Shown here: positions 1-47,011 of the stretch, in pieces
Layout of the letters: each line of letters begins with the position of its first letter
How positions within the stretch are numbered: the first letter of the stretch is position 1
Assembly: GCA_020833245.1 (NCBI GenBank)
Contig: JAJHQQ010000004.1
Span: 1 to 47,011, forward strand
Source: Desulfurococcaceae archaeon
Lineage (GTDB): Archaea > Thermoproteota > Thermoprotei_A > Sulfolobales > Desulfurococcaceae
Direction: 5' to 3'
DNA length: 47,011 nucleotides
Notes under the pieces: generated by a model
What the model was told of the DNA's origin: nothing
Database searches by the model: none
What the model saw: only the letters and a program-made list of their open reading frames with translations
Position numbers and translations under genes: made by a program

Positions 1-632
1 AACTCCTGCTGGAGACCAGCTGGTATTTCAAGCTCAACTTGTAAACTACCGTCACTCAGCCACGTGGTCTTCTTAATAGACCCCATTGACTGCAGAGTTT
101 TTAAACCCCTACTAGCGTGCTCAGGCGGTAGCTTCACGATGACGTATGCTCGCGCGATCTTTATTGGCACAACCTTCGCTAATTTTGACACAATATCTTC
201 AAGTTGCTGCTCAGCGGGCTTAAAGGGGTCTATGTTTATTCTAGCCTGTTCTAGTGCTAATTCTAGTCTCTTAATTGGTATAGGCAACTTGGTTTTAGGG
301 TCAATAGCGTTCTTCGCGATCAAGTTGAGTACTTGTGCTCTCTTCTCCTCAATAAGTCTTCTCCTCTGTTCTGCAGTTAGCTGGATCTCTCCTCGCTTAA
401 TAATCTCTAGCGCCACTGTCCTGGGGTCGTCTGTTCCGAAGACTTCTCGCATAGCCTCCGGCGAGGCCTTTAATCCCTTTTTAGCGTCTTTGTATATGAA
501 GTCGCTGACGAGGACGTCGTCAATACTTACGGATTTGCCCTCCTTAAGCTTAATAGCCAAGTCGGGGTTTACGAGGATCTCGAATCTGTGTCCCCCAGCT
601 TCGTATTTAGCAATAACGTACTTTTCACTCAA
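1..632 (-). CDS. Ribosome maturation protein SBDS/Sdo1 homolog (partial, C-terminus runs off the window)
   Basis: Minus-strand translation from a TTG at 632: MSEKYVIAKYEAGGHRFEILVNPDLAIKLKEGKSVSIDDVLVSDFIYKDAKKGLKAS..., characteristic of SBDS; upstream of it lies psmA, a typical archaeal neighbour. Not in the ORF track because it has no stop inside the window. Confidence 0.9.
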   Translation of the reverse strand, partial: MSEKYVIAKYEAGGHRFEILVNPDLAIKLKEGKSVSIDDVLVSDFIYKDAKKGLKASPEAMREVFGTDDPRTVALEIIKRGEIQLTAEQRRRLIEEKRAQVLNLIAKNAIDPKTKLPIPIKRLELALEQARINIDPFKPAEQQLEDIVSKLAKVVPIKIARAYVIVKLPPEHASRGLKTLQSMGSIKKTTWLSDGSLQVELEIPAGLQQE

Positions 633-724
633 AGTTCAAGCACCCCCTTAATTAAAAACCACACCTAACTGATTCAATCTGCGTCTAACTGCGCACACTA
701 TACGTCTAAATTAAAAAGCAATCT

Positions 725-1465
725 TTAAGCTTTTATCTTGCCTTCGCGCACGAGTTCTTCAATGTATTCTCTAATTTCGCTCTCGCTTAGTAACTTAAAC
801 TTCCTAGTCTCCTTATCCACGTAGCCAACTTCAATGAAGTTCTCGTATGGTTTGTTTTCAACAATACTCGTTATTGCCTGAATCGCGAGCTTAATAGTCT
901 CCCTGGTGTTAAGGTCGTACTTGTAGTTCTTCTCTAGGAAGTCCTGAACTACGTTGCCTTTCTCGCCTATAGCCACGGCGTAGTAGCCTATGTAGTTTCC
1001 ACTAGGCTCCGTCATGTAAAGGTGTACGCCTCTCTCATCAACACCGGCGAATATTATTGCAACGCCAAAGGGCCTCACGCCGGCGTGCTGTGTGTACACT
1101 TGTTTTACATCGCAGACGAGTTTAACTAAGTACTCTACTGACACCGGCTCATCGTAGAGTAGCCTGTAATAGAGGGATTGCTGAGTAGCGTAGTCTAGCA
1201 GTACTCTCCCGTCTCCAGCCATGCCAGCGTAAGTCGCACCCACGTGATCGTCTACTTTGAATATCTTCCTCACGCTCTTCTCGTCGGCTAGCGGTATGAC
1301 CTTACGCTTCTCAGCGGCGATCACGCTTGTACTCGCAGTTTTTATTCCAAGACTAGTCCAGCCTCTCCTCACTGTCTCAAACGCGTACTCTACCTGATAT
1401 ATTCTACCGTCAGGCGCGAATATCGTAATTGCCCTGTCGTACGCAGCCATCATTGGAAGACTCAC
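725..1465 (-). CDS. psmA: Proteasome subunit alpha
   Basis: MSLPMMAAYDRAITIFAPDGRIYQVEYAFETVRRG..., canonical archaeal alpha-subunit N-terminus. Confidence 0.97.
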   Translation of the reverse strand: MSLPMMAAYDRAITIFAPDGRIYQVEYAFETVRRGWTSLGIKTASTSVIAAEKRKVIPLADEKSVRKIFKVDDHVGATYAGMAGDGRVLLDYATQQSLYYRLLYDEPVSVEYLVKLVCDVKQVYTQHAGVRPFGVAIIFAGVDERGVHLYMTEPSGNYIGYYAVAIGEKGNVVQDFLEKNYKYDLNTRETIKLAIQAITSIVENKPYENFIEVGYVDKETRKFKLLSESEIREYIEELVREGKIKA

Positions 1466-1605
1466 AAGTCACACCTCTAGCCTCTACTCCCTCTAAGCAT
1501 AGTGTATTTAAAAGTGCTCCGGGATAATAAAACAGTTTCTCTGAACACTTAACATACTCAAAGCACCCTATTTAAACCCCTACTATTGAAATTAATCATA
1601 GGAAA

Positions 1606-1690
1606 GCGGGGGTGCCCGAGCCTGGTCAAAGGGGGCGGACTTAAGATCCGCTGGCGTAGGCCTGCGTGGGTTCAAATCCCACCCCCCGCA
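1606..1690 (+). tRNA. tRNA-Leu (TAA)
   Basis: GCGGGGG/CCCCCGC acceptor, GCGGA-CTTAAGA-TCCGC anticodon arm, long variable arm, GTGGG-TTCAAAT-CCCAC T arm, A73; no intron. Confidence 0.95.
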
Positions 1691-1742
1691 CAGTTATCAC
1701 GTTTATTCCCCTTCTCTGTAGTCACGTGAGAGGAGGGTTTAT

Positions 1743-2012
1743 ATGAAGAAGTTGATTTTAGCGGTGAGGAGTAAGGGGTGTGCTAATTGCATTGCTACAA
1801 TAGTTCCACACTTGTTTAGAATTAATGGAGTTAAAGGTGTTAGAGTTAAAGGGAGGATTGTAGAGGTTGTTTTAGAGGACGGTGCGAGCCCTGATCTAGT
1901 AGTTGGAGACGACACTGTTAGATCATACTACGAAATTCTAGACTGGAGAGTTGTGGAACTAGGAGATAGCGTAAATGTGAGTAGTAGTCGCTATCAGCTC
2001 GTCGCGAAGTAA
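1743..2012 (+). CDS. Small protein with HMA-like (heavy-metal-associated) fold and KGCANC (CxxC) motif
   Basis: 89 aa, GGAGGG Shine-Dalgarno just upstream of ATG; VRSKGCANCIATIVPHLFRINGVKGVRVKGRIVEVVLED pattern resembles HMA beta-CxxC-helix-beta-beta. Confidence 0.6.
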   Translation: MKKLILAVRSKGCANCIATIVPHLFRINGVKGVRVKGRIVEVVLEDGASPDLVVGDDTVRSYYEILDWRVVELGDSVNVSSSRYQLVAK

Positions 2013-2046
2013 TCACCACTCATTCTGGGACGGCTTCATCACTAAT
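1990..2046 (-). ncRNA. Candidate C/D box sRNA (antisense to the 3' end of the HMA-like CDS)
   Basis: Minus strand: C box GTGATGA (2042-2036), 12-nt guide AGCCGTCCCAGA, D'-like ATGA (2023-2020), 3-nt spacer, C' GTGATTA (2016-2010), 12-nt guide CTTCGCGACGAG, D box CTGA (1997-1994). Confidence 0.45.
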
Positions 2047-2069
2047 TATAGCTATTTCTCCACTTGTCC

Positions 2070-2546
2070 TTAAAATCTTAGTTTTCTAGTTAACTCCCTG
2101 GCTTTTTTCAATGTACCCGTTGTTCTCAGTGGTATAACTATGCAGTTCTTATCTCTAATTTTCTTCACGAGTCCGAGTGCGGCTATGAAGTGATCTAAGT
2201 AAACGTGTGTCACCCTGTAGACTCCTCTCTGAGTGTTCTCGTCGAAAAATACTAGTTGTGGTGAGGCCTTATAATAGGTGCTTTCACTAAATAGCTCTCT
2301 AAATTTACTTGAAACAGCCTCTGCGAGGTCCTCAAACTTAACTTTCTCTTCACATATAGCTGTAAAGACAACGTATCTTTTTCTAAGTTTTTTGACAACT
2401 AGTTCACTCTCGCGGACTCTTAAAATACTAGTGTAGACCTTGACGAGTTTGTTGAGCTTTAAGAGAACACGTATTAACATAAGAGTAGCCAGTAGCATTA
2501 AACCTAAGAGGATAGATAAGAGAGCGTCTATCAACTCAGTACTCAC
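2070..2546 (-). CDS. rnp2: RNase P protein component 2 (Pop5 family) with N-terminal hydrophobic segment
   Basis: RYVVFTAICEEKVKFEDLAEAVSSKFRELF...YYKASPQLVFFDENTQRGVYRVTH matches Pop5; immediately follows the Rpp30 stop (TAG|GTG). Confidence 0.85.
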   Translation of the reverse strand: MSTELIDALLSILLGLMLLATLMLIRVLLKLNKLVKVYTSILRVRESELVVKKLRKRYVVFTAICEEKVKFEDLAEAVSSKFRELFSESTYYKASPQLVFFDENTQRGVYRVTHVYLDHFIAALGLVKKIRDKNCIVIPLRTTGTLKKARELTRKLRF

Positions 2547-3167
2547 CTATAAGTTAACTCTCTTTCGATCTATGAGTTGCCTAGGAGTATTTGTTAGTGC
2601 CAGTATCGTTGCCCGCTCAGGTAGATCATATAGTGTTTTCATAGCTTTTACAACTACAACTGGGTGTACTAGGTCGAAGGGGCCTTTAGTGTAAGTACCC
2701 AGTACGAAACCAACTTTCCACCTTAATAGCATATTTAGCTTCCTGTAGAATTGACTTTTAACATCACTACTACTGTAGAGTAAGTGTGGTACAAGCACTT
2801 CTAGTGGCTTGTCATAGTACTTCATAACATTGAATTGGCCTTTATCAAACACCTGGATATTACGAGGAGTCAGTAGAATAGTGTCTACTCTACTATCGTG
2901 AGTACACCACCGAGCTACCTCGGTGGTCTCCGGGTGTACAGTGACAATAGTACTCTTGTACTCGATTCTCCCAAGGTCGATCTTTAAGTCGCTCACGCTA
3001 CTGGCATTTATAACAACCTTGTTCACAACACTAATACCCACGAGATCTGATCCGCGCTCTAATCGCCTCTCTAGGCAAGCCACGTGAGTATAGCCGAGTT
3101 TGTAGTGTAATTGGAGGACTTCTCTACTGCACGTAACAGCGTGTATATCTGCAAAAAAGCGCTCCAA
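2547..3167 (-). CDS. rnp3: RNase P protein component 3 (Rpp30 family)
   Basis: FFADIHAV...; ...IVTVHPETTEVARWCTHDSRVDTILL; ...PRQLI; typical Rpp30 and paired with Pop5. Confidence 0.85.
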   Translation of the reverse strand: MERFFADIHAVTCSREVLQLHYKLGYTHVACLERRLERGSDLVGISVVNKVVINASSVSDLKIDLGRIEYKSTIVTVHPETTEVARWCTHDSRVDTILLTPRNIQVFDKGQFNVMKYYDKPLEVLVPHLLYSSSDVKSQFYRKLNMLLRWKVGFVLGTYTKGPFDLVHPVVVVKAMKTLYDLPERATILALTNTPRQLIDRKRVNL

Positions 3168-3234
3168 TACGGTAGCACCCAGCGTAGTGCCTCTCGCCTA
3201 GAACAGTCTAGTGTGTGGATAGTTAAATATTCGC

Positions 3235-3714
3235 TTATGCTATTAAACCCGTGCTTCTCAAAAACTCGTCTACTTCTCTCTGTTTCTTAATGTTTTTCAA
3301 GTAAATAGTAAACTTGACGACGTCATCTGTGTCTAGTATCTGAAGCTTGTTTTGAAGGAGGCTTTGCTTAGAGAATCTTATGGTGAATTTCCTATCACCT
3401 GGATCGTAGCGTAGTCCACTGGTTATTTTAAGTATTCTCTTCTCGCCCTCATCTAGTCTACTAGCTACGTACTTCACTATTGTCGAGACTATGGAGGGAT
3501 CATCAACTCTAATAGATAACACTGCAATAGGGTTTCCAAAGTAGCCCTTCTCGTACTTTACAGTAGGAGCCATCTTCGGCCGTAAGTCCTCTGGGAGAAG
3601 AGTTTTCATCGAGTACTCTACTCGCGTACAATCCTCTGTGGCGTGACATAGAGCAGTGATCTCGACGCAGGAGACCTCTACTTCTCTTCTCTCAGCTTTT
3701 CTGCTACTTGCCAA
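3235..3714 (-). CDS. RNA-binding protein / predicted exosome-associated subunit (COG1325-like)
   Basis: [28 protein letters not shown]...YGNP-like [12 protein letters not shown]; overlaps L15e. Confidence 0.75.
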
Positions 3715-4343
3715 TGTTCACGTGCCCCTCTACTAGCCTCGTGCCTCTTCTTTAATTCACGCTCGCTCTGCTTCTTCTTCCACTTGTAGTACACAGTACC
3801 CCTGAGCCCCCTGCTCTTTCTCAGCCCTCTCATCTTCTTGCCCGCACTTGTTAATCCTCTAAATACTCTTCCTCTGTTCTGTGGTTCACATATCCACTTA
3901 ACTTCCGGGTCTCTGCATACTGAGGGGTGGTGCGGGTCTACGAGTATAACTTCAAACCACTTGTACTTACCGTCTTCGCCTACGTAGTAGCTGTTTAGCA
4001 CTTCTAGGTTCCTGTACTTTCTCGCCGCTCTTTCTTCAGCTATTAGTCTCAGGCTCTTCGCTGGAGCGTAGCCGTACACACCCATTCTCTTGGGTCTACG
4101 GCCACTTCTCGGTCTGGGTTTCCTCTGCCCTCCCTTCCTTACGCGCACACGGACGACTATGAAGCCTATTTTAGCTTTGTATCCCAGTGCTCTAGCCCTA
4201 TCTAGTCTACTCGGCTTCTCGATCCTGGTGACTGTTGGTTCTCTCCTCCACTCAATTAGCCTTTTTCTAAGTAGTTCTCTGAGCTCTCCTCTATAGATCT
4301 CCCTCCATGTCAGGGCTAAGTAGTGGTACATGCTCTTAGCCAA
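3678..4343 (-). CDS. rpl15e: 50S ribosomal protein L15e
   Basis: [15 protein letters not shown]...[40 protein letters not shown]. Confidence 0.96.
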
Positions 4344-4407
4344 TTTAAAGCACCGTCTCAGTGCCGGTATACTTAAAGATGTGCTAGGGGTTTATATAGA
4401 AGTGTAA

Positions 4408-5652
4408 GTGTGGGTGTGCTATACAGTGCCGGTACCTGAGAGGATTATTGGCATTGTGGGTAAAACCAATGTTGGAAAGTCGACTCTATTCTCCGCAATG
4501 ACGATGATTCCGGTGAAAATAGCAGATCACCCGTTCACGACTATAGAGCCTAATATTGGAGTGGCGTATGTGAAGAAGAGGTGTGTTCACGTTGAGCTGG
4601 GACTCACAGGCTGCAATCCCAGAACAGGATTCTGCGTTAAGGGGTTTAGATTCATACCAGTAAAAGTAATGGACGTCGCAGGGCTTGTTCCTGGTGCGCA
4701 CAGAGGGAGAGGTCTCGGAAACAAGTTTATGGATGACTTGAGACAGGCAGATGTGCTTATTCACGTTGTCGACGCGGCTGGCTCAACGGATCTTGATGGA
4801 AATAGGGTTAAACCCGGGTCGGCGGATCCCGTTGAAGAGGCTAAGAGTATACTCTTCGAGATTAATGAGTGGTTTAAGAACGTTATTGTGAGAATATGGG
4901 AGAATAAGATATCGAGAACAATTGTAACAGCTCAAAACCCCGTCGAGGTTATCTACCAGAACATATCTGGGTTAAATGTAAAGAGAGCACATGTAATTGA
5001 CGCTATAAGGCAAGCGGGACTGGACTCTAAGCACCCTAAGAACTGGAGTCTAAGCGACGTAGTAGAGTTCTCCCTTAAGCTCAGAGAGGTCTCAAAGCCA
5101 ATTATAGTAGCCGCTAATAAAGCGGATTTCCCCGAGGCTAAGGATAATGTAAAGAGGCTCATAGGAGAGCTTGGAGAAGAGAACGTGGTGCCTGTCAGCG
5201 CCTTAGCAGAGCTCATTATTAGAAAGGCCTCACAGACTGGTCTAGTAGACTACGTTCCTGGCGACGCTGACTTCGAGATTAGGGATCCCGCGGCGCTCAC
5301 GAGAGAGCAACTTAAAGTGCTCGAGATGATCAGGGAAAGCGTCTTAAAGCCCCATGGGTCAACCGGAGTTCAAGAGCTACTGAGAAGGGCTGTCTTCGAC
5401 AAGTTAAAACTAATAGCTGTTTACCCGGTGGCGGATGAGAGCAGGCTGAGTGATCACAGCGGAAACGTTCTACCAGACGCGTACCTCGTTGAGCGTGGAA
5501 CAACAATTAGAGAGCTCGCGTACTCAATACACACAGCTCTAGGAGAGGGATTTCTCTACGCTATTGACGCTAAGAGGAGAAGGCGTGTTGGAGAGAGCTA
5601 CGTGTTGGCAGACGACGACGTCGTGAAAATAGTATCTACTCTCTCACGTTAA
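4408..5652 (+). CDS. ychF: YchF/Obg-like GTP-binding protein
   Basis: GIVGKTNVGKSTLFSAMT...HPFTTIEPNIGVAYV...DVAGLVPGAHRGRGLGNKFMDDLRQAD; C-terminal TGS-like region. True start may be GTG at 4426 (MPVPERIIGIVGK). Confidence 0.93.
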   Translation: MWVCYTVPVPERIIGIVGKTNVGKSTLFSAMTMIPVKIADHPFTTIEPNIGVAYVKKRCVHVELGLTGCNPRTGFCVKGFRFIPVKVMDVAGLVPGAHRGRGLGNKFMDDLRQADVLIHVVDAAGSTDLDGNRVKPGSADPVEEAKSILFEINEWFKNVIVRIWENKISRTIVTAQNPVEVIYQNISGLNVKRAHVIDAIRQAGLDSKHPKNWSLSDVVEFSLKLREVSKPIIVAANKADFPEAKDNVKRLIGELGEENVVPVSALAELIIRKASQTGLVDYVPGDADFEIRDPAALTREQLKVLEMIRESVLKPHGSTGVQELLRRAVFDKLKLIAVYPVADESRLSDHSGNVLPDAYLVERGTTIRELAYSIHTALGEGFLYAIDAKRRRRVGESYVLADDDVVKIVSTLSR

Positions 5653-6044
5653 GTAGAGTCTTGTTCTTCGAGTTTTTGAGCCATTCGCTTCCGCATAAGG
5701 CTCCAGTATCTCTTAGCTTCTCGGTAGTAGTAGTCAGGTTCCTTTCTCCTACCAAAGAACTCTAAGCCTTTAGTAAGCAGGATCTTCTTTAACTCCTCTG
5801 CTTCTTCACTGGTTAGCTCTCCTCTACCAGCTAAGTAGTCTACTACTCTAATAGCCTCCTCTACGCTCTTACACCTCGTTATGTAGTCGACGACTGTGGG
5901 TACATAGTTCCTCCAGGGGTCTGAGAAGCCGCTCTCTACTCTCAATGCGAGTTGCTTGGTTTTATTACTAAATATCTCCTCTGCTAGTTTAGGGAACTTC
6001 TTCTTGAACTCCTCTACGTCGAACTCGTATGACAAGTCCACCAC
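5649..6044 (-). CDS. Conserved archaeal protein of unknown function (possibly DUF2095)
   Basis: 131 aa helical ORF MVDLSYEFDVEEFKKKFPKLAEEIFSN...; family name from memory. Confidence 0.65.
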   Translation of the reverse strand: MVDLSYEFDVEEFKKKFPKLAEEIFSNKTKQLALRVESGFSDPWRNYVPTVVDYITRCKSVEEAIRVVDYLAGRGELTSEEAEELKKILLTKGLEFFGRRKEPDYYYREAKRYWSLMRKRMAQKLEEQDST

Positions 6045-6063
6045 CAGTTAACAGCATTCTACA

Positions 6064-7302
6064 CTAAGATTTATTGTGCTGGGGGTATATAGTGTTTGAT
6101 GGGACATCTCTATAGACGACTGTGCCTGGAAGTATCCAGCTGTATGAGCCGATCTTGACGCCAGGCATTATAGAGACATTTACACCAGTCCTCACGTGTG
6201 CGCCAATAACACTTCCTAGTTTAACTCTCCCCGTGTCCTCGAGTACTCCCTTAATGAGCATTTTTACGGGCCTCTCGTCAAATCTGAGGTTTGCGAGAAT
6301 AGTTCCGGCACCTAGATTAACGCCCTCGCAGACTATACTGTCACCTATGTACGCTAAGTGAGATGCGTGCACATTTTCCATTACAACGCTCTCTTTGACC
6401 TCTACGGAGAAACCTATTCTAGCGTTATCACATATCACGCTCCAAGGTCTAATATAAGAATGTGGGCCAATAACAGCTCCTCTCCCAATATATACTGGGC
6501 CCTCTATCACGGTAAAGGGTTTTACCACCGCGCCATCTTCTATGTGCACGTTGCCCTCAATGTACACTGGATTCTCAACTCTGCCCTTTATTGTCCTAGT
6601 TATGTTTAATAGTGCTGTCTTGTTGGCTTCGAGTATGTGCCACGGCTTACCAATATCAATCCACTTTCCACTGTACTCGTAGACTCTCACAGTGCCACTA
6701 CTAGCTATGTTACTGACAATACTCGTGAGCTCTACTTCACCCCTTGGGCTTAGTGGAACATTGCTGTTACTAATAATGTCTTTAACTCTAAGCTTGTATA
6801 TTCCAGCGTTTACTATATTCGACTCTGGGTGCTCGGGCTTCTCAACAATATACTTTAACCTGCCCCCCTCAGCTACTAGAACGCCATAGTCTCTTGGATT
6901 GGGAACTCTTACTCCAACAATAACGTTGTCGCTAATCGCGCTCAGACTCTTAAAGACCCCCCAGTCTTCTAAGAAGACATCGGAGTAAGTGATTACTACT
7001 TCGTCGTCGGGGTCTAGTACTTTAATTGCCTCTAAAACAGCATCGCCGGTTCCCAGCAACCTCTCTTGTTTAACGTATCTAACTCTGCTATTAAAACCGT
7101 GAGAATTGAGGTATCCGGCTACGAGATCAGACTTGTACCCGACGACAACAATGACCTCGTCTACTACGCTGAGAAGATTCTCTACGTGCCAGTGTACTAT
7201 AGGCTTACATAGAACTGGTATTAGCGCCTTCGGCCTCGTCTCCGTTATCGGTCTAAGCCTGGTCCCCTCACCCGCTGCGAGTACAATCGCCTTTAGTGGC
7301 AA
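6064..7302 (-). CDS. Bifunctional sugar-1-phosphate nucleotidylyltransferase / acetyltransferase (GlmU-like)
   Basis: MPLKAIVLAAGEGTRLRPITETRPKALIPV plus C-terminal hexapeptide repeats (IGAHVRTGVNVSIMPGVKIGSYSWI). Confidence 0.92.
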   Translation of the reverse strand: MPLKAIVLAAGEGTRLRPITETRPKALIPVLCKPIVHWHVENLLSVVDEVIVVVGYKSDLVAGYLNSHGFNSRVRYVKQERLLGTGDAVLEAIKVLDPDDEVVITYSDVFLEDWGVFKSLSAISDNVIVGVRVPNPRDYGVLVAEGGRLKYIVEKPEHPESNIVNAGIYKLRVKDIISNSNVPLSPRGEVELTSIVSNIASSGTVRVYEYSGKWIDIGKPWHILEANKTALLNITRTIKGRVENPVYIEGNVHIEDGAVVKPFTVIEGPVYIGRGAVIGPHSYIRPWSVICDNARIGFSVEVKESVVMENVHASHLAYIGDSIVCEGVNLGAGTILANLRFDERPVKMLIKGVLEDTGRVKLGSVIGAHVRTGVNVSIMPGVKIGSYSWILPGTVVYRDVPSNTIYPQHNKS

Positions 7303-7402
7303 GAAATCACCTAATTTAAACCATGTGCACTCAGAGTAAATCTTACTTGTCTTGATTTAAGGTACGTAGCTACGTAGTTAAAAATGCAGAGCGTGTTTAT
7401 AC

Positions 7403-8059
7403 TTACTTTGTAGTTGTAGTTTTACGTAGCTGTATGGGTGAGATCACTACTGCTGGTTTAGGCCCCTCGGGTGTTGGAACCATGAGCAGTTTTGTCTTGT
7501 ATACTTCTACTCTCCTAATTGGGTAGATCTTCCTCGCGAGCTCTGTTATTTCACTAGAGATCTTGTAGCTGAAGATCTCTGAGATCAACTCGGCTAGAGT
7601 GAGACTAGGTGCTTTGTTTAAAATGTAGTCACGCATAATTCTCCTAATTGCCCTCTTCTGGCTACTCTTACATCTATAGCTTGTTAAGGCCACAATAGTC
7701 GTTCTCAACACGTAGCTGTCTTTTGTCGTAATGTCGAATATTCCCTGTATCTTGCTACTCTTCCTCCTAATTAAGCTCCTCATGTAGTCCCTGGCTAGCT
7801 CGTGTCCCTTAAATCTCGTGTATGCTTTATCCCCCTCTACTTTAATAATCTGAAAGTAGAGTTTAACGTGAACTTGTGAAATGTCGCCTGTAATATCATA
7901 CAGTGTAGTCTCGAGAACTCTCCCTATTAGCTTGTCCGGGTCGTCAGCTGGAATAGTCCCCAAGCTAATATTGTTAAACATCTCCGGTGCTAAGACCTCA
8001 TACCACTTCTTCATTTTCCACTTATCTTTAACGACCCTAGTAGACAAGTAGCTGAACAC
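7403..8059 (-). CDS. rps3ae: 30S ribosomal protein S3Ae
   Basis: DKWKMKKWYEVLAPEMFNNISLGTIPADDPDKLIGRVLETTLYDITGD. Confidence 0.94.
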   Translation of the reverse strand: MFSYLSTRVVKDKWKMKKWYEVLAPEMFNNISLGTIPADDPDKLIGRVLETTLYDITGDISQVHVKLYFQIIKVEGDKAYTRFKGHELARDYMRSLIRRKSSKIQGIFDITTKDSYVLRTTIVALTSYRCKSSQKRAIRRIMRDYILNKAPSLTLAELISEIFSYKISSEITELARKIYPIRRVEVYKTKLLMVPTPEGPKPAVVISPIQLRKTTTTK

Positions 8060-8105
8060 CCTATCTAACGGATTCTCTTTAAGTATTTTAAGGCTTATTA
8101 AGTCT

Positions 8106-8378
8106 TCAAAGGCTCAGTACACTTAGATCTACTTTAAGAGCTAACAGTAAATCATTAAGAGTTGATCTAGTCTTCTTTAAGGCCTCAACTAAACTGTCTA
8201 CGTAAACAGCTACTTTCACTGTGTAGGTGCAATTGTCGTTCTCTGCTTTCTCGAGTAGCTCGGTGATCGTCATGTTCCTCACTACTACGCGGTTATCGGG
8301 CGTGAGGGACTTCATAATGGACTCGACAACTCTGCAATCATTACTAATGCTCAGTATGGCTTCTACTGTACTCTGCAC
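8106..8378 (-). CDS. pcc1: KEOPS complex subunit Pcc1 (GTG at 8378 or 8396 likely the true start; ORF track extends to 8471)
   Basis: Translation ...VEAILSISNDCRVVESIMKSLTPDNRVVVRNMTITELLEKAENDNCTYTVKVAVYVDSLVEALKKTRSTLNDLL; position between S3Ae and the RecJ/Cdc45-like gene. Confidence 0.75.
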   Translation of the reverse strand: MQSTVEAILSISNDCRVVESIMKSLTPDNRVVVRNMTITELLEKAENDNCTYTVKVAVYVDSLVEALKKTRSTLNDLLLALKVDLSVLSL

Positions 8379-9517
8379 AGTTGATTCTCCATGCACTTTG
8401 CGTACGCCTCCTCGGGTTTTACACTTACTCTTAAAAGCTCTCTTAAGACAGACACTTCCTCGCCATTGCACAGGAATCTCACCGGGTCTTTCTCGGGTAT
8501 TAAGTCGTGATAGAGGAGAATATCTACAATTATGTCTGGTCGCTGTAAGTTCTCATCGCACTCAAATACTCTCCCATTACTACTTAGAAACTCCACTATT
8601 TGATTAGAGAGGAATACTGCTATGTAGTCTAGAATGTTATTACTAATTGCGAGAACTTGTGGTAAAATGTCGACACTTAGTGGTAGGAGTACAATGTCAA
8701 GTACACAGTCTCTACACGAGCTCTCATAGACCATTAGACCTCCAATAGACTCGTGCGCTTCAAGCTCCAAGGCGACGCTGTGTTCTTGTAACTGCACGTA
8801 GAAGTCTCCTACTAGTTTTAATTGAAGCTGAAGGTCTCTCTTAGCGTAAGTCCGCGATAACTCAGATATTCTCTTAACTAGCTCAGAAACCCTTTTCACC
8901 TCGTCTTCGCTGGTCACCTCTTTCTGTCTAACTGATAAGGGTTCACTAACTCCATACACCTCGCTAATCAACTTAGAGGCGTTTTCAGGGTTACCTGTAA
9001 TTCCAGGTATAAAGGGGACTAGTGTCCTAGTGAGTGCTGTTACTAGGCTTTTTCTCTTAGAGCCCCACGCTCTAAGTCCAACTATCTCTGACACTACTCT
9101 CTGCGATTCGAGTTCGCGTAAAATAGAGTCCTCAGCGCCCTTAAAACCTCCTCCCTTGAAGTCGTAGTATCCACGGTAAAGCCCAGAGAGAATAGCGAGT
9201 ATTTTGTCCCACTTGCTGACTCCACCAATACTCTTCTCGAGGATGTTTACTAGAATTGCTGTAACTGAACTCGTTCTCGTTGTCTCAATAGGGAGGTGTC
9301 GTTGCTCATTAATGGGTTTGAGGTTTATGAGTATAGCTGGGTCATTAGGGTAGTCAATAATCACTTTGGGGTCTAAATTAACCCTTACATCCCAGCCGTG
9401 CTCAATTAAGTTCTTGAGGAGAATACCAGCTGAGATTAGTGAGTCAATAGATGTGTCAGGGATTACCGTAAAGCTCCTATAAGACTCTATAAAGCTCGTG
9501 AACTTGTCTTCAGCCAA
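8363..9517 (-). CDS. RecJ/Cdc45-family (DHH superfamily) protein, apparently lacking the DHH catalytic motifs
   Basis: 384 aa between S15 and Pcc1; N-terminus TVIPDTSIDSLISAGILLKNLIEHGWDVRV has the DHH fold entry pattern but no D-x-D-G acidic motif. Confidence 0.7.
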   Translation of the reverse strand: MAEDKFTSFIESYRSFTVIPDTSIDSLISAGILLKNLIEHGWDVRVNLDPKVIIDYPNDPAILINLKPINEQRHLPIETTRTSSVTAILVNILEKSIGGVSKWDKILAILSGLYRGYYDFKGGGFKGAEDSILRELESQRVVSEIVGLRAWGSKRKSLVTALTRTLVPFIPGITGNPENASKLISEVYGVSEPLSVRQKEVTSEDEVKRVSELVKRISELSRTYAKRDLQLQLKLVGDFYVQLQEHSVALELEAHESIGGLMVYESSCRDCVLDIVLLPLSVDILPQVLAISNNILDYIAVFLSNQIVEFLSSNGRVFECDENLQRPDIIVDILLYHDLIPEKDPVRFLCNGEEVSVLRELLRVSVKPEEAYAKCMENQLCRVQ

Positions 9518-9581
9518 GTATATTACACACCGAGTTGCGTATAATTTCCACTTACTATATTAAACATATTGAGCCAAAATA

Positions 9582-10061
9582 CTATGAGAACCTGTAAAGC
9601 CCAGTTGTTATAATTAGCTTTGCGGCTTCCGGGTCGTATTTCCAGTCTGGTGGTAGCTTTCCCATTCTCTTATAGTACTTTACAAGCCTGTGTATTTTAG
9701 ACTCTATTTCAATTAAGCCCCGCTGACTGTGGTAGTCCTTTGGGTGCTCATATAAGTGTCTACGTAGATTAACAGCTTTCTTTATTAAATTAAATAGGTC
9801 TTCGGGAATAACTGTTTTAATCCCGTGTTTTTCGAGAACATCCTCTACTTTCTTACCTATAACTTGCTTTAATAGGGGTATTCCGTACTGATCTCTAAGT
9901 ATAATACCAATCATTGATGGTGGATAACCCTTCTTAGCTAATTCAACTACTAGTTGCTCTATGTCGCTCGGGCTTAAGTCTAGTTTTAACCACCGCGGCG
10001 GCCCAGCTCGCGCAGGCCTTGTAGAGTGTGACTGGCCCTTATCGCGCTTCTTGTTCAACAC
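9582..10061 (-). CDS. rps15: 30S ribosomal protein S15
   Basis: [62 protein letters not shown]. Confidence 0.96.
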
Positions 10062-10100
10062 TCTTCACCGTGCTAATACACAATACATTAAACACACCCT

Positions 10101-10682
10101 TTAAAAATTACTAAGCGCGGTTTGGGCATGCTCGATATACTTTGAGAGAACAAGGCTCACGGATTTAGCCCTGTGGCTAACTCTGTTCTTCTCCTCTAAG
10201 CTCATTTCAGCGAAAGTTTTTGCCTCTCCATGAGGTGTGAAAATAGGGTCGAAGCCAAAGCCCCTCGTACCCCTAGGGGTTTCTACAATGTACCCGCAGA
10301 CCTCTCCCTCCCCCGTAATGACGCCTCTATCATAGGCGAGAGCAGCTGCAGATCTGAAACACGCTTCTCTGTTCTCCGCTTTTTCGAGAAGTTTAAGCAC
10401 GCCTGTCAACCCGATTGTCTTGTAAACGTAACTACTGTATGGGCCCGGAAACCCATTTAGAGCCTTTATGAAAAGCCCAGCGTCCTCTACTAAGACTGGT
10501 CGATTAGTGAAGAAGTACGCGAGTATAGCGGATTTAAAGACTATTTCTAGTAGGCTCTCACCTTGAACCTCTAGTTTCGGCACACTACACAGCTCGAGCT
10601 CAATGTTAAAACGCCTAGTGATCTCAGAGACTTCCTCGAACTTGTATCGGTTTCCAGTGACAAAGCATATTCTCCTAGTCAA
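10101..10682 (-). CDS. rdgB: XTP/dITP diphosphatase (RdgB/HAM1)
   Basis: ICFVTGNRYKFEEVSEI...VLVEDAGLFIKALNGFPGPYSSYV...GFGFDPIF. Confidence 0.94.
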   Translation of the reverse strand: MTRRICFVTGNRYKFEEVSEITRRFNIELELCSVPKLEVQGESLLEIVFKSAILAYFFTNRPVLVEDAGLFIKALNGFPGPYSSYVYKTIGLTGVLKLLEKAENREACFRSAAALAYDRGVITGEGEVCGYIVETPRGTRGFGFDPIFTPHGEAKTFAEMSLEEKNRVSHRAKSVSLVLSKYIEHAQTALSNF

Positions 10683-11358
10683 CGTACTTCTCCCTTAAAA
10701 CAGCTTTACGCACTTCTCTCTCAATGTACCTGCCTCGAGCTCGTATTTCTCTCACTTTTTTAATAACGCTGTCTCCTCCTACTTCACTGTACTCTAAATA
10801 CCCCTCGAAAACAGACCTCGTAAAGACCCCGGCGAGCTCAGGGTACATTGCCTCAGCACTTCTACTCATAAGGTGAAGGTCTATAGCGTACTCCTCTATG
10901 TCGTTGCTGTACCCGGCTAGCCCAAAGTCTATTATTACTAAGTCTTCGCTAGATGTTAATATGATATTTGCGAGCGTGTAGTCTCCGTGATACACTCCCT
11001 TATTGTGCATTAGTGCGGCGTACTTTCCAATGCTCCACCCTATCTTCTTAATACTGCTCTCAGCTAGTCCTCCCAGCACATCTGAGAGTCTCGAGCCCTC
11101 TACATACCCCATTACAATAACCCCAGCCTCCTCGTCTACGAGAAACACTGGTGGAACCGGGAGACCTGCTAAGTAGAGCTCTGAGAGTATTTTAGCCTCT
11201 GTTCGAGTCCTTGACTCGATAAAGACCCTGTTATATATGGGGTCTCTGAATGGCTTACTTACTCTCTTCTTAACTACGACTTTGAGGCCTAGAAAATCCC
11301 CTGAGTAAATCTCGGCTTCAGCGCCTCTACCGATTAGGGTGGGTGTTAGGGTAGCCAT
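10675..11358 (-). CDS. bud32: KEOPS kinase Bud32
   Basis: GRGAEAEIY...VVKKRVSKPFRDP...HGDYTLANIIL...IIDFGLAGYSNDIEEYAIDLHLM. Confidence 0.94.
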   Translation of the reverse strand: MATLTPTLIGRGAEAEIYSGDFLGLKVVVKKRVSKPFRDPIYNRVFIESRTRTEAKILSELYLAGLPVPPVFLVDEEAGVIVMGYVEGSRLSDVLGGLAESSIKKIGWSIGKYAALMHNKGVYHGDYTLANIILTSSEDLVIIDFGLAGYSNDIEEYAIDLHLMSRSAEAMYPELAGVFTRSVFEGYLEYSEVGGDSVIKKVREIRARGRYIEREVRKAVLREKYVD

Positions 11359-12422
11359 GGGTATGTCTCCTCGTCGAGTCTAAATCGCTGCTTCACGGTG
11401 AGGTCTTCGGGCCTAGTAGTCCTCCCGTAGAGGTATGAGAGTAAACCAGTATAGGCGATCATTAAGCCGTTGTCTCCAGCTATTTCTGGTGGTGTGCCGT
11501 AGTACCTGCAACCGTAGAATTCTGCTAGAACCTTAAATTTTTCTCTGAGTGTAGTGTTAGACGCAACGCCTCCTACTAGTAGGATTTCTTTTTTACCAGT
11601 GAGCATTAAGCTTCTCTCAGTAACCTCTATTAACATGTTAAAAACAGTCTCTCTCAGGCTATTACAGATCTTACCTAGAAGTGCTCTATCCCCTTTTGAT
11701 TCTCTAGCCATTCTCAAAGCAGCTGTTAATAGCCCTGAAAAGCTGAGGTCGGAGCCCTTTACCGTGAAGGGTAATGGTGTGAACTCGCTACTCCACTCCG
11801 CGCATACGTCAACTGCGTGTTTACCGCTAACCACGTATGGTGGGGCTAGTCCAACTTCGCGGGCAAAAGTATCTAGTAGGTTTCCAAGCGGTATATCAAG
11901 CGTTTCCCCCAGTACCCTGTACTTCTTGTCTCTCTGAATAGCCACGAGAGTGTTGCCCCCTGAAATATATACTACTAAGGGATCCACCATGCCGCTCACT
12001 AACTTCCCGATCTCTATGTGTGCGACGGCGTGATTAACAGCTACTAGTGGCTTATTCCAGTAGGCTGAAATGAACCTCGCAAGTGTAGCCCCTACTCTGA
12101 GACAAGGCCCTAGTCCAGGTCCAACTGCAACTGCCACCGCATTTACGCTTTTTACGTCGACACCAGCATCGTCTAGCGCCTTCTTAACTACACTGTGTGC
12201 TACGTTAACGTGGTGTTGAGAGGCTTCACTTGGGTGTATTCCACCCTTCACGGGCTTGTACTGACTTGAAACATTCGCGAGTACTCGTACAGAGTGGTTG
12301 TTAAGCTCTATTATGCCTACTCCAAAAGTGTGACTTGTCGACTCTATTCCAAGAACAATTAAGTGGTCTTTTACAGGGGGGATTTGAACTGGGATTTGGA
12401 ATTGCCGACCTCTCAGCATCAC
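11346..12422 (-). CDS. kae1: KEOPS tRNA N6-threonylcarbamoyladenosine synthase Kae1
   Basis: VLGIESTSHTFGVGII...GGIHPSEASQHHVNVA...YISGGNT...LVGGVASNTTLREK. Confidence 0.96.
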   Translation of the reverse strand: MMLRGRQFQIPVQIPPVKDHLIVLGIESTSHTFGVGIIELNNHSVRVLANVSSQYKPVKGGIHPSEASQHHVNVAHSVVKKALDDAGVDVKSVNAVAVAVGPGLGPCLRVGATLARFISAYWNKPLVAVNHAVAHIEIGKLVSGMVDPLVVYISGGNTLVAIQRDKKYRVLGETLDIPLGNLLDTFAREVGLAPPYVVSGKHAVDVCAEWSSEFTPLPFTVKGSDLSFSGLLTAALRMARESKGDRALLGKICNSLRETVFNMLIEVTERSLMLTGKKEILLVGGVASNTTLREKFKVLAEFYGCRYYGTPPEIAGDNGLMIAYTGLLSYLYGRTTRPEDLTVKQRFRLDEETYPWLP

Positions 12423-12457
12423 TTAAAATCCTTGTAGATACTGGTTAATTAGCGCTT

Positions 12458-12619
12458 CTACTTCGCGTATTCAACATAGTTGCACTTGCCACAGTGCCAT
12501 CTCGGAACAGGCTGCTTGTGAAAGGCCATGAAAGACCCGCACTTAGGGCAAACCTTATTCTTCCTCTTAATTGACCAGTTATTCGCGTCGACCTCGTATA
12601 GTCTGTGAATATAAGGCAC
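12458..12619 (-). CDS. rps27ae: 30S ribosomal protein S27ae (missed by ORF track, 53 aa)
   Basis: Translated by hand: MPYIHRLYEVDANNWSIKRKNKVCPKCGSFMAFHKQPVPRWHCGKCNYVEYAK*; two CxxC zinc-ribbon pairs, GTG start. Confidence 0.93.
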   Translation of the reverse strand: MPYIHRLYEVDANNWSIKRKNKVCPKCGSFMAFHKQPVPRWHCGKCNYVEYAK

Positions 12620-12629
12620 GGCTAATCAC

Positions 12630-12986
12630 CTACTGGGCTGATGTGGGTGTTTGAGATAGTTTTGAAAGGGATTCCTCATCCCTCTTTCTAATGTATTCTG
12701 GTTCAAATGCCTTAGCTCGTTCCGGGTTCTCGTAAATATGTGCTTCTACTCTACTTACACCCATACCATACTCTGTTTTAACAGAGCGAATAAAAACGAG
12801 GTTTACGTCAACGTTGTAGTAACTAGCTATGGCTTTCTTTAGTAGGCCCCTGTTGGGTGTGCCCTCGTTACCGTGAAATACGTTCAGTACTACTTCTCTC
12901 CTCTTAATTAGCGGATTGTACTGGTCTTTTACCACTTCGCAGTCGTACTTGTCTAGTAGCCTTACGTGTCTACTCACAAATTTCAC
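12630..12986 (-). CDS. rps24e: 30S ribosomal protein S24e
   Basis: YNPLIKRREVVLNVFHGNEGTPNRGLLKKAIASYYNVDVNLVFIRSVKTEYGMG. Confidence 0.95.
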   Translation of the reverse strand: MKFVSRHVRLLDKYDCEVVKDQYNPLIKRREVVLNVFHGNEGTPNRGLLKKAIASYYNVDVNLVFIRSVKTEYGMGVSRVEAHIYENPERAKAFEPEYIRKRDEESLSKLSQTPTSAQ

Positions 12987-13419
12987 CCAGCTTGTATGAG
13001 ACCACTGTAGGTTTAAGTATTTTAAGTATTTTTAAAGCCAAAACCACGTTTGACTCGAGTTTTACAACGCCAACTCCAGGCTGTCCATATAGAACACTAG
13101 ACCTGTCTCTCCGGGCTAAGTGGGGTATTACGAGTAAGTCTTCTTCTCCAATTACTCGAATAAACCCGCTTCTAGCTCTCCCGGCTACAGTAGACGCGTT
13201 TAAGCTGAGTGAGCCCGGCGGGTTTACGACTACTCTAGTCTCCTCAGTACTCCTCACGGCTAAGTCGGCGTAGGCTCTCCTCATGCTTTTATAGTCAACT
13301 ATTCTAACTGTAGCTCTGTGTCTCGCCGAAACAACATCCCCCACAGATACTGTTGCCTCTAAGCCAAAAACATCTCCACGATTTGGATTAACGTATAGTG
13401 TTCCTTGAGGTTTTGCCAA
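12970..13419 (-). CDS. GTP-dependent dephospho-CoA kinase family (DUF359); true start probably upstream
   Basis: TVSVGDVVS...VDYKSMRR...VVNPPGSLS...IRVIGEEDLLVIPHLARRDRSSVLYGQPGVGVV. Confidence 0.85.
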   Translation of the reverse strand: MAKPQGTLYVNPNRGDVFGLEATVSVGDVVSARHRATVRIVDYKSMRRAYADLAVRSTEETRVVVNPPGSLSLNASTVAGRARSGFIRVIGEEDLLVIPHLARRDRSSVLYGQPGVGVVKLESNVVLALKILKILKPTVVSYKLGEICE

Positions 13420-13471
13420 GTGCTTTCGAAACTGAGTGGGCAGTGTGAGAGCAGGTAACGTTAGAGAGGTT

Positions 13472-13693
13472 TTACTCGAGTTTAACAGCGTATCTCCCCT
13501 TACCAGTAATGTTCAGCGTCCTCGCCAGCTCTGAGCTCTCAGGCTCTATCGCTATTATGATCCCGCTCCAGTCCTCAGTGAACTCCTTTGAACCACAGTT
13601 TGGGCACACTTGCGCCTCTCTATCAACTAGTGTCCTACAAGACACACAAGCTTTAAACTGTATTCCCTTTTTCCTAGTGCTCAAACCGATCAC
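13472..13693 (-). CDS. spt4: Transcription elongation factor Spt4 (RpoE2)
   Basis: FKACVSCRTLVDREAQVCPNCGSKEFTEDWSGIIIAIEPESSELARTLNITGKGRYAVKLE. Confidence 0.92.
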   Translation of the reverse strand: MIGLSTRKKGIQFKACVSCRTLVDREAQVCPNCGSKEFTEDWSGIIIAIEPESSELARTLNITGKGRYAVKLE

Positions 13694-13737
13694 GCTGTAG
13701 AAGGTCTAAGTTGTTGGTTGAATAAAAGCATTTCTCT

Positions 13738-14337
13738 CTAGCCCTTAGACTTCTTCTCCCTGATCCAATCTACTTTCCCCAGGCCAGGCTGCCTCATTGT
13801 CATGTGTATTCTTATCCCCTTACCTGGTAGAATACCCGTAGTGTAGACTCTAGCCCTCACAACATCGCCTCTTTCAATTCGCCTCCTACTCTCCTCTAGT
13901 AGTAGTGAGCCTGTAGCCGGGTCGAAGGAGACGTGTTCGTCGGCGACTTGATTTATATGTATAAAGCCGTCAATAACGCCTAAGTTGACGTAGAGGCCGG
14001 ACCTCGTCACCGAGGCGACTTCTCCCTCAACAATCTCCTTTAAAAATGGAGAGAAAGCTATAAACTCGAACTCTACATTGTGATATGAGGCGCCATCACC
14101 AGGTATGATTACTCCTAGAGGGTCGGCTTTAGCGCCGATGATTGTCACCACCACGCCTAGATGTCTAGTGTTCCTCGAGGAGTCCTCAATGTACACTAGA
14201 ATGTTCTCGTATTTTGCTCTCAACTCCTCGAGCACGATATTCTCTAGTGGCTTTGTGAACTTACTCGGAGGTATTCTAATAACGTCTCTCGCTTTTACTA
14301 GCATAAACATGTTGTATTCACTCTCATGAATACTCAC
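13738..14337 (-). CDS. rpo7: DNA-directed RNA polymerase subunit Rpo7 (E')
   Basis: MLVKARDVIRIPPSKF...VEGEVASVTRSGLYVNLGVIDGFIHINQVADEHVSFDP. Confidence 0.95.
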   Translation of the reverse strand: MSIHESEYNMFMLVKARDVIRIPPSKFTKPLENIVLEELRAKYENILVYIEDSSRNTRHLGVVVTIIGAKADPLGVIIPGDGASYHNVEFEFIAFSPFLKEIVEGEVASVTRSGLYVNLGVIDGFIHINQVADEHVSFDPATGSLLLEESRRRIERGDVVRARVYTTGILPGKGIRIHMTMRQPGLGKVDWIREKKSKG

Positions 14338-14385
14338 TATGTTAAACTACGGATAATCTCTATTTACATGAGGATGCTTAAATAA

Positions 14386-14826
14386 CTAATAAGCGTACCC
14401 TTCAACCTTTACTCTCCTGGCTTCCTCTCTAAAGTAGGCTTCTCCGACTCCCGATTGCTTGAGTCTTCTGCGCAAGTCCCTATCGTTTGTTGCGACTATA
14501 GCGCGGTTCTGAGTAGCGAAGTTAATAATAGCGTCATCAACGCTTTCGTCAGGCTTTAACGCGTAGTCGACGACTACGCAGTACTGCTCAACTAGCTTGA
14601 GTGCTAAGCGAGCTCTCTTCGCAGTAATACCCTTAGACTGCGTGGCTATTTTCACGAGCTCCTCGTAAACCGGTCTTAAAACCACGAATTCGGGTTTTGA
14701 CTCGAGCTCTTCCTCTATTTGCTCAAAAACTCGTATACCACTAGCAGCTAGCATTAACATATTTGTGTCTAGTACTACGAGCGGCCTCCTACTCGTAGAG
14801 TTCCTCGACAAAACCCCACCCTGCAA
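14386..14826 (-). CDS. PIN domain protein, Fcf1/Utp24-like
   Basis: VVLDTNMLMLAASGIRVFEQIEEEL...SVDDAIINFATQNRAIVATNDRDLRRRLKQ. Confidence 0.88.
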   Translation of the reverse strand: MQGGVLSRNSTSRRPLVVLDTNMLMLAASGIRVFEQIEEELESKPEFVVLRPVYEELVKIATQSKGITAKRARLALKLVEQYCVVVDYALKPDESVDDAIINFATQNRAIVATNDRDLRRRLKQSGVGEAYFREEARRVKVEGYAY

Positions 14827-16051
14827 GCCTCCACCTAGCTAATACGCGTCTCCCAATGGCTACTCTAGTACCCTTCCACGTTGCAATGGGCATTTCGAGT
14901 TCTAGTTCAACTCTGTCCTTACTAGTACTCTTAACAGTGGCTATTCTAGTAGCCGGCCCAATAGCCACGACTACTCTCTCGCCGGCTTGTAGTGGCGGGA
15001 GCTTAGCCTGCTGACCCCTCACATCGACGACTCTGCTGAGGGTGTTGTACGAGATCTCTACTCTCCTCGCAACTGGTATTTCGTAGTCAGCCTTTACGAC
15101 AATTGAGCCGGCTAGCTGATTAGCCTTCGTGAGGGATGGATCTATAGTTGTTCTAAGCGCGACAAGCCCTCCCGGCTTTGCCTCATCAACCTGGTATTCA
15201 CCAAACCGCATTTCCTCAATTGTTGTTGTGATTGGCGCGAGCTCGTATGAAGACGCTTTAGTGGTCTCCTTGGGCTTTTTTACTCCAGGCATGATTTTTA
15301 TCTCATCTCCTACTCGGAGAACTCCCTGTATTATTGTCCCGCCGATCACGCCTCCCTGAATCTCATCATAGCGTGTTCCAGGCCTGTTAATATCAAAGCT
15401 TCTCAGGACGTACATTATTGGCGGTGCGTCGAGGTTTCTACTGGGTTTAGGAACAAGCTTGTGTAGAGCCTCTAGAATAACGTCAATGTTGACTTTATGT
15501 AGGGCGCTCACAGGTATTATTGGCGCGTTCTCCGCGGCAGTCTCCTTAACGAACTTCTTTATGTCCTCGTAGTTCTTCAGCGCTTTATCCCTAGATACAA
15601 CGTCTACCTTGTTCTGGGCGATAATAATGTTCTTTACTCCTAGTATTTCAAGGGCCATTAAGTGCTCAATTGTCTGTGGCTGAGGACACGGCTCGTTAGC
15701 GGCTATGACTAGTATTGCGGTGTCAATTACCATTGCCCCGCTAAGCATTGTAGTCATGTAGGCCTCGTGTCCGGGCGCGTCAACGTAGCTTACTCTGCGT
15801 ATCAGTTTCGCCTCTGAGCCGTCTGGGCAAGTCAGCTCAGTTGTATAGGCGTCAGGAGGACTTAGAGTTTCACAGTAAGCAATGTTCCCGTCGGCGTAGC
15901 CGAGGAATATGGTCATTCCCCTCTCAATTTCCATGCTGTGTCTAGCAGTCCAAATTCCCGTTAAAGCCTGGACTAGAGTTGTTTTGCCGTGGTCTACGTG
16001 GCCTACTACGCCAATGTTGATTTCCGGCTGTGGGAGCTTCAAATAGTACAC
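14789..16051 (-). CDS. Translation initiation factor aIF2 subunit gamma
   Basis: PEINIGVVGHVDHGKTTLVQALTGIWTARHSMEIERGMTIFLGYADGNIAYCE. Confidence 0.97.
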   Translation of the reverse strand: MYYLKLPQPEINIGVVGHVDHGKTTLVQALTGIWTARHSMEIERGMTIFLGYADGNIAYCETLSPPDAYTTELTCPDGSEAKLIRRVSYVDAPGHEAYMTTMLSGAMVIDTAILVIAANEPCPQPQTIEHLMALEILGVKNIIIAQNKVDVVSRDKALKNYEDIKKFVKETAAENAPIIPVSALHKVNIDVILEALHKLVPKPSRNLDAPPIMYVLRSFDINRPGTRYDEIQGGVIGGTIIQGVLRVGDEIKIMPGVKKPKETTKASSYELAPITTTIEEMRFGEYQVDEAKPGGLVALRTTIDPSLTKANQLAGSIVVKADYEIPVARRVEISYNTLSRVVDVRGQQAKLPPLQAGERVVVAIGPATRIATVKSTSKDRVELELEMPIATWKGTRVAIGRRVLARWRLAGWGFVEELYE

Positions 16052-16102
16052 CCTACTGGTTTAAACAGCAACTAATTTGCAGTGATTGAAATGGGAGATT
16101 AA

Positions 16103-16750
16103 TTAGTATTTTATCTTGGTGTTTATTTGCACTATGTCTGGCGCTATGGTGTTACCTCTAACCATTTTCCTTCTGCGTTCACCGTCTTCGCGTGGGTGAA
16201 AGCCTGGTGGATCAGGCAGGAGAGCCCTCTTCTTTAAAGGCCCTGCTATGTCTGGTCTCATTGGAAAGCCGCTTATATCGCTACCTCCAGTTATAATTAG
16301 CTTTACGCCTTTCAAGCCCAGAATTGAGCCGTCTACTTCGTCGCCTATTTTTAGTCCAATAAAAGTACTTGTTCTCTCATCGTTTACTCTAACTTGCCAC
16401 GCTCTAGCCCTGAATATTTCCCCCTCAATCTCCTGGAGTCCAGTTATATCTATTAGTTTAGTAAGGTTAACCCGCACTTCACCATCAGGTATATTCTCAT
16501 CGATATCCACTTTTCCCGTCAACTTCACCTTCATGTTAGTGTCTGGTCTAATCATTCTAATAGTCACTACGCCGTGTTTTGCTCCGAGCTCCTTATAGAG
16601 CTTAGAGTTCATTTTAATTACTGGCAGTTCAAACTGCTCCTTCATTTTACTGGTAAAGGGTACTTCGGCGTCACCTACTACTTTCACTTTAACTGCTCTT
16701 TCCTGTTTAGGTGCCTCTGGGTCAGATACCACTATTTTGAAGTCCGGCAT
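16103..16750 (-). CDS. rps6e: 30S ribosomal protein S6e
   Basis: MPDFKIVVSDPEAPKQERAVKVKVVGD...GLKIGDEVDGSILGLKGVKLIITGGSDISGFPMRPDI. Confidence 0.95.
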   Translation of the reverse strand: MPDFKIVVSDPEAPKQERAVKVKVVGDAEVPFTSKMKEQFELPVIKMNSKLYKELGAKHGVVTIRMIRPDTNMKVKLTGKVDIDENIPDGEVRVNLTKLIDITGLQEIEGEIFRARAWQVRVNDERTSTFIGLKIGDEVDGSILGLKGVKLIITGGSDISGFPMRPDIAGPLKKRALLPDPPGFHPREDGERRRKMVRGNTIAPDIVQINTKIKY

Positions 16751-16820
16751 ACACCCCCACCAGTTCCCCGGTGAGGTTGTCTCGTATCCACATCCACATA
16801 GCTACAATAGGAGTAAAAGA

Positions 16821-16828
16821 TATTTAAA
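16821..16828 (-). promoter_or_regulatory. Candidate TATA box for rps6e (TTTAAATA on minus strand)
   Basis: TGTTTAAATATC on minus strand about 70 nt upstream of the rps6e start. Confidence 0.5.
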
Positions 16829-16844
16829 CACCACCCTACAACAC

Positions 16845-16874
16845 CAAGTACTTACAAGCACTCACAAACACTCA
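16845..16874 (-). repeat. Three tandem 10-bp imperfect repeats upstream of the rps6e TATA box
   Basis: Plus strand: CAAGTACTTA / CAAGCACTCA / CAAACACTCA. Confidence 0.75.
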
Positions 16875-16974
16875 TACTCACCACCAGCCCTGCGATGGCC
16901 TTTAAGGGTTTAAAAGCTTTGTGTGAATAATACACGGTGTTATTACCTCGTGTAGTTCTATTAGTTATAGGTGT

Positions 16975-18804
16975 GTGCTTATGTCTAGTAGTGTTAAAAC
17001 ATGGGTTAGACAGCCAATTGTAGTTGTGCTTGGCCACGTAGATCACGGTAAGACGACTCTGTTAGATAAGATCAGGGGGACTGCTATAGCGAAGAAGGAG
17101 CCAGGCGAAATAACTCAGCACATAGGCGCGAGTATTGTTCCAGCTAGCGTACTAGAAAAGATCTCAGAGCCCTTGAGAAGGTTCTTCCCCAAGTTAAAGA
17201 TCGAAATACCCGGGCTCCTCTTTATTGACACACCTGGACACGAGCTGTTTGCTAGCTTAAGGAGGCGTGGAGGTAGCGTAGCCGACATCGCTATACTCGT
17301 CGTCGATGTATTAGAGGGGATAATGCCTCAGACGGTTGAGGCGTTAATGCTATTAAAGGAGAGAGGAGTACCCTTCATTGTAGCAACTAATAAAATAGAT
17401 AAAATACCCGGCTGGGTTTCAAACCCCGATACACCATTTCTCGAGAGTATTAGAAAGCAGAGTCCGCGCGCAGTAAATGAGCTTGAAAATAAAGTGTACG
17501 CGATTATAGGAAAGCTATACGAGTATGGGTATCAAGCAGAGAGATTTGACAGAGTGAGAGATTTTAGGACAACTATCCCTATTGTCCCAATATCGGCGAG
17601 AACCGGGGAGGGGCTGCCAGAGCTACTAGCACTAATTGCGGGCTTAGCACAGCAGTTTATGAAGAAAAAGCTCATTACGAGCAGTGAGCCGGCTAAGGGA
17701 GTAGTCTTAGAGGTTAAAGAGGAGCCTGGACTAGGCGTGTCAATAGACGCTATTATATACGATGGCGTCATTAAGAGAAACGATCTGTTTATAGTGGCGT
17801 CTAAGACCGGGTATATATTTACACACGTGCGGGGGCTCCTATTACCCAGACCGCTCCAGGATATGAGAATGCACGAGGGCAAGTTCATAAGTGTTGAAGA
17901 GGTGTACGCGGCGGCTGGAGTTAAAATAGTGGCTCCGGGACTAGAAGACGCTATTGCCGGTTCACCTCTATACGTTGTTCCTCGACCTGAAGACCTAGAT
18001 ACCTACTCTAAAATAGTGCGAGAGGAGGTTTCACAGGTTGTCTTTAGAAGTGAGAGCGATGGCATAGTGGTTAAAGCCGACACTCTCGGCTCACTGGAAG
18101 CACTAGTTACAGCCTTAAGGAGAGAGAACATTCCCATAAAGCTCGCAGACGTGGGAAATGTGTCTAAAAACGACGTAATCGAGGCAAGTGTAGTCAAGAA
18201 ATCTAAACCCGAGTACGGCGTAATATTAGCCTTCAACGTGAAGATCCTCGAGGAAGCCAGAGAACTCGCAGAGAGAGAGCAGGTGCAGGTTTTCTCCGAG
18301 AACGTCATCTACAGGCTCCTAGAGAACTTCTTGAAGTGGCTCAGAGACTACAAGTTAATTGAAAACCAGAAAGTTCTTGAAAGCCTCGTGCGCCCAGCTA
18401 AAATTAAGATTCTACCAGGCTGTGTCTTCAGGCGTAGTGACCCAGCAATAGTAGGCGTAGAAGTAGTCGAGGGCACTATTAAGCCCGGATACCCGCTTAT
18501 GAGGTCTGATGGAGTTGGAGTAGGCAGTATTATGCAAATTAGAGACAGGGATAATGTCCTTAAAGAGGCAAGGAGAGGCCAGCAAGTTGCAATTAGCATT
18601 AAGGGTAAGATACTAGTGGGAAGACACGTTGACGAGGGAGACATACTCTACACTGATATACCCAAAGAGCACGTTGTACAGTGGTTAACGGCTTTTTCAG
18701 GGAAGCTAACTGAAGACGAGAAAGAGGCTCTTGGAGAGATAATTAATATTAAGAGGAGCTCAGACCCCCTCTACGGCATGGTTTTTCAGCACTCACAGCA
18801 GTGA
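16975..18804 (+). CDS. infB: Translation initiation factor aIF5B (IF2-like)
   Basis: VRQPIVVVLGHVDHGKTTLLDKIRGTAIAKKEPGEITQHIGASIVP; no intein seen. Confidence 0.97.
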   Translation: MLMSSSVKTWVRQPIVVVLGHVDHGKTTLLDKIRGTAIAKKEPGEITQHIGASIVPASVLEKISEPLRRFFPKLKIEIPGLLFIDTPGHELFASLRRRGGSVADIAILVVDVLEGIMPQTVEALMLLKERGVPFIVATNKIDKIPGWVSNPDTPFLESIRKQSPRAVNELENKVYAIIGKLYEYGYQAERFDRVRDFRTTIPIVPISARTGEGLPELLALIAGLAQQFMKKKLITSSEPAKGVVLEVKEEPGLGVSIDAIIYDGVIKRNDLFIVASKTGYIFTHVRGLLLPRPLQDMRMHEGKFISVEEVYAAAGVKIVAPGLEDAIAGSPLYVVPRPEDLDTYSKIVREEVSQVVFRSESDGIVVKADTLGSLEALVTALRRENIPIKLADVGNVSKNDVIEASVVKKSKPEYGVILAFNVKILEEARELAEREQVQVFSENVIYRLLENFLKWLRDYKLIENQKVLESLVRPAKIKILPGCVFRRSDPAIVGVEVVEGTIKPGYPLMRSDGVGVGSIMQIRDRDNVLKEARRGQQVAISIKGKILVGRHVDEGDILYTDIPKEHVVQWLTAFSGKLTEDEKEALGEIINIKRSSDPLYGMVFQHSQQ

Positions 18805-18820
18805 GCACGTAGCACACTCT

Positions 18821-19006
18821 CTACTTTAATTGTTGACCGTACTTTAGTGTCCACTTGAGTTTTCTCGGATCTCTCTTCAACTGGTAGTTCTTGTAGCACT
18901 TGCTTCCGCAAAACCATAGTATTGTTCCGTCGTTAAGCACGTACATTAAGCCAGTACCGGGCTCTATTTCCCCTCCGCAAAACGTGCACTTTACTAGTCT
19001 AGGCAC
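18821..19006 (-). CDS. rpl24e: 50S ribosomal protein L24e
   Basis: [47 protein letters not shown]. Confidence 0.95.
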
Positions 19007-19102
19007 ACTTACACCTCAATTACGCGCGGCTCTCCTATACTGTCAGAGTTTAGAATGCTTAAAAAGCGTTATAAAATAGTAGTGTGAATTAGAGCGTAGA
19101 AG

Positions 19103-19384
19103 GTGAAATGCTACTTGAGCGAAGAACCACAAGCGAGGAAGGTTGTTTTCGAGGCCCCAAAGATCAATATTACCGAGGAGATAGGTTTTCCAGCCGAGGT
19201 TATACAGATCATAGGGAGAACAGGGGTTAGTGGAGAAGTTACACAAGTGAGAGTGAGAGTACTAGAGGGGCGTGACAAGGGTAGAGTTATAACTAGAAAT
19301 GTGCGAGGTCCTGTTAGAATAGGCGATATTCTAATTCTGCGGGAAACGGAGAGAGAGGCCAAGAAACTAACTGTGAGGAGGTAG
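19103..19384 (+). CDS. rps28e: 30S ribosomal protein S28e (TTG at 19115 may be the true start)
   Basis: [52 protein letters not shown]. Confidence 0.94.
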
Positions 19385-19424
19385 TCTAGAAGAGAAAAAA
19401 CTCGCTGTTCACACCGCTATTCGC

Positions 19425-19808
19425 TTAACCCGACTTAGCCCTGATCTGCTGTACTTGCTTAATTATGTCTTCAACGAGGTTTTTTGCCTCACCAGGATCA
19501 ATTATAGCCACTGAGGCAGCAGCTACCTCTATTCCAGCGGCTTCACCGAGCCTCTTCTTACTGGGCACGTACGTGTACGGTATTTTCTTCTCATCGCACA
19601 GCACTGGCAAATGACCCACGATTTCCGGGGGATCTACATCCTCGGCGATAACTACTAGTTTAGCTTGACCTCTCTCCACCGCTTTAGTCGTCTCATTTGT
19701 CCCTTTCTTTATTCTTCCACCACTTTCTCTCGCTTTCTTAACGGCCTCGTACGTCTTGTCCGCTAGTTCCGGGGGCACTGTGAACTTCACGTAGAATGGT
19801 TTCGACAT
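19425..19808 (-). CDS. rpl7ae: 50S ribosomal protein L7Ae
   Basis: [59 protein letters not shown]. Confidence 0.96.
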
Positions 19809-19875
19809 GGTTCATCCTCCTCCCTGCTCGTCCCCTCGCAATGACCTCTTAACCTAGATTATCCCTTATAAAGCT

Positions 19876-21633
19876 TTAGTCGTGTGTAAATATTAGAGAC
19901 ACAGCCTCCTCGCTCACGCTGTCAACGCGCGCAAAACCGAGCCTATATAGCTGTATAATTGAGTCTGGTCTCTCGCTGAGAACTCTACGCTCTAGATACA
20001 ACTGCTTCTTGAGTAGCTTCACGCCTTGAGCCACGTGTAGCTCTCCGGGAAGAGACTCTCTTAGTAAAACCCACTGTATAATAGGTGCCCCCAGCCTCTT
20101 AGTTTCCTCGTAGCTCGTGCTGTGAAGACTAGCTACGAATACGGGTGTGTTATTCCACGTGTTGACTCGACTAATTACGAAGTTACCCATACCCATTAGC
20201 CTAAAAACCCCGCTTTTCACGGCTTGGAGGTCTTGCCTCGATACTAGTATGATGTCGCCCTGCTTCACGGTATACTTGTACGTCTCGCTTCTAGACGGGT
20301 GTACTGGAATAGACGCCTCGAGTTCTCCACTAAATCCACTAAGCTCCATGAAAACCGGGTCTTCAACAGCCATGTAGCGGTTTGCAACCGGGTCTATAAT
20401 AGACCTGTTTAAAGCGTAGAGATTAACAAGACTAATCTTGGCGTCAGTCGGCTTAACTCCCACGTCTTTAACCAGCCTCCAAATCGTTTCTCTAACTATT
20501 CCACGCCTCCTCAAGGCCTGTATAGTGCCTAGCCTCGGGTCTGCGAGAGAACTAATACCCTCTTCTAAGACGAGCTTTCTCATCTTGGACTTACTCAGTA
20601 TAAGCCCCTCTAGTGAAAGTCTCCCAAAGTGCACGGCTTCAGGATACACCCACTCCATGTGGTCGTAGAGGTACTTCTGCTTCACAGTGTTTGTCAAGTG
20701 CTCACGTGCTCTTAGAATATGCGTTACACCCATTAAGTGGTCGTCTACGCCGGCAGCAAAATTGTACGTGGGCCAAACAGTGTACTTGTCGCCTACAACT
20801 GGGTGAGGTGTCTTAGAAGTGTCAATTACTCTCATCGCAATCCAGTCTCTTACACTGACGTCTGGGTGTGATAAGTCGGTTTTAATTCTAAGTACAGCCT
20901 CGCCCTCACCATAGTGGCCTTCAAGCATCTTGTCAAACTCCTCTAGCTGTTTTTCAACAGGTAAATCTCTGTGAGGGCACGCTTTTCCACGTGCTCGGAG
21001 AGCTCTTATAGTCTTCGTATCACACAGGTCAACGTATGCGCTACCCCGCTTTAGGAGTTCTTTAGCGACACTGTAGAACAGTGGAATTCTCAAGCTCTGA
21101 ACGTACTCCTCGTCCCACACTACTCCAAGCCACTTAAGATCCTCTTTTATTAAGTTATAGGCTTCTGGATATGGCGCCTTAATTCTCGGGTCGGTGTCTT
21201 CAAACCTCAATATCATCTTACCATTGTACATTTTAGCGTACCAGTAGCTGAGGAGAGCCGGTCTAGCATTGCCTAAGTGGAGCGGGAAGTCCGGGTTTGG
21301 CGCCAGCCTCGTTACTACCTTGCCGTGAATAGCCCCTTTCAGAGGCGGTAGCTCTTTTTCTCTCTCCTCGCGCTTCTCCCCGAGGAGGTCAGGCCAATTC
21401 TCTCTCGCTATTTTCAACTGCTCTTCTAGGGGTAGTTTATTTACCTCGTCTACAGTGCTCTTAATGATATCCATGTACTCCTTAATGCTCTTCTTAACTT
21501 CTGGTACTTCAGCGACGATCTTTGATATCACAGCCTTTAAGTCAGCTCTCCCACCGTGTTTAACGGCGTTTATTATTGCGTGTTTATAGGCTACTTCACG
21601 CAGTCTTCTCAACAGTGACTCGTCCACACTCAC
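19876..21633 (-). CDS. gltX: Glutamyl-tRNA synthetase (archaeal GluRS)
   Basis: VVTRLAPNPDFPLHLGNARPALLSYWYAKMYNGKMILRFEDTDPR. Confidence 0.96.
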   Translation of the reverse strand: MSVDESLLRRLREVAYKHAIINAVKHGGRADLKAVISKIVAEVPEVKKSIKEYMDIIKSTVDEVNKLPLEEQLKIARENWPDLLGEKREEREKELPPLKGAIHGKVVTRLAPNPDFPLHLGNARPALLSYWYAKMYNGKMILRFEDTDPRIKAPYPEAYNLIKEDLKWLGVVWDEEYVQSLRIPLFYSVAKELLKRGSAYVDLCDTKTIRALRARGKACPHRDLPVEKQLEEFDKMLEGHYGEGEAVLRIKTDLSHPDVSVRDWIAMRVIDTSKTPHPVVGDKYTVWPTYNFAAGVDDHLMGVTHILRAREHLTNTVKQKYLYDHMEWVYPEAVHFGRLSLEGLILSKSKMRKLVLEEGISSLADPRLGTIQALRRRGIVRETIWRLVKDVGVKPTDAKISLVNLYALNRSIIDPVANRYMAVEDPVFMELSGFSGELEASIPVHPSRSETYKYTVKQGDIILVSRQDLQAVKSGVFRLMGMGNFVISRVNTWNNTPVFVASLHSTSYEETKRLGAPIIQWVLLRESLPGELHVAQGVKLLKKQLYLERRVLSERPDSIIQLYRLGFARVDSVSEEAVSLIFTHD

Positions 21634-22120
21634 TTGGAGTCACCACTACTATGGCTTTTCTGGGTACTTCCCAGGGCATATCGACTATAAATGCAACTTG
21701 CCCCTCACACTTAGACTTTACATTTCTAACTTCAAATTTGCTCGTAACGTGATAGGCAATAATATCCCCACTACTAACCTCAGAGCCCTCACTCACAAGA
21801 AAGTAAATGAATTTACCAGTAACCTCCTGTAAGCATAGAGGAGTGCCCTTTTCAATAATAAAGCCTTCAAGTTCCCGTAGTGAGGGCTCTTCGTGGAGAA
21901 CAATAATACTCCTCGCGGCCACGGCTCTCTCCAAGTCAATGTAGTCTACTACGCGCTCATATGGTACTTCTCCAAATAGCCTAGTGCACTCGGCGGATAC
22001 TTCTCTCACGTGTACTAATTTCTGATTTTTAAAGCAGATGTACTTGTTACTATTGGCGTTTTCAACGTAGACCTCGTACATCCTAGTGCTCAAAGAGGCC
22101 ACCACACCTCTTCTTCTCAA
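21596..22120 (-). CDS. Conserved archaeal protein, DUF2118-like
   Basis: MYEVYVENANSNKYICFKN...VSEGSEVSSGDIIAYHVTSKFEVRNVKSKCEGQVAFI; family name from memory. Confidence 0.7.
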   Translation of the reverse strand: MRRRGVVASLSTRMYEVYVENANSNKYICFKNQKLVHVREVSAECTRLFGEVPYERVVDYIDLERAVAARSIIVLHEEPSLRELEGFIIEKGTPLCLQEVTGKFIYFLVSEGSEVSSGDIIAYHVTSKFEVRNVKSKCEGQVAFIVDMPWEVPRKAIVVVTPSECGRVTVEKTA

Positions 22121-23216
22121 TGTACTCTGCCGGGTTAATACCTCGCTGTAGTAGGTAGTTTACTACGCTGGGACCTAAGACTAATGGTGCTTTACACGCC
22201 TCTCTAACACTTCTAACTCCCAATAGGAACATCACCGTCCTCAGTGTTGCTAAGTAGCGTGTAATAAAGCGCCTAGCCCCCTCAATACCCTGCTCTATTA
22301 GTGTCTTCAGTATTGGTCTGGCAAATCCAACTAGATTCGCTCCCAGAGTTAGTAGCTTGGCGGCTTTGAGACCGCTCCAAACACCACCACTACCTATTAC
22401 GAACAAGTCTCTGCTAACACTCCTACACTCAATTACAGATAGCGGTGTTGGAATACCCCAATTGAATAGCTCTAAACCTACATTGTGGTAAACGCTTTCT
22501 CTCTGATTCCTATACGCCTCTACGAGAGCCCAGTTAGTACCGCACGCGCCCGCGGTGTCAACATAGCGGACTCCCAGCTCGAGTAGTCTAGAGGCGACTT
22601 CCATGGAGATTCCATGACCAACTTCTTTTACTATAACTGGAACTCCTAGTTCTTGCACTACATCGCGTATCCTGTAGTAGAGGTCCTCGCCGAAGTCGAC
22701 ATCTCCCTCCGGCTGAATTGCTTCCTGCGCGGGGTTCAAGTGGACTGCTAGAGCATCGGCGCCTATAACGTCTACGAGCTTCTTTAACGCGTCGACCTCG
22801 ACTTCGCGTAGTTGAGTTATACCTATATTGCCTATAACTGGTACGCTGTGGGCTATTTTTCTGACTACTCTGTAAGTCTCAATTACGTCTTCTCTAAACG
22901 AGGTCTGCAATATTGGTCGCTGACTCCCAACACCAATAGCTATTTGATACTCGCTAGCAATTTTTGCGAGGCTCTCGTTTATTGACTTAGATGCAGGTAA
23001 ACCCCCAGTAATAGCCTCTATAATTAGAGGAAATTTCAGCTCGTAACCCAGGAATTTCACAGATAAGTCTACGTTGTCGAGACTAGTGCCCGGTATTGCT
23101 TTGTGAATCAGCATGATCTCGTTGTACACGCTATTACACGTATCGGGGAACACGACTTCATCTCTTAGACTGATCTCTATGTGATTCTGCTTCCTAGACT
23201 CAAAGTCTAGTGAAAT
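22083..23216 (-). CDS. fni: Isopentenyl-diphosphate delta-isomerase type 2; start extended to an ATT codon at 23216 (ORF track start is GTG at 23153)
   Basis: LIHKAIPGTSL...GVGSQRP...VHLNPAQEAIQPEGD; in-frame upstream SLDFESRKQNHIEISLRDEVVFPDT restores the conserved RKxxH N-terminus; GGGTGA six nt before ATT. Confidence 0.9.
   Translation of the reverse strand: MSLDFESRKQNHIEISLRDEVVFPDTCNSVYNEIMLIHKAIPGTSLDNVDLSVKFLGYELKFPLIIEAITGGLPASKSINESLAKIASEYQIAIGVGSQRPILQTSFREDVIETYRVVRKIAHSVPVIGNIGITQLREVEVDALKKLVDVIGADALAVHLNPAQEAIQPEGDVDFGEDLYYRIRDVVQELGVPVIVKEVGHGISMEVASRLLELGVRYVDTAGACGTNWALVEAYRNQRESVYHNVGLELFNWGIPTPLSVIECRSVSRDLFVIGSGGVWSGLKAAKLLTLGANLVGFARPILKTLIEQGIEGARRFITRYLATLRTVMFLLGVRSVREACKAPLVLGPSVVNYLLQRGINPAEYIEKKRCGGLFEH
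23194..23210 (-). repeat. 7-bp perfect hairpin directly after the proposed fni ATT start
   Basis: CTAGACT-TTG-AGTCTAG. Confidence 0.8.
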
Positions 23217-23238
23217 GGTGCTTCACCCAGAGTAGAGC

Positions 23239-24099
23239 TCATCGGCTACGCGTAAACTTTATACTTGCGTATCCCACAACGGCGGCCTTGTTACCCGAGA
23301 CGTCACCGCTAGTAGCATACTTTAATAGTGCTGGCTTACCTTGAAGTCTCTTCGCCACTTCTATAAGGGTCATTATCCCTCCCGGTCCACAAATGCTAAT
23401 ATTCCTCTCGATAATAGCTCTGTAGAAGCCCTGCGTGTCGAGCTCGAGAATTTTGCTAATAGCTGCCTCGTCTTTCTTTACTGTTACCTCGTGTGGCTCG
23501 TAGTGATTAAAGTCGCTTGAGGCTAATACAACGACGTCTCTGCCCAGCTCACTAGACGCTTTAAGTATGGAGTCTGCGAGGTCACCGGCGACGTCAGGCG
23601 TGTGTATACCCACGACTATAGGGAGTATTCTTACTTTATCCGCGAAAATGTATTGGAGAAACGGCAGTTGAACCTCTATGGAGTGCTCTTCTAAGTGTGC
23701 ATCTCTGTCAAGGCTCGCTATTTCACTGTACTTGGTGACGCTCTTACCGAGCTCGCTGTCAACTTCGAGATAGCCGAGCGGCGTCTCCCACCTACCCTCA
23801 GGGTATACTGAGACAGGTTCTCCTAAACCAGTGTGATTCGTACCTAGAATAATAACTGTCTGCGGTACGCCGTCTCGGGCTAGATCGTAGTAAGCGTGCG
23901 CGGCAACCGGGCCACTATACATGTACCCAGCGTGCGGGACGACGTAGCCTAGAGACAAGTGCTCTCCGCGGTCTACTGGTGAAGGGGGCTCTCCTGGCCC
24001 TAGTTTATGTCTAAACGACCACTCAATTAACTTAATGAGGTCTTCTCTCCTACTCGGGTAGAAATACCCCGCGACTACTGGGCGCCTAACACTACTCAA
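23239..24099 (-). CDS. MEMO1 family protein
   Basis: RRPVVAGYFYPSRREDLIKLIEWSF...VVPHAGYMYSGPVAAHAY...VVVLASSDFNHYEPHE. Confidence 0.93.
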   Translation of the reverse strand: MSSVRRPVVAGYFYPSRREDLIKLIEWSFRHKLGPGEPPSPVDRGEHLSLGYVVPHAGYMYSGPVAAHAYYDLARDGVPQTVIILGTNHTGLGEPVSVYPEGRWETPLGYLEVDSELGKSVTKYSEIASLDRDAHLEEHSIEVQLPFLQYIFADKVRILPIVVGIHTPDVAGDLADSILKASSELGRDVVVLASSDFNHYEPHEVTVKKDEAAISKILELDTQGFYRAIIERNISICGPGGIMTLIEVAKRLQGKPALLKYATSGDVSGNKAAVVGYASIKFTRSR

Positions 24100-24258
24100 A
24101 CACTTACACCTTAGTCAACTCTTAGTTAACCGTAGTATTAAGTTTAAAATCACTATTGAAGACAAGGAGTAAAGTGCTGCTTCCCGGGAAGGGTAACTAC
24201 TGATCTAGACTGACCTCCAGTATGCTAAGATAAGTGTGAAAACTCTTGTTAGCTGTGT

Positions 24259-24894
24259 TTAAGCAGGCGTCTCAAACTCTGTTGGGGGTTCTGGGAGATC
24301 GCTGTTTGCCGGTATTGATCCGCGCTCTCTCAGTATCTGCCTTGTGAGTATCCAGTACAGTAGTGCTAGGCTTTTACGCCCCCTATTGTTAGCCGGTATT
24401 ACTAGGTCTATGTTTTCCGCTTTATTGTCGGTGTCCGCGAAGGCTACGACTGGTATACCTATCTCCGAGGCCTCTTTTATGGCTTGAGCGTCAGCTCGCG
24501 GGTCTGTTACGAGTACAGTGGCAGGCTCAAAATACGCGGAGAGTGCCGGGTTAGTAAACGTGCCCGGTAGAAACCTCTCAACGTACGGTTTACACTGTAA
24601 GTACTGGCACATTTTCAACACGGGTTTTCTGCCGTAAAGCCTCGCTGACACAACGGCTATTTTGGCTGGATCGTACATTGCGAGGAGCTTCCCTGCTATT
24701 CGAAGTCTCTCGTCAATTTTCCTCACGTCAAGTATGTAGACTCCATCTGGTCGGACTTTGTAGACAAAGGACTCCATGTACTTTGTGCATATGTGTGTAC
24801 CGATGTGGACTCCGGCGGACAGGTACTTATCAACTGGGATTAAGAGCTCAATAGTTACGGGTGGTTTCTCTAACTCACTACTCACGTGTGTCAC
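24259..24894 (-). CDS. rps2: 30S ribosomal protein S2 (GTG at 24882 possibly the true start)
   Basis: [55 protein letters not shown]. Confidence 0.95.
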
Positions 24895-24895
24895 C

Positions 24896-25096
24896 TCACG
24901 AGACCTTGTGGAATCTCAACACTTCACGTGCAGTTTCTACGTGGGAGAGAAACATTCTCCTACAACAATACCTCTTAATTCCAAGCTCATCGAGTACTTT
25001 TGCGGGGTGTTCTCCACGCTGAACTCTCTCTAAGTACTTCTCCCACAAGTGTCCAATAACCGCGCCGCACGTGAAGCATCTTACCGGGAAGAGCAG
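24896..25096 (-). CDS. rpo10: DNA-directed RNA polymerase subunit Rpo10 (RpoN), with apparent CTG start; missed by ORF track
   Basis: Hand translation: (M)[70 protein letters not shown] six nt upstream of CTG. Confidence 0.92.
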
Positions 25097-25102
25097 GCAG
25101 CA

Positions 25103-25546
25103 TCACCTATAACTCTTCTGCCATCTTCTCCTCGCACTTATTCTCCCCCACTTCTCGGGCTCTGTTCTGCGCGGGTCACCGCTCAGCGCGTACCTATCGT
25201 ATTCTTTAATTAGTTTTTTGAGCTCGTCTCTTATCTCGGAAAAGTACTCGACGATTCCTCTAGCAATAGCTATTCTGCAGGCTTCAGCTTGACTCATGAC
25301 TCCTCCACCTCTCACACTTATTCTTATATCTACTTTACTGGCGAGGTTGCCTACGAGTTTCAATGGCTCAGCTATTTTCTCACGTGCCATTTCAATAGGG
25401 TAGACCTCGAGCGGTGTGTTATTTACCCAGACTCTGCCCTCGCCTGGAGTGATGACTGCTCGTGCAATACTAGTCTTTCTCTTACCAGTGGCAATTACTA
25501 CTTTCTCCCGCACAGCTAAGGCTCCTTCACTCGCACTCGAGGTCAC
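25103..25546 (-). CDS. rps9: 30S ribosomal protein S9
   Basis: VVIATGKRKTSIARAVITPGEGRVWVNN...YALSGDPRRTEPEKWGRISARRRWQKSYR. Confidence 0.96.
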   Translation of the reverse strand: MTSSASEGALAVREKVVIATGKRKTSIARAVITPGEGRVWVNNTPLEVYPIEMAREKIAEPLKLVGNLASKVDIRISVRGGGVMSQAEACRIAIARGIVEYFSEIRDELKKLIKEYDRYALSGDPRRTEPEKWGRISARRRWQKSYR

Positions 25547-25995
25547 TTAGCAACACCTCTCCAGCCGAGTTCTCGTGAGAGCTCTTCGACGGTTATGTAC
25601 CTACCACGTAGTCTCGTATACATAGCACTGGGGTATTTAGTAAACTCCACGTTGGATAGTTCTGGTGGAATGCCTATAAATACCCGTAGCCTCTTGTACG
25701 CGAGCCTCCCGCGCGGCTTATCCATAGGCAACATACCTCTTACAGCACGCCTGAAAATGCTAACTGGGCTTCGAGGCCGCCTAATACCAGGCTTCTCTGG
25801 GTTTACGTGTGTGCGCACTCTAAAGAGCAACTTGTAGCCCTGAATAACGCGCTGTTTATCTCCGCTCAGTACAGCCTTCTCGACGTTAACAACATACACG
25901 TTATAGCCTTCTAAGAGCTTCTTAGCTACAATACTAGCAAGCCTCCCCAGTATGTGACCAGATGCGTCAATGTAAATAACGCTCTCTTCACTCAT
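25543..25995 (-). CDS. rpl13: 50S ribosomal protein L13
   Basis: IYIDASGHILGRLASIVAKKLLEG...VNVEKAVLSGDKQRVI. Confidence 0.96.
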   Translation of the reverse strand: MSEESVIYIDASGHILGRLASIVAKKLLEGYNVYVVNVEKAVLSGDKQRVIQGYKLLFRVRTHVNPEKPGIRRPRSPVSIFRRAVRGMLPMDKPRGRLAYKRLRVFIGIPPELSNVEFTKYPSAMYTRLRGRYITVEELSRELGWRGVAK

Positions 25996-26000
25996 TCTCT

Positions 26001-26354
26001 CTACCCCATAATCTTCACGTTAGACCCGGTTGGCTTCTCTTCTAGGAGTTTATATAGGCTGATTACTCTGCCACCAGCTCGCGTTATTTTATCAATTGCT
26101 ACTTTCGAGAAGCTAAGTGCGGCTACTGTAACTGGGTGGTCTAGTTCTCCGGCGCCGAGAACCTTCCCCGGTACAACAACGTAGTCGTCGGGCTTAGTGT
26201 ACCTGTTAATTTTGCTCACATTGACCACTCTGCGCCTCCTACTGGGCTTCTCCAGCTCCTCAGCTACGGCGGCCCAGATTGGCGCATTATACTTTCTCGC
26301 GTAAGAGTAGAGGGTCTCTATCAGTTCTCTCAGTGTGAGATTTGTCTTCTTCAC
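26001..26354 (-). CDS. rpl18e: 50S ribosomal protein L18e
   Basis: VVPGKVLGAGELDHPVTVAALSFSKVAIDKITRAGGRVISL. Confidence 0.95.
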   Translation of the reverse strand: MKKTNLTLRELIETLYSYARKYNAPIWAAVAEELEKPSRRRRVVNVSKINRYTKPDDYVVVPGKVLGAGELDHPVTVAALSFSKVAIDKITRAGGRVISLYKLLEEKPTGSNVKIMG

Positions 26355-27187
26355 GCTAAAACACCGAGTTCTCTTAGTTTAGCTTCTAACTCCTCGAGTT
26401 TCTTAATGAGAATATCAGAGGCGGTTAAAAGCGTGTTTTTAGGAGTTAAGGCCCCTGTGAACTCTAAGTTTAATATATAAGAGTTCTCTTTATACGATAC
26501 AGAAACAGCCCTGTTTTCGCAGACACTTTCACAGAGCCTGCAGAAATTGCAGTCTACAACTCTGTTCTCGTCAACAACGACTTTCCCTCCGGAGACCACT
26601 AGAACTCCTCTTGGACAGGCATCAGCGCATTTTAAGCAATTACTGCAGATCTCGTAGTTTATGGATACTTGCGGCGTGTACTTGTGTGCGGCAATTGTAA
26701 CTGGGCTCCACTTAGCGTGGTCTTTTCCGCGGCCTAGCCTCGCAAAGGCCTCGAGCCTAATTCTCTGGCCTTTAATCAGCTTAATTATTGGTATATCGTC
26801 GTAGACTGGCTTAACGTTGGGGTCTGATGGCACGAGGTCTCTGGAGTAGAGCGTTAGCTCCCCCTCTTCGGGCCCCTCAGACATAAGGTCTAATTTCGCG
26901 AAGCAGTCAGCGGAGAACATGTGTTTCTCACCGGCCTCTGCGCACTCCTCGGGGCTCTTGTACCTCAAGTGTGCATCGTCGCTTTTAAGTGGTATTAGGG
27001 CTAGTCTGTGTGCTATGTACTCGTCGTAAAATGCGCTGGAGTTCTCTATGAATATCACGTAGTCTATTGCCATGGTTGGGACTTCTGCTAGAACAGCTCT
27101 CCTAATAGAGTTAAGCACGTGGAGCGGGGTCTCCTCGATGTAGAGTTTTAGGGATAGGGGTGTCTTCTCGAGGACTCTTATCTTCAA
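26351..27187 (-). CDS. rpo3: DNA-directed RNA polymerase subunit Rpo3 (D), with ferredoxin-like cysteine clusters
   Basis: HVLNSIRRAVLAEVPTMAIDYVIFIENSSAFYDEYIAHRLALIPL; CSNCLKCADACPRG and CNFCRLCESVCEN. Confidence 0.96.
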   Translation of the reverse strand: MKIRVLEKTPLSLKLYIEETPLHVLNSIRRAVLAEVPTMAIDYVIFIENSSAFYDEYIAHRLALIPLKSDDAHLRYKSPEECAEAGEKHMFSADCFAKLDLMSEGPEEGELTLYSRDLVPSDPNVKPVYDDIPIIKLIKGQRIRLEAFARLGRGKDHAKWSPVTIAAHKYTPQVSINYEICSNCLKCADACPRGVLVVSGGKVVVDENRVVDCNFCRLCESVCENRAVSVSYKENSYILNLEFTGALTPKNTLLTASDILIKKLEELEAKLRELGVLA

Positions 27188-27205
27188 GGAGCACCACGCT
27201 TGAAT

Positions 27206-27607
27206 TTACAGTCTCTTACCTCTCCTGCCTCCAGGCCTCCTAGTGGTGTCGTGGGGTATTGGCGTAACGTCTTCTATTCTCCCAATTATAAACCCTGATC
27301 TCGCTAGTGCTCTAATAGCTGCTTGAGCACCTGGACCGGGAGTCTTGGGCCCGTGCCCGCCTGGAGCCCTGACCTTTATGTGAAGAGCCGAAATGTTCTT
27401 TTCAAAGGCCTCGGACGCTGCTTTAGTGGCTGCCAGCATAGCCGCGTAGGGGCTTGGCTTCTCTCTATCAGCTTTGACCACTCTACCACCACTATAGAAG
27501 CTAACAGTCTCTCCTCCAGATAGGTCTGTTATGTGTACAATTGTGTTATTTGGACTACTGTAAATGTGTGCTACACCCCACTTGAGCTCTCTGAGAGAAA
27601 ACGCCAT
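27206..27607 (-). CDS. rps11: 30S ribosomal protein S11
   Basis: [22 protein letters not shown]...[28 protein letters not shown]. Confidence 0.97.
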
Positions 27608-27626
27608 TGAGACTTCACCTCTACTC

Positions 27627-28142
27627 CTACTCTGCTGTGGTTTTTTCAGCTACTTTTGCTGCGAGGGGGCTGTACGGGTAGTAGGATATGTGCGGCTCCT
27701 CGTCAACTGTTACCAAGTAGCCTGGCGAGCGTATTCTGCGTCCCTTAATAGCTATATGCCCGTGTATAATTAACTGTCTCGCCTCGTAAATTGTGCGGGC
27801 AAGGCCCTTTCTGAAGACTAGTGTTTGTAGCCTTCTCTCGAGTAAGTCCTCTACTCTGAGATCCAGGATGTTGTCGAGTTTAGCTTCCTCTCTCAGTAAT
27901 CCGAGTCTAGTTAGGTTACCTATAAGGGTCTTCTCCTCCTTCTCTCTGATTTCAGGTGGGGCTGCGAGGAGTGTTCTTGCTCTGTGCCTCCAGTACCTCA
28001 CAATACTAGCCGCCTTCCAGAGCTCTCTTTTGTTTCTCAAGCCGTATAGGCCTAGAAGTCTACTCTCCTCTAGTAGAGTCTCTTTTCTCCAAGGGTGACG
28101 TGGAGTAGTCCACGTTCTCCTAGACTTCTTGGGGTCGCCCAT
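27627..28142 (-). CDS. rps4: 30S ribosomal protein S4
   Basis: [42 protein letters not shown]. Confidence 0.96.
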
Positions 28143-28150
28143 ATAGACAC

Positions 28151-28621
28151 CTATTTCTTCTCCTGTTGCTGAGCGGTCTTCTTTCTCTTTACGCCGACAG
28201 TTATGCCTGTTCTGCCAGTTGTCCTAGTTCTCTGCCCTCTAACTTTTAATCCAAGTGCATGCCTTATTCCACGCCAGCTCTTAATTCTCTTTTCTCTCTC
28301 AATGTCTTCTTTAACGTAGTAAATCAGCTGCGCTCCGTACAGGTGTATGTCTTCTCCAGTAGTGTAGTCTTTTCTCCTATTGAACATCCACGAGGGTATC
28401 CCGAAGCTAGAGGGCTCCTTCACGAGTTTCTCAATACTCTCTACTTCGCTGTCGGTTAAGTACCCAATTTTCATGTTGGGGTCTAAGTTCAGGACTCTGC
28501 AAATAGCATTAGCGAAGTTGTGTCCTATACCCTTAACCTCGGATAGCCCATATAATAGTGGCAGCTCTCCAGGCACGTCTGTCTCGAGTATTCTTATAAC
28601 ATGTCGAAACGCTCTCTCCAA
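28151..28621 (-). CDS. rps13: 30S ribosomal protein S13
   Basis: [37 protein letters not shown]...[22 protein letters not shown]. Confidence 0.96.
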
Positions 28622-28734
28622 GTCTTTTAACCCCCGAGATAAGCACTTCTAACTAACTCATACAATAAGGAATTAAGAGCTTTTAAATGCAGAACTATTT
28701 GACAAAGACGCAGACAGCGGGATGTGTACTCGAG

Positions 28735-28830
28735 CGCCGGGGGCGGGATTCGAACCCGCGCACCCCTTACGGGGTACTGGCTCTCCGGGCTTCTCCAGGC
28801 CAGCCCCTTAGGCCGCTCGGGCACCCCGGC
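28735..28830 (-). tRNA. tRNA-Ser (GGA) with proposed 10-nt intron at 37/38 (28783-28792)
   Basis: Minus strand GCCGGGG/CCCCGGC acceptor, G73, type II variable arm ACCCC-GTAA-GGGGT, T arm GCGGG-TTCGAAT-CCCGC; anticodon stem CTGGC/GCCAG only forms around a 17-nt loop. Confidence 0.9.
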
Positions 28831-28873
28831 TTCAAGTATTATTTTTTGTTTAGGAGGGTTAAAAGAAGTGCTT

Positions 28874-29203
28874 TTATAAAATTTCTAGTTCTACCCAGAC
28901 TTCGGGTGGGACTCTTACGCGTATTAGTTGCCTCATTACTCTTTCGTCTTCCGCAACGTAGAGTAGCCTCTTGTGTATTCTCATTTCCCACTTCTCGTAT
29001 TTCTTTTTTCCCTCTCCGTGTGGTAGTTTAAGCGTTCTAATTGTGATCTTCTTAGTGGGTAATGGAATTGGCCCGCTCATTTTTACGCCGCTCCTCTTAG
29101 CTATGTCCACTATTTTTGAGACAAAGTCTTCTAGTACTTCCACATCAGTGCTCCACACTTTGATTTTAACCATTCTCTGAAGCGCCACGACTCTACTCCC
29201 CAT
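28874..29203 (-). CDS. rps10: 30S ribosomal protein S10
   Basis: VKIKVWSTDVEVLEDFVSKIVDIAKRSGVKMSGPIPLPTKKITIRTLKLPHGEGKKKYEKWEMRIHKRL. Confidence 0.96.
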   Translation of the reverse strand: MGSRVVALQRMVKIKVWSTDVEVLEDFVSKIVDIAKRSGVKMSGPIPLPTKKITIRTLKLPHGEGKKKYEKWEMRIHKRLLYVAEDERVMRQLIRVRVPPEVWVELEIL

Positions 29204-29276
29204 TTAGGTGGAAGCACAATGTTAATTTCTCACAGTTAAAAAACGCCTATATACTTATTTTAGCTGGGGCTTTCTT

Positions 29277-30605
29277 CTACTTCTTAACTGCTACTTGTGC
29301 CGGCTTGACGTCTATTACTTGTCCTACGCCAATTGTTTTACCCATGTCTCTCATTGCGAATCTTCCGAGACCGGGGAAGTCGGAGTATTTCTCCACTACT
29401 AGTGGCTTAATTGGCTTGAATTTCACTATTGCTATGTCTCCCTGCTTAATGAACTGGGGGTTCTTCTCCAGCTCTTTGCCCGTTCTGGGGTCTAATTTTG
29501 CGACGATCTCCGATATTCTGCACGCAACACTAGCCGTGTGTATGTGAATTACAGGTGTGTATCCTACAGCTATTGCTGTCGGGTGCCACACGACCATTAC
29601 TCTCGCAGTGAACTCGTCTGCGACTACTGGTGGACTGTCTATTGGACCCACTACGTCTCCTCTCTTTATGTCTTTTCTCTCAACGCCTTTGAGGTTAAAT
29701 CCAATGTTGTCTCCGGGCTCGGCTTTCTCGATCTTGACGTGGTGTGTCTCAATGGACTTAACCTCAGCTGTGAGGGCTGGAGGCATTATTGAGACTTTAT
29801 CACCAGACTTTAGAACCCCGCTCTCAACTCTGCCAACAGCGACTGTGCCCACACCTGATATGGAGTACACGTCCTGTATTGGTATTCTAAGTGGCTTGTC
29901 AATGGGCTTAGCGGGTGGTACTAGGTAATCTAAAGCCTCTACTAGAACTGGGCCATTGTACCACGGCATGTTTGGTGAGCGCTCTATGAGATTTTCTCCT
30001 GTCCATGCTGATATGGGGACGAAGGGTACCTTGGAGACGTCGTAGCCAATGCTCTTTAAGAACTTACTAAGTACTTCTACGATCTCCTTATACCTCTTCT
30101 CGCTGTATGGGGGCTCAGTAGCGTCCATTTTATTAATCGCTACTATTAGCTGGTTAATACCCATAGTTCTCGCTAAAATAGCGTGCTCCCTAGTCTGACC
30201 TTCAGCACTCATACCGGCCTCAAATTCACCCTTTCTAGCACTGACTACCAGTATTGCCGCGTCAGCCTGGCTCGCCCCAGTGATCATGTTCTTTACGAAG
30301 TCTCTGTGTCCTGGAGCGTCAATAATCGTGAAGAAGTACTTTTTAGTCTCGAACTTCATGTATGACAGGGATATTGTGAGGCCTCGCTCTCTCTCCTCTT
30401 TAAGCCTGTCAAGTAGCCACGCAAACCTAAAGCTCTCTTTTCCCATTTTCTTAGCTTGCTCTTCTATCTCCTTCATTGTCTTCTCATCGAAGTATCCTAG
30501 ACGGTACAGTATGTGCCCTGTCATCGTGCTCTTGCCGTGATCTACGTGCCCTATCATTATCAGATTTAAGTGGGGCTTCTGCGGGGTACTCATATATTTC
30601 ACCAA
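29277..30605 (-). CDS. tuf: Translation elongation factor 1-alpha (EF-Tu homolog)
   Basis: KPHLNLIMIGHVDHGKSTMTGHILYRLGYFDEKTMKEIEEQAKKMGKESFRFAWLLDRLKEERERGLTI. Confidence 0.98.
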   Translation of the reverse strand: MVKYMSTPQKPHLNLIMIGHVDHGKSTMTGHILYRLGYFDEKTMKEIEEQAKKMGKESFRFAWLLDRLKEERERGLTISLSYMKFETKKYFFTIIDAPGHRDFVKNMITGASQADAAILVVSARKGEFEAGMSAEGQTREHAILARTMGINQLIVAINKMDATEPPYSEKRYKEIVEVLSKFLKSIGYDVSKVPFVPISAWTGENLIERSPNMPWYNGPVLVEALDYLVPPAKPIDKPLRIPIQDVYSISGVGTVAVGRVESGVLKSGDKVSIMPPALTAEVKSIETHHVKIEKAEPGDNIGFNLKGVERKDIKRGDVVGPIDSPPVVADEFTARVMVVWHPTAIAVGYTPVIHIHTASVACRISEIVAKLDPRTGKELEKNPQFIKQGDIAIVKFKPIKPLVVEKYSDFPGLGRFAMRDMGKTIGVGQVIDVKPAQVAVKK

Positions 30606-30745
30606 GCCTCAGTAACACTTGGATTTAGAAGTGGGCTTATAAATCTAGCTTACTGAGGTGCTCACGCGGAATTAATCCACGTGGAGGCTATTACAGAACT
30701 ACTGATGGTAAGTTTGAATATCTGTGAATAACTATAAATACTTGG

Positions 30746-30768
30746 TATCATAGAGTGTATCATAGAGT
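30746..30768. repeat. Two tandem 11-bp direct repeats (12-bp period) upstream of a TATA-like box
   Basis: TATCATAGAGT-g-TATCATAGAGT. Confidence 0.85.
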
Positions 30769-30772
30769 AATG

Positions 30773-30780
30773 TTTAAATA
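30773..30780 (+). promoter_or_regulatory. Candidate TATA box TTTAAATA for the structured RNA element
   Basis: About 25-30 nt upstream of the GC-rich structured segment. Confidence 0.45.
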
Positions 30781-30825
30781 CCTTTACACCCACTATAGTT
30801 TCTTGGATGATCCGCACTGCGGTGA

Positions 30826-30966
30826 CATAGAGACTCAGATGGGAGCCCCATGGCGTTGGGCTCGACGGGCACCCATGAAGTGTGGGTGAAGCCGGTGAAC
30901 CCACAAAGAGGTGCAACCCCGCTAACGGAATTACAAGCATTCACAAATACCGTCAAGTACCGTTAG
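30826..30966 (+). pseudogene. Possible remnant of a TnpB (IS200/IS605 OrfB) C-terminus
   Basis: Open frame without start: HRDSDGSPMALGSTGTHEVWVKPVNPQRGATPLTELQAFTNTVKYR*, stop TGA immediately upstream; no upstream TnpB body in the gap. Confidence 0.4.
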
Positions 30967-30971
30967 CGGGG
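30917..30971. repeat. 12-bp perfect inverted repeat, 31-nt loop
   Basis: CCCCGCTAACGG (30917-30928) ... CCGTTAGCGGGG (30960-30971). Confidence 0.95.
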
Positions 30972-31051
30972 AAACGCGAGGGATGGGACTGTATAGAGTA
31001 GAGGTTTGTTGAGATACGAGGGCGAGTACAGTACAAAGAGTATTTATTACT

Positions 31052-31648
31052 CTACCTGCTACTGAGAGCTATTCTCTCGATTTCGTCTTTTCTCTGTATA
31101 GCGTAGCTCTTAGCGTCTCCACTCGCAGCTAGTATTATTTCATCTGCAAGCGCCTCTTCAATTGGGATTAGACTATTAAAGGCCCTTAGCCTAGCCCCCT
31201 CAGTTATATGTCTTAGTGCAACATCTATTCTCCTTAGTGGAGAGACGTCTACTGAGACGTGGTATGCTATGCCACCGTACATTATTCTAGTAGTGTCTTC
31301 CCGGGGCGCGCTGTTCTCAATAGCCCTTACTAGTACCTGTAGTGGGTTTTCTCCCGTTCTCAAGTAGATTATGTCGAAGGCTTTCTTGACAATGTTGTAA
31401 GCTAGGTGTTTTTTGCCAGCATTTCTCCCCGGTCTCATGAGCTTGTTTATTAGCCTCTCAACTACTGGGACAACTGCTTTACCAAACTTCTTGTGCTCGT
31501 GTCTACCACTAGTGTGTGGTAAGTAGACCGGCTTAAGGCAGAGATACCTCTTTAAACTAGGGTCTCTCACTTCAACCAGGTCGTAACTCCACTTACCGAA
31601 CAGCTTAATTTCACTTATTTGAATCTCAGCCCCGCCCGTAGAAGACAC
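31052..31648 (-). CDS. rps7: 30S ribosomal protein S7
   Basis: [25 protein letters not shown]...PRREDTTRI-type [32 protein letters not shown]. Confidence 0.97.
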
Positions 31649-31665
31649 GGCGTTATCAACCTCGC

Positions 31666-32112
31666 TTATCTCACTGGTTTCTGCTTCTTTCCAAGCCAGA
31701 GTGCTTTAAGTGACACTCCATTAACCATTACAACCTTGTACTTTACACCCGGGATGTCTCCCATAGCGCCTCCTAGTGTGCCGCCTATTTTCTCGATAAT
31801 TACCTCGTCGTGCTCGTCAATGTAATTTATGCCTCCGTCCCACGGAACAAACGCCGTTACTACTTTACCGTTCTTAACGAGCTGTACTCTAACGCACTTT
31901 CTAACAGCTGAGTTTGGTTTACGAGACGCAACCGGCACTTTTTCGAGAACTATTCCCCTAGCCATGGGGGCTCCTTCAAGGGGGTCTAAGAGGAGTCCCT
32001 GTTTCCTGAGCATTCTTCTCTGGTATTCTCTCTGATGCCACCTAAACTTCTTCCTCTTCTCAATGAGCTTCCCCGCAGCGTAGAGTCCACTTGGCCCCTT
32101 CTTACCGGGCAC
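31666..32112 (-). CDS. rps12: 30S ribosomal protein S12
   Basis: [47 protein letters not shown]. Confidence 0.97.
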
Positions 32113-32128
32113 TCTGCAGACACCTAGA

Positions 32129-32581
32129 CTACACTATTACTACGGAGTCTATGTCAAAGTGCCTTTTAAGTATTAACCTCGCCCTCTGAACATTTCTCCC
32201 GTTTTTACCAATAGCTACGGCCTTGTCCTTTGGATCCACGGCTACGTAGAGGACTTTTGAGCCATCAGGCCTATTGACGAGTTTAACACCAGTAACTCTC
32301 GCCGGCATTAGCGCGTACTTGACTTGCTCCTCGAGGTTATCACTATAGCCTACTACTTCAACATTCTTGTTTAGCAGGCTCTTCAACTTCCGTATGAGAA
32401 AGCCTCGGGGCCCAATAGCCTTCCCTATGTCTCCGGGGTCTACTAGGAATACTACCCTGTTACTCTCGTTCTCTATTATGCAGTCTCTAACGGTTGTGCC
32501 GGTTAAGTCGCTGAAGAGAGCCATGTACCTGAACTCTTCAGGGGTTATCTTAACGTTAGCTTTGGCTTTGCTCAGAAGCAC
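32129..32581 (-). CDS. nusA: Archaeal NusA-like KH domain protein
   Basis: [18 protein letters not shown]-type motif ([28 protein letters not shown]) and [25 protein letters not shown]. Confidence 0.93.
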
Positions 32582-32909
32582 TCACCTGTCTAGCTAAGTC
32601 CAGTATATTTGATTGACCAGGGTTTATAATAGCTAATACTGTGACGCTGTGAGGTCTACCAATTATGGTTCCGAGCTCAACGCTTGTTCCATCGAATACT
32701 AGAACTGGAATACTGCTCAGTCTAGCGTAGTACTCTATGTCTCTCCTCAACTCTGGCGGGGAGTTCTTAGCAACAATCACGGCTTTGGCGTTTCCGTGTA
32801 ATACTAGCTCTTTGACTTCACGAGCACCGTACTCAATAACGCCTGTTCTGGCAGCGACCTGTATAGCCCTTATTAACTCCGGCTTTAACGCCACTTTAAC
32901 CCCCTTCAC
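32556..32909 (-). CDS. rpl30e: 50S ribosomal protein L30e
   Basis: [54 protein letters not shown]. Confidence 0.93.
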
Positions 32910-34110
32910 CCTCTTTAGGTCTTGTAGCTAATAGATTCATGAATATTTTAACTACTCCCGTACCTACAGGTGGTAGTTGACCTAAAATAATATTCTCTGT
33001 CACACCGACCATCGGGTCCTCCTCCCCCATCACGGCACCCTCAACGAGCTTCTGTATGGTTGTCTCGAACGTGGCCTTTGCGAGAACACTGGGCTTTTCC
33101 CCGGCGATACCCATTCTCCCGATTTGCCTCACGTGACCCGTCCACGTCATCATATCTGCTAGTAGCATTATGTGCCTTATATCGACGTCCAGGCCCTGAT
33201 CACTAAGTACATTGTAGATCTCCTTGATTATAGCCGATCGAGCTGCCTCTATTCCGAGAACTAGCTCGATCTCGTGGACGTCATTAGTGTAAACGCGGCG
33301 CCAGTCTACGCCTGGGACTCGCATTACTTCTTCTAGATTTGAGCCCTCAGCTATTATTACGTACTCGTCACCTCTTCGCTGTATAATCGTTTTCTTTATT
33401 CCCTTGATCCCCTTAATGTATGCTTGAGAGATCATAGTTCTGACTTTTACTGTTTTAGAGGGGTCTAGGTACTCGTCGCTGAGTGTTATTATTACTTTAT
33501 ACGGGTTTTCGCCCGAAATCTCAACTGAGCCTATTTCCAGCTTCTCTAGGGCTTCTACGACCTGCTCTACTGTCACGCCCTTATTGCTGAGCATTTCGGG
33601 ATCTAGTTCAACCTCGACGATCCCCATTCCAAGCCTAATGTTTATCTCTCTCGCGACGTTCTCCACAAGTGTTAATTCTATTCTCCTCGCCAATTCCACG
33701 GCTTTCTCGGGGTTGCGCTTAATGTCCTCGCTGAGATATATCTCCGTGATCGGGGTCTCGGGCCTCTTTCTAGCATCTACTATTTCAATTAAGCGAGGTA
33801 AGCCTAGGGTTATATTGTACTCTCTTACTCCAGCGTAGTGGAAGACTCTTAGAGTCATCTGTGTTGAGGGCTCACCTAAACTCTGCGCAGTTATAGTACC
33901 TACCGCTTCACCCGGCTCAACTAGCGCCTTGCGGTACCTCTCAACAGCCTCCCAAGCTATCTTCTCGGCGTCTTCGAGAGTGAGTTTGTGCTTTTTAATA
34001 GCGTCTCTGAGCTTTTCAGATAGCTCATCGTAGAGCTGCGGAGTTAAATAGGGTCTTACATTACTGAGGATCTCTTCGAGCTTGGACTCCGCGTCACTCA
34101 CGTCCTTCAC
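32896..34110 (-). CDS. rpo1C: DNA-directed RNA polymerase subunit Rpo1C (A'')
   Basis: [52 protein letters not shown]. Confidence 0.97.
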
Positions 34111-36758
34111 CCCTTCAAGTACTTCTCTATTATCCTGTCAACGTTAACAGACTTTCCGTGATCGCTCTTCGTGGGGTCAACGCCGTCCTCGCCGTATAGT
34201 AACTGGACGATTTCACCAGAGGTCGCTCTGACAGACCCGTCGTAGTTTACTACGAGGTCTTGAAGCGCGTTTATCAACCTTCTCTGCATGTAGCCTGACT
34301 GACTAGTCCTCACAGCAGTGTCTATAAGGCCCTCTCTACCAGCCGCTGTGTGGAAGAAGAACTCTAAGGGATCAAGCCCGTCAACAAACCCCCTAGCCAC
34401 GAAGCCCCTGGCCCCAGCGCTGAGATCCATTGGTTTAAAGTGTGGAAGCATTCTCCCCTCATACCCCCTTGAAAGCCTCTTACCCCTAACTGTTTGCTGT
34501 GCCAGTAAGCCGCTCATTTGTGCGAGATTAACTGGGTTTCCTCTAGCCCCTGTTCTAGCCATCACAACTACTGGGTTTGTTAGAGATAAGTGCTGTGTTA
34601 ACACGTCTGCTACCTCGTCGAGGAGCTTCTTTGACATAGCATTAATGATCTCGTCTTCAAGCGTCTCCTCTAGGGTTTTTCCGGGTCTCGGTATAAGCCG
34701 CCCCTCTCTGTAGAGTTTAATTAACTCGTTTACTTCGCTCTTCTTTTCTTCTATGATATCGTATATGGCTTTCTTAACTTCTTCTCTTATAGCCAAATGA
34801 TCGTAGCTCATTGTTAACCCGTACATTTCACACGTAGCGATAAACATCTTGTATACTCTATCCATGAACTCCCTAGCGACGTTTTCTCCGTATTCTTTAA
34901 TAAGCCAGTGAACTATGTTCTCAGGCTCCTCTCTGCCAATAGAGCTCTTGTCTATTACACCCTCTAAGAGAACACCGTTCTTAATGATAATTATGCTGTC
35001 GTGTGGGCAGTCCTCGTCAATACACCTTAGTACTGATGCCTTACCAATAGTTGAGGTCTTCCTGTAATTGAAGTCTCTCGGCAGGAACAGGGATATTAGT
35101 TGCTTTCCTGTCCAGTACTCTCTCGGCTTGAGAATAGCCGGCTCTGGTAGTGGGCCTCGGTAACCCGTGGGTGCGAGTAGTCTCGCAACTCCTTCTTTAG
35201 TAAGTAGAGTTGACTTTGATGTTAACAAGTACGCGCCGCTAATATAGTCCTGTAGCCCACCTATTATGGGTCCGCCGTACCTAGGAGTTAATATGTGCTT
35301 CTCTACGAGCATTAAGACTCTAACTTCAGCGCGCGCCTCTTCACTCTGAGGTACGTGTAAGTTCATCTCGTCTCCATCGAAGTCAGCGTTGTATGGTGGA
35401 CACACGAGTAGATTTAGTCTAAATGTCTTGTACGGCAGTACTCTGACAATGTGCGCCATTACTGAGATTCTGTGTAGTGATGGCTGACGGTTAAAGAGGA
35501 CTATGTCTCCATCTAAGAGGTGTCTCTCAACTATAAAGCCGGGTTCTAGTGACTCCGCAGCGGCTTTTCTATCAACGTACTTTAAGTTTATCTTTCTACC
35601 ATCTGGTCTAATAATGTGATTAGCTCCAGGCCACTTGTCGGGCCCGTTGAGCACTAGTCTCCGTAGGAACTCTATATTCCAGGGTGTTACGCGCTCCGGT
35701 ACTGTGAGCTTTTTAGCAACCTCCTCGGGGACGCCTACTTCATTTATACTCAGATTAGGGTCTGGACTGATGACTGTTCTCGCTGAGTAGTCTACGCGCT
35801 TGCCTCTCAGGTTACCCCTAAACCTCCCCTCTTTGCCCTTTAATCGCTGAGCTACGCCCTTAAGGTACTTACCAGCCCTGTGTCTCGCTGGGGGGATGCC
35901 TGAGACCTCGTTATCGAAGTACGTTGTGACGTGATACTGTAGTAGCTCCCACTCATCCTCGATAATTTGTTCGGGTGCACCGCTCTCAACGTGTTCTCTT
36001 ACTCTAATATTAGTTCTAACTACATCTACGAGTTTGTGCGTTAAGTCATCTTCGCTCCTCATACCCGTTTCAAGTATAACAGATGGCCTCACTTGCCTGG
36101 GTGGAATTGGCAGTACAGTTAATACCATCCATTCTGGTCTAGCATCCTGGGGGTCTCCTCCGAGTAGCCTCACGTCGTCGTCAGGTATCTTCTCGAGGTG
36201 TTTTCTCACTTCACTCGGAGTAACCTTTCTGAACCCCGTTTCTGTTTTAATGAAGAACGTGTGTGGCTTTTCAAGCTTGTACTCCAGTGTGGGTTGCCCG
36301 CAGTGTGGACAAGTAGTAGTGGTCGACGCCCTCCTCCTAATGTACTCGTGTAGTCTCTTCTTGAGGTAGTTTAATTTGAGCTCTTCGAGGTCTTTTAGTA
36401 GCTTCAAGAGGTCTTCTCTCTCGTCTTCAGGTACTTTAACTCTGCCGCAATTACTACAAGTCGCCTTTAAGTAAGCCAGTATGTGCTTAGCAAACGCCAC
36501 GTGAATAACGGGCTTAGCGAGCTCTAAGTGGCCGAAGTGGCCTACGCAACTGTCTCGCTTATTTCCGCAGAGGGGGCACACCTCGCCAGGCTCTATTGAA
36601 CCCATGCGTGTATCCATTACGCCTCCGTCTATTGGCGCGCCGTCAGTGTCAAACACGTTTGCTGTTACAATAGCTGTTACGCTCATTTTGCGTATTTCAT
36701 CTGGTGAGAGTATACCAAACTTGATTTTAGCCACTCTGTTAGTAATCACGGAGGTCAC
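34107..36758 (-). CDS. rpo1N: DNA-directed RNA polymerase subunit Rpo1N (A')
   Basis: [50 protein letters not shown]. Confidence 0.98.
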
Positions 36759-39700
36759 CCGGCACTGACGTCTCCAACTATAAGCCTAGGCCTAATCCCC
36801 ATACTCATGAGTTCTTGCACTAGTAGTTTAAACGCGTATGTTGTTTCAACCGGCTTTAACGTCGCCTTTTCTTTGTGTATTGGGCACATGTACCTCTCCC
36901 TGTTCTTGTCGTAGTACCCTATTAGCCCACACTCCTCGCACACATAGACTATTACGCGGTCACTTCGCTCTCTCATAGTCTCTCTCAGAGCAATAGACGT
37001 GCCGTGTCCAATTAGGCAGTCTACCTCCATTTCACCCCACCTTAAACCCCCCTCTCTTGAGCGGCCCTGTGTTGGCTGCCTCGTTAATACTTGGACAGGT
37101 CCTCCGGCCCTAGCGTGTATTTTATCGCTAACCATGTGGTGTAGTTTCTGGTAGTACACTATTCCAATAAACACAGGCGACGCGATCATTTCACCTGTTC
37201 TCCCATCATACATCACCTCCTCACCGGTGGGCGGGTATCCGTGGCGCTTCAGCACTATTCTCAAGTTCTCTATGTCTTCTTTGAAGAATGGAGTAGCGTC
37301 AACGAGCTCTCCTCGGAGAGCGGCTGCTTTTCCAGCAATGCTCTCGAGTAGTTGTCCCACAGTCATTCTACTGGGGAATGCGTGTGGGTTAATTATGAGA
37401 TCAGGTGTTATCCCGTCCTCGGTGAAGGGCATGTCATACTGAGGTATTAGTAAGCCCACAACACCCTTCTGCCCGTGTCTAGATGCGAACTTGTCTCCTA
37501 GCTCAGGTATTCTGAGGTCTCTCACGCGTACTTTTATCAGCTTATTGCCCTCGTTGTCCATGGTTAATAGGACTATGTCAACGACACCCTTCTCGCCGTG
37601 TCTCACCGACACGCTCGTATCGTTCTTTACAAGTCCGCTAGTACCCTCGTACTCTGCGACTTGAAATCTCGAGGGGCTAATCTTGCCGATTAATACTTCT
37701 CCCCCAACGATATCGGTCTCCGGCGCTACAATGCCGTCTTCTTCGAGCTTATCATAGGCCCTCAGCCCCTTGTAGTTTCTAACTCCAGCAGGTGGCTTCG
37801 TGATCTCGTCCTGAATACCGCCTGGGTACTTCTTCTCTATTGTGGAGTACAGCCTGAAGAAAGTCGACCTCGCGAGACCCCTCTCTACACTACTCTTATT
37901 TAAAACCACCGCGTCCTCCATATTGTAGCCGGAGAAAGCATATATAGCTACAACCATGTTCTGTCCTGCAGCCCTCTCATTGTAGCCAATTATCTCTGTT
38001 GTCCTCGTCTGTACCAGGGGTTTTTGAGAGTAGTGTAAGAGGTGTCCGCGAGTGTCTACCCTCCGCTGGAAGCTAGCAGTGCTTAGACCTAGAGCCTGCT
38101 TTGCCATGGCGGCTTGGTACATGTTTCTCGGGCTTTGATTGTGCTCAGCGTACGGTATTATTGACGCTGTTATCCCCAGTATGCCGGGGGGCCAGAGCTC
38201 GAGGTGAGTGTGCTCTGGAGTAACCTGATCTGGGAGTAGGGCTATGTAAGTGTTCTCCTCCTCGTCTGGATCAATGAACTCTATAATACCCATTTTGACC
38301 AGGTCGTCAAATGACAGCTCTCCTCTCTCAACTCTCTTAATAATGTCCTTTGTTAACTTGGGTTTACCGTTCTCGACGACTATTAGTGGTCTTCTAATAC
38401 GGCCAGCGTCAGTGTTAACTACGACTTCGTCTATGTACTCGGTTTTGTAGCGTGCAACGTTAACCTCGGAGCTGATCTCTCCTCTTCTTCTAAGCTCTCT
38501 AATTTTCCTGGCTAGTTGACTACCATCGGGGTGGTATCCTATAAACTTGCCGTTCAGAAAGACCCTGCTCCAACCAGCGAACTTCTCCTCTACAGGTTCT
38601 CCTCTATTAATCGCCTCCATTACTAGGTCTAAGTAGCCCTTTCTAACTTTACCTTTCACTCTCCTGGTAATTACTGGTAGAACTCCGAGCTCGTATAAGA
38701 GCTCCTCGACCTCGCGGTCTTCGACACCAACGCTAACGTTGGCTAGAAGAGCCAGGTTCTTTACGAGCCCTATATTTGTCCCTTCAGGAGTCTCTACTGG
38801 GCAGATCCTACCCCACTGCGTTCCGTGGAGCTCTCTAGCCTCGAAGTGCGGCTGCGTTCTTGCCAGTGGGGAGACGACTCTTCTTAAGTGGCTGAGCGTG
38901 CTGAGCATGTTTGTTCTGTCTAGTAGCTGGCTTACACCGGTTCTCCCGCCAGGCCAGTTGCCCGTTGCCATCGCGCTGAGAATGTGGTCTGTTATGGTTG
39001 CGTGCTTAAAGGCTGTTTTAATCTCAGCCTTGGACTTCGATATCTGCCTCTCCAGCTCTCCTTTAAGACCCTTAATAAACGAGTTTAGTGAAGTCCTAAT
39101 GAGCGTGGAGAGAAGGTCGCCTGCCAGCTTTAGTCTCTTATTTCTGTAGTGGTCTTTGTCGTCTGGGCCGCGGAGGCCCTCTTTGAGCTCGATTATTCTC
39201 GCGATCATTTGCCCTATGAAGACGGCTTTCATTAGCCTAGTCTCTCTACTAGAGTCTATGCCTATGTGTGGTAGAAGCACCTCATCTAGTGTTATCTGAG
39301 CCGTCGCTATTCTCTTCTCTCTTGGTTTGCCAACAGCGAATCTCGCTCCAATGTAGTCGAGGGCCTCCTCGACTGCTTTCTTCCTGTATTCCTCTACAAG
39401 CTTTCTGATCTCCTCTTTTGACGCCTCGGGGGGCACCTCTAGTCTAGGCAGTATCTGCTCTGCGTGGAGTATTGATGGGAGTATTTCCTGGTGGAATCTC
39501 GGGTCTGGTGATATAGCATAGGGTATTTCGCGCACGTCAAGTCCAAGAGCTATCATTAGTATTACAGCTGGTATCTTGTGTCCTTTAACATTAGCGTAGA
39601 AGACTCCATCCTTCTTTAAGTCAATAATGAGCTGTGAGCGCCTACCATACGCGGCACTGATGACTTTAGCTGTGTGCGTTACACCCGTACCTTCTTGACC

Positions 39701-40231
39701 GTAATCAACGAGAATTGTGTTACTCGCCAAGTCCTCTTGGGCTACTATGACTTTCTCGCTTCCATTAATAATAAAGTAGCCTCCAGGGTCTCTCGGGTCC
39801 TCGCCGATCTCAATTAGCTCTTCAGGTGTCATTTTACTTAGTGGATCAATATCCGATTTTAGCATAACAGGTAAGTCCATTAATTTGAGCTCCATTTCCC
39901 TAGTAGTTACCTCCCCCTCAAGTCTCACAGTTACGAGAACCGGGGTCATGTATGTCAGGTTTCTTATTCTGCACTCAAGTGGAGTCTTGTAGCTAGCGGT
40001 TCCATCCACGTCTACCCACTGTGGCTTAGGCCCTATTCTCGGCCTCTCTATTATGAGCTTAGTGCTCTCTGTTATGGAGTTTTCTCTATACTCTAAGATA
40101 ATCTGTGGTAGTATTTCCCTCACGAATCTATTATAGCTGTCGAGGTGCTGTCTTACTAGTCCTTTCTCCTCGAGATATTTACGCGTAATTAGCCAGAGAT
40201 CGTCTACAGTAAGGCTCTCTGAGACACTCAA
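36755..40231 (-). CDS. rpo2: DNA-directed RNA polymerase subunit Rpo2 (B, unsplit)
   Basis: [46 protein letters not shown]; single 1158-aa ORF. Confidence 0.98.
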
Positions 40232-40500
40232 GACTTCTTAGTCACCTCGGGCACTACGTACCTGTAAGCTATAAATGTGCCGGCAGTGGGACTTTTCCTG
40301 TAAATTCTTACTATATCACCCGGCCTAGCGCCAATAGCCCTCACAACAGGATCGTTTAGCGATATCCATGGGAGTTGCCACGGCTCTACACCGAGCTCTT
40401 TAAGTATTTTATGGGCCTCTTCAGGAGGTACTATCTCGTGTCTTGGTACTAGCTCGTGCTCTAGGATGTTAACTTTTCCCCCCATATTAAGCACAACCAC
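40228..40500 (-). CDS. rpo5: DNA-directed RNA polymerase subunit Rpo5 (H)
   Basis: [64 protein letters not shown]. Confidence 0.95.
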
Positions 40501-40644
40501 CTGTAGAGCATAATGTTAAACCATCTAATAAACTGAAAAACAGGTTTTTAAATAATATACCGAAGAGCTCTACTAGAACTCTTAGAACCTCTACGACTCA
40601 GTGACTTCGCGAATTTGAGTTAGAGCTAAATATTTATTTAGGAG

Positions 40645-40732
<88 letters not shown>

Positions 40733-40792
40733 ATTCCGTGTTGTTTTTGAATTACATATCTGGGTTTTAAAGCTATTTCGCTGAGATTAGTT

Positions 40793-42046
40793 GTGGGTTT
40801 TAACAGTGAATTTTTACTCTACCTAGCCGGGCATGATCAATGGGGGCTTGGTAGAATGGTCAGCGCTGACGACGTAATCGAGGAGTTACTCAGGAGGCGT
40901 GGGTTAGTATCGAGGATTTTTGCTAATAGGGAAGTCTTACACCCCGACTACGTACCAGATACTCTGCCTCACAGAGAGAGGGAGATAGCGAGGCTGGCTG
41001 AAATACTCATTGTCTCAGCTAAGGGCGAGAGACCGAGTAATGTTTTTCTCTACGGGCTTACCGGTACTGGTAAGACTGCTGTCGCTAAATACGTGGTTAA
41101 GAAGCTGGTTGAGAAGGCTTCAACATATGGTGTAGATCTCAACTACGCGTACGTAAATACGAGGAAATTCGACACGGCGTATAAGGTTTTAGCTTCAATA
41201 GCATCAAGCCTAGGTCTCAGAGTACCTCACACCGGTCTCGCTGTTAGTGAGGTTTACAGGCGTTATCTTAGTGCGCTAGATAGCTGGGGCGGATTACACA
41301 TAGTCATTCTAGATGAAGTAGACTTCTTCGTTAAGAAAAACGGTGACGACTTACTATACAAGCTTCTCCGCGTTAACGAGGACCTAACGAAGGCCCGCGT
41401 CTCTATTATTGGTATCACGAACGACTTGAACTTTGTTGAAAACTTAGATCCGAGAGTGAGATCTAGTCTAGGTGAGGAGGAAATAGTATTTCAGCCGTAC
41501 GACGCGGATCAGCTGTTCACTATTTTAAAGCAGAGAGCAGAGCTGGCCTTTAAACCCGGGGTTGTAGATGACAGTGTAATATCGTACTGCGCAGCACTCG
41601 CCGCTAGAGAACATGGTGATGCACGTAGGGCATTAGACCTGCTTAGAGTGTCCGGTGAAATAGCTGAGAGAGAGGGAGCAGAGAAACTCACAGTTGAACA
41701 TGTGAGAAAGGCTTCTATTGAGCTAGAGGAGAACAGGGTCTATCAGAGTATAGTCTCTCTACCACTACACCAGAAGCTGGTTCTTAAGACAATACTCGAG
41801 GAGACTTCCGCTAGGGGTCAGACCTCTACAGGTGAAGTTTATGCTAAGTACGTAGAGAGGACGAAGAAATACTCTCTAGAACCCCTTACTATGAGAAGAG
41901 TGAGTGACATAATCTCACAGCTAGATATGATGGGCCTTATACTAGCTGAAGTCGTGAACAGGGGTAGATATGGAGTTACAAAAGTAGTAAAAATTAGAGG
42001 AGACCTTAAACCAATAATTGAGAAGGCCCTCAGGGACGTAGATTGA
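40793..42046 (+). CDS. cdc6: Orc1/Cdc6 replication initiator (ATG at 40856 is an alternative start)
   Basis: NVFLYGLTGTGKTAVAKYVV; HIVILDEVDFF; winged-helix C-terminus. Confidence 0.95.
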   Translation: MGFNSEFLLYLAGHDQWGLGRMVSADDVIEELLRRRGLVSRIFANREVLHPDYVPDTLPHREREIARLAEILIVSAKGERPSNVFLYGLTGTGKTAVAKYVVKKLVEKASTYGVDLNYAYVNTRKFDTAYKVLASIASSLGLRVPHTGLAVSEVYRRYLSALDSWGGLHIVILDEVDFFVKKNGDDLLYKLLRVNEDLTKARVSIIGITNDLNFVENLDPRVRSSLGEEEIVFQPYDADQLFTILKQRAELAFKPGVVDDSVISYCAALAAREHGDARRALDLLRVSGEIAEREGAEKLTVEHVRKASIELEENRVYQSIVSLPLHQKLVLKTILEETSARGQTSTGEVYAKYVERTKKYSLEPLTMRRVSDIISQLDMMGLILAEVVNRGRYGVTKVVKIRGDLKPIIEKALRDVD

Positions 42047-42618
42047 GTATACGTATACTAGAGGCCTATGATGACGGCTATTTTCCTTACTATTTTAAGG
42101 CTCGTAGAGGTTTAACTTACATTGCTGGTGTTGAAGTAGAAGATGCGTATATTCCACGTAGAGTAGCTATTGGAGTAGTTAGAGTTGATGGAGGAGATAC
42201 TCACAAGGTTATTAGAGAAATGTCGAGTAGCATGGAGGGAGATGTGATACTACTAGACGGAGTTATTTACGCGGGCTTTGACGTTGTTGACCCACACGAC
42301 TTACACAACAGTACTGGTAAGGGAGTTGTTGTTATTCAGCTCTTCCCACTTCACTTAGAGAGAATTAAGAGGGCTTTACAAGAGCACTTTGATGACTGGT
42401 CAGAGAGGTTTAGTATAATTAGCTCTGTTTATAGTAAAATGATCAGGGTTGAAACTCCGTGGAGGCTAATTGAAGTATATAGCGTTGGCTTAGAGTTTCG
42501 CGAGGTACTAGGCGTTCTAAGAGAGACTTGTATTTATAGTCCAAACCCTGAGCCCTTGAGAATAGCAGATAAAATAGCCTCAGCTATTTCAAGGCTCTAT
42601 GTATATAGGCTTTACTAG
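42043..42618 (+). CDS. DUF99 family protein (endonuclease V-related fold)
   Basis: AIGVVRVDGGDTHKVIREM...VILLDGVIYAGFDVVD...SVGLEFREVLGVLRETCIYSPNPEPLRIADKIAS. Confidence 0.85.
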   Translation: MSIRILEAYDDGYFPYYFKARRGLTYIAGVEVEDAYIPRRVAIGVVRVDGGDTHKVIREMSSSMEGDVILLDGVIYAGFDVVDPHDLHNSTGKGVVVIQLFPLHLERIKRALQEHFDDWSERFSIISSVYSKMIRVETPWRLIEVYSVGLEFREVLGVLRETCIYSPNPEPLRIADKIASAISRLYVYRLY

Positions 42619-42702
42619 TCTCTCGCCCCCTATAGTGCTAGTTATTAGTGATTTTATTTCCCTATTTAACTATGAACAACTTGAAGAGGGCTCAGACTAG
42701 TT

Positions 42703-44598
42703 ATGGTCGTTATTGTAGAAGAGCGAGTGAGAGTGCTTGAGGCTTTATCTCACTACACGGATAAGGCTAACTTGGAGAAGCTTAGTAGGATTAGACACGT
42801 GTCTTTATTAAAGTGGCTACTTGACGTGGCTGAATTAACTAAACCAAGCAGAATTTTCATTGTGACAAGTAGTCCGAGTGATGTAGAGTACGTGCGTAGA
42901 AGAGCCCTTGAGAACAGGGAGGAGATATCGACAAGGTACAGTGTAATGCACACTGTACACTTTGATGGTCCAAGAGACCTTGCGAGGGATAGAGAAAACA
43001 CTAAGATTCTCGTTAAGCACGGTACTAAAATACCAATGGTTAACACGGGGAATAGAGAGGAGTGCTTAAAAGAAGTGCTTGAGTTGTTTAATGGAGTAAT
43101 GGCTAGTAAAGAGATGTATGTCGGCTTCTACTGCTTTGGGCCTAAGGGCTCGCCGAACACGCTTTACGGAGTCCAAGTGACAGACTCTGCGTATGTTGCA
43201 CATAGTAGCAATATACTCTACAGGATATGCTATGACGTGTTCACAGAAAGAGAGCACTTAGAGTATATGAGGTTTCTTCATAGTGTTGGTGAGAGAGATG
43301 AGAATGGGTGGTCTAAGAACATAGACAAGCGGAGAATTTACATTGACGTTGAAGACCAGATCACGTACAGCGTTAACACGCAGTACGCTGGAAATACTGT
43401 TGGGTTAAAGAAGCTCTCACTGAGACTCTGCGTGTACAGGGGTTATAAGGAGGGGTGGCTCTGTGAGCACATGTTTATTATTGGTGTTAAAGGCCCAGGA
43501 GATCGAATAACGTATTTCACCGGCGCATACCCAGCTGGCTGCGGTAAGACTTCAACTGCACTAATAGCTGACACTGTAGTTGGAGACGACTTATCTATTA
43601 TTTGGAATAGTAATGGAGAGGCGAGGACCATTAATCCCGAAGTCGGAATGTTTGGTATAATTGATGGTGTAAACCCTATAGACGATCCTCAAATATATGA
43701 AATACTAACACGCAGAGACACTGAGGTAATATTCTCAAATATACTGCTAACAGAGGAGGGTGAAGTGTGGTGGAATGGTAAGCCTGAGGAGCCGAGGCGC
43801 GGAGTAAATTACGCTGGAAAGTGGTATCCTGGTATGCACGATGAGAAGGGCTACTTAATTCCACCATCTCACCCTAACGCGAGGTTCACAACTAGTATTT
43901 TCTACTTAGAGAAATTTGACCCTAGAATAGACGATCCCAGTGGCGTCCCAGTTGGAGGGATTATATTTGGTGGTAGAGACCCTGACACCTGGGTACCTGT
44001 GGAGGAGGCCTTTGACTGGGATCACGGCGTTGTAACTAAGGGTGCCTCACTTGAATCAGAGAGGACAACTGCTGTTCTCGGTCAGGCTGGTGTCCGGGAG
44101 TTTAATCCCTACGCTATACTAGACTTCTTGCCGATATCACCTGGAGCGTATACTGAGCTTCACTTTAGATTTGGGGAGTCTCTCACTAAGAAGCCGCGTA
44201 TTTTTGGAGTAAACTACTTCTTGCGAGATGAGAGCGGGAAATACCTCAATGAGAAGAGAGATAAGTACGTGTGGTTGAAGTGGATGGAGTTAAGGGTTAA
44301 TGGTGATGTCGAGGCTATTGAAACCCCCACTGGCTACATACCACTATACATAGACCTAGAGAAGCTCTTCGCGAGAGAACTAGGTAAGGAGTTCAGAGAA
44401 GAACTCTACGAAAAGCTCTTCTCAATTAGAGTAGATAAGCACTTAGAGAAAACTGAGAGAATATGGAATATATATAGTAGAATACTGGACACTCCGAAGA
44501 AACTACTCGATATACTACTCTGGCAGAAGAGGAGACTTGAAGACGCGAAGTGGCGATATGGACCTGTAATTAGCCCATTTAAGCTAGACAGGAGGTAA
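42703..44598 (+). CDS. pckG: Phosphoenolpyruvate carboxykinase (GTP)
   Basis: FTGAYPAGCGKTSTALIAD; GMFGIIDGVNPIDDP; VPVGGIIFGGRDPDTWVPVEEAFDWDHGV. Confidence 0.96.
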   Translation: MVVIVEERVRVLEALSHYTDKANLEKLSRIRHVSLLKWLLDVAELTKPSRIFIVTSSPSDVEYVRRRALENREEISTRYSVMHTVHFDGPRDLARDRENTKILVKHGTKIPMVNTGNREECLKEVLELFNGVMASKEMYVGFYCFGPKGSPNTLYGVQVTDSAYVAHSSNILYRICYDVFTEREHLEYMRFLHSVGERDENGWSKNIDKRRIYIDVEDQITYSVNTQYAGNTVGLKKLSLRLCVYRGYKEGWLCEHMFIIGVKGPGDRITYFTGAYPAGCGKTSTALIADTVVGDDLSIIWNSNGEARTINPEVGMFGIIDGVNPIDDPQIYEILTRRDTEVIFSNILLTEEGEVWWNGKPEEPRRGVNYAGKWYPGMHDEKGYLIPPSHPNARFTTSIFYLEKFDPRIDDPSGVPVGGIIFGGRDPDTWVPVEEAFDWDHGVVTKGASLESERTTAVLGQAGVREFNPYAILDFLPISPGAYTELHFRFGESLTKKPRIFGVNYFLRDESGKYLNEKRDKYVWLKWMELRVNGDVEAIETPTGYIPLYIDLEKLFARELGKEFREELYEKLFSIRVDKHLEKTERIWNIYSRILDTPKKLLDILLWQKRRLEDAKWRYGPVISPFKLDRR

Positions 44599-44686
44599 TA
44601 GCCGGGCGGGGATTCGAACCCCGGTCACGGGGGCTCTCCCGTACTCGGCCAGAGCCCCGCATCCTTGGCCGCTAGACGACCCGGCT
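44599..44686 (-). tRNA. tRNA-Gln (CTG) with proposed 15-nt intron at 37/38 (44634-44648)
   Basis: Minus strand AGCCGGG/CCCGGCT acceptor with A1:U72 pair, anticodon stem CGGGG/CCCCG around 22-nt loop CTCTGG[CCGAGTACGGGAGAG]C, T arm CGGGG-TTCGAAT-CCCCG. Confidence 0.88.
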
Positions 44687-44809
44687 ACTCTTCACTCAAA
44701 GTATCTATTAAGGGGGTTATAAACATCAAAGTGGCTATAGTAGAGAGTGCTCAATTAACTCGACATGTAGCTTTTTAACCGCTTTTTGCAAGTATTTCAT
44801 GCTGGGCAA

Positions 44810-44884
<75 letters not shown>

Positions 44885-44954
44885 GGCGCTTCTGCTATGC
44901 TTTTACAGTGAGCGGGGTCTGTGCAGTGAACGTTGCGTTTGAAGTATTCTACTG

Positions 44955-46610
44955 CTATGTTTTCGCGGCGAGCTCTACTATTCCCTCATATGCCTTCTTA
45001 TATATTTCAGATGACTCAAGTTGCTTTCTGTTTCTCAGATATTTAGGCGTAGGCTTAGTGATCTCCCCGCCGTACTCTCTCTGAATCTTATCTCTGTACA
45101 CGTCGTCGAAGATGTTGAATGCGCAGAAGGGTATTAACCTACCGTCTGGAACTGTATAGTGTATATTACATCTCTGTACTCTCTGTATATCGTAGTTGTA
45201 GAGGTCCATGAAGTGCATTTGCCCAATGAAGAGTAGCTTGTAGTGTAGTTCTCCTAGTGCGTCATAGCTTCTCTTTAAGATAATGTTGAGGAGTATTTTG
45301 AACACATCAAACTCTCTTGGGGCTTTCTCCTGGTCTATAAACTTTCTAATAGAGTATAGCAGTTTAATACCGGCTAGTACTCTGCTACCTCCACTTAGAA
45401 GATCCCTCCACTTCTCATTCAGATACTCTAAGAGGCCCTCTACATCTATAAACTTTGTTATCGGGATCAGCTTGATCTTACCCTCGCTCTTGTCAACGTA
45501 CACGTATGTTCCAACACCACAGATTGGGTGATTAGCCATTTCAAACTTGTATTCGCCGCTAAAACCCTCAATAAACCTAGAGAATACAACGCTGGCGTTT
45601 ACAGGGAACCAGGCTTCTCTGGATATCTCTCCATCTGTCTGCTCCTCAATGAGCTTAGCCAATTCTGGAATAGTTATCCTATACTTTTCACGCTCATGCC
45701 TCTTCATAAGACCCGTTAAGCTAACTGGCTGGAAGTTAACAGACCTCACTATGTCTATGTGCTTAGCAGCGAACCTCACTATGGCGCCGACCTCATGAGT
45801 GTTTACACCCTTAATTACAGTGGGTACAAGAACAACGCTCGTAATCCCAGCTCTCCTAAACACCTCAAAAATGTAGGGTACCTCCCAGTGGTTTTTCCAG
45901 TTAGTTCTAGGTGTTACACCGTCAAAGCTCAGGTACACTGTGTTTAAGCCACTTATTCTCAAGGTCTTCGCGTACTCTACCGCCTCATCGGGGTTCTTAG
46001 TGAACTTCTCAGCGATTTTTAATCCATTAGTATTCAACTGTATATGCTTTACACCCTCATCTCTGAGGAGCTTAACTATCTCTATTAAGTCATCACGTAG
46101 TAGTGGCTCACCACCAGTCATTTGTACCGCGATTGTTACACCCTGTTTCTTCACACTCCTAATCATATCTCTGATCTGGCTTAGCGTTGGCTCATACACG
46201 TAGCCTGCCGCCTCAGCGTAGAAGAAGCAATACCAGCAGCTCAGATCACACCTATTAGTTACCACGAGGTTTATTAGAGCACTGTGCTGCTTATGCATAC
46301 CACAGAGTCCACAGTTAAATGGGCAAGGCCCCCTAACAGGAGTGTAGATGTGTCTCGATCCTCTCCCTTCATCCCAAAATCTTGCTACTCTCTTATAGAA
46401 CTCGGAGTCACCGTAGTACACTTCCTCTACTAAGCCGTGCTCTGGGCAGTAACGTCTAATGTACACTTTACCCTCTCTCTCAACGATAATAGCTGGGAGC
46501 ACTCTGTAGCAGTATGGGCAAACGCTCATAGTTAGTGATAACGCCTCTTCACCATTACGCATTGTCGGCAAGAAGTACGCTATCTCGCCTACTCGCTTCT
46601 CGTAACTCAA
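44955..46610 (-). CDS. Radical SAM protein, tetraether lipid synthase (Tes)-like
   Basis: GPCPFNCGLCGMHKQHSALINLVVTNRCDLSCWYCFFYAEAAGYVYEPTLSQI; N-terminal CPYCYRVLPA zinc-like motif; family recognised from memory. Confidence 0.82.
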   Translation of the reverse strand: MSYEKRVGEIAYFLPTMRNGEEALSLTMSVCPYCYRVLPAIIVEREGKVYIRRYCPEHGLVEEVYYGDSEFYKRVARFWDEGRGSRHIYTPVRGPCPFNCGLCGMHKQHSALINLVVTNRCDLSCWYCFFYAEAAGYVYEPTLSQIRDMIRSVKKQGVTIAVQMTGGEPLLRDDLIEIVKLLRDEGVKHIQLNTNGLKIAEKFTKNPDEAVEYAKTLRISGLNTVYLSFDGVTPRTNWKNHWEVPYIFEVFRRAGITSVVLVPTVIKGVNTHEVGAIVRFAAKHIDIVRSVNFQPVSLTGLMKRHEREKYRITIPELAKLIEEQTDGEISREAWFPVNASVVFSRFIEGFSGEYKFEMANHPICGVGTYVYVDKSEGKIKLIPITKFIDVEGLLEYLNEKWRDLLSGGSRVLAGIKLLYSIRKFIDQEKAPREFDVFKILLNIILKRSYDALGELHYKLLFIGQMHFMDLYNYDIQRVQRCNIHYTVPDGRLIPFCAFNIFDDVYRDKIQREYGGEITKPTPKYLRNRKQLESSEIYKKAYEGIVELAAKT

Positions 46611-46821
46611 TTTCTAGACACCATCTATAAGCATGTTATTGAATAGTACTGGAAAAAAGGGTATAAAAGTATTCCGTTTGCTCCTGGATGCGGCATTGAT
46701 GCACACAGCTCATGGCACCCTAGAGGCTTGTAAATCCACAACCTGAGGCTCAACCACCAATAAATATAAACACCACAAGTCACCATGAATAACGAAACTG
46801 CCCCGGTAAGGTGTAGTACTC

Positions 46822-47011
46822 GTGGTAAGAGTCTTTGTTTTAGCGGGGACGCCTGGCACTGGGAAGAAGAGTATTGGAGCAAAGCTAGCGGAGCGTTGTG
46901 GTGTATTAGTGTTGAATCTTAGTAGCTTAGCTGTTGAGCGCGGCTTAATTGCAGCGTATGATCAGGAGAGGAATAGCTACATTATTAACGAGGAGAAAGT
47001 AGTTGACTTCA
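46822..47011 (+). CDS. Adenylate kinase-like AK6/Fap7 family protein (partial, truncated at window end)
   Basis: GTG start; VRVFVLAGTPGTGKKSIGAKLAERCGVLVLNLSSLAVERGLIAAYDQERNSYIINEEKVVDF. Confidence 0.8.
   Translation, partial: MVRVFVLAGTPGTGKKSIGAKLAERCGVLVLNLSSLAVERGLIAAYDQERNSYIINEEKVVDF

Follow-up and report, generated by a model that had tools for sequence, protein, structure and literature searches.

The gene fni, for a type 2 isopentenyl-diphosphate isomerase, lies on the minus strand of the window (the whole stretch of 47,011 nucleotides analyzed here) and raises the question of where its translation begins: in the fni frame, no ATG, GTG, or TTG is found between the in-frame stop upstream and the catalytic RK motif. 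The 5′ end reads GGG TGA AGC ACC ATT TCA CTA GAC TTT GAG TCT AGG AAG CAG AAT CAC, in which nine codons (AGC to TCT) separate the TGA (23225–23223) that closes the frame from the AGG AAG encoding the RK of RKQNH. The proposed initiation codon is ATT (23214–23216), seven codons before RK, from which fni would span 22083–23216 and encode 377 aa. A Shine-Dalgarno (SD) element, GGTGA (23223–23227), overlaps the in-frame TGA and is separated from ATT by exactly 6 nt, one of the most frequent spacings in this genome. The first conventional in-frame start in the ORF list is GTG at 23151–23153 (MFPDT). Upstream on the same strand, the ORF at 23239–24099, which we take from its family to be a MEMO-like gene, ends with TGA at 23241–23239, 22 nt before ATT.

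The initial annotation had described the frame as open above GTG 23153, and re-reading bore out its positions for the stop, ATT, and GTG to the base, as well as the distance of exactly 6 nt that it had given between GGGTGA and ATT. Its further statement that no in-frame codon other than ATT is near-cognate in the interval from the stop to the RK motif holds as long as the codon for R itself (AGG) is left uncounted.

Homology and the N-terminus of fni

The protein read from ATT matches TIGR02151 with 361 bits (cut-off, 281) over profile positions 2–336 of 338, with the match beginning at residue 8, which corresponds to profile position 2. The sequence RKQNHIEI, an instance of the motif RKxxH(I/V)xI, occupies residues 8–15 and is part of the protein only when translation begins ahead of GTG 23153. 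Among solved structures, the closest is that of the Sulfolobus shibatae enzyme (2zru; E = 1.4e-73), the alignment with which starts from 2zru residue 3 and places R7 and K8 opposite R8 and K9 of the ATT-started protein. According to published work on the S. shibatae type 2 isomerase, these two residues lie near the substrate (PMC3509576). The earlier claim that a GTG start would cost the enzyme functional residues is thus upheld, with R8/K9 being the equivalents of the substrate-proximal Arg7/Lys8, and homology supports the placement of the fni start at or very near ATT.

A shorter enzyme begun at GTG 23153, with FPDTCNSVYNEIM as its N-terminus, would nevertheless be the choice of a standard gene caller, this codon being the first conventional start. 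Initiation at GTG 23153 would, however, cut 21 residues from the protein, including R8/K9, together with ~15 conserved TIGR02151 positions. Moreover, the segment upstream of this GTG has coding character (score, 14.2) and is conserved in the fni genes of relatives, and in none of the relatives read does fni start at the corresponding position. The shorter enzyme is accordingly considered very unlikely.

Start sites of fni in relatives

The gene was searched for in 60 relatives and the window's own genome, being found in 59 of these 61, and its 5′ end was read in 29 relatives. This comparison of fni upstream regions, proposed along with the initial annotation, revealed the same start site with a conventional codon: ATG, GTG, or TTG stands 5–8 codons before RK in 28 of the 29, with the ATT of the window standing 7 before. 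ATT as such is common to none of the relatives read and was seen in one assembly only. In L002, the closest relative (70% identical), AGT ACT ATG lies opposite the AGC ACC ATT of the window, a correspondence judged by eye from the frame, with automatic DNA alignment of such a short stretch being loose.

The ATG of L002 lends some weight to the view that ATT is an assembly error or a rare variant and that the codon actually present is a conventional start such as ATG, for which one G-to-T substitution would be enough; the assembly of the window's genome is, in addition, fragmented and 78% complete. This explanation is judged improbable in view of the near-cognate starts in other genes described below.

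A different near-cognate codon is found at this site in L024, the fni gene of a genome from another genus (G014), in which AAGGTG is followed by CTG 7 codons before RK. The only conventional codon near the site is a TTG directly before RK, which represents an alternative start. Two separate origins of near-cognate initiation at fni, one in the window's genome and one in L024, are therefore conceivable.

The relatives also bear on a start at the out-of-frame GTG 23226, from which the fni frame would be reached by a +1 shift at CTT TGA or, alternatively, through an extra T in the assembly (GTG...CTT TGA, encoding MKHHFTRL-stop; 23200–23226, minus strand). The CTT TGA G is in the right frame for such a shift and would give MKHHFTRLESRKQNH, and a +1 shift at CTT TGA resembles that of bacterial RF2. 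However, there is no SD before GTG 23226, KHHFTRL is unlike the N-termini of the relatives, and such an arrangement occurs in none of the relatives read; a programmed +1 frameshift start was rejected on these grounds. A shift or indel here would also leave the other near-cognate genes of the genome unexplained, and is regarded as even less probable than the shorter enzyme.

Candidate near-cognate starts in the genome

For the window's own genome (G000), all 862,650 bases were taken, with 11 short contigs masked, and were compared with ~980 kb, about two-thirds, of a genome of the same genus (G001). Candidates were identified from ortholog comparison and from coding potential in the segment preceding the first conventional codon; the comparison of all ORFs was redone after coding-score filtering, the unfiltered version having been dominated by antisense shadow ORFs. 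A contig-wide scan of the genomes returned a single match, which was distant and bacterial.

About 10 of the 857 predicted genes of G000 showed a conserved N-terminus located upstream of any conventional start and directly after an SD, with a pattern of GGTGA or AGGTG, 5–7 nt, and then CTG, ATA, or ATT—CTG in most cases. The candidate start is CTG in the genes for a DUF1616 protein (contig C65), cytidine deaminase (C52), Hjc resolvase (C50), dTMP kinase (C12), a PALP-family enzyme (C51), and an NAD-dependent epimerase (C15), and ATA in those for a ROK-family glucokinase (C51) and a PfkB kinase (C32). Support is weaker for an AIR-synthase-like protein (CTG; C22) and for a presumably PhoU-like protein (ATT; C32). 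In G001, candidate starts were found for a CinA-like protein (CTG; C2:167460–168221, minus strand), thymidylate synthase (ATT; C2:320457–321194, plus strand), and a UpsA-like pilin (ACG; C2:640394–640783, plus strand). Since ~10 further genes of the genome have the same pattern, the ATT of fni would be a class member rather than an isolated case, and appears to belong to a set of SD-guided near-cognate starts in this crenarchaeal genus.

Cytidine deaminase is the cleanest candidate for near-cognate initiation. The arrangement GAGGTGA-N6-CTG is present in three species (G000, G002, and G005), with GAGGTGA-N6-TTG at the same place in a fourth (G007), and in both G000 and G002 the conserved region is not preceded by a conventional start. 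The CTG being common to three separate assemblies rules out sequencing error for this gene and makes the class credible, and at the same time argues against a base error as the origin of the fni ATT. Furthermore, random errors would not be expected to gather at start codons, as they would have to in ~10 other genes of the same assembly with the same pattern and spacing.

A separate observation was made for endA, the gene for the tRNA-splicing endonuclease (loci L172–L197; in G000, C12:34797–35378). Most genomes of the family have a conserved GGTGA-N6-ACG at this gene, and most are without a conventional start near its N-terminus, for which initiation at ACG, reinitiation, or fusion by frameshift are candidate readings. 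The ACG of endA was left out of the secure set because the conserved bases also encode the end of the upstream gene in another frame.

SD spacing and controls

The background of near-cognate codons in this analysis is 15% per codon, such that finding one within ten codons is common and constitutes weak evidence by itself. What counts is the GGTGA directly before ATT at the spacing preferred in the genome. In G000, 184 conventional starts were placed with confidence (GTG, 75; TTG, 67; ATG, 42); of these, 101 have GGTG, most often at 5 or 6 nt before the codon (28 cases each). ATG is the least used conventional start in G000 (42/184), unlike in G001 (95/190).

Picking starts from the SD and coding score without a codon prior proved too noisy, and motif and spacing controls, the latter taken in coding segments preceding the first conventional start, were used instead. 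For the motif control, upstream coding segments of G000 were examined: of 10 codons lying 5–7 nt after GGTGA, 8 were near-cognate, compared with 17 of 86 for 16 pooled permutations of the same letters not overlapping the SD. In the spacing control for GGTGA or AGGTG in G000, near-cognate codons were found in 11 of 19 cases at 5–7 nt, fni being one of the 11, and in 13 of 130 elsewhere (Fisher p = 6.5e-6). The corresponding values for G001 were 9/21 and 23/133 (p = 0.012). The spacing controls thus indicate that a near-cognate class exists in G000 and, less strongly, in G001.

Proposed initiation from ATT and comparison with known systems

Taken together, homology, the start site in relatives, the SD spacing, and the genome-wide class support, at the level of sequence, the initial inference that ATT serves as the initiator, and we place the probability that fni is translated from ATT at roughly 0.8. 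In the proposed mechanism, the GGTGA upstream of fni would pair with the tail of the 16S rRNA and set ATT in the P site, and the CAU initiator tRNA would start the protein with methionine despite the mismatch at the third position, with the strong SD presumably compensating for the weak ATT codon; ATT would then be used in the cell, with Met inserted. G000 has an initiator-type tRNA with a CAT anticodon, which we judge ordinary for an archaeal initiator. Most simply, the register would be set by a strong SD at a fixed distance, and the initiator tRNA would accept a single mismatch. In G000 more broadly, it seems to be the SD register that fixes where translation starts, with codons differing from ATG by one base (CTG, ATA, ATT, and perhaps ACG) being tolerated in ~1% of genes.

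Bacterial genes initiated at AUU include infC and pcnB of Escherichia coli. As proposed for fni, they have an AUU start behind an SD site; unlike fni, which is an archaeal metabolic gene in a genome-wide set, they are isolated cases and are regulated. A survey of prokaryotes associated weak start codons with stronger SDs (PMC5622118), and the SD-led GUG and UUG starts described there resemble fni in combining a strong SD with a weak start codon. Of 61,358 ancestral AUG starts in the same survey, only 1 had switched to AUU and 2 to CUG (PMC5622118), numbers that will undercount near-cognates because the survey rests on annotated starts. Near-cognate switches are therefore rare in the survey, whereas ~1% of the genes in G000 appear to use near-cognate starts. 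In SD-led archaeal initiation with aIF1, the SD likewise positions the pre-initiation complex (PMC6237735). Overall, near-cognate initiation is known elsewhere, and it is its extent in G000 that is unusual.

Initiation factors

The window that contains fni also contains an aIF2 gamma-like gene (14789–16060, minus strand) and an aIF5B-like gene (16927–18804, plus strand), two putative initiation factor genes. The aIF1 gene of the genus is located in G000 at C12:28306–28527 (minus strand; locus L054). Against PF01253, aIF1 of this genus scores 64–73 bits, compared with 74–88 bits for all other genera examined, and, relative to the profile, its matches are longer by about two residues. When aligned with structurally characterized archaeal factors, aIF1 of this genus shows a two-residue acidic insertion in the β3-β4 loop, TFREEEGRIELQGD. 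A codon pattern for T(F/Y)REEEGR was found in 5 of the 8 genomes of the genus and in none of the 53 others.

Acidic loop 2, which takes part in start selection in eukaryotes, has been described as absent from archaea (PMC6237735), in contrast to the longer acidic β3-β4 loop of aIF1 in this genus. As a cause of the near-cognate starts, the insertion is a possible lead only: it could relax start selection, tighten it, or be unrelated to it. We tentatively suggest, while considering it rather doubtful, that the genus as a whole has relaxed start identity, with SD position defining the start and CTG, ATA, ATT, and ACG being used in ~1% of genes, among them conserved genes of metabolism and DNA repair, and that this goes together with a genus-specific acidic insertion in aIF1 resembling the loop 2 otherwise known from eukaryotic eIF1.

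Implications

Gene callers limited to ATG, GTG, and TTG would truncate or miss proteins begun in this way. The aIF1 of the genus offers a natural variant to test against the stringency of start-codon selection. Finally, a genome with many near-cognate starts, each at a fixed distance from its SD, would reveal the extent to which a strong SD can stand in for recognition of the start codon.

Follow-up and report, generated by a model that had tools for sequence, protein, structure and literature searches.

An IS607-derived mini-element in the rps7-tuf gap of a Desulfurococcaceae archaeon, a probable mobile gene for a stand-alone TnpB guide RNA

Results

The window analysed here is a stretch of 47,011 nucleotides from a Desulfurococcaceae archaeon (contig JAJHQQ010000004.1). 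The tuf and rps7 genes, both on the minus strand, are separated in it by a gap of 446 bp (30606-31051), as the initial annotation had stated. The same gap spans roughly 130 to 275 bp and is free of the element in seven congeneric genomes. Therefore, the extra length of the gap in the window is due to the insertion. The intergenic DNA of the congeners is too diverged from that of the window for base-by-base alignment and for reconstruction of the empty site of the window copy. Since about 45 bp separate the element from the conserved TATA box of tuf, upstream of which it lies, tuf probably retains its own promoter. Elsewhere in the window, ARAGORN reported two tRNA-like genes without a clear anticodon on the minus strand (28734-28830 and 44598-44687), which are possibly intron-containing tRNAs. 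Rfam backs a tRNA for the former only, not for the latter. The features of the locus are collected in Table 1.

Table 1. Features of the rps7-tuf locus and of the mini-element, in window coordinates.
Feature	Position	Strand	Basis or remark
tuf (EF-1 alpha)	29277..30605	-	flanking gene, ORF start 30605
tuf promoter-like box TTTATAAG	30643-30636	-	conserved TATA box, left intact
Left junction AG/GC	30685..30688	+	left flanks and empty site; target supplies AG (TAM-like), GC is the crossover dinucleotide
Non-autonomous IS607-derived mini-element, 291 bp, GC at both ends	30687..30977	+	ends set by comparing about 40 copies, plus one empty site
Left end	30687..30745	+	82% to L038 element positions 1-58
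Mini-specific segment, contains the TATA-like box	30746-30807	+	comparison with full elements
TATA-like box TTTAAATA	30773..30780	+	putative promoter
5' hairpin P1, stem AGUUUCU/AGAGACU around GATGAUCCGC..GCGGUGA	30797..30835	+	stem kept with differing sequences
18-bp piece from inside tnpB (codons ..VIRSAVK..)	30808..30825	+	17/18 to L038 1693-1710 and L039 1696-1713
Leftover TnpB C-terminal frame, 46 codons and TAG, no start codon	30826..30966	+	homology to TnpB C-terminus
tnpB 3' coding end, omega-RNA scaffold and right end	30833..30977	+	96% over 145 bp to L038 right end
Helix P2 GAGCCC/GGGCUC with apical loop	30843..30863	+	covariation
Pseudoknot strand GCGUU, partner AACGC 30973-30977	30853..30857	+	pairing in 51 sequences
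Helix P3	30869-30873/30910-30914	+	with P4, strongest compensatory changes
Helix P4	30881-30887/30899-30905	+	with P3, strongest compensatory changes
Terminal stem P5, 12 bp	30917-30928/30960-30971	+	covariation
Right end AACGC, pseudoknot partner and crossover GC	30973..30977	+	copy comparison, pairing
Presumed guide, first 20 nt past the right end	30978..30997	+	position only, analogy with TnpB reRNAs
rps7	31052..31648	-	flanking gene, 3' end at 31052

The gap had been annotated as holding an orphan tnpB 3' end with an omega-RNA and a right end, without TnpB or TnpA. This reading was upheld in its core and revised at its borders. The GC-rich segment is present and is part of the larger element. 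The right end, placed at about 30972, was moved to 30977, and a left end is also there, so that the 3' end is not an orphan. The 12-bp perfect terminal stem was found as described, and so was the TATA-like box. The plus-strand frame GSPMALGSTGTHEVWVKPVNPQRGATPL matches the TnpB of a full element at 72% identity over residues 387-432 (E 2.5e-16); as had been noted, it lacks the TnpB body and a start codon. Coding of a residual peptide was ruled out, given the missing start codon and the stops or indels in sister copies. The scaffold part of the window element corresponds to positions 1825-1969 of the full element. The 18-bp piece lies in full elements about 115 nt further upstream of the scaffold than in the window copy. 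In those full elements, it supplies the loop portion of a strong hairpin within the tnpB coding sequence, for example GAGCCCCU...AGGGGCUC.

A BLASTN search with the whole gap as query, of the kind the initial annotation had proposed, returned a second copy in the same genome at 76% and many copies in congeners. The second own-genome copy (L002, G000:C24:22340-22594, minus strand) is more diverged and its right end is changed to GGGAAATTGC. It is neighboured by a flavodiiron-type protein gene and a peptide release factor-like gene. The copies fall into two size classes. The short ones measure about 265-293 bp, and the full elements, from the same genus, measure 1969-1972 bp. In the full elements, of which L038 and L039 have ends homologous to those of the window element, a left end (about 58 bp) and a right end (145 bp, 86-96% identical) flank two genes. 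The first, in L039, encodes a TnpA of 217 aa with Resolvase and HTH domains, an IS607 serine transposase (NF033518, E 4e-60), and the second a TnpB of 432 aa (TIGR01766, E 1.7e-15). This TnpB family was recognised by NCBIfam but not by Pfam, and phmmer against PDB chains gave no match. Because its ends are common to full relatives encoding an IS607 serine transposase and TnpB, the window element is an IS607 derivative, and because the serine TnpA is absent from the element itself, it is a derivative rather than an autonomous member. Neither a Y1 HUH TnpA nor IS200/IS605-type ends were found, as the relatives sharing the ends carry the serine TnpA. By sequence comparison, the element is thus shown to be an internally deleted IS607 tnpA-tnpB element and not an IS200/IS605 element, the family to which it had been assigned. 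The PATE-like nature also suggested for it holds as regards the short, non-autonomous (PATE- or MITE-like) kind, but not the family. Inspection by eye of the L039 TnpB (1697-2995, minus strand) showed another residue in place of the usual RuvC glutamate (IVVIGNID), with a glutamate in VSERGTSSRDP instead. This layout resembles the alternative glutamate of some IS607 TnpBs, and no zinc-finger cysteines were seen. Since the usual glutamate position is missing on this inspection, nuclease activity of the family TnpB is not assured.

The well-preserved copies have in common the right end ...AAACGC, which is nearly invariant, and the left end GCTGTT.... Among 35 distinct left flanks, the two positions before the GC are A in 30 and G in 31; the GC itself appears in 35/35 because the search was anchored on it. 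The TAM-like AG motif adjoining the left end, a putative cleavage requirement, is in line with the AG-rich TAMs of IS607 TnpBs (PMC11061315). An empty site (L119) was found in another genome for the sister copy L043, with 89% identity straight through the join TTTTAAATAGGC/TTAAG. It holds a single GC within one AGGC and no target duplication, which shows insertion at a GC dinucleotide. By this comparison, the sister copy is shown to have moved in the past. A candidate empty site for the full element L038 (L145) is 75% identical, too low to fix the junction. The presumed guide next to the right end of the window copy has no other match in its own genome with up to three mismatches.

The RNA structure was examined in the mini-elements and in the wider family. 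RNAalifold on 32 mini-elements, without guidance, recovered helices P2-P5 and the inner stem of P1. With the full structure as we drew it, 90.1% of the cells in the mini-elements are paired and 60 cells are doubly changed; shuffles gave 18.2 such cells and slid controls 9-15. In 51 sequences, the doubly changed cells number 277 against 88.6 in shuffles and 8-36 in slid controls, counts that lean upward for the helices, as this alignment was fitted to the nested helices. A covariance model built from the mini-elements alone matches full tnpB loci at their right ends (E about 1e-28 to 1e-42), as well as the right ends of a TnpB family of 36-37% identity (E about 1e-16 to 1e-19). The pseudoknot was left out of the covariance model, and its pairing is therefore an independent test: 98.7% of its cells are paired in the 51 sequences, with a G-C to C-G swap in 15. 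The pair is GCGUU/AACGC in the clade of the window and CCGUU/AACGG in the distant TnpB clade. The crossover dinucleotide seems to co-evolve with the pseudoknot of the putative guide RNA. TnpB reRNAs of both IS families have a pseudoknot between the guide-flanking bases and the first stem-loop (PMC10711439). Here, the scaffold at the tnpB 3' end runs to the right end and the pseudoknot is at the guide flank, as in a TnpB omega-RNA/reRNA. The window copy preserves every helix and the pseudoknot. The region folds better than its shuffles (z = -2.37; 5 of 200 shuffles equal or better), a modest result on its own. The Rfam search that had also been proposed gave no family, RAGATH-18 included, at gathering threshold or at E up to 10, save a chance miRNA match at E 7. 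Among individual copies, those of the distant TnpB clade (L062, L068, L079, L222-L246) end in AAACGG and not AAACGC, with the apical loop changed to match. Four right ends (L044, L048, L090, and L091) have the P5 loop inverted with respect to the other copies and the stem kept; the last TnpB codons are altered by this inversion and the hairpin is not.

A pattern scan for the 5' motif closely joined to the scaffold was run on one genome per species across 85,462 species. It gave 52 stretches, 40 of them in MAGs named Desulfurococcales, Desulfurococcaceae, Acidilobaceae, Ignisphaera, Thermogladius, or Thermosphaera, one being labelled Sulfolobales; the other 12 come from scattered bacteria and were regarded as chance matches of a degenerate pattern. 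Together with the previously collected loci, 44 distinct mini-elements were obtained. A TATA-like match lies upstream in 43 of these, mostly 37-42 nt ahead of CCGC. The information profile of the box was excluded as evidence, since the copies had been preselected by a TATA pattern and the measure is partly circular. The arms of the P1 stem differ by lineage, being AGUUUCU/AGAGACU in the window, ACAGCCCCC/GGGGGGCUGU in Acidilobaceae, and AUACUUC/GAAGUAU in Thermogladius, and the linkers differ also. When the 3' arms were redealt among the elements, pairing weakened and 0 of 1000 permutations reached the observed mean energy; for nine family representatives, one per lineage, the fraction was 0.004. 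The latter is the fairer figure and the former is generous because of related sequences in the full set. In several lineages, the hairpin that lies 115 nt within tnpB has escaped the internal deletion, and the differing junctions among lineages suggest that the deletion arose several times.

Discussion

Both ends have survived the internal deletion, as have the 5' hairpin and the scaffold together with its pseudoknot. The best explanation, which we consider quite likely to be right, is that the window element is a non-autonomous IS607 mini-element whose sole gene is a stand-alone TnpB guide RNA (omega-RNA/reRNA), moved by TnpA and used by TnpB in trans. TnpB is the ancestor of CRISPR-Cas12, and TnpB-guided cutting is thought to retain full transposons in the genome. 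In the case of the mini-element, the plus strand would be transcribed, probably from the TATA box at 30773. TnpA from a full relative would move the DNA by recombination at the GC dinucleotide, and TnpB made in trans would bind the RNA. Guided by the bases from 30978 onward, next to AGGC, this TnpB would cut the empty donor site, and repair of the cut site would copy the element back. The start expected from the TATA box is about 30802, at the end of the 5' arm of P1 and not before it; therefore, this promoter may not yield the whole P1 stem. Neither TnpA nor TnpB of the family was found in the element's own assembly (78% complete, 78 contigs), so the element may be dormant in the present genome. 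Trans supply fits Bin S11 (G040), which has many mini-elements and, along with them, three TnpB copies that are full-length, uninterrupted, and 80-81% identical to the L039 TnpB. No close TnpB was found in some hosts of mini-elements (G025 and Thermogladius G046).

The missing TnpA and TnpB would also be expected of a functionless, internally deleted IS607 copy, whose structure lingers by youth or by descent from structured tnpB ends, and the more diverged second copy with its changed right end agrees with such a fate. We think a dead remnant rather unlikely, since all helices and the pseudoknot are intact in the window copy, the compensatory changes in the mini-elements as a class are unlike neutral decay, and a hairpin far inside tnpB has escaped deletion in several lineages. 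Nor is the element obviously decayed, which had been raised as one possibility: its scaffold scores 159.7 bits, with the window copy in the training set, against 158.9 and 163.4 for full elements. It is quite improbable that the long right end was kept merely as a DNA site for TnpA, with its RNA structure irrelevant in the mini-elements. Mobile ends must be retained in cis, and a nearly invariant right end suits a DNA site. However, the TnpA of IS607, a serine recombinase, works on double-stranded DNA (PMC10711439) and should need no hairpins; moreover, pairing is kept by compensatory changes while the sequence varies, and the 5' hairpin is far from the end in full elements. Exaptation of the guide RNA for regulating the rps7-tuf operon or another target, an idea of the initial annotation, is very improbable. 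The element does lie within a translation operon and antisense to it, and domesticated TnpB-like regulators (TldR) exist (PMC13418256), but the seven congeners lack it at the orthologous gap, the guide has no second match in its own genome, a TnpB-like protein of the family was not found in the assembly, and the tuf promoter box is intact. An IS200/IS605 element or PATE is hardly credible, because the TnpB proteins that would favour it are common to both families (PMC10711439), whereas the nearest full elements encode a serine TnpA of the IS607 type and insertions of this class occur at a GC dinucleotide.

Beyond the window copy, we put forward a wider account, to which we give even chances. 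IS607 elements across Desulfurococcales and relatives would have lost tnpA and tnpB time and again, turning into mobile genes dedicated to the guide RNA. In each lineage, the stretch of about 100 nt between hairpin and scaffold would have been removed, the stem rebuilt with another sequence, and a TATA box placed ahead. The mini-elements would spread by drawing in trans on the TnpA and TnpB that full relatives provide. The crossover dinucleotide would co-evolve with the pseudoknot (GC with GCGUU and GG with CCGUU).

The concepts of stand-alone omega-RNAs and of PATEs are already familiar from other families. The stand-alone IscB omega-RNAs of Ktedonobacter are guide-RNA loci without a nuclease gene and are presumed to act in trans; they belong to IscB rather than TnpB and are not IS607 mini-elements. 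Haloarchaeal PATEs are derived from IS200/IS605-type elements with palindromic ends, in contrast to IS607 here. They are alike in being short, non-autonomous kin of TnpB-carrying IS elements (PMC3119063). The reRNAs of IS607 TnpBs (ISXfa1, PMC10711439; RAGATH-18-associated, PMC11061315) share with the present family the RNA at the right end, dinucleotide insertion, the pseudoknot between apical loop and guide flank, and an AG-rich or G-rich motif in the left flank. They differ in that the RNA is found here without tnpB and the crossover is GC, not GG. In the full relatives, the scaffold also overlaps the tnpB coding sequence, unlike RAGATH-18, and there is no Rfam match. IS607-related MITEs of a related crenarchaeon, Staphylothermus marinus, are likewise non-autonomous derivatives of about 260 nt (14 copies, PMC2678158); in that 2009 report they were likened to the region upstream of transposase ORFs, and a guide RNA was not recognised. 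Archaeal omega-RNAs from tnpB 3' ends have been described for IS200/IS605 (PMC12558985), where IS607 is unmentioned. In the literature searched, in which coverage of subscription papers was sparse, no description of IS607 mini-elements as guide-RNA genes was found.

If the mini-elements do carry a guide RNA only, the RNA alone would be selected as a mobile gene and TnpB would be exploitable in trans. Their natural deletions would then indicate the minimal guide RNA that these hyperthermophile TnpBs probably accept. This minimal guide RNA would consist of the 5' hairpin and a scaffold of about 145 nt, with some 100 nt dispensable, and could be useful for work with thermostable TnpB.

A trace of rearrangement was also seen at another copy. 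The left flank of L041/L159 (G005:C25:45187-45450) is common to L042 (G003:C9), and the right flanks part exactly at the right end. The right flank of L042 lies about 4 kb away in G005, past an ABC-transporter cluster, and the element marks the breakpoint.
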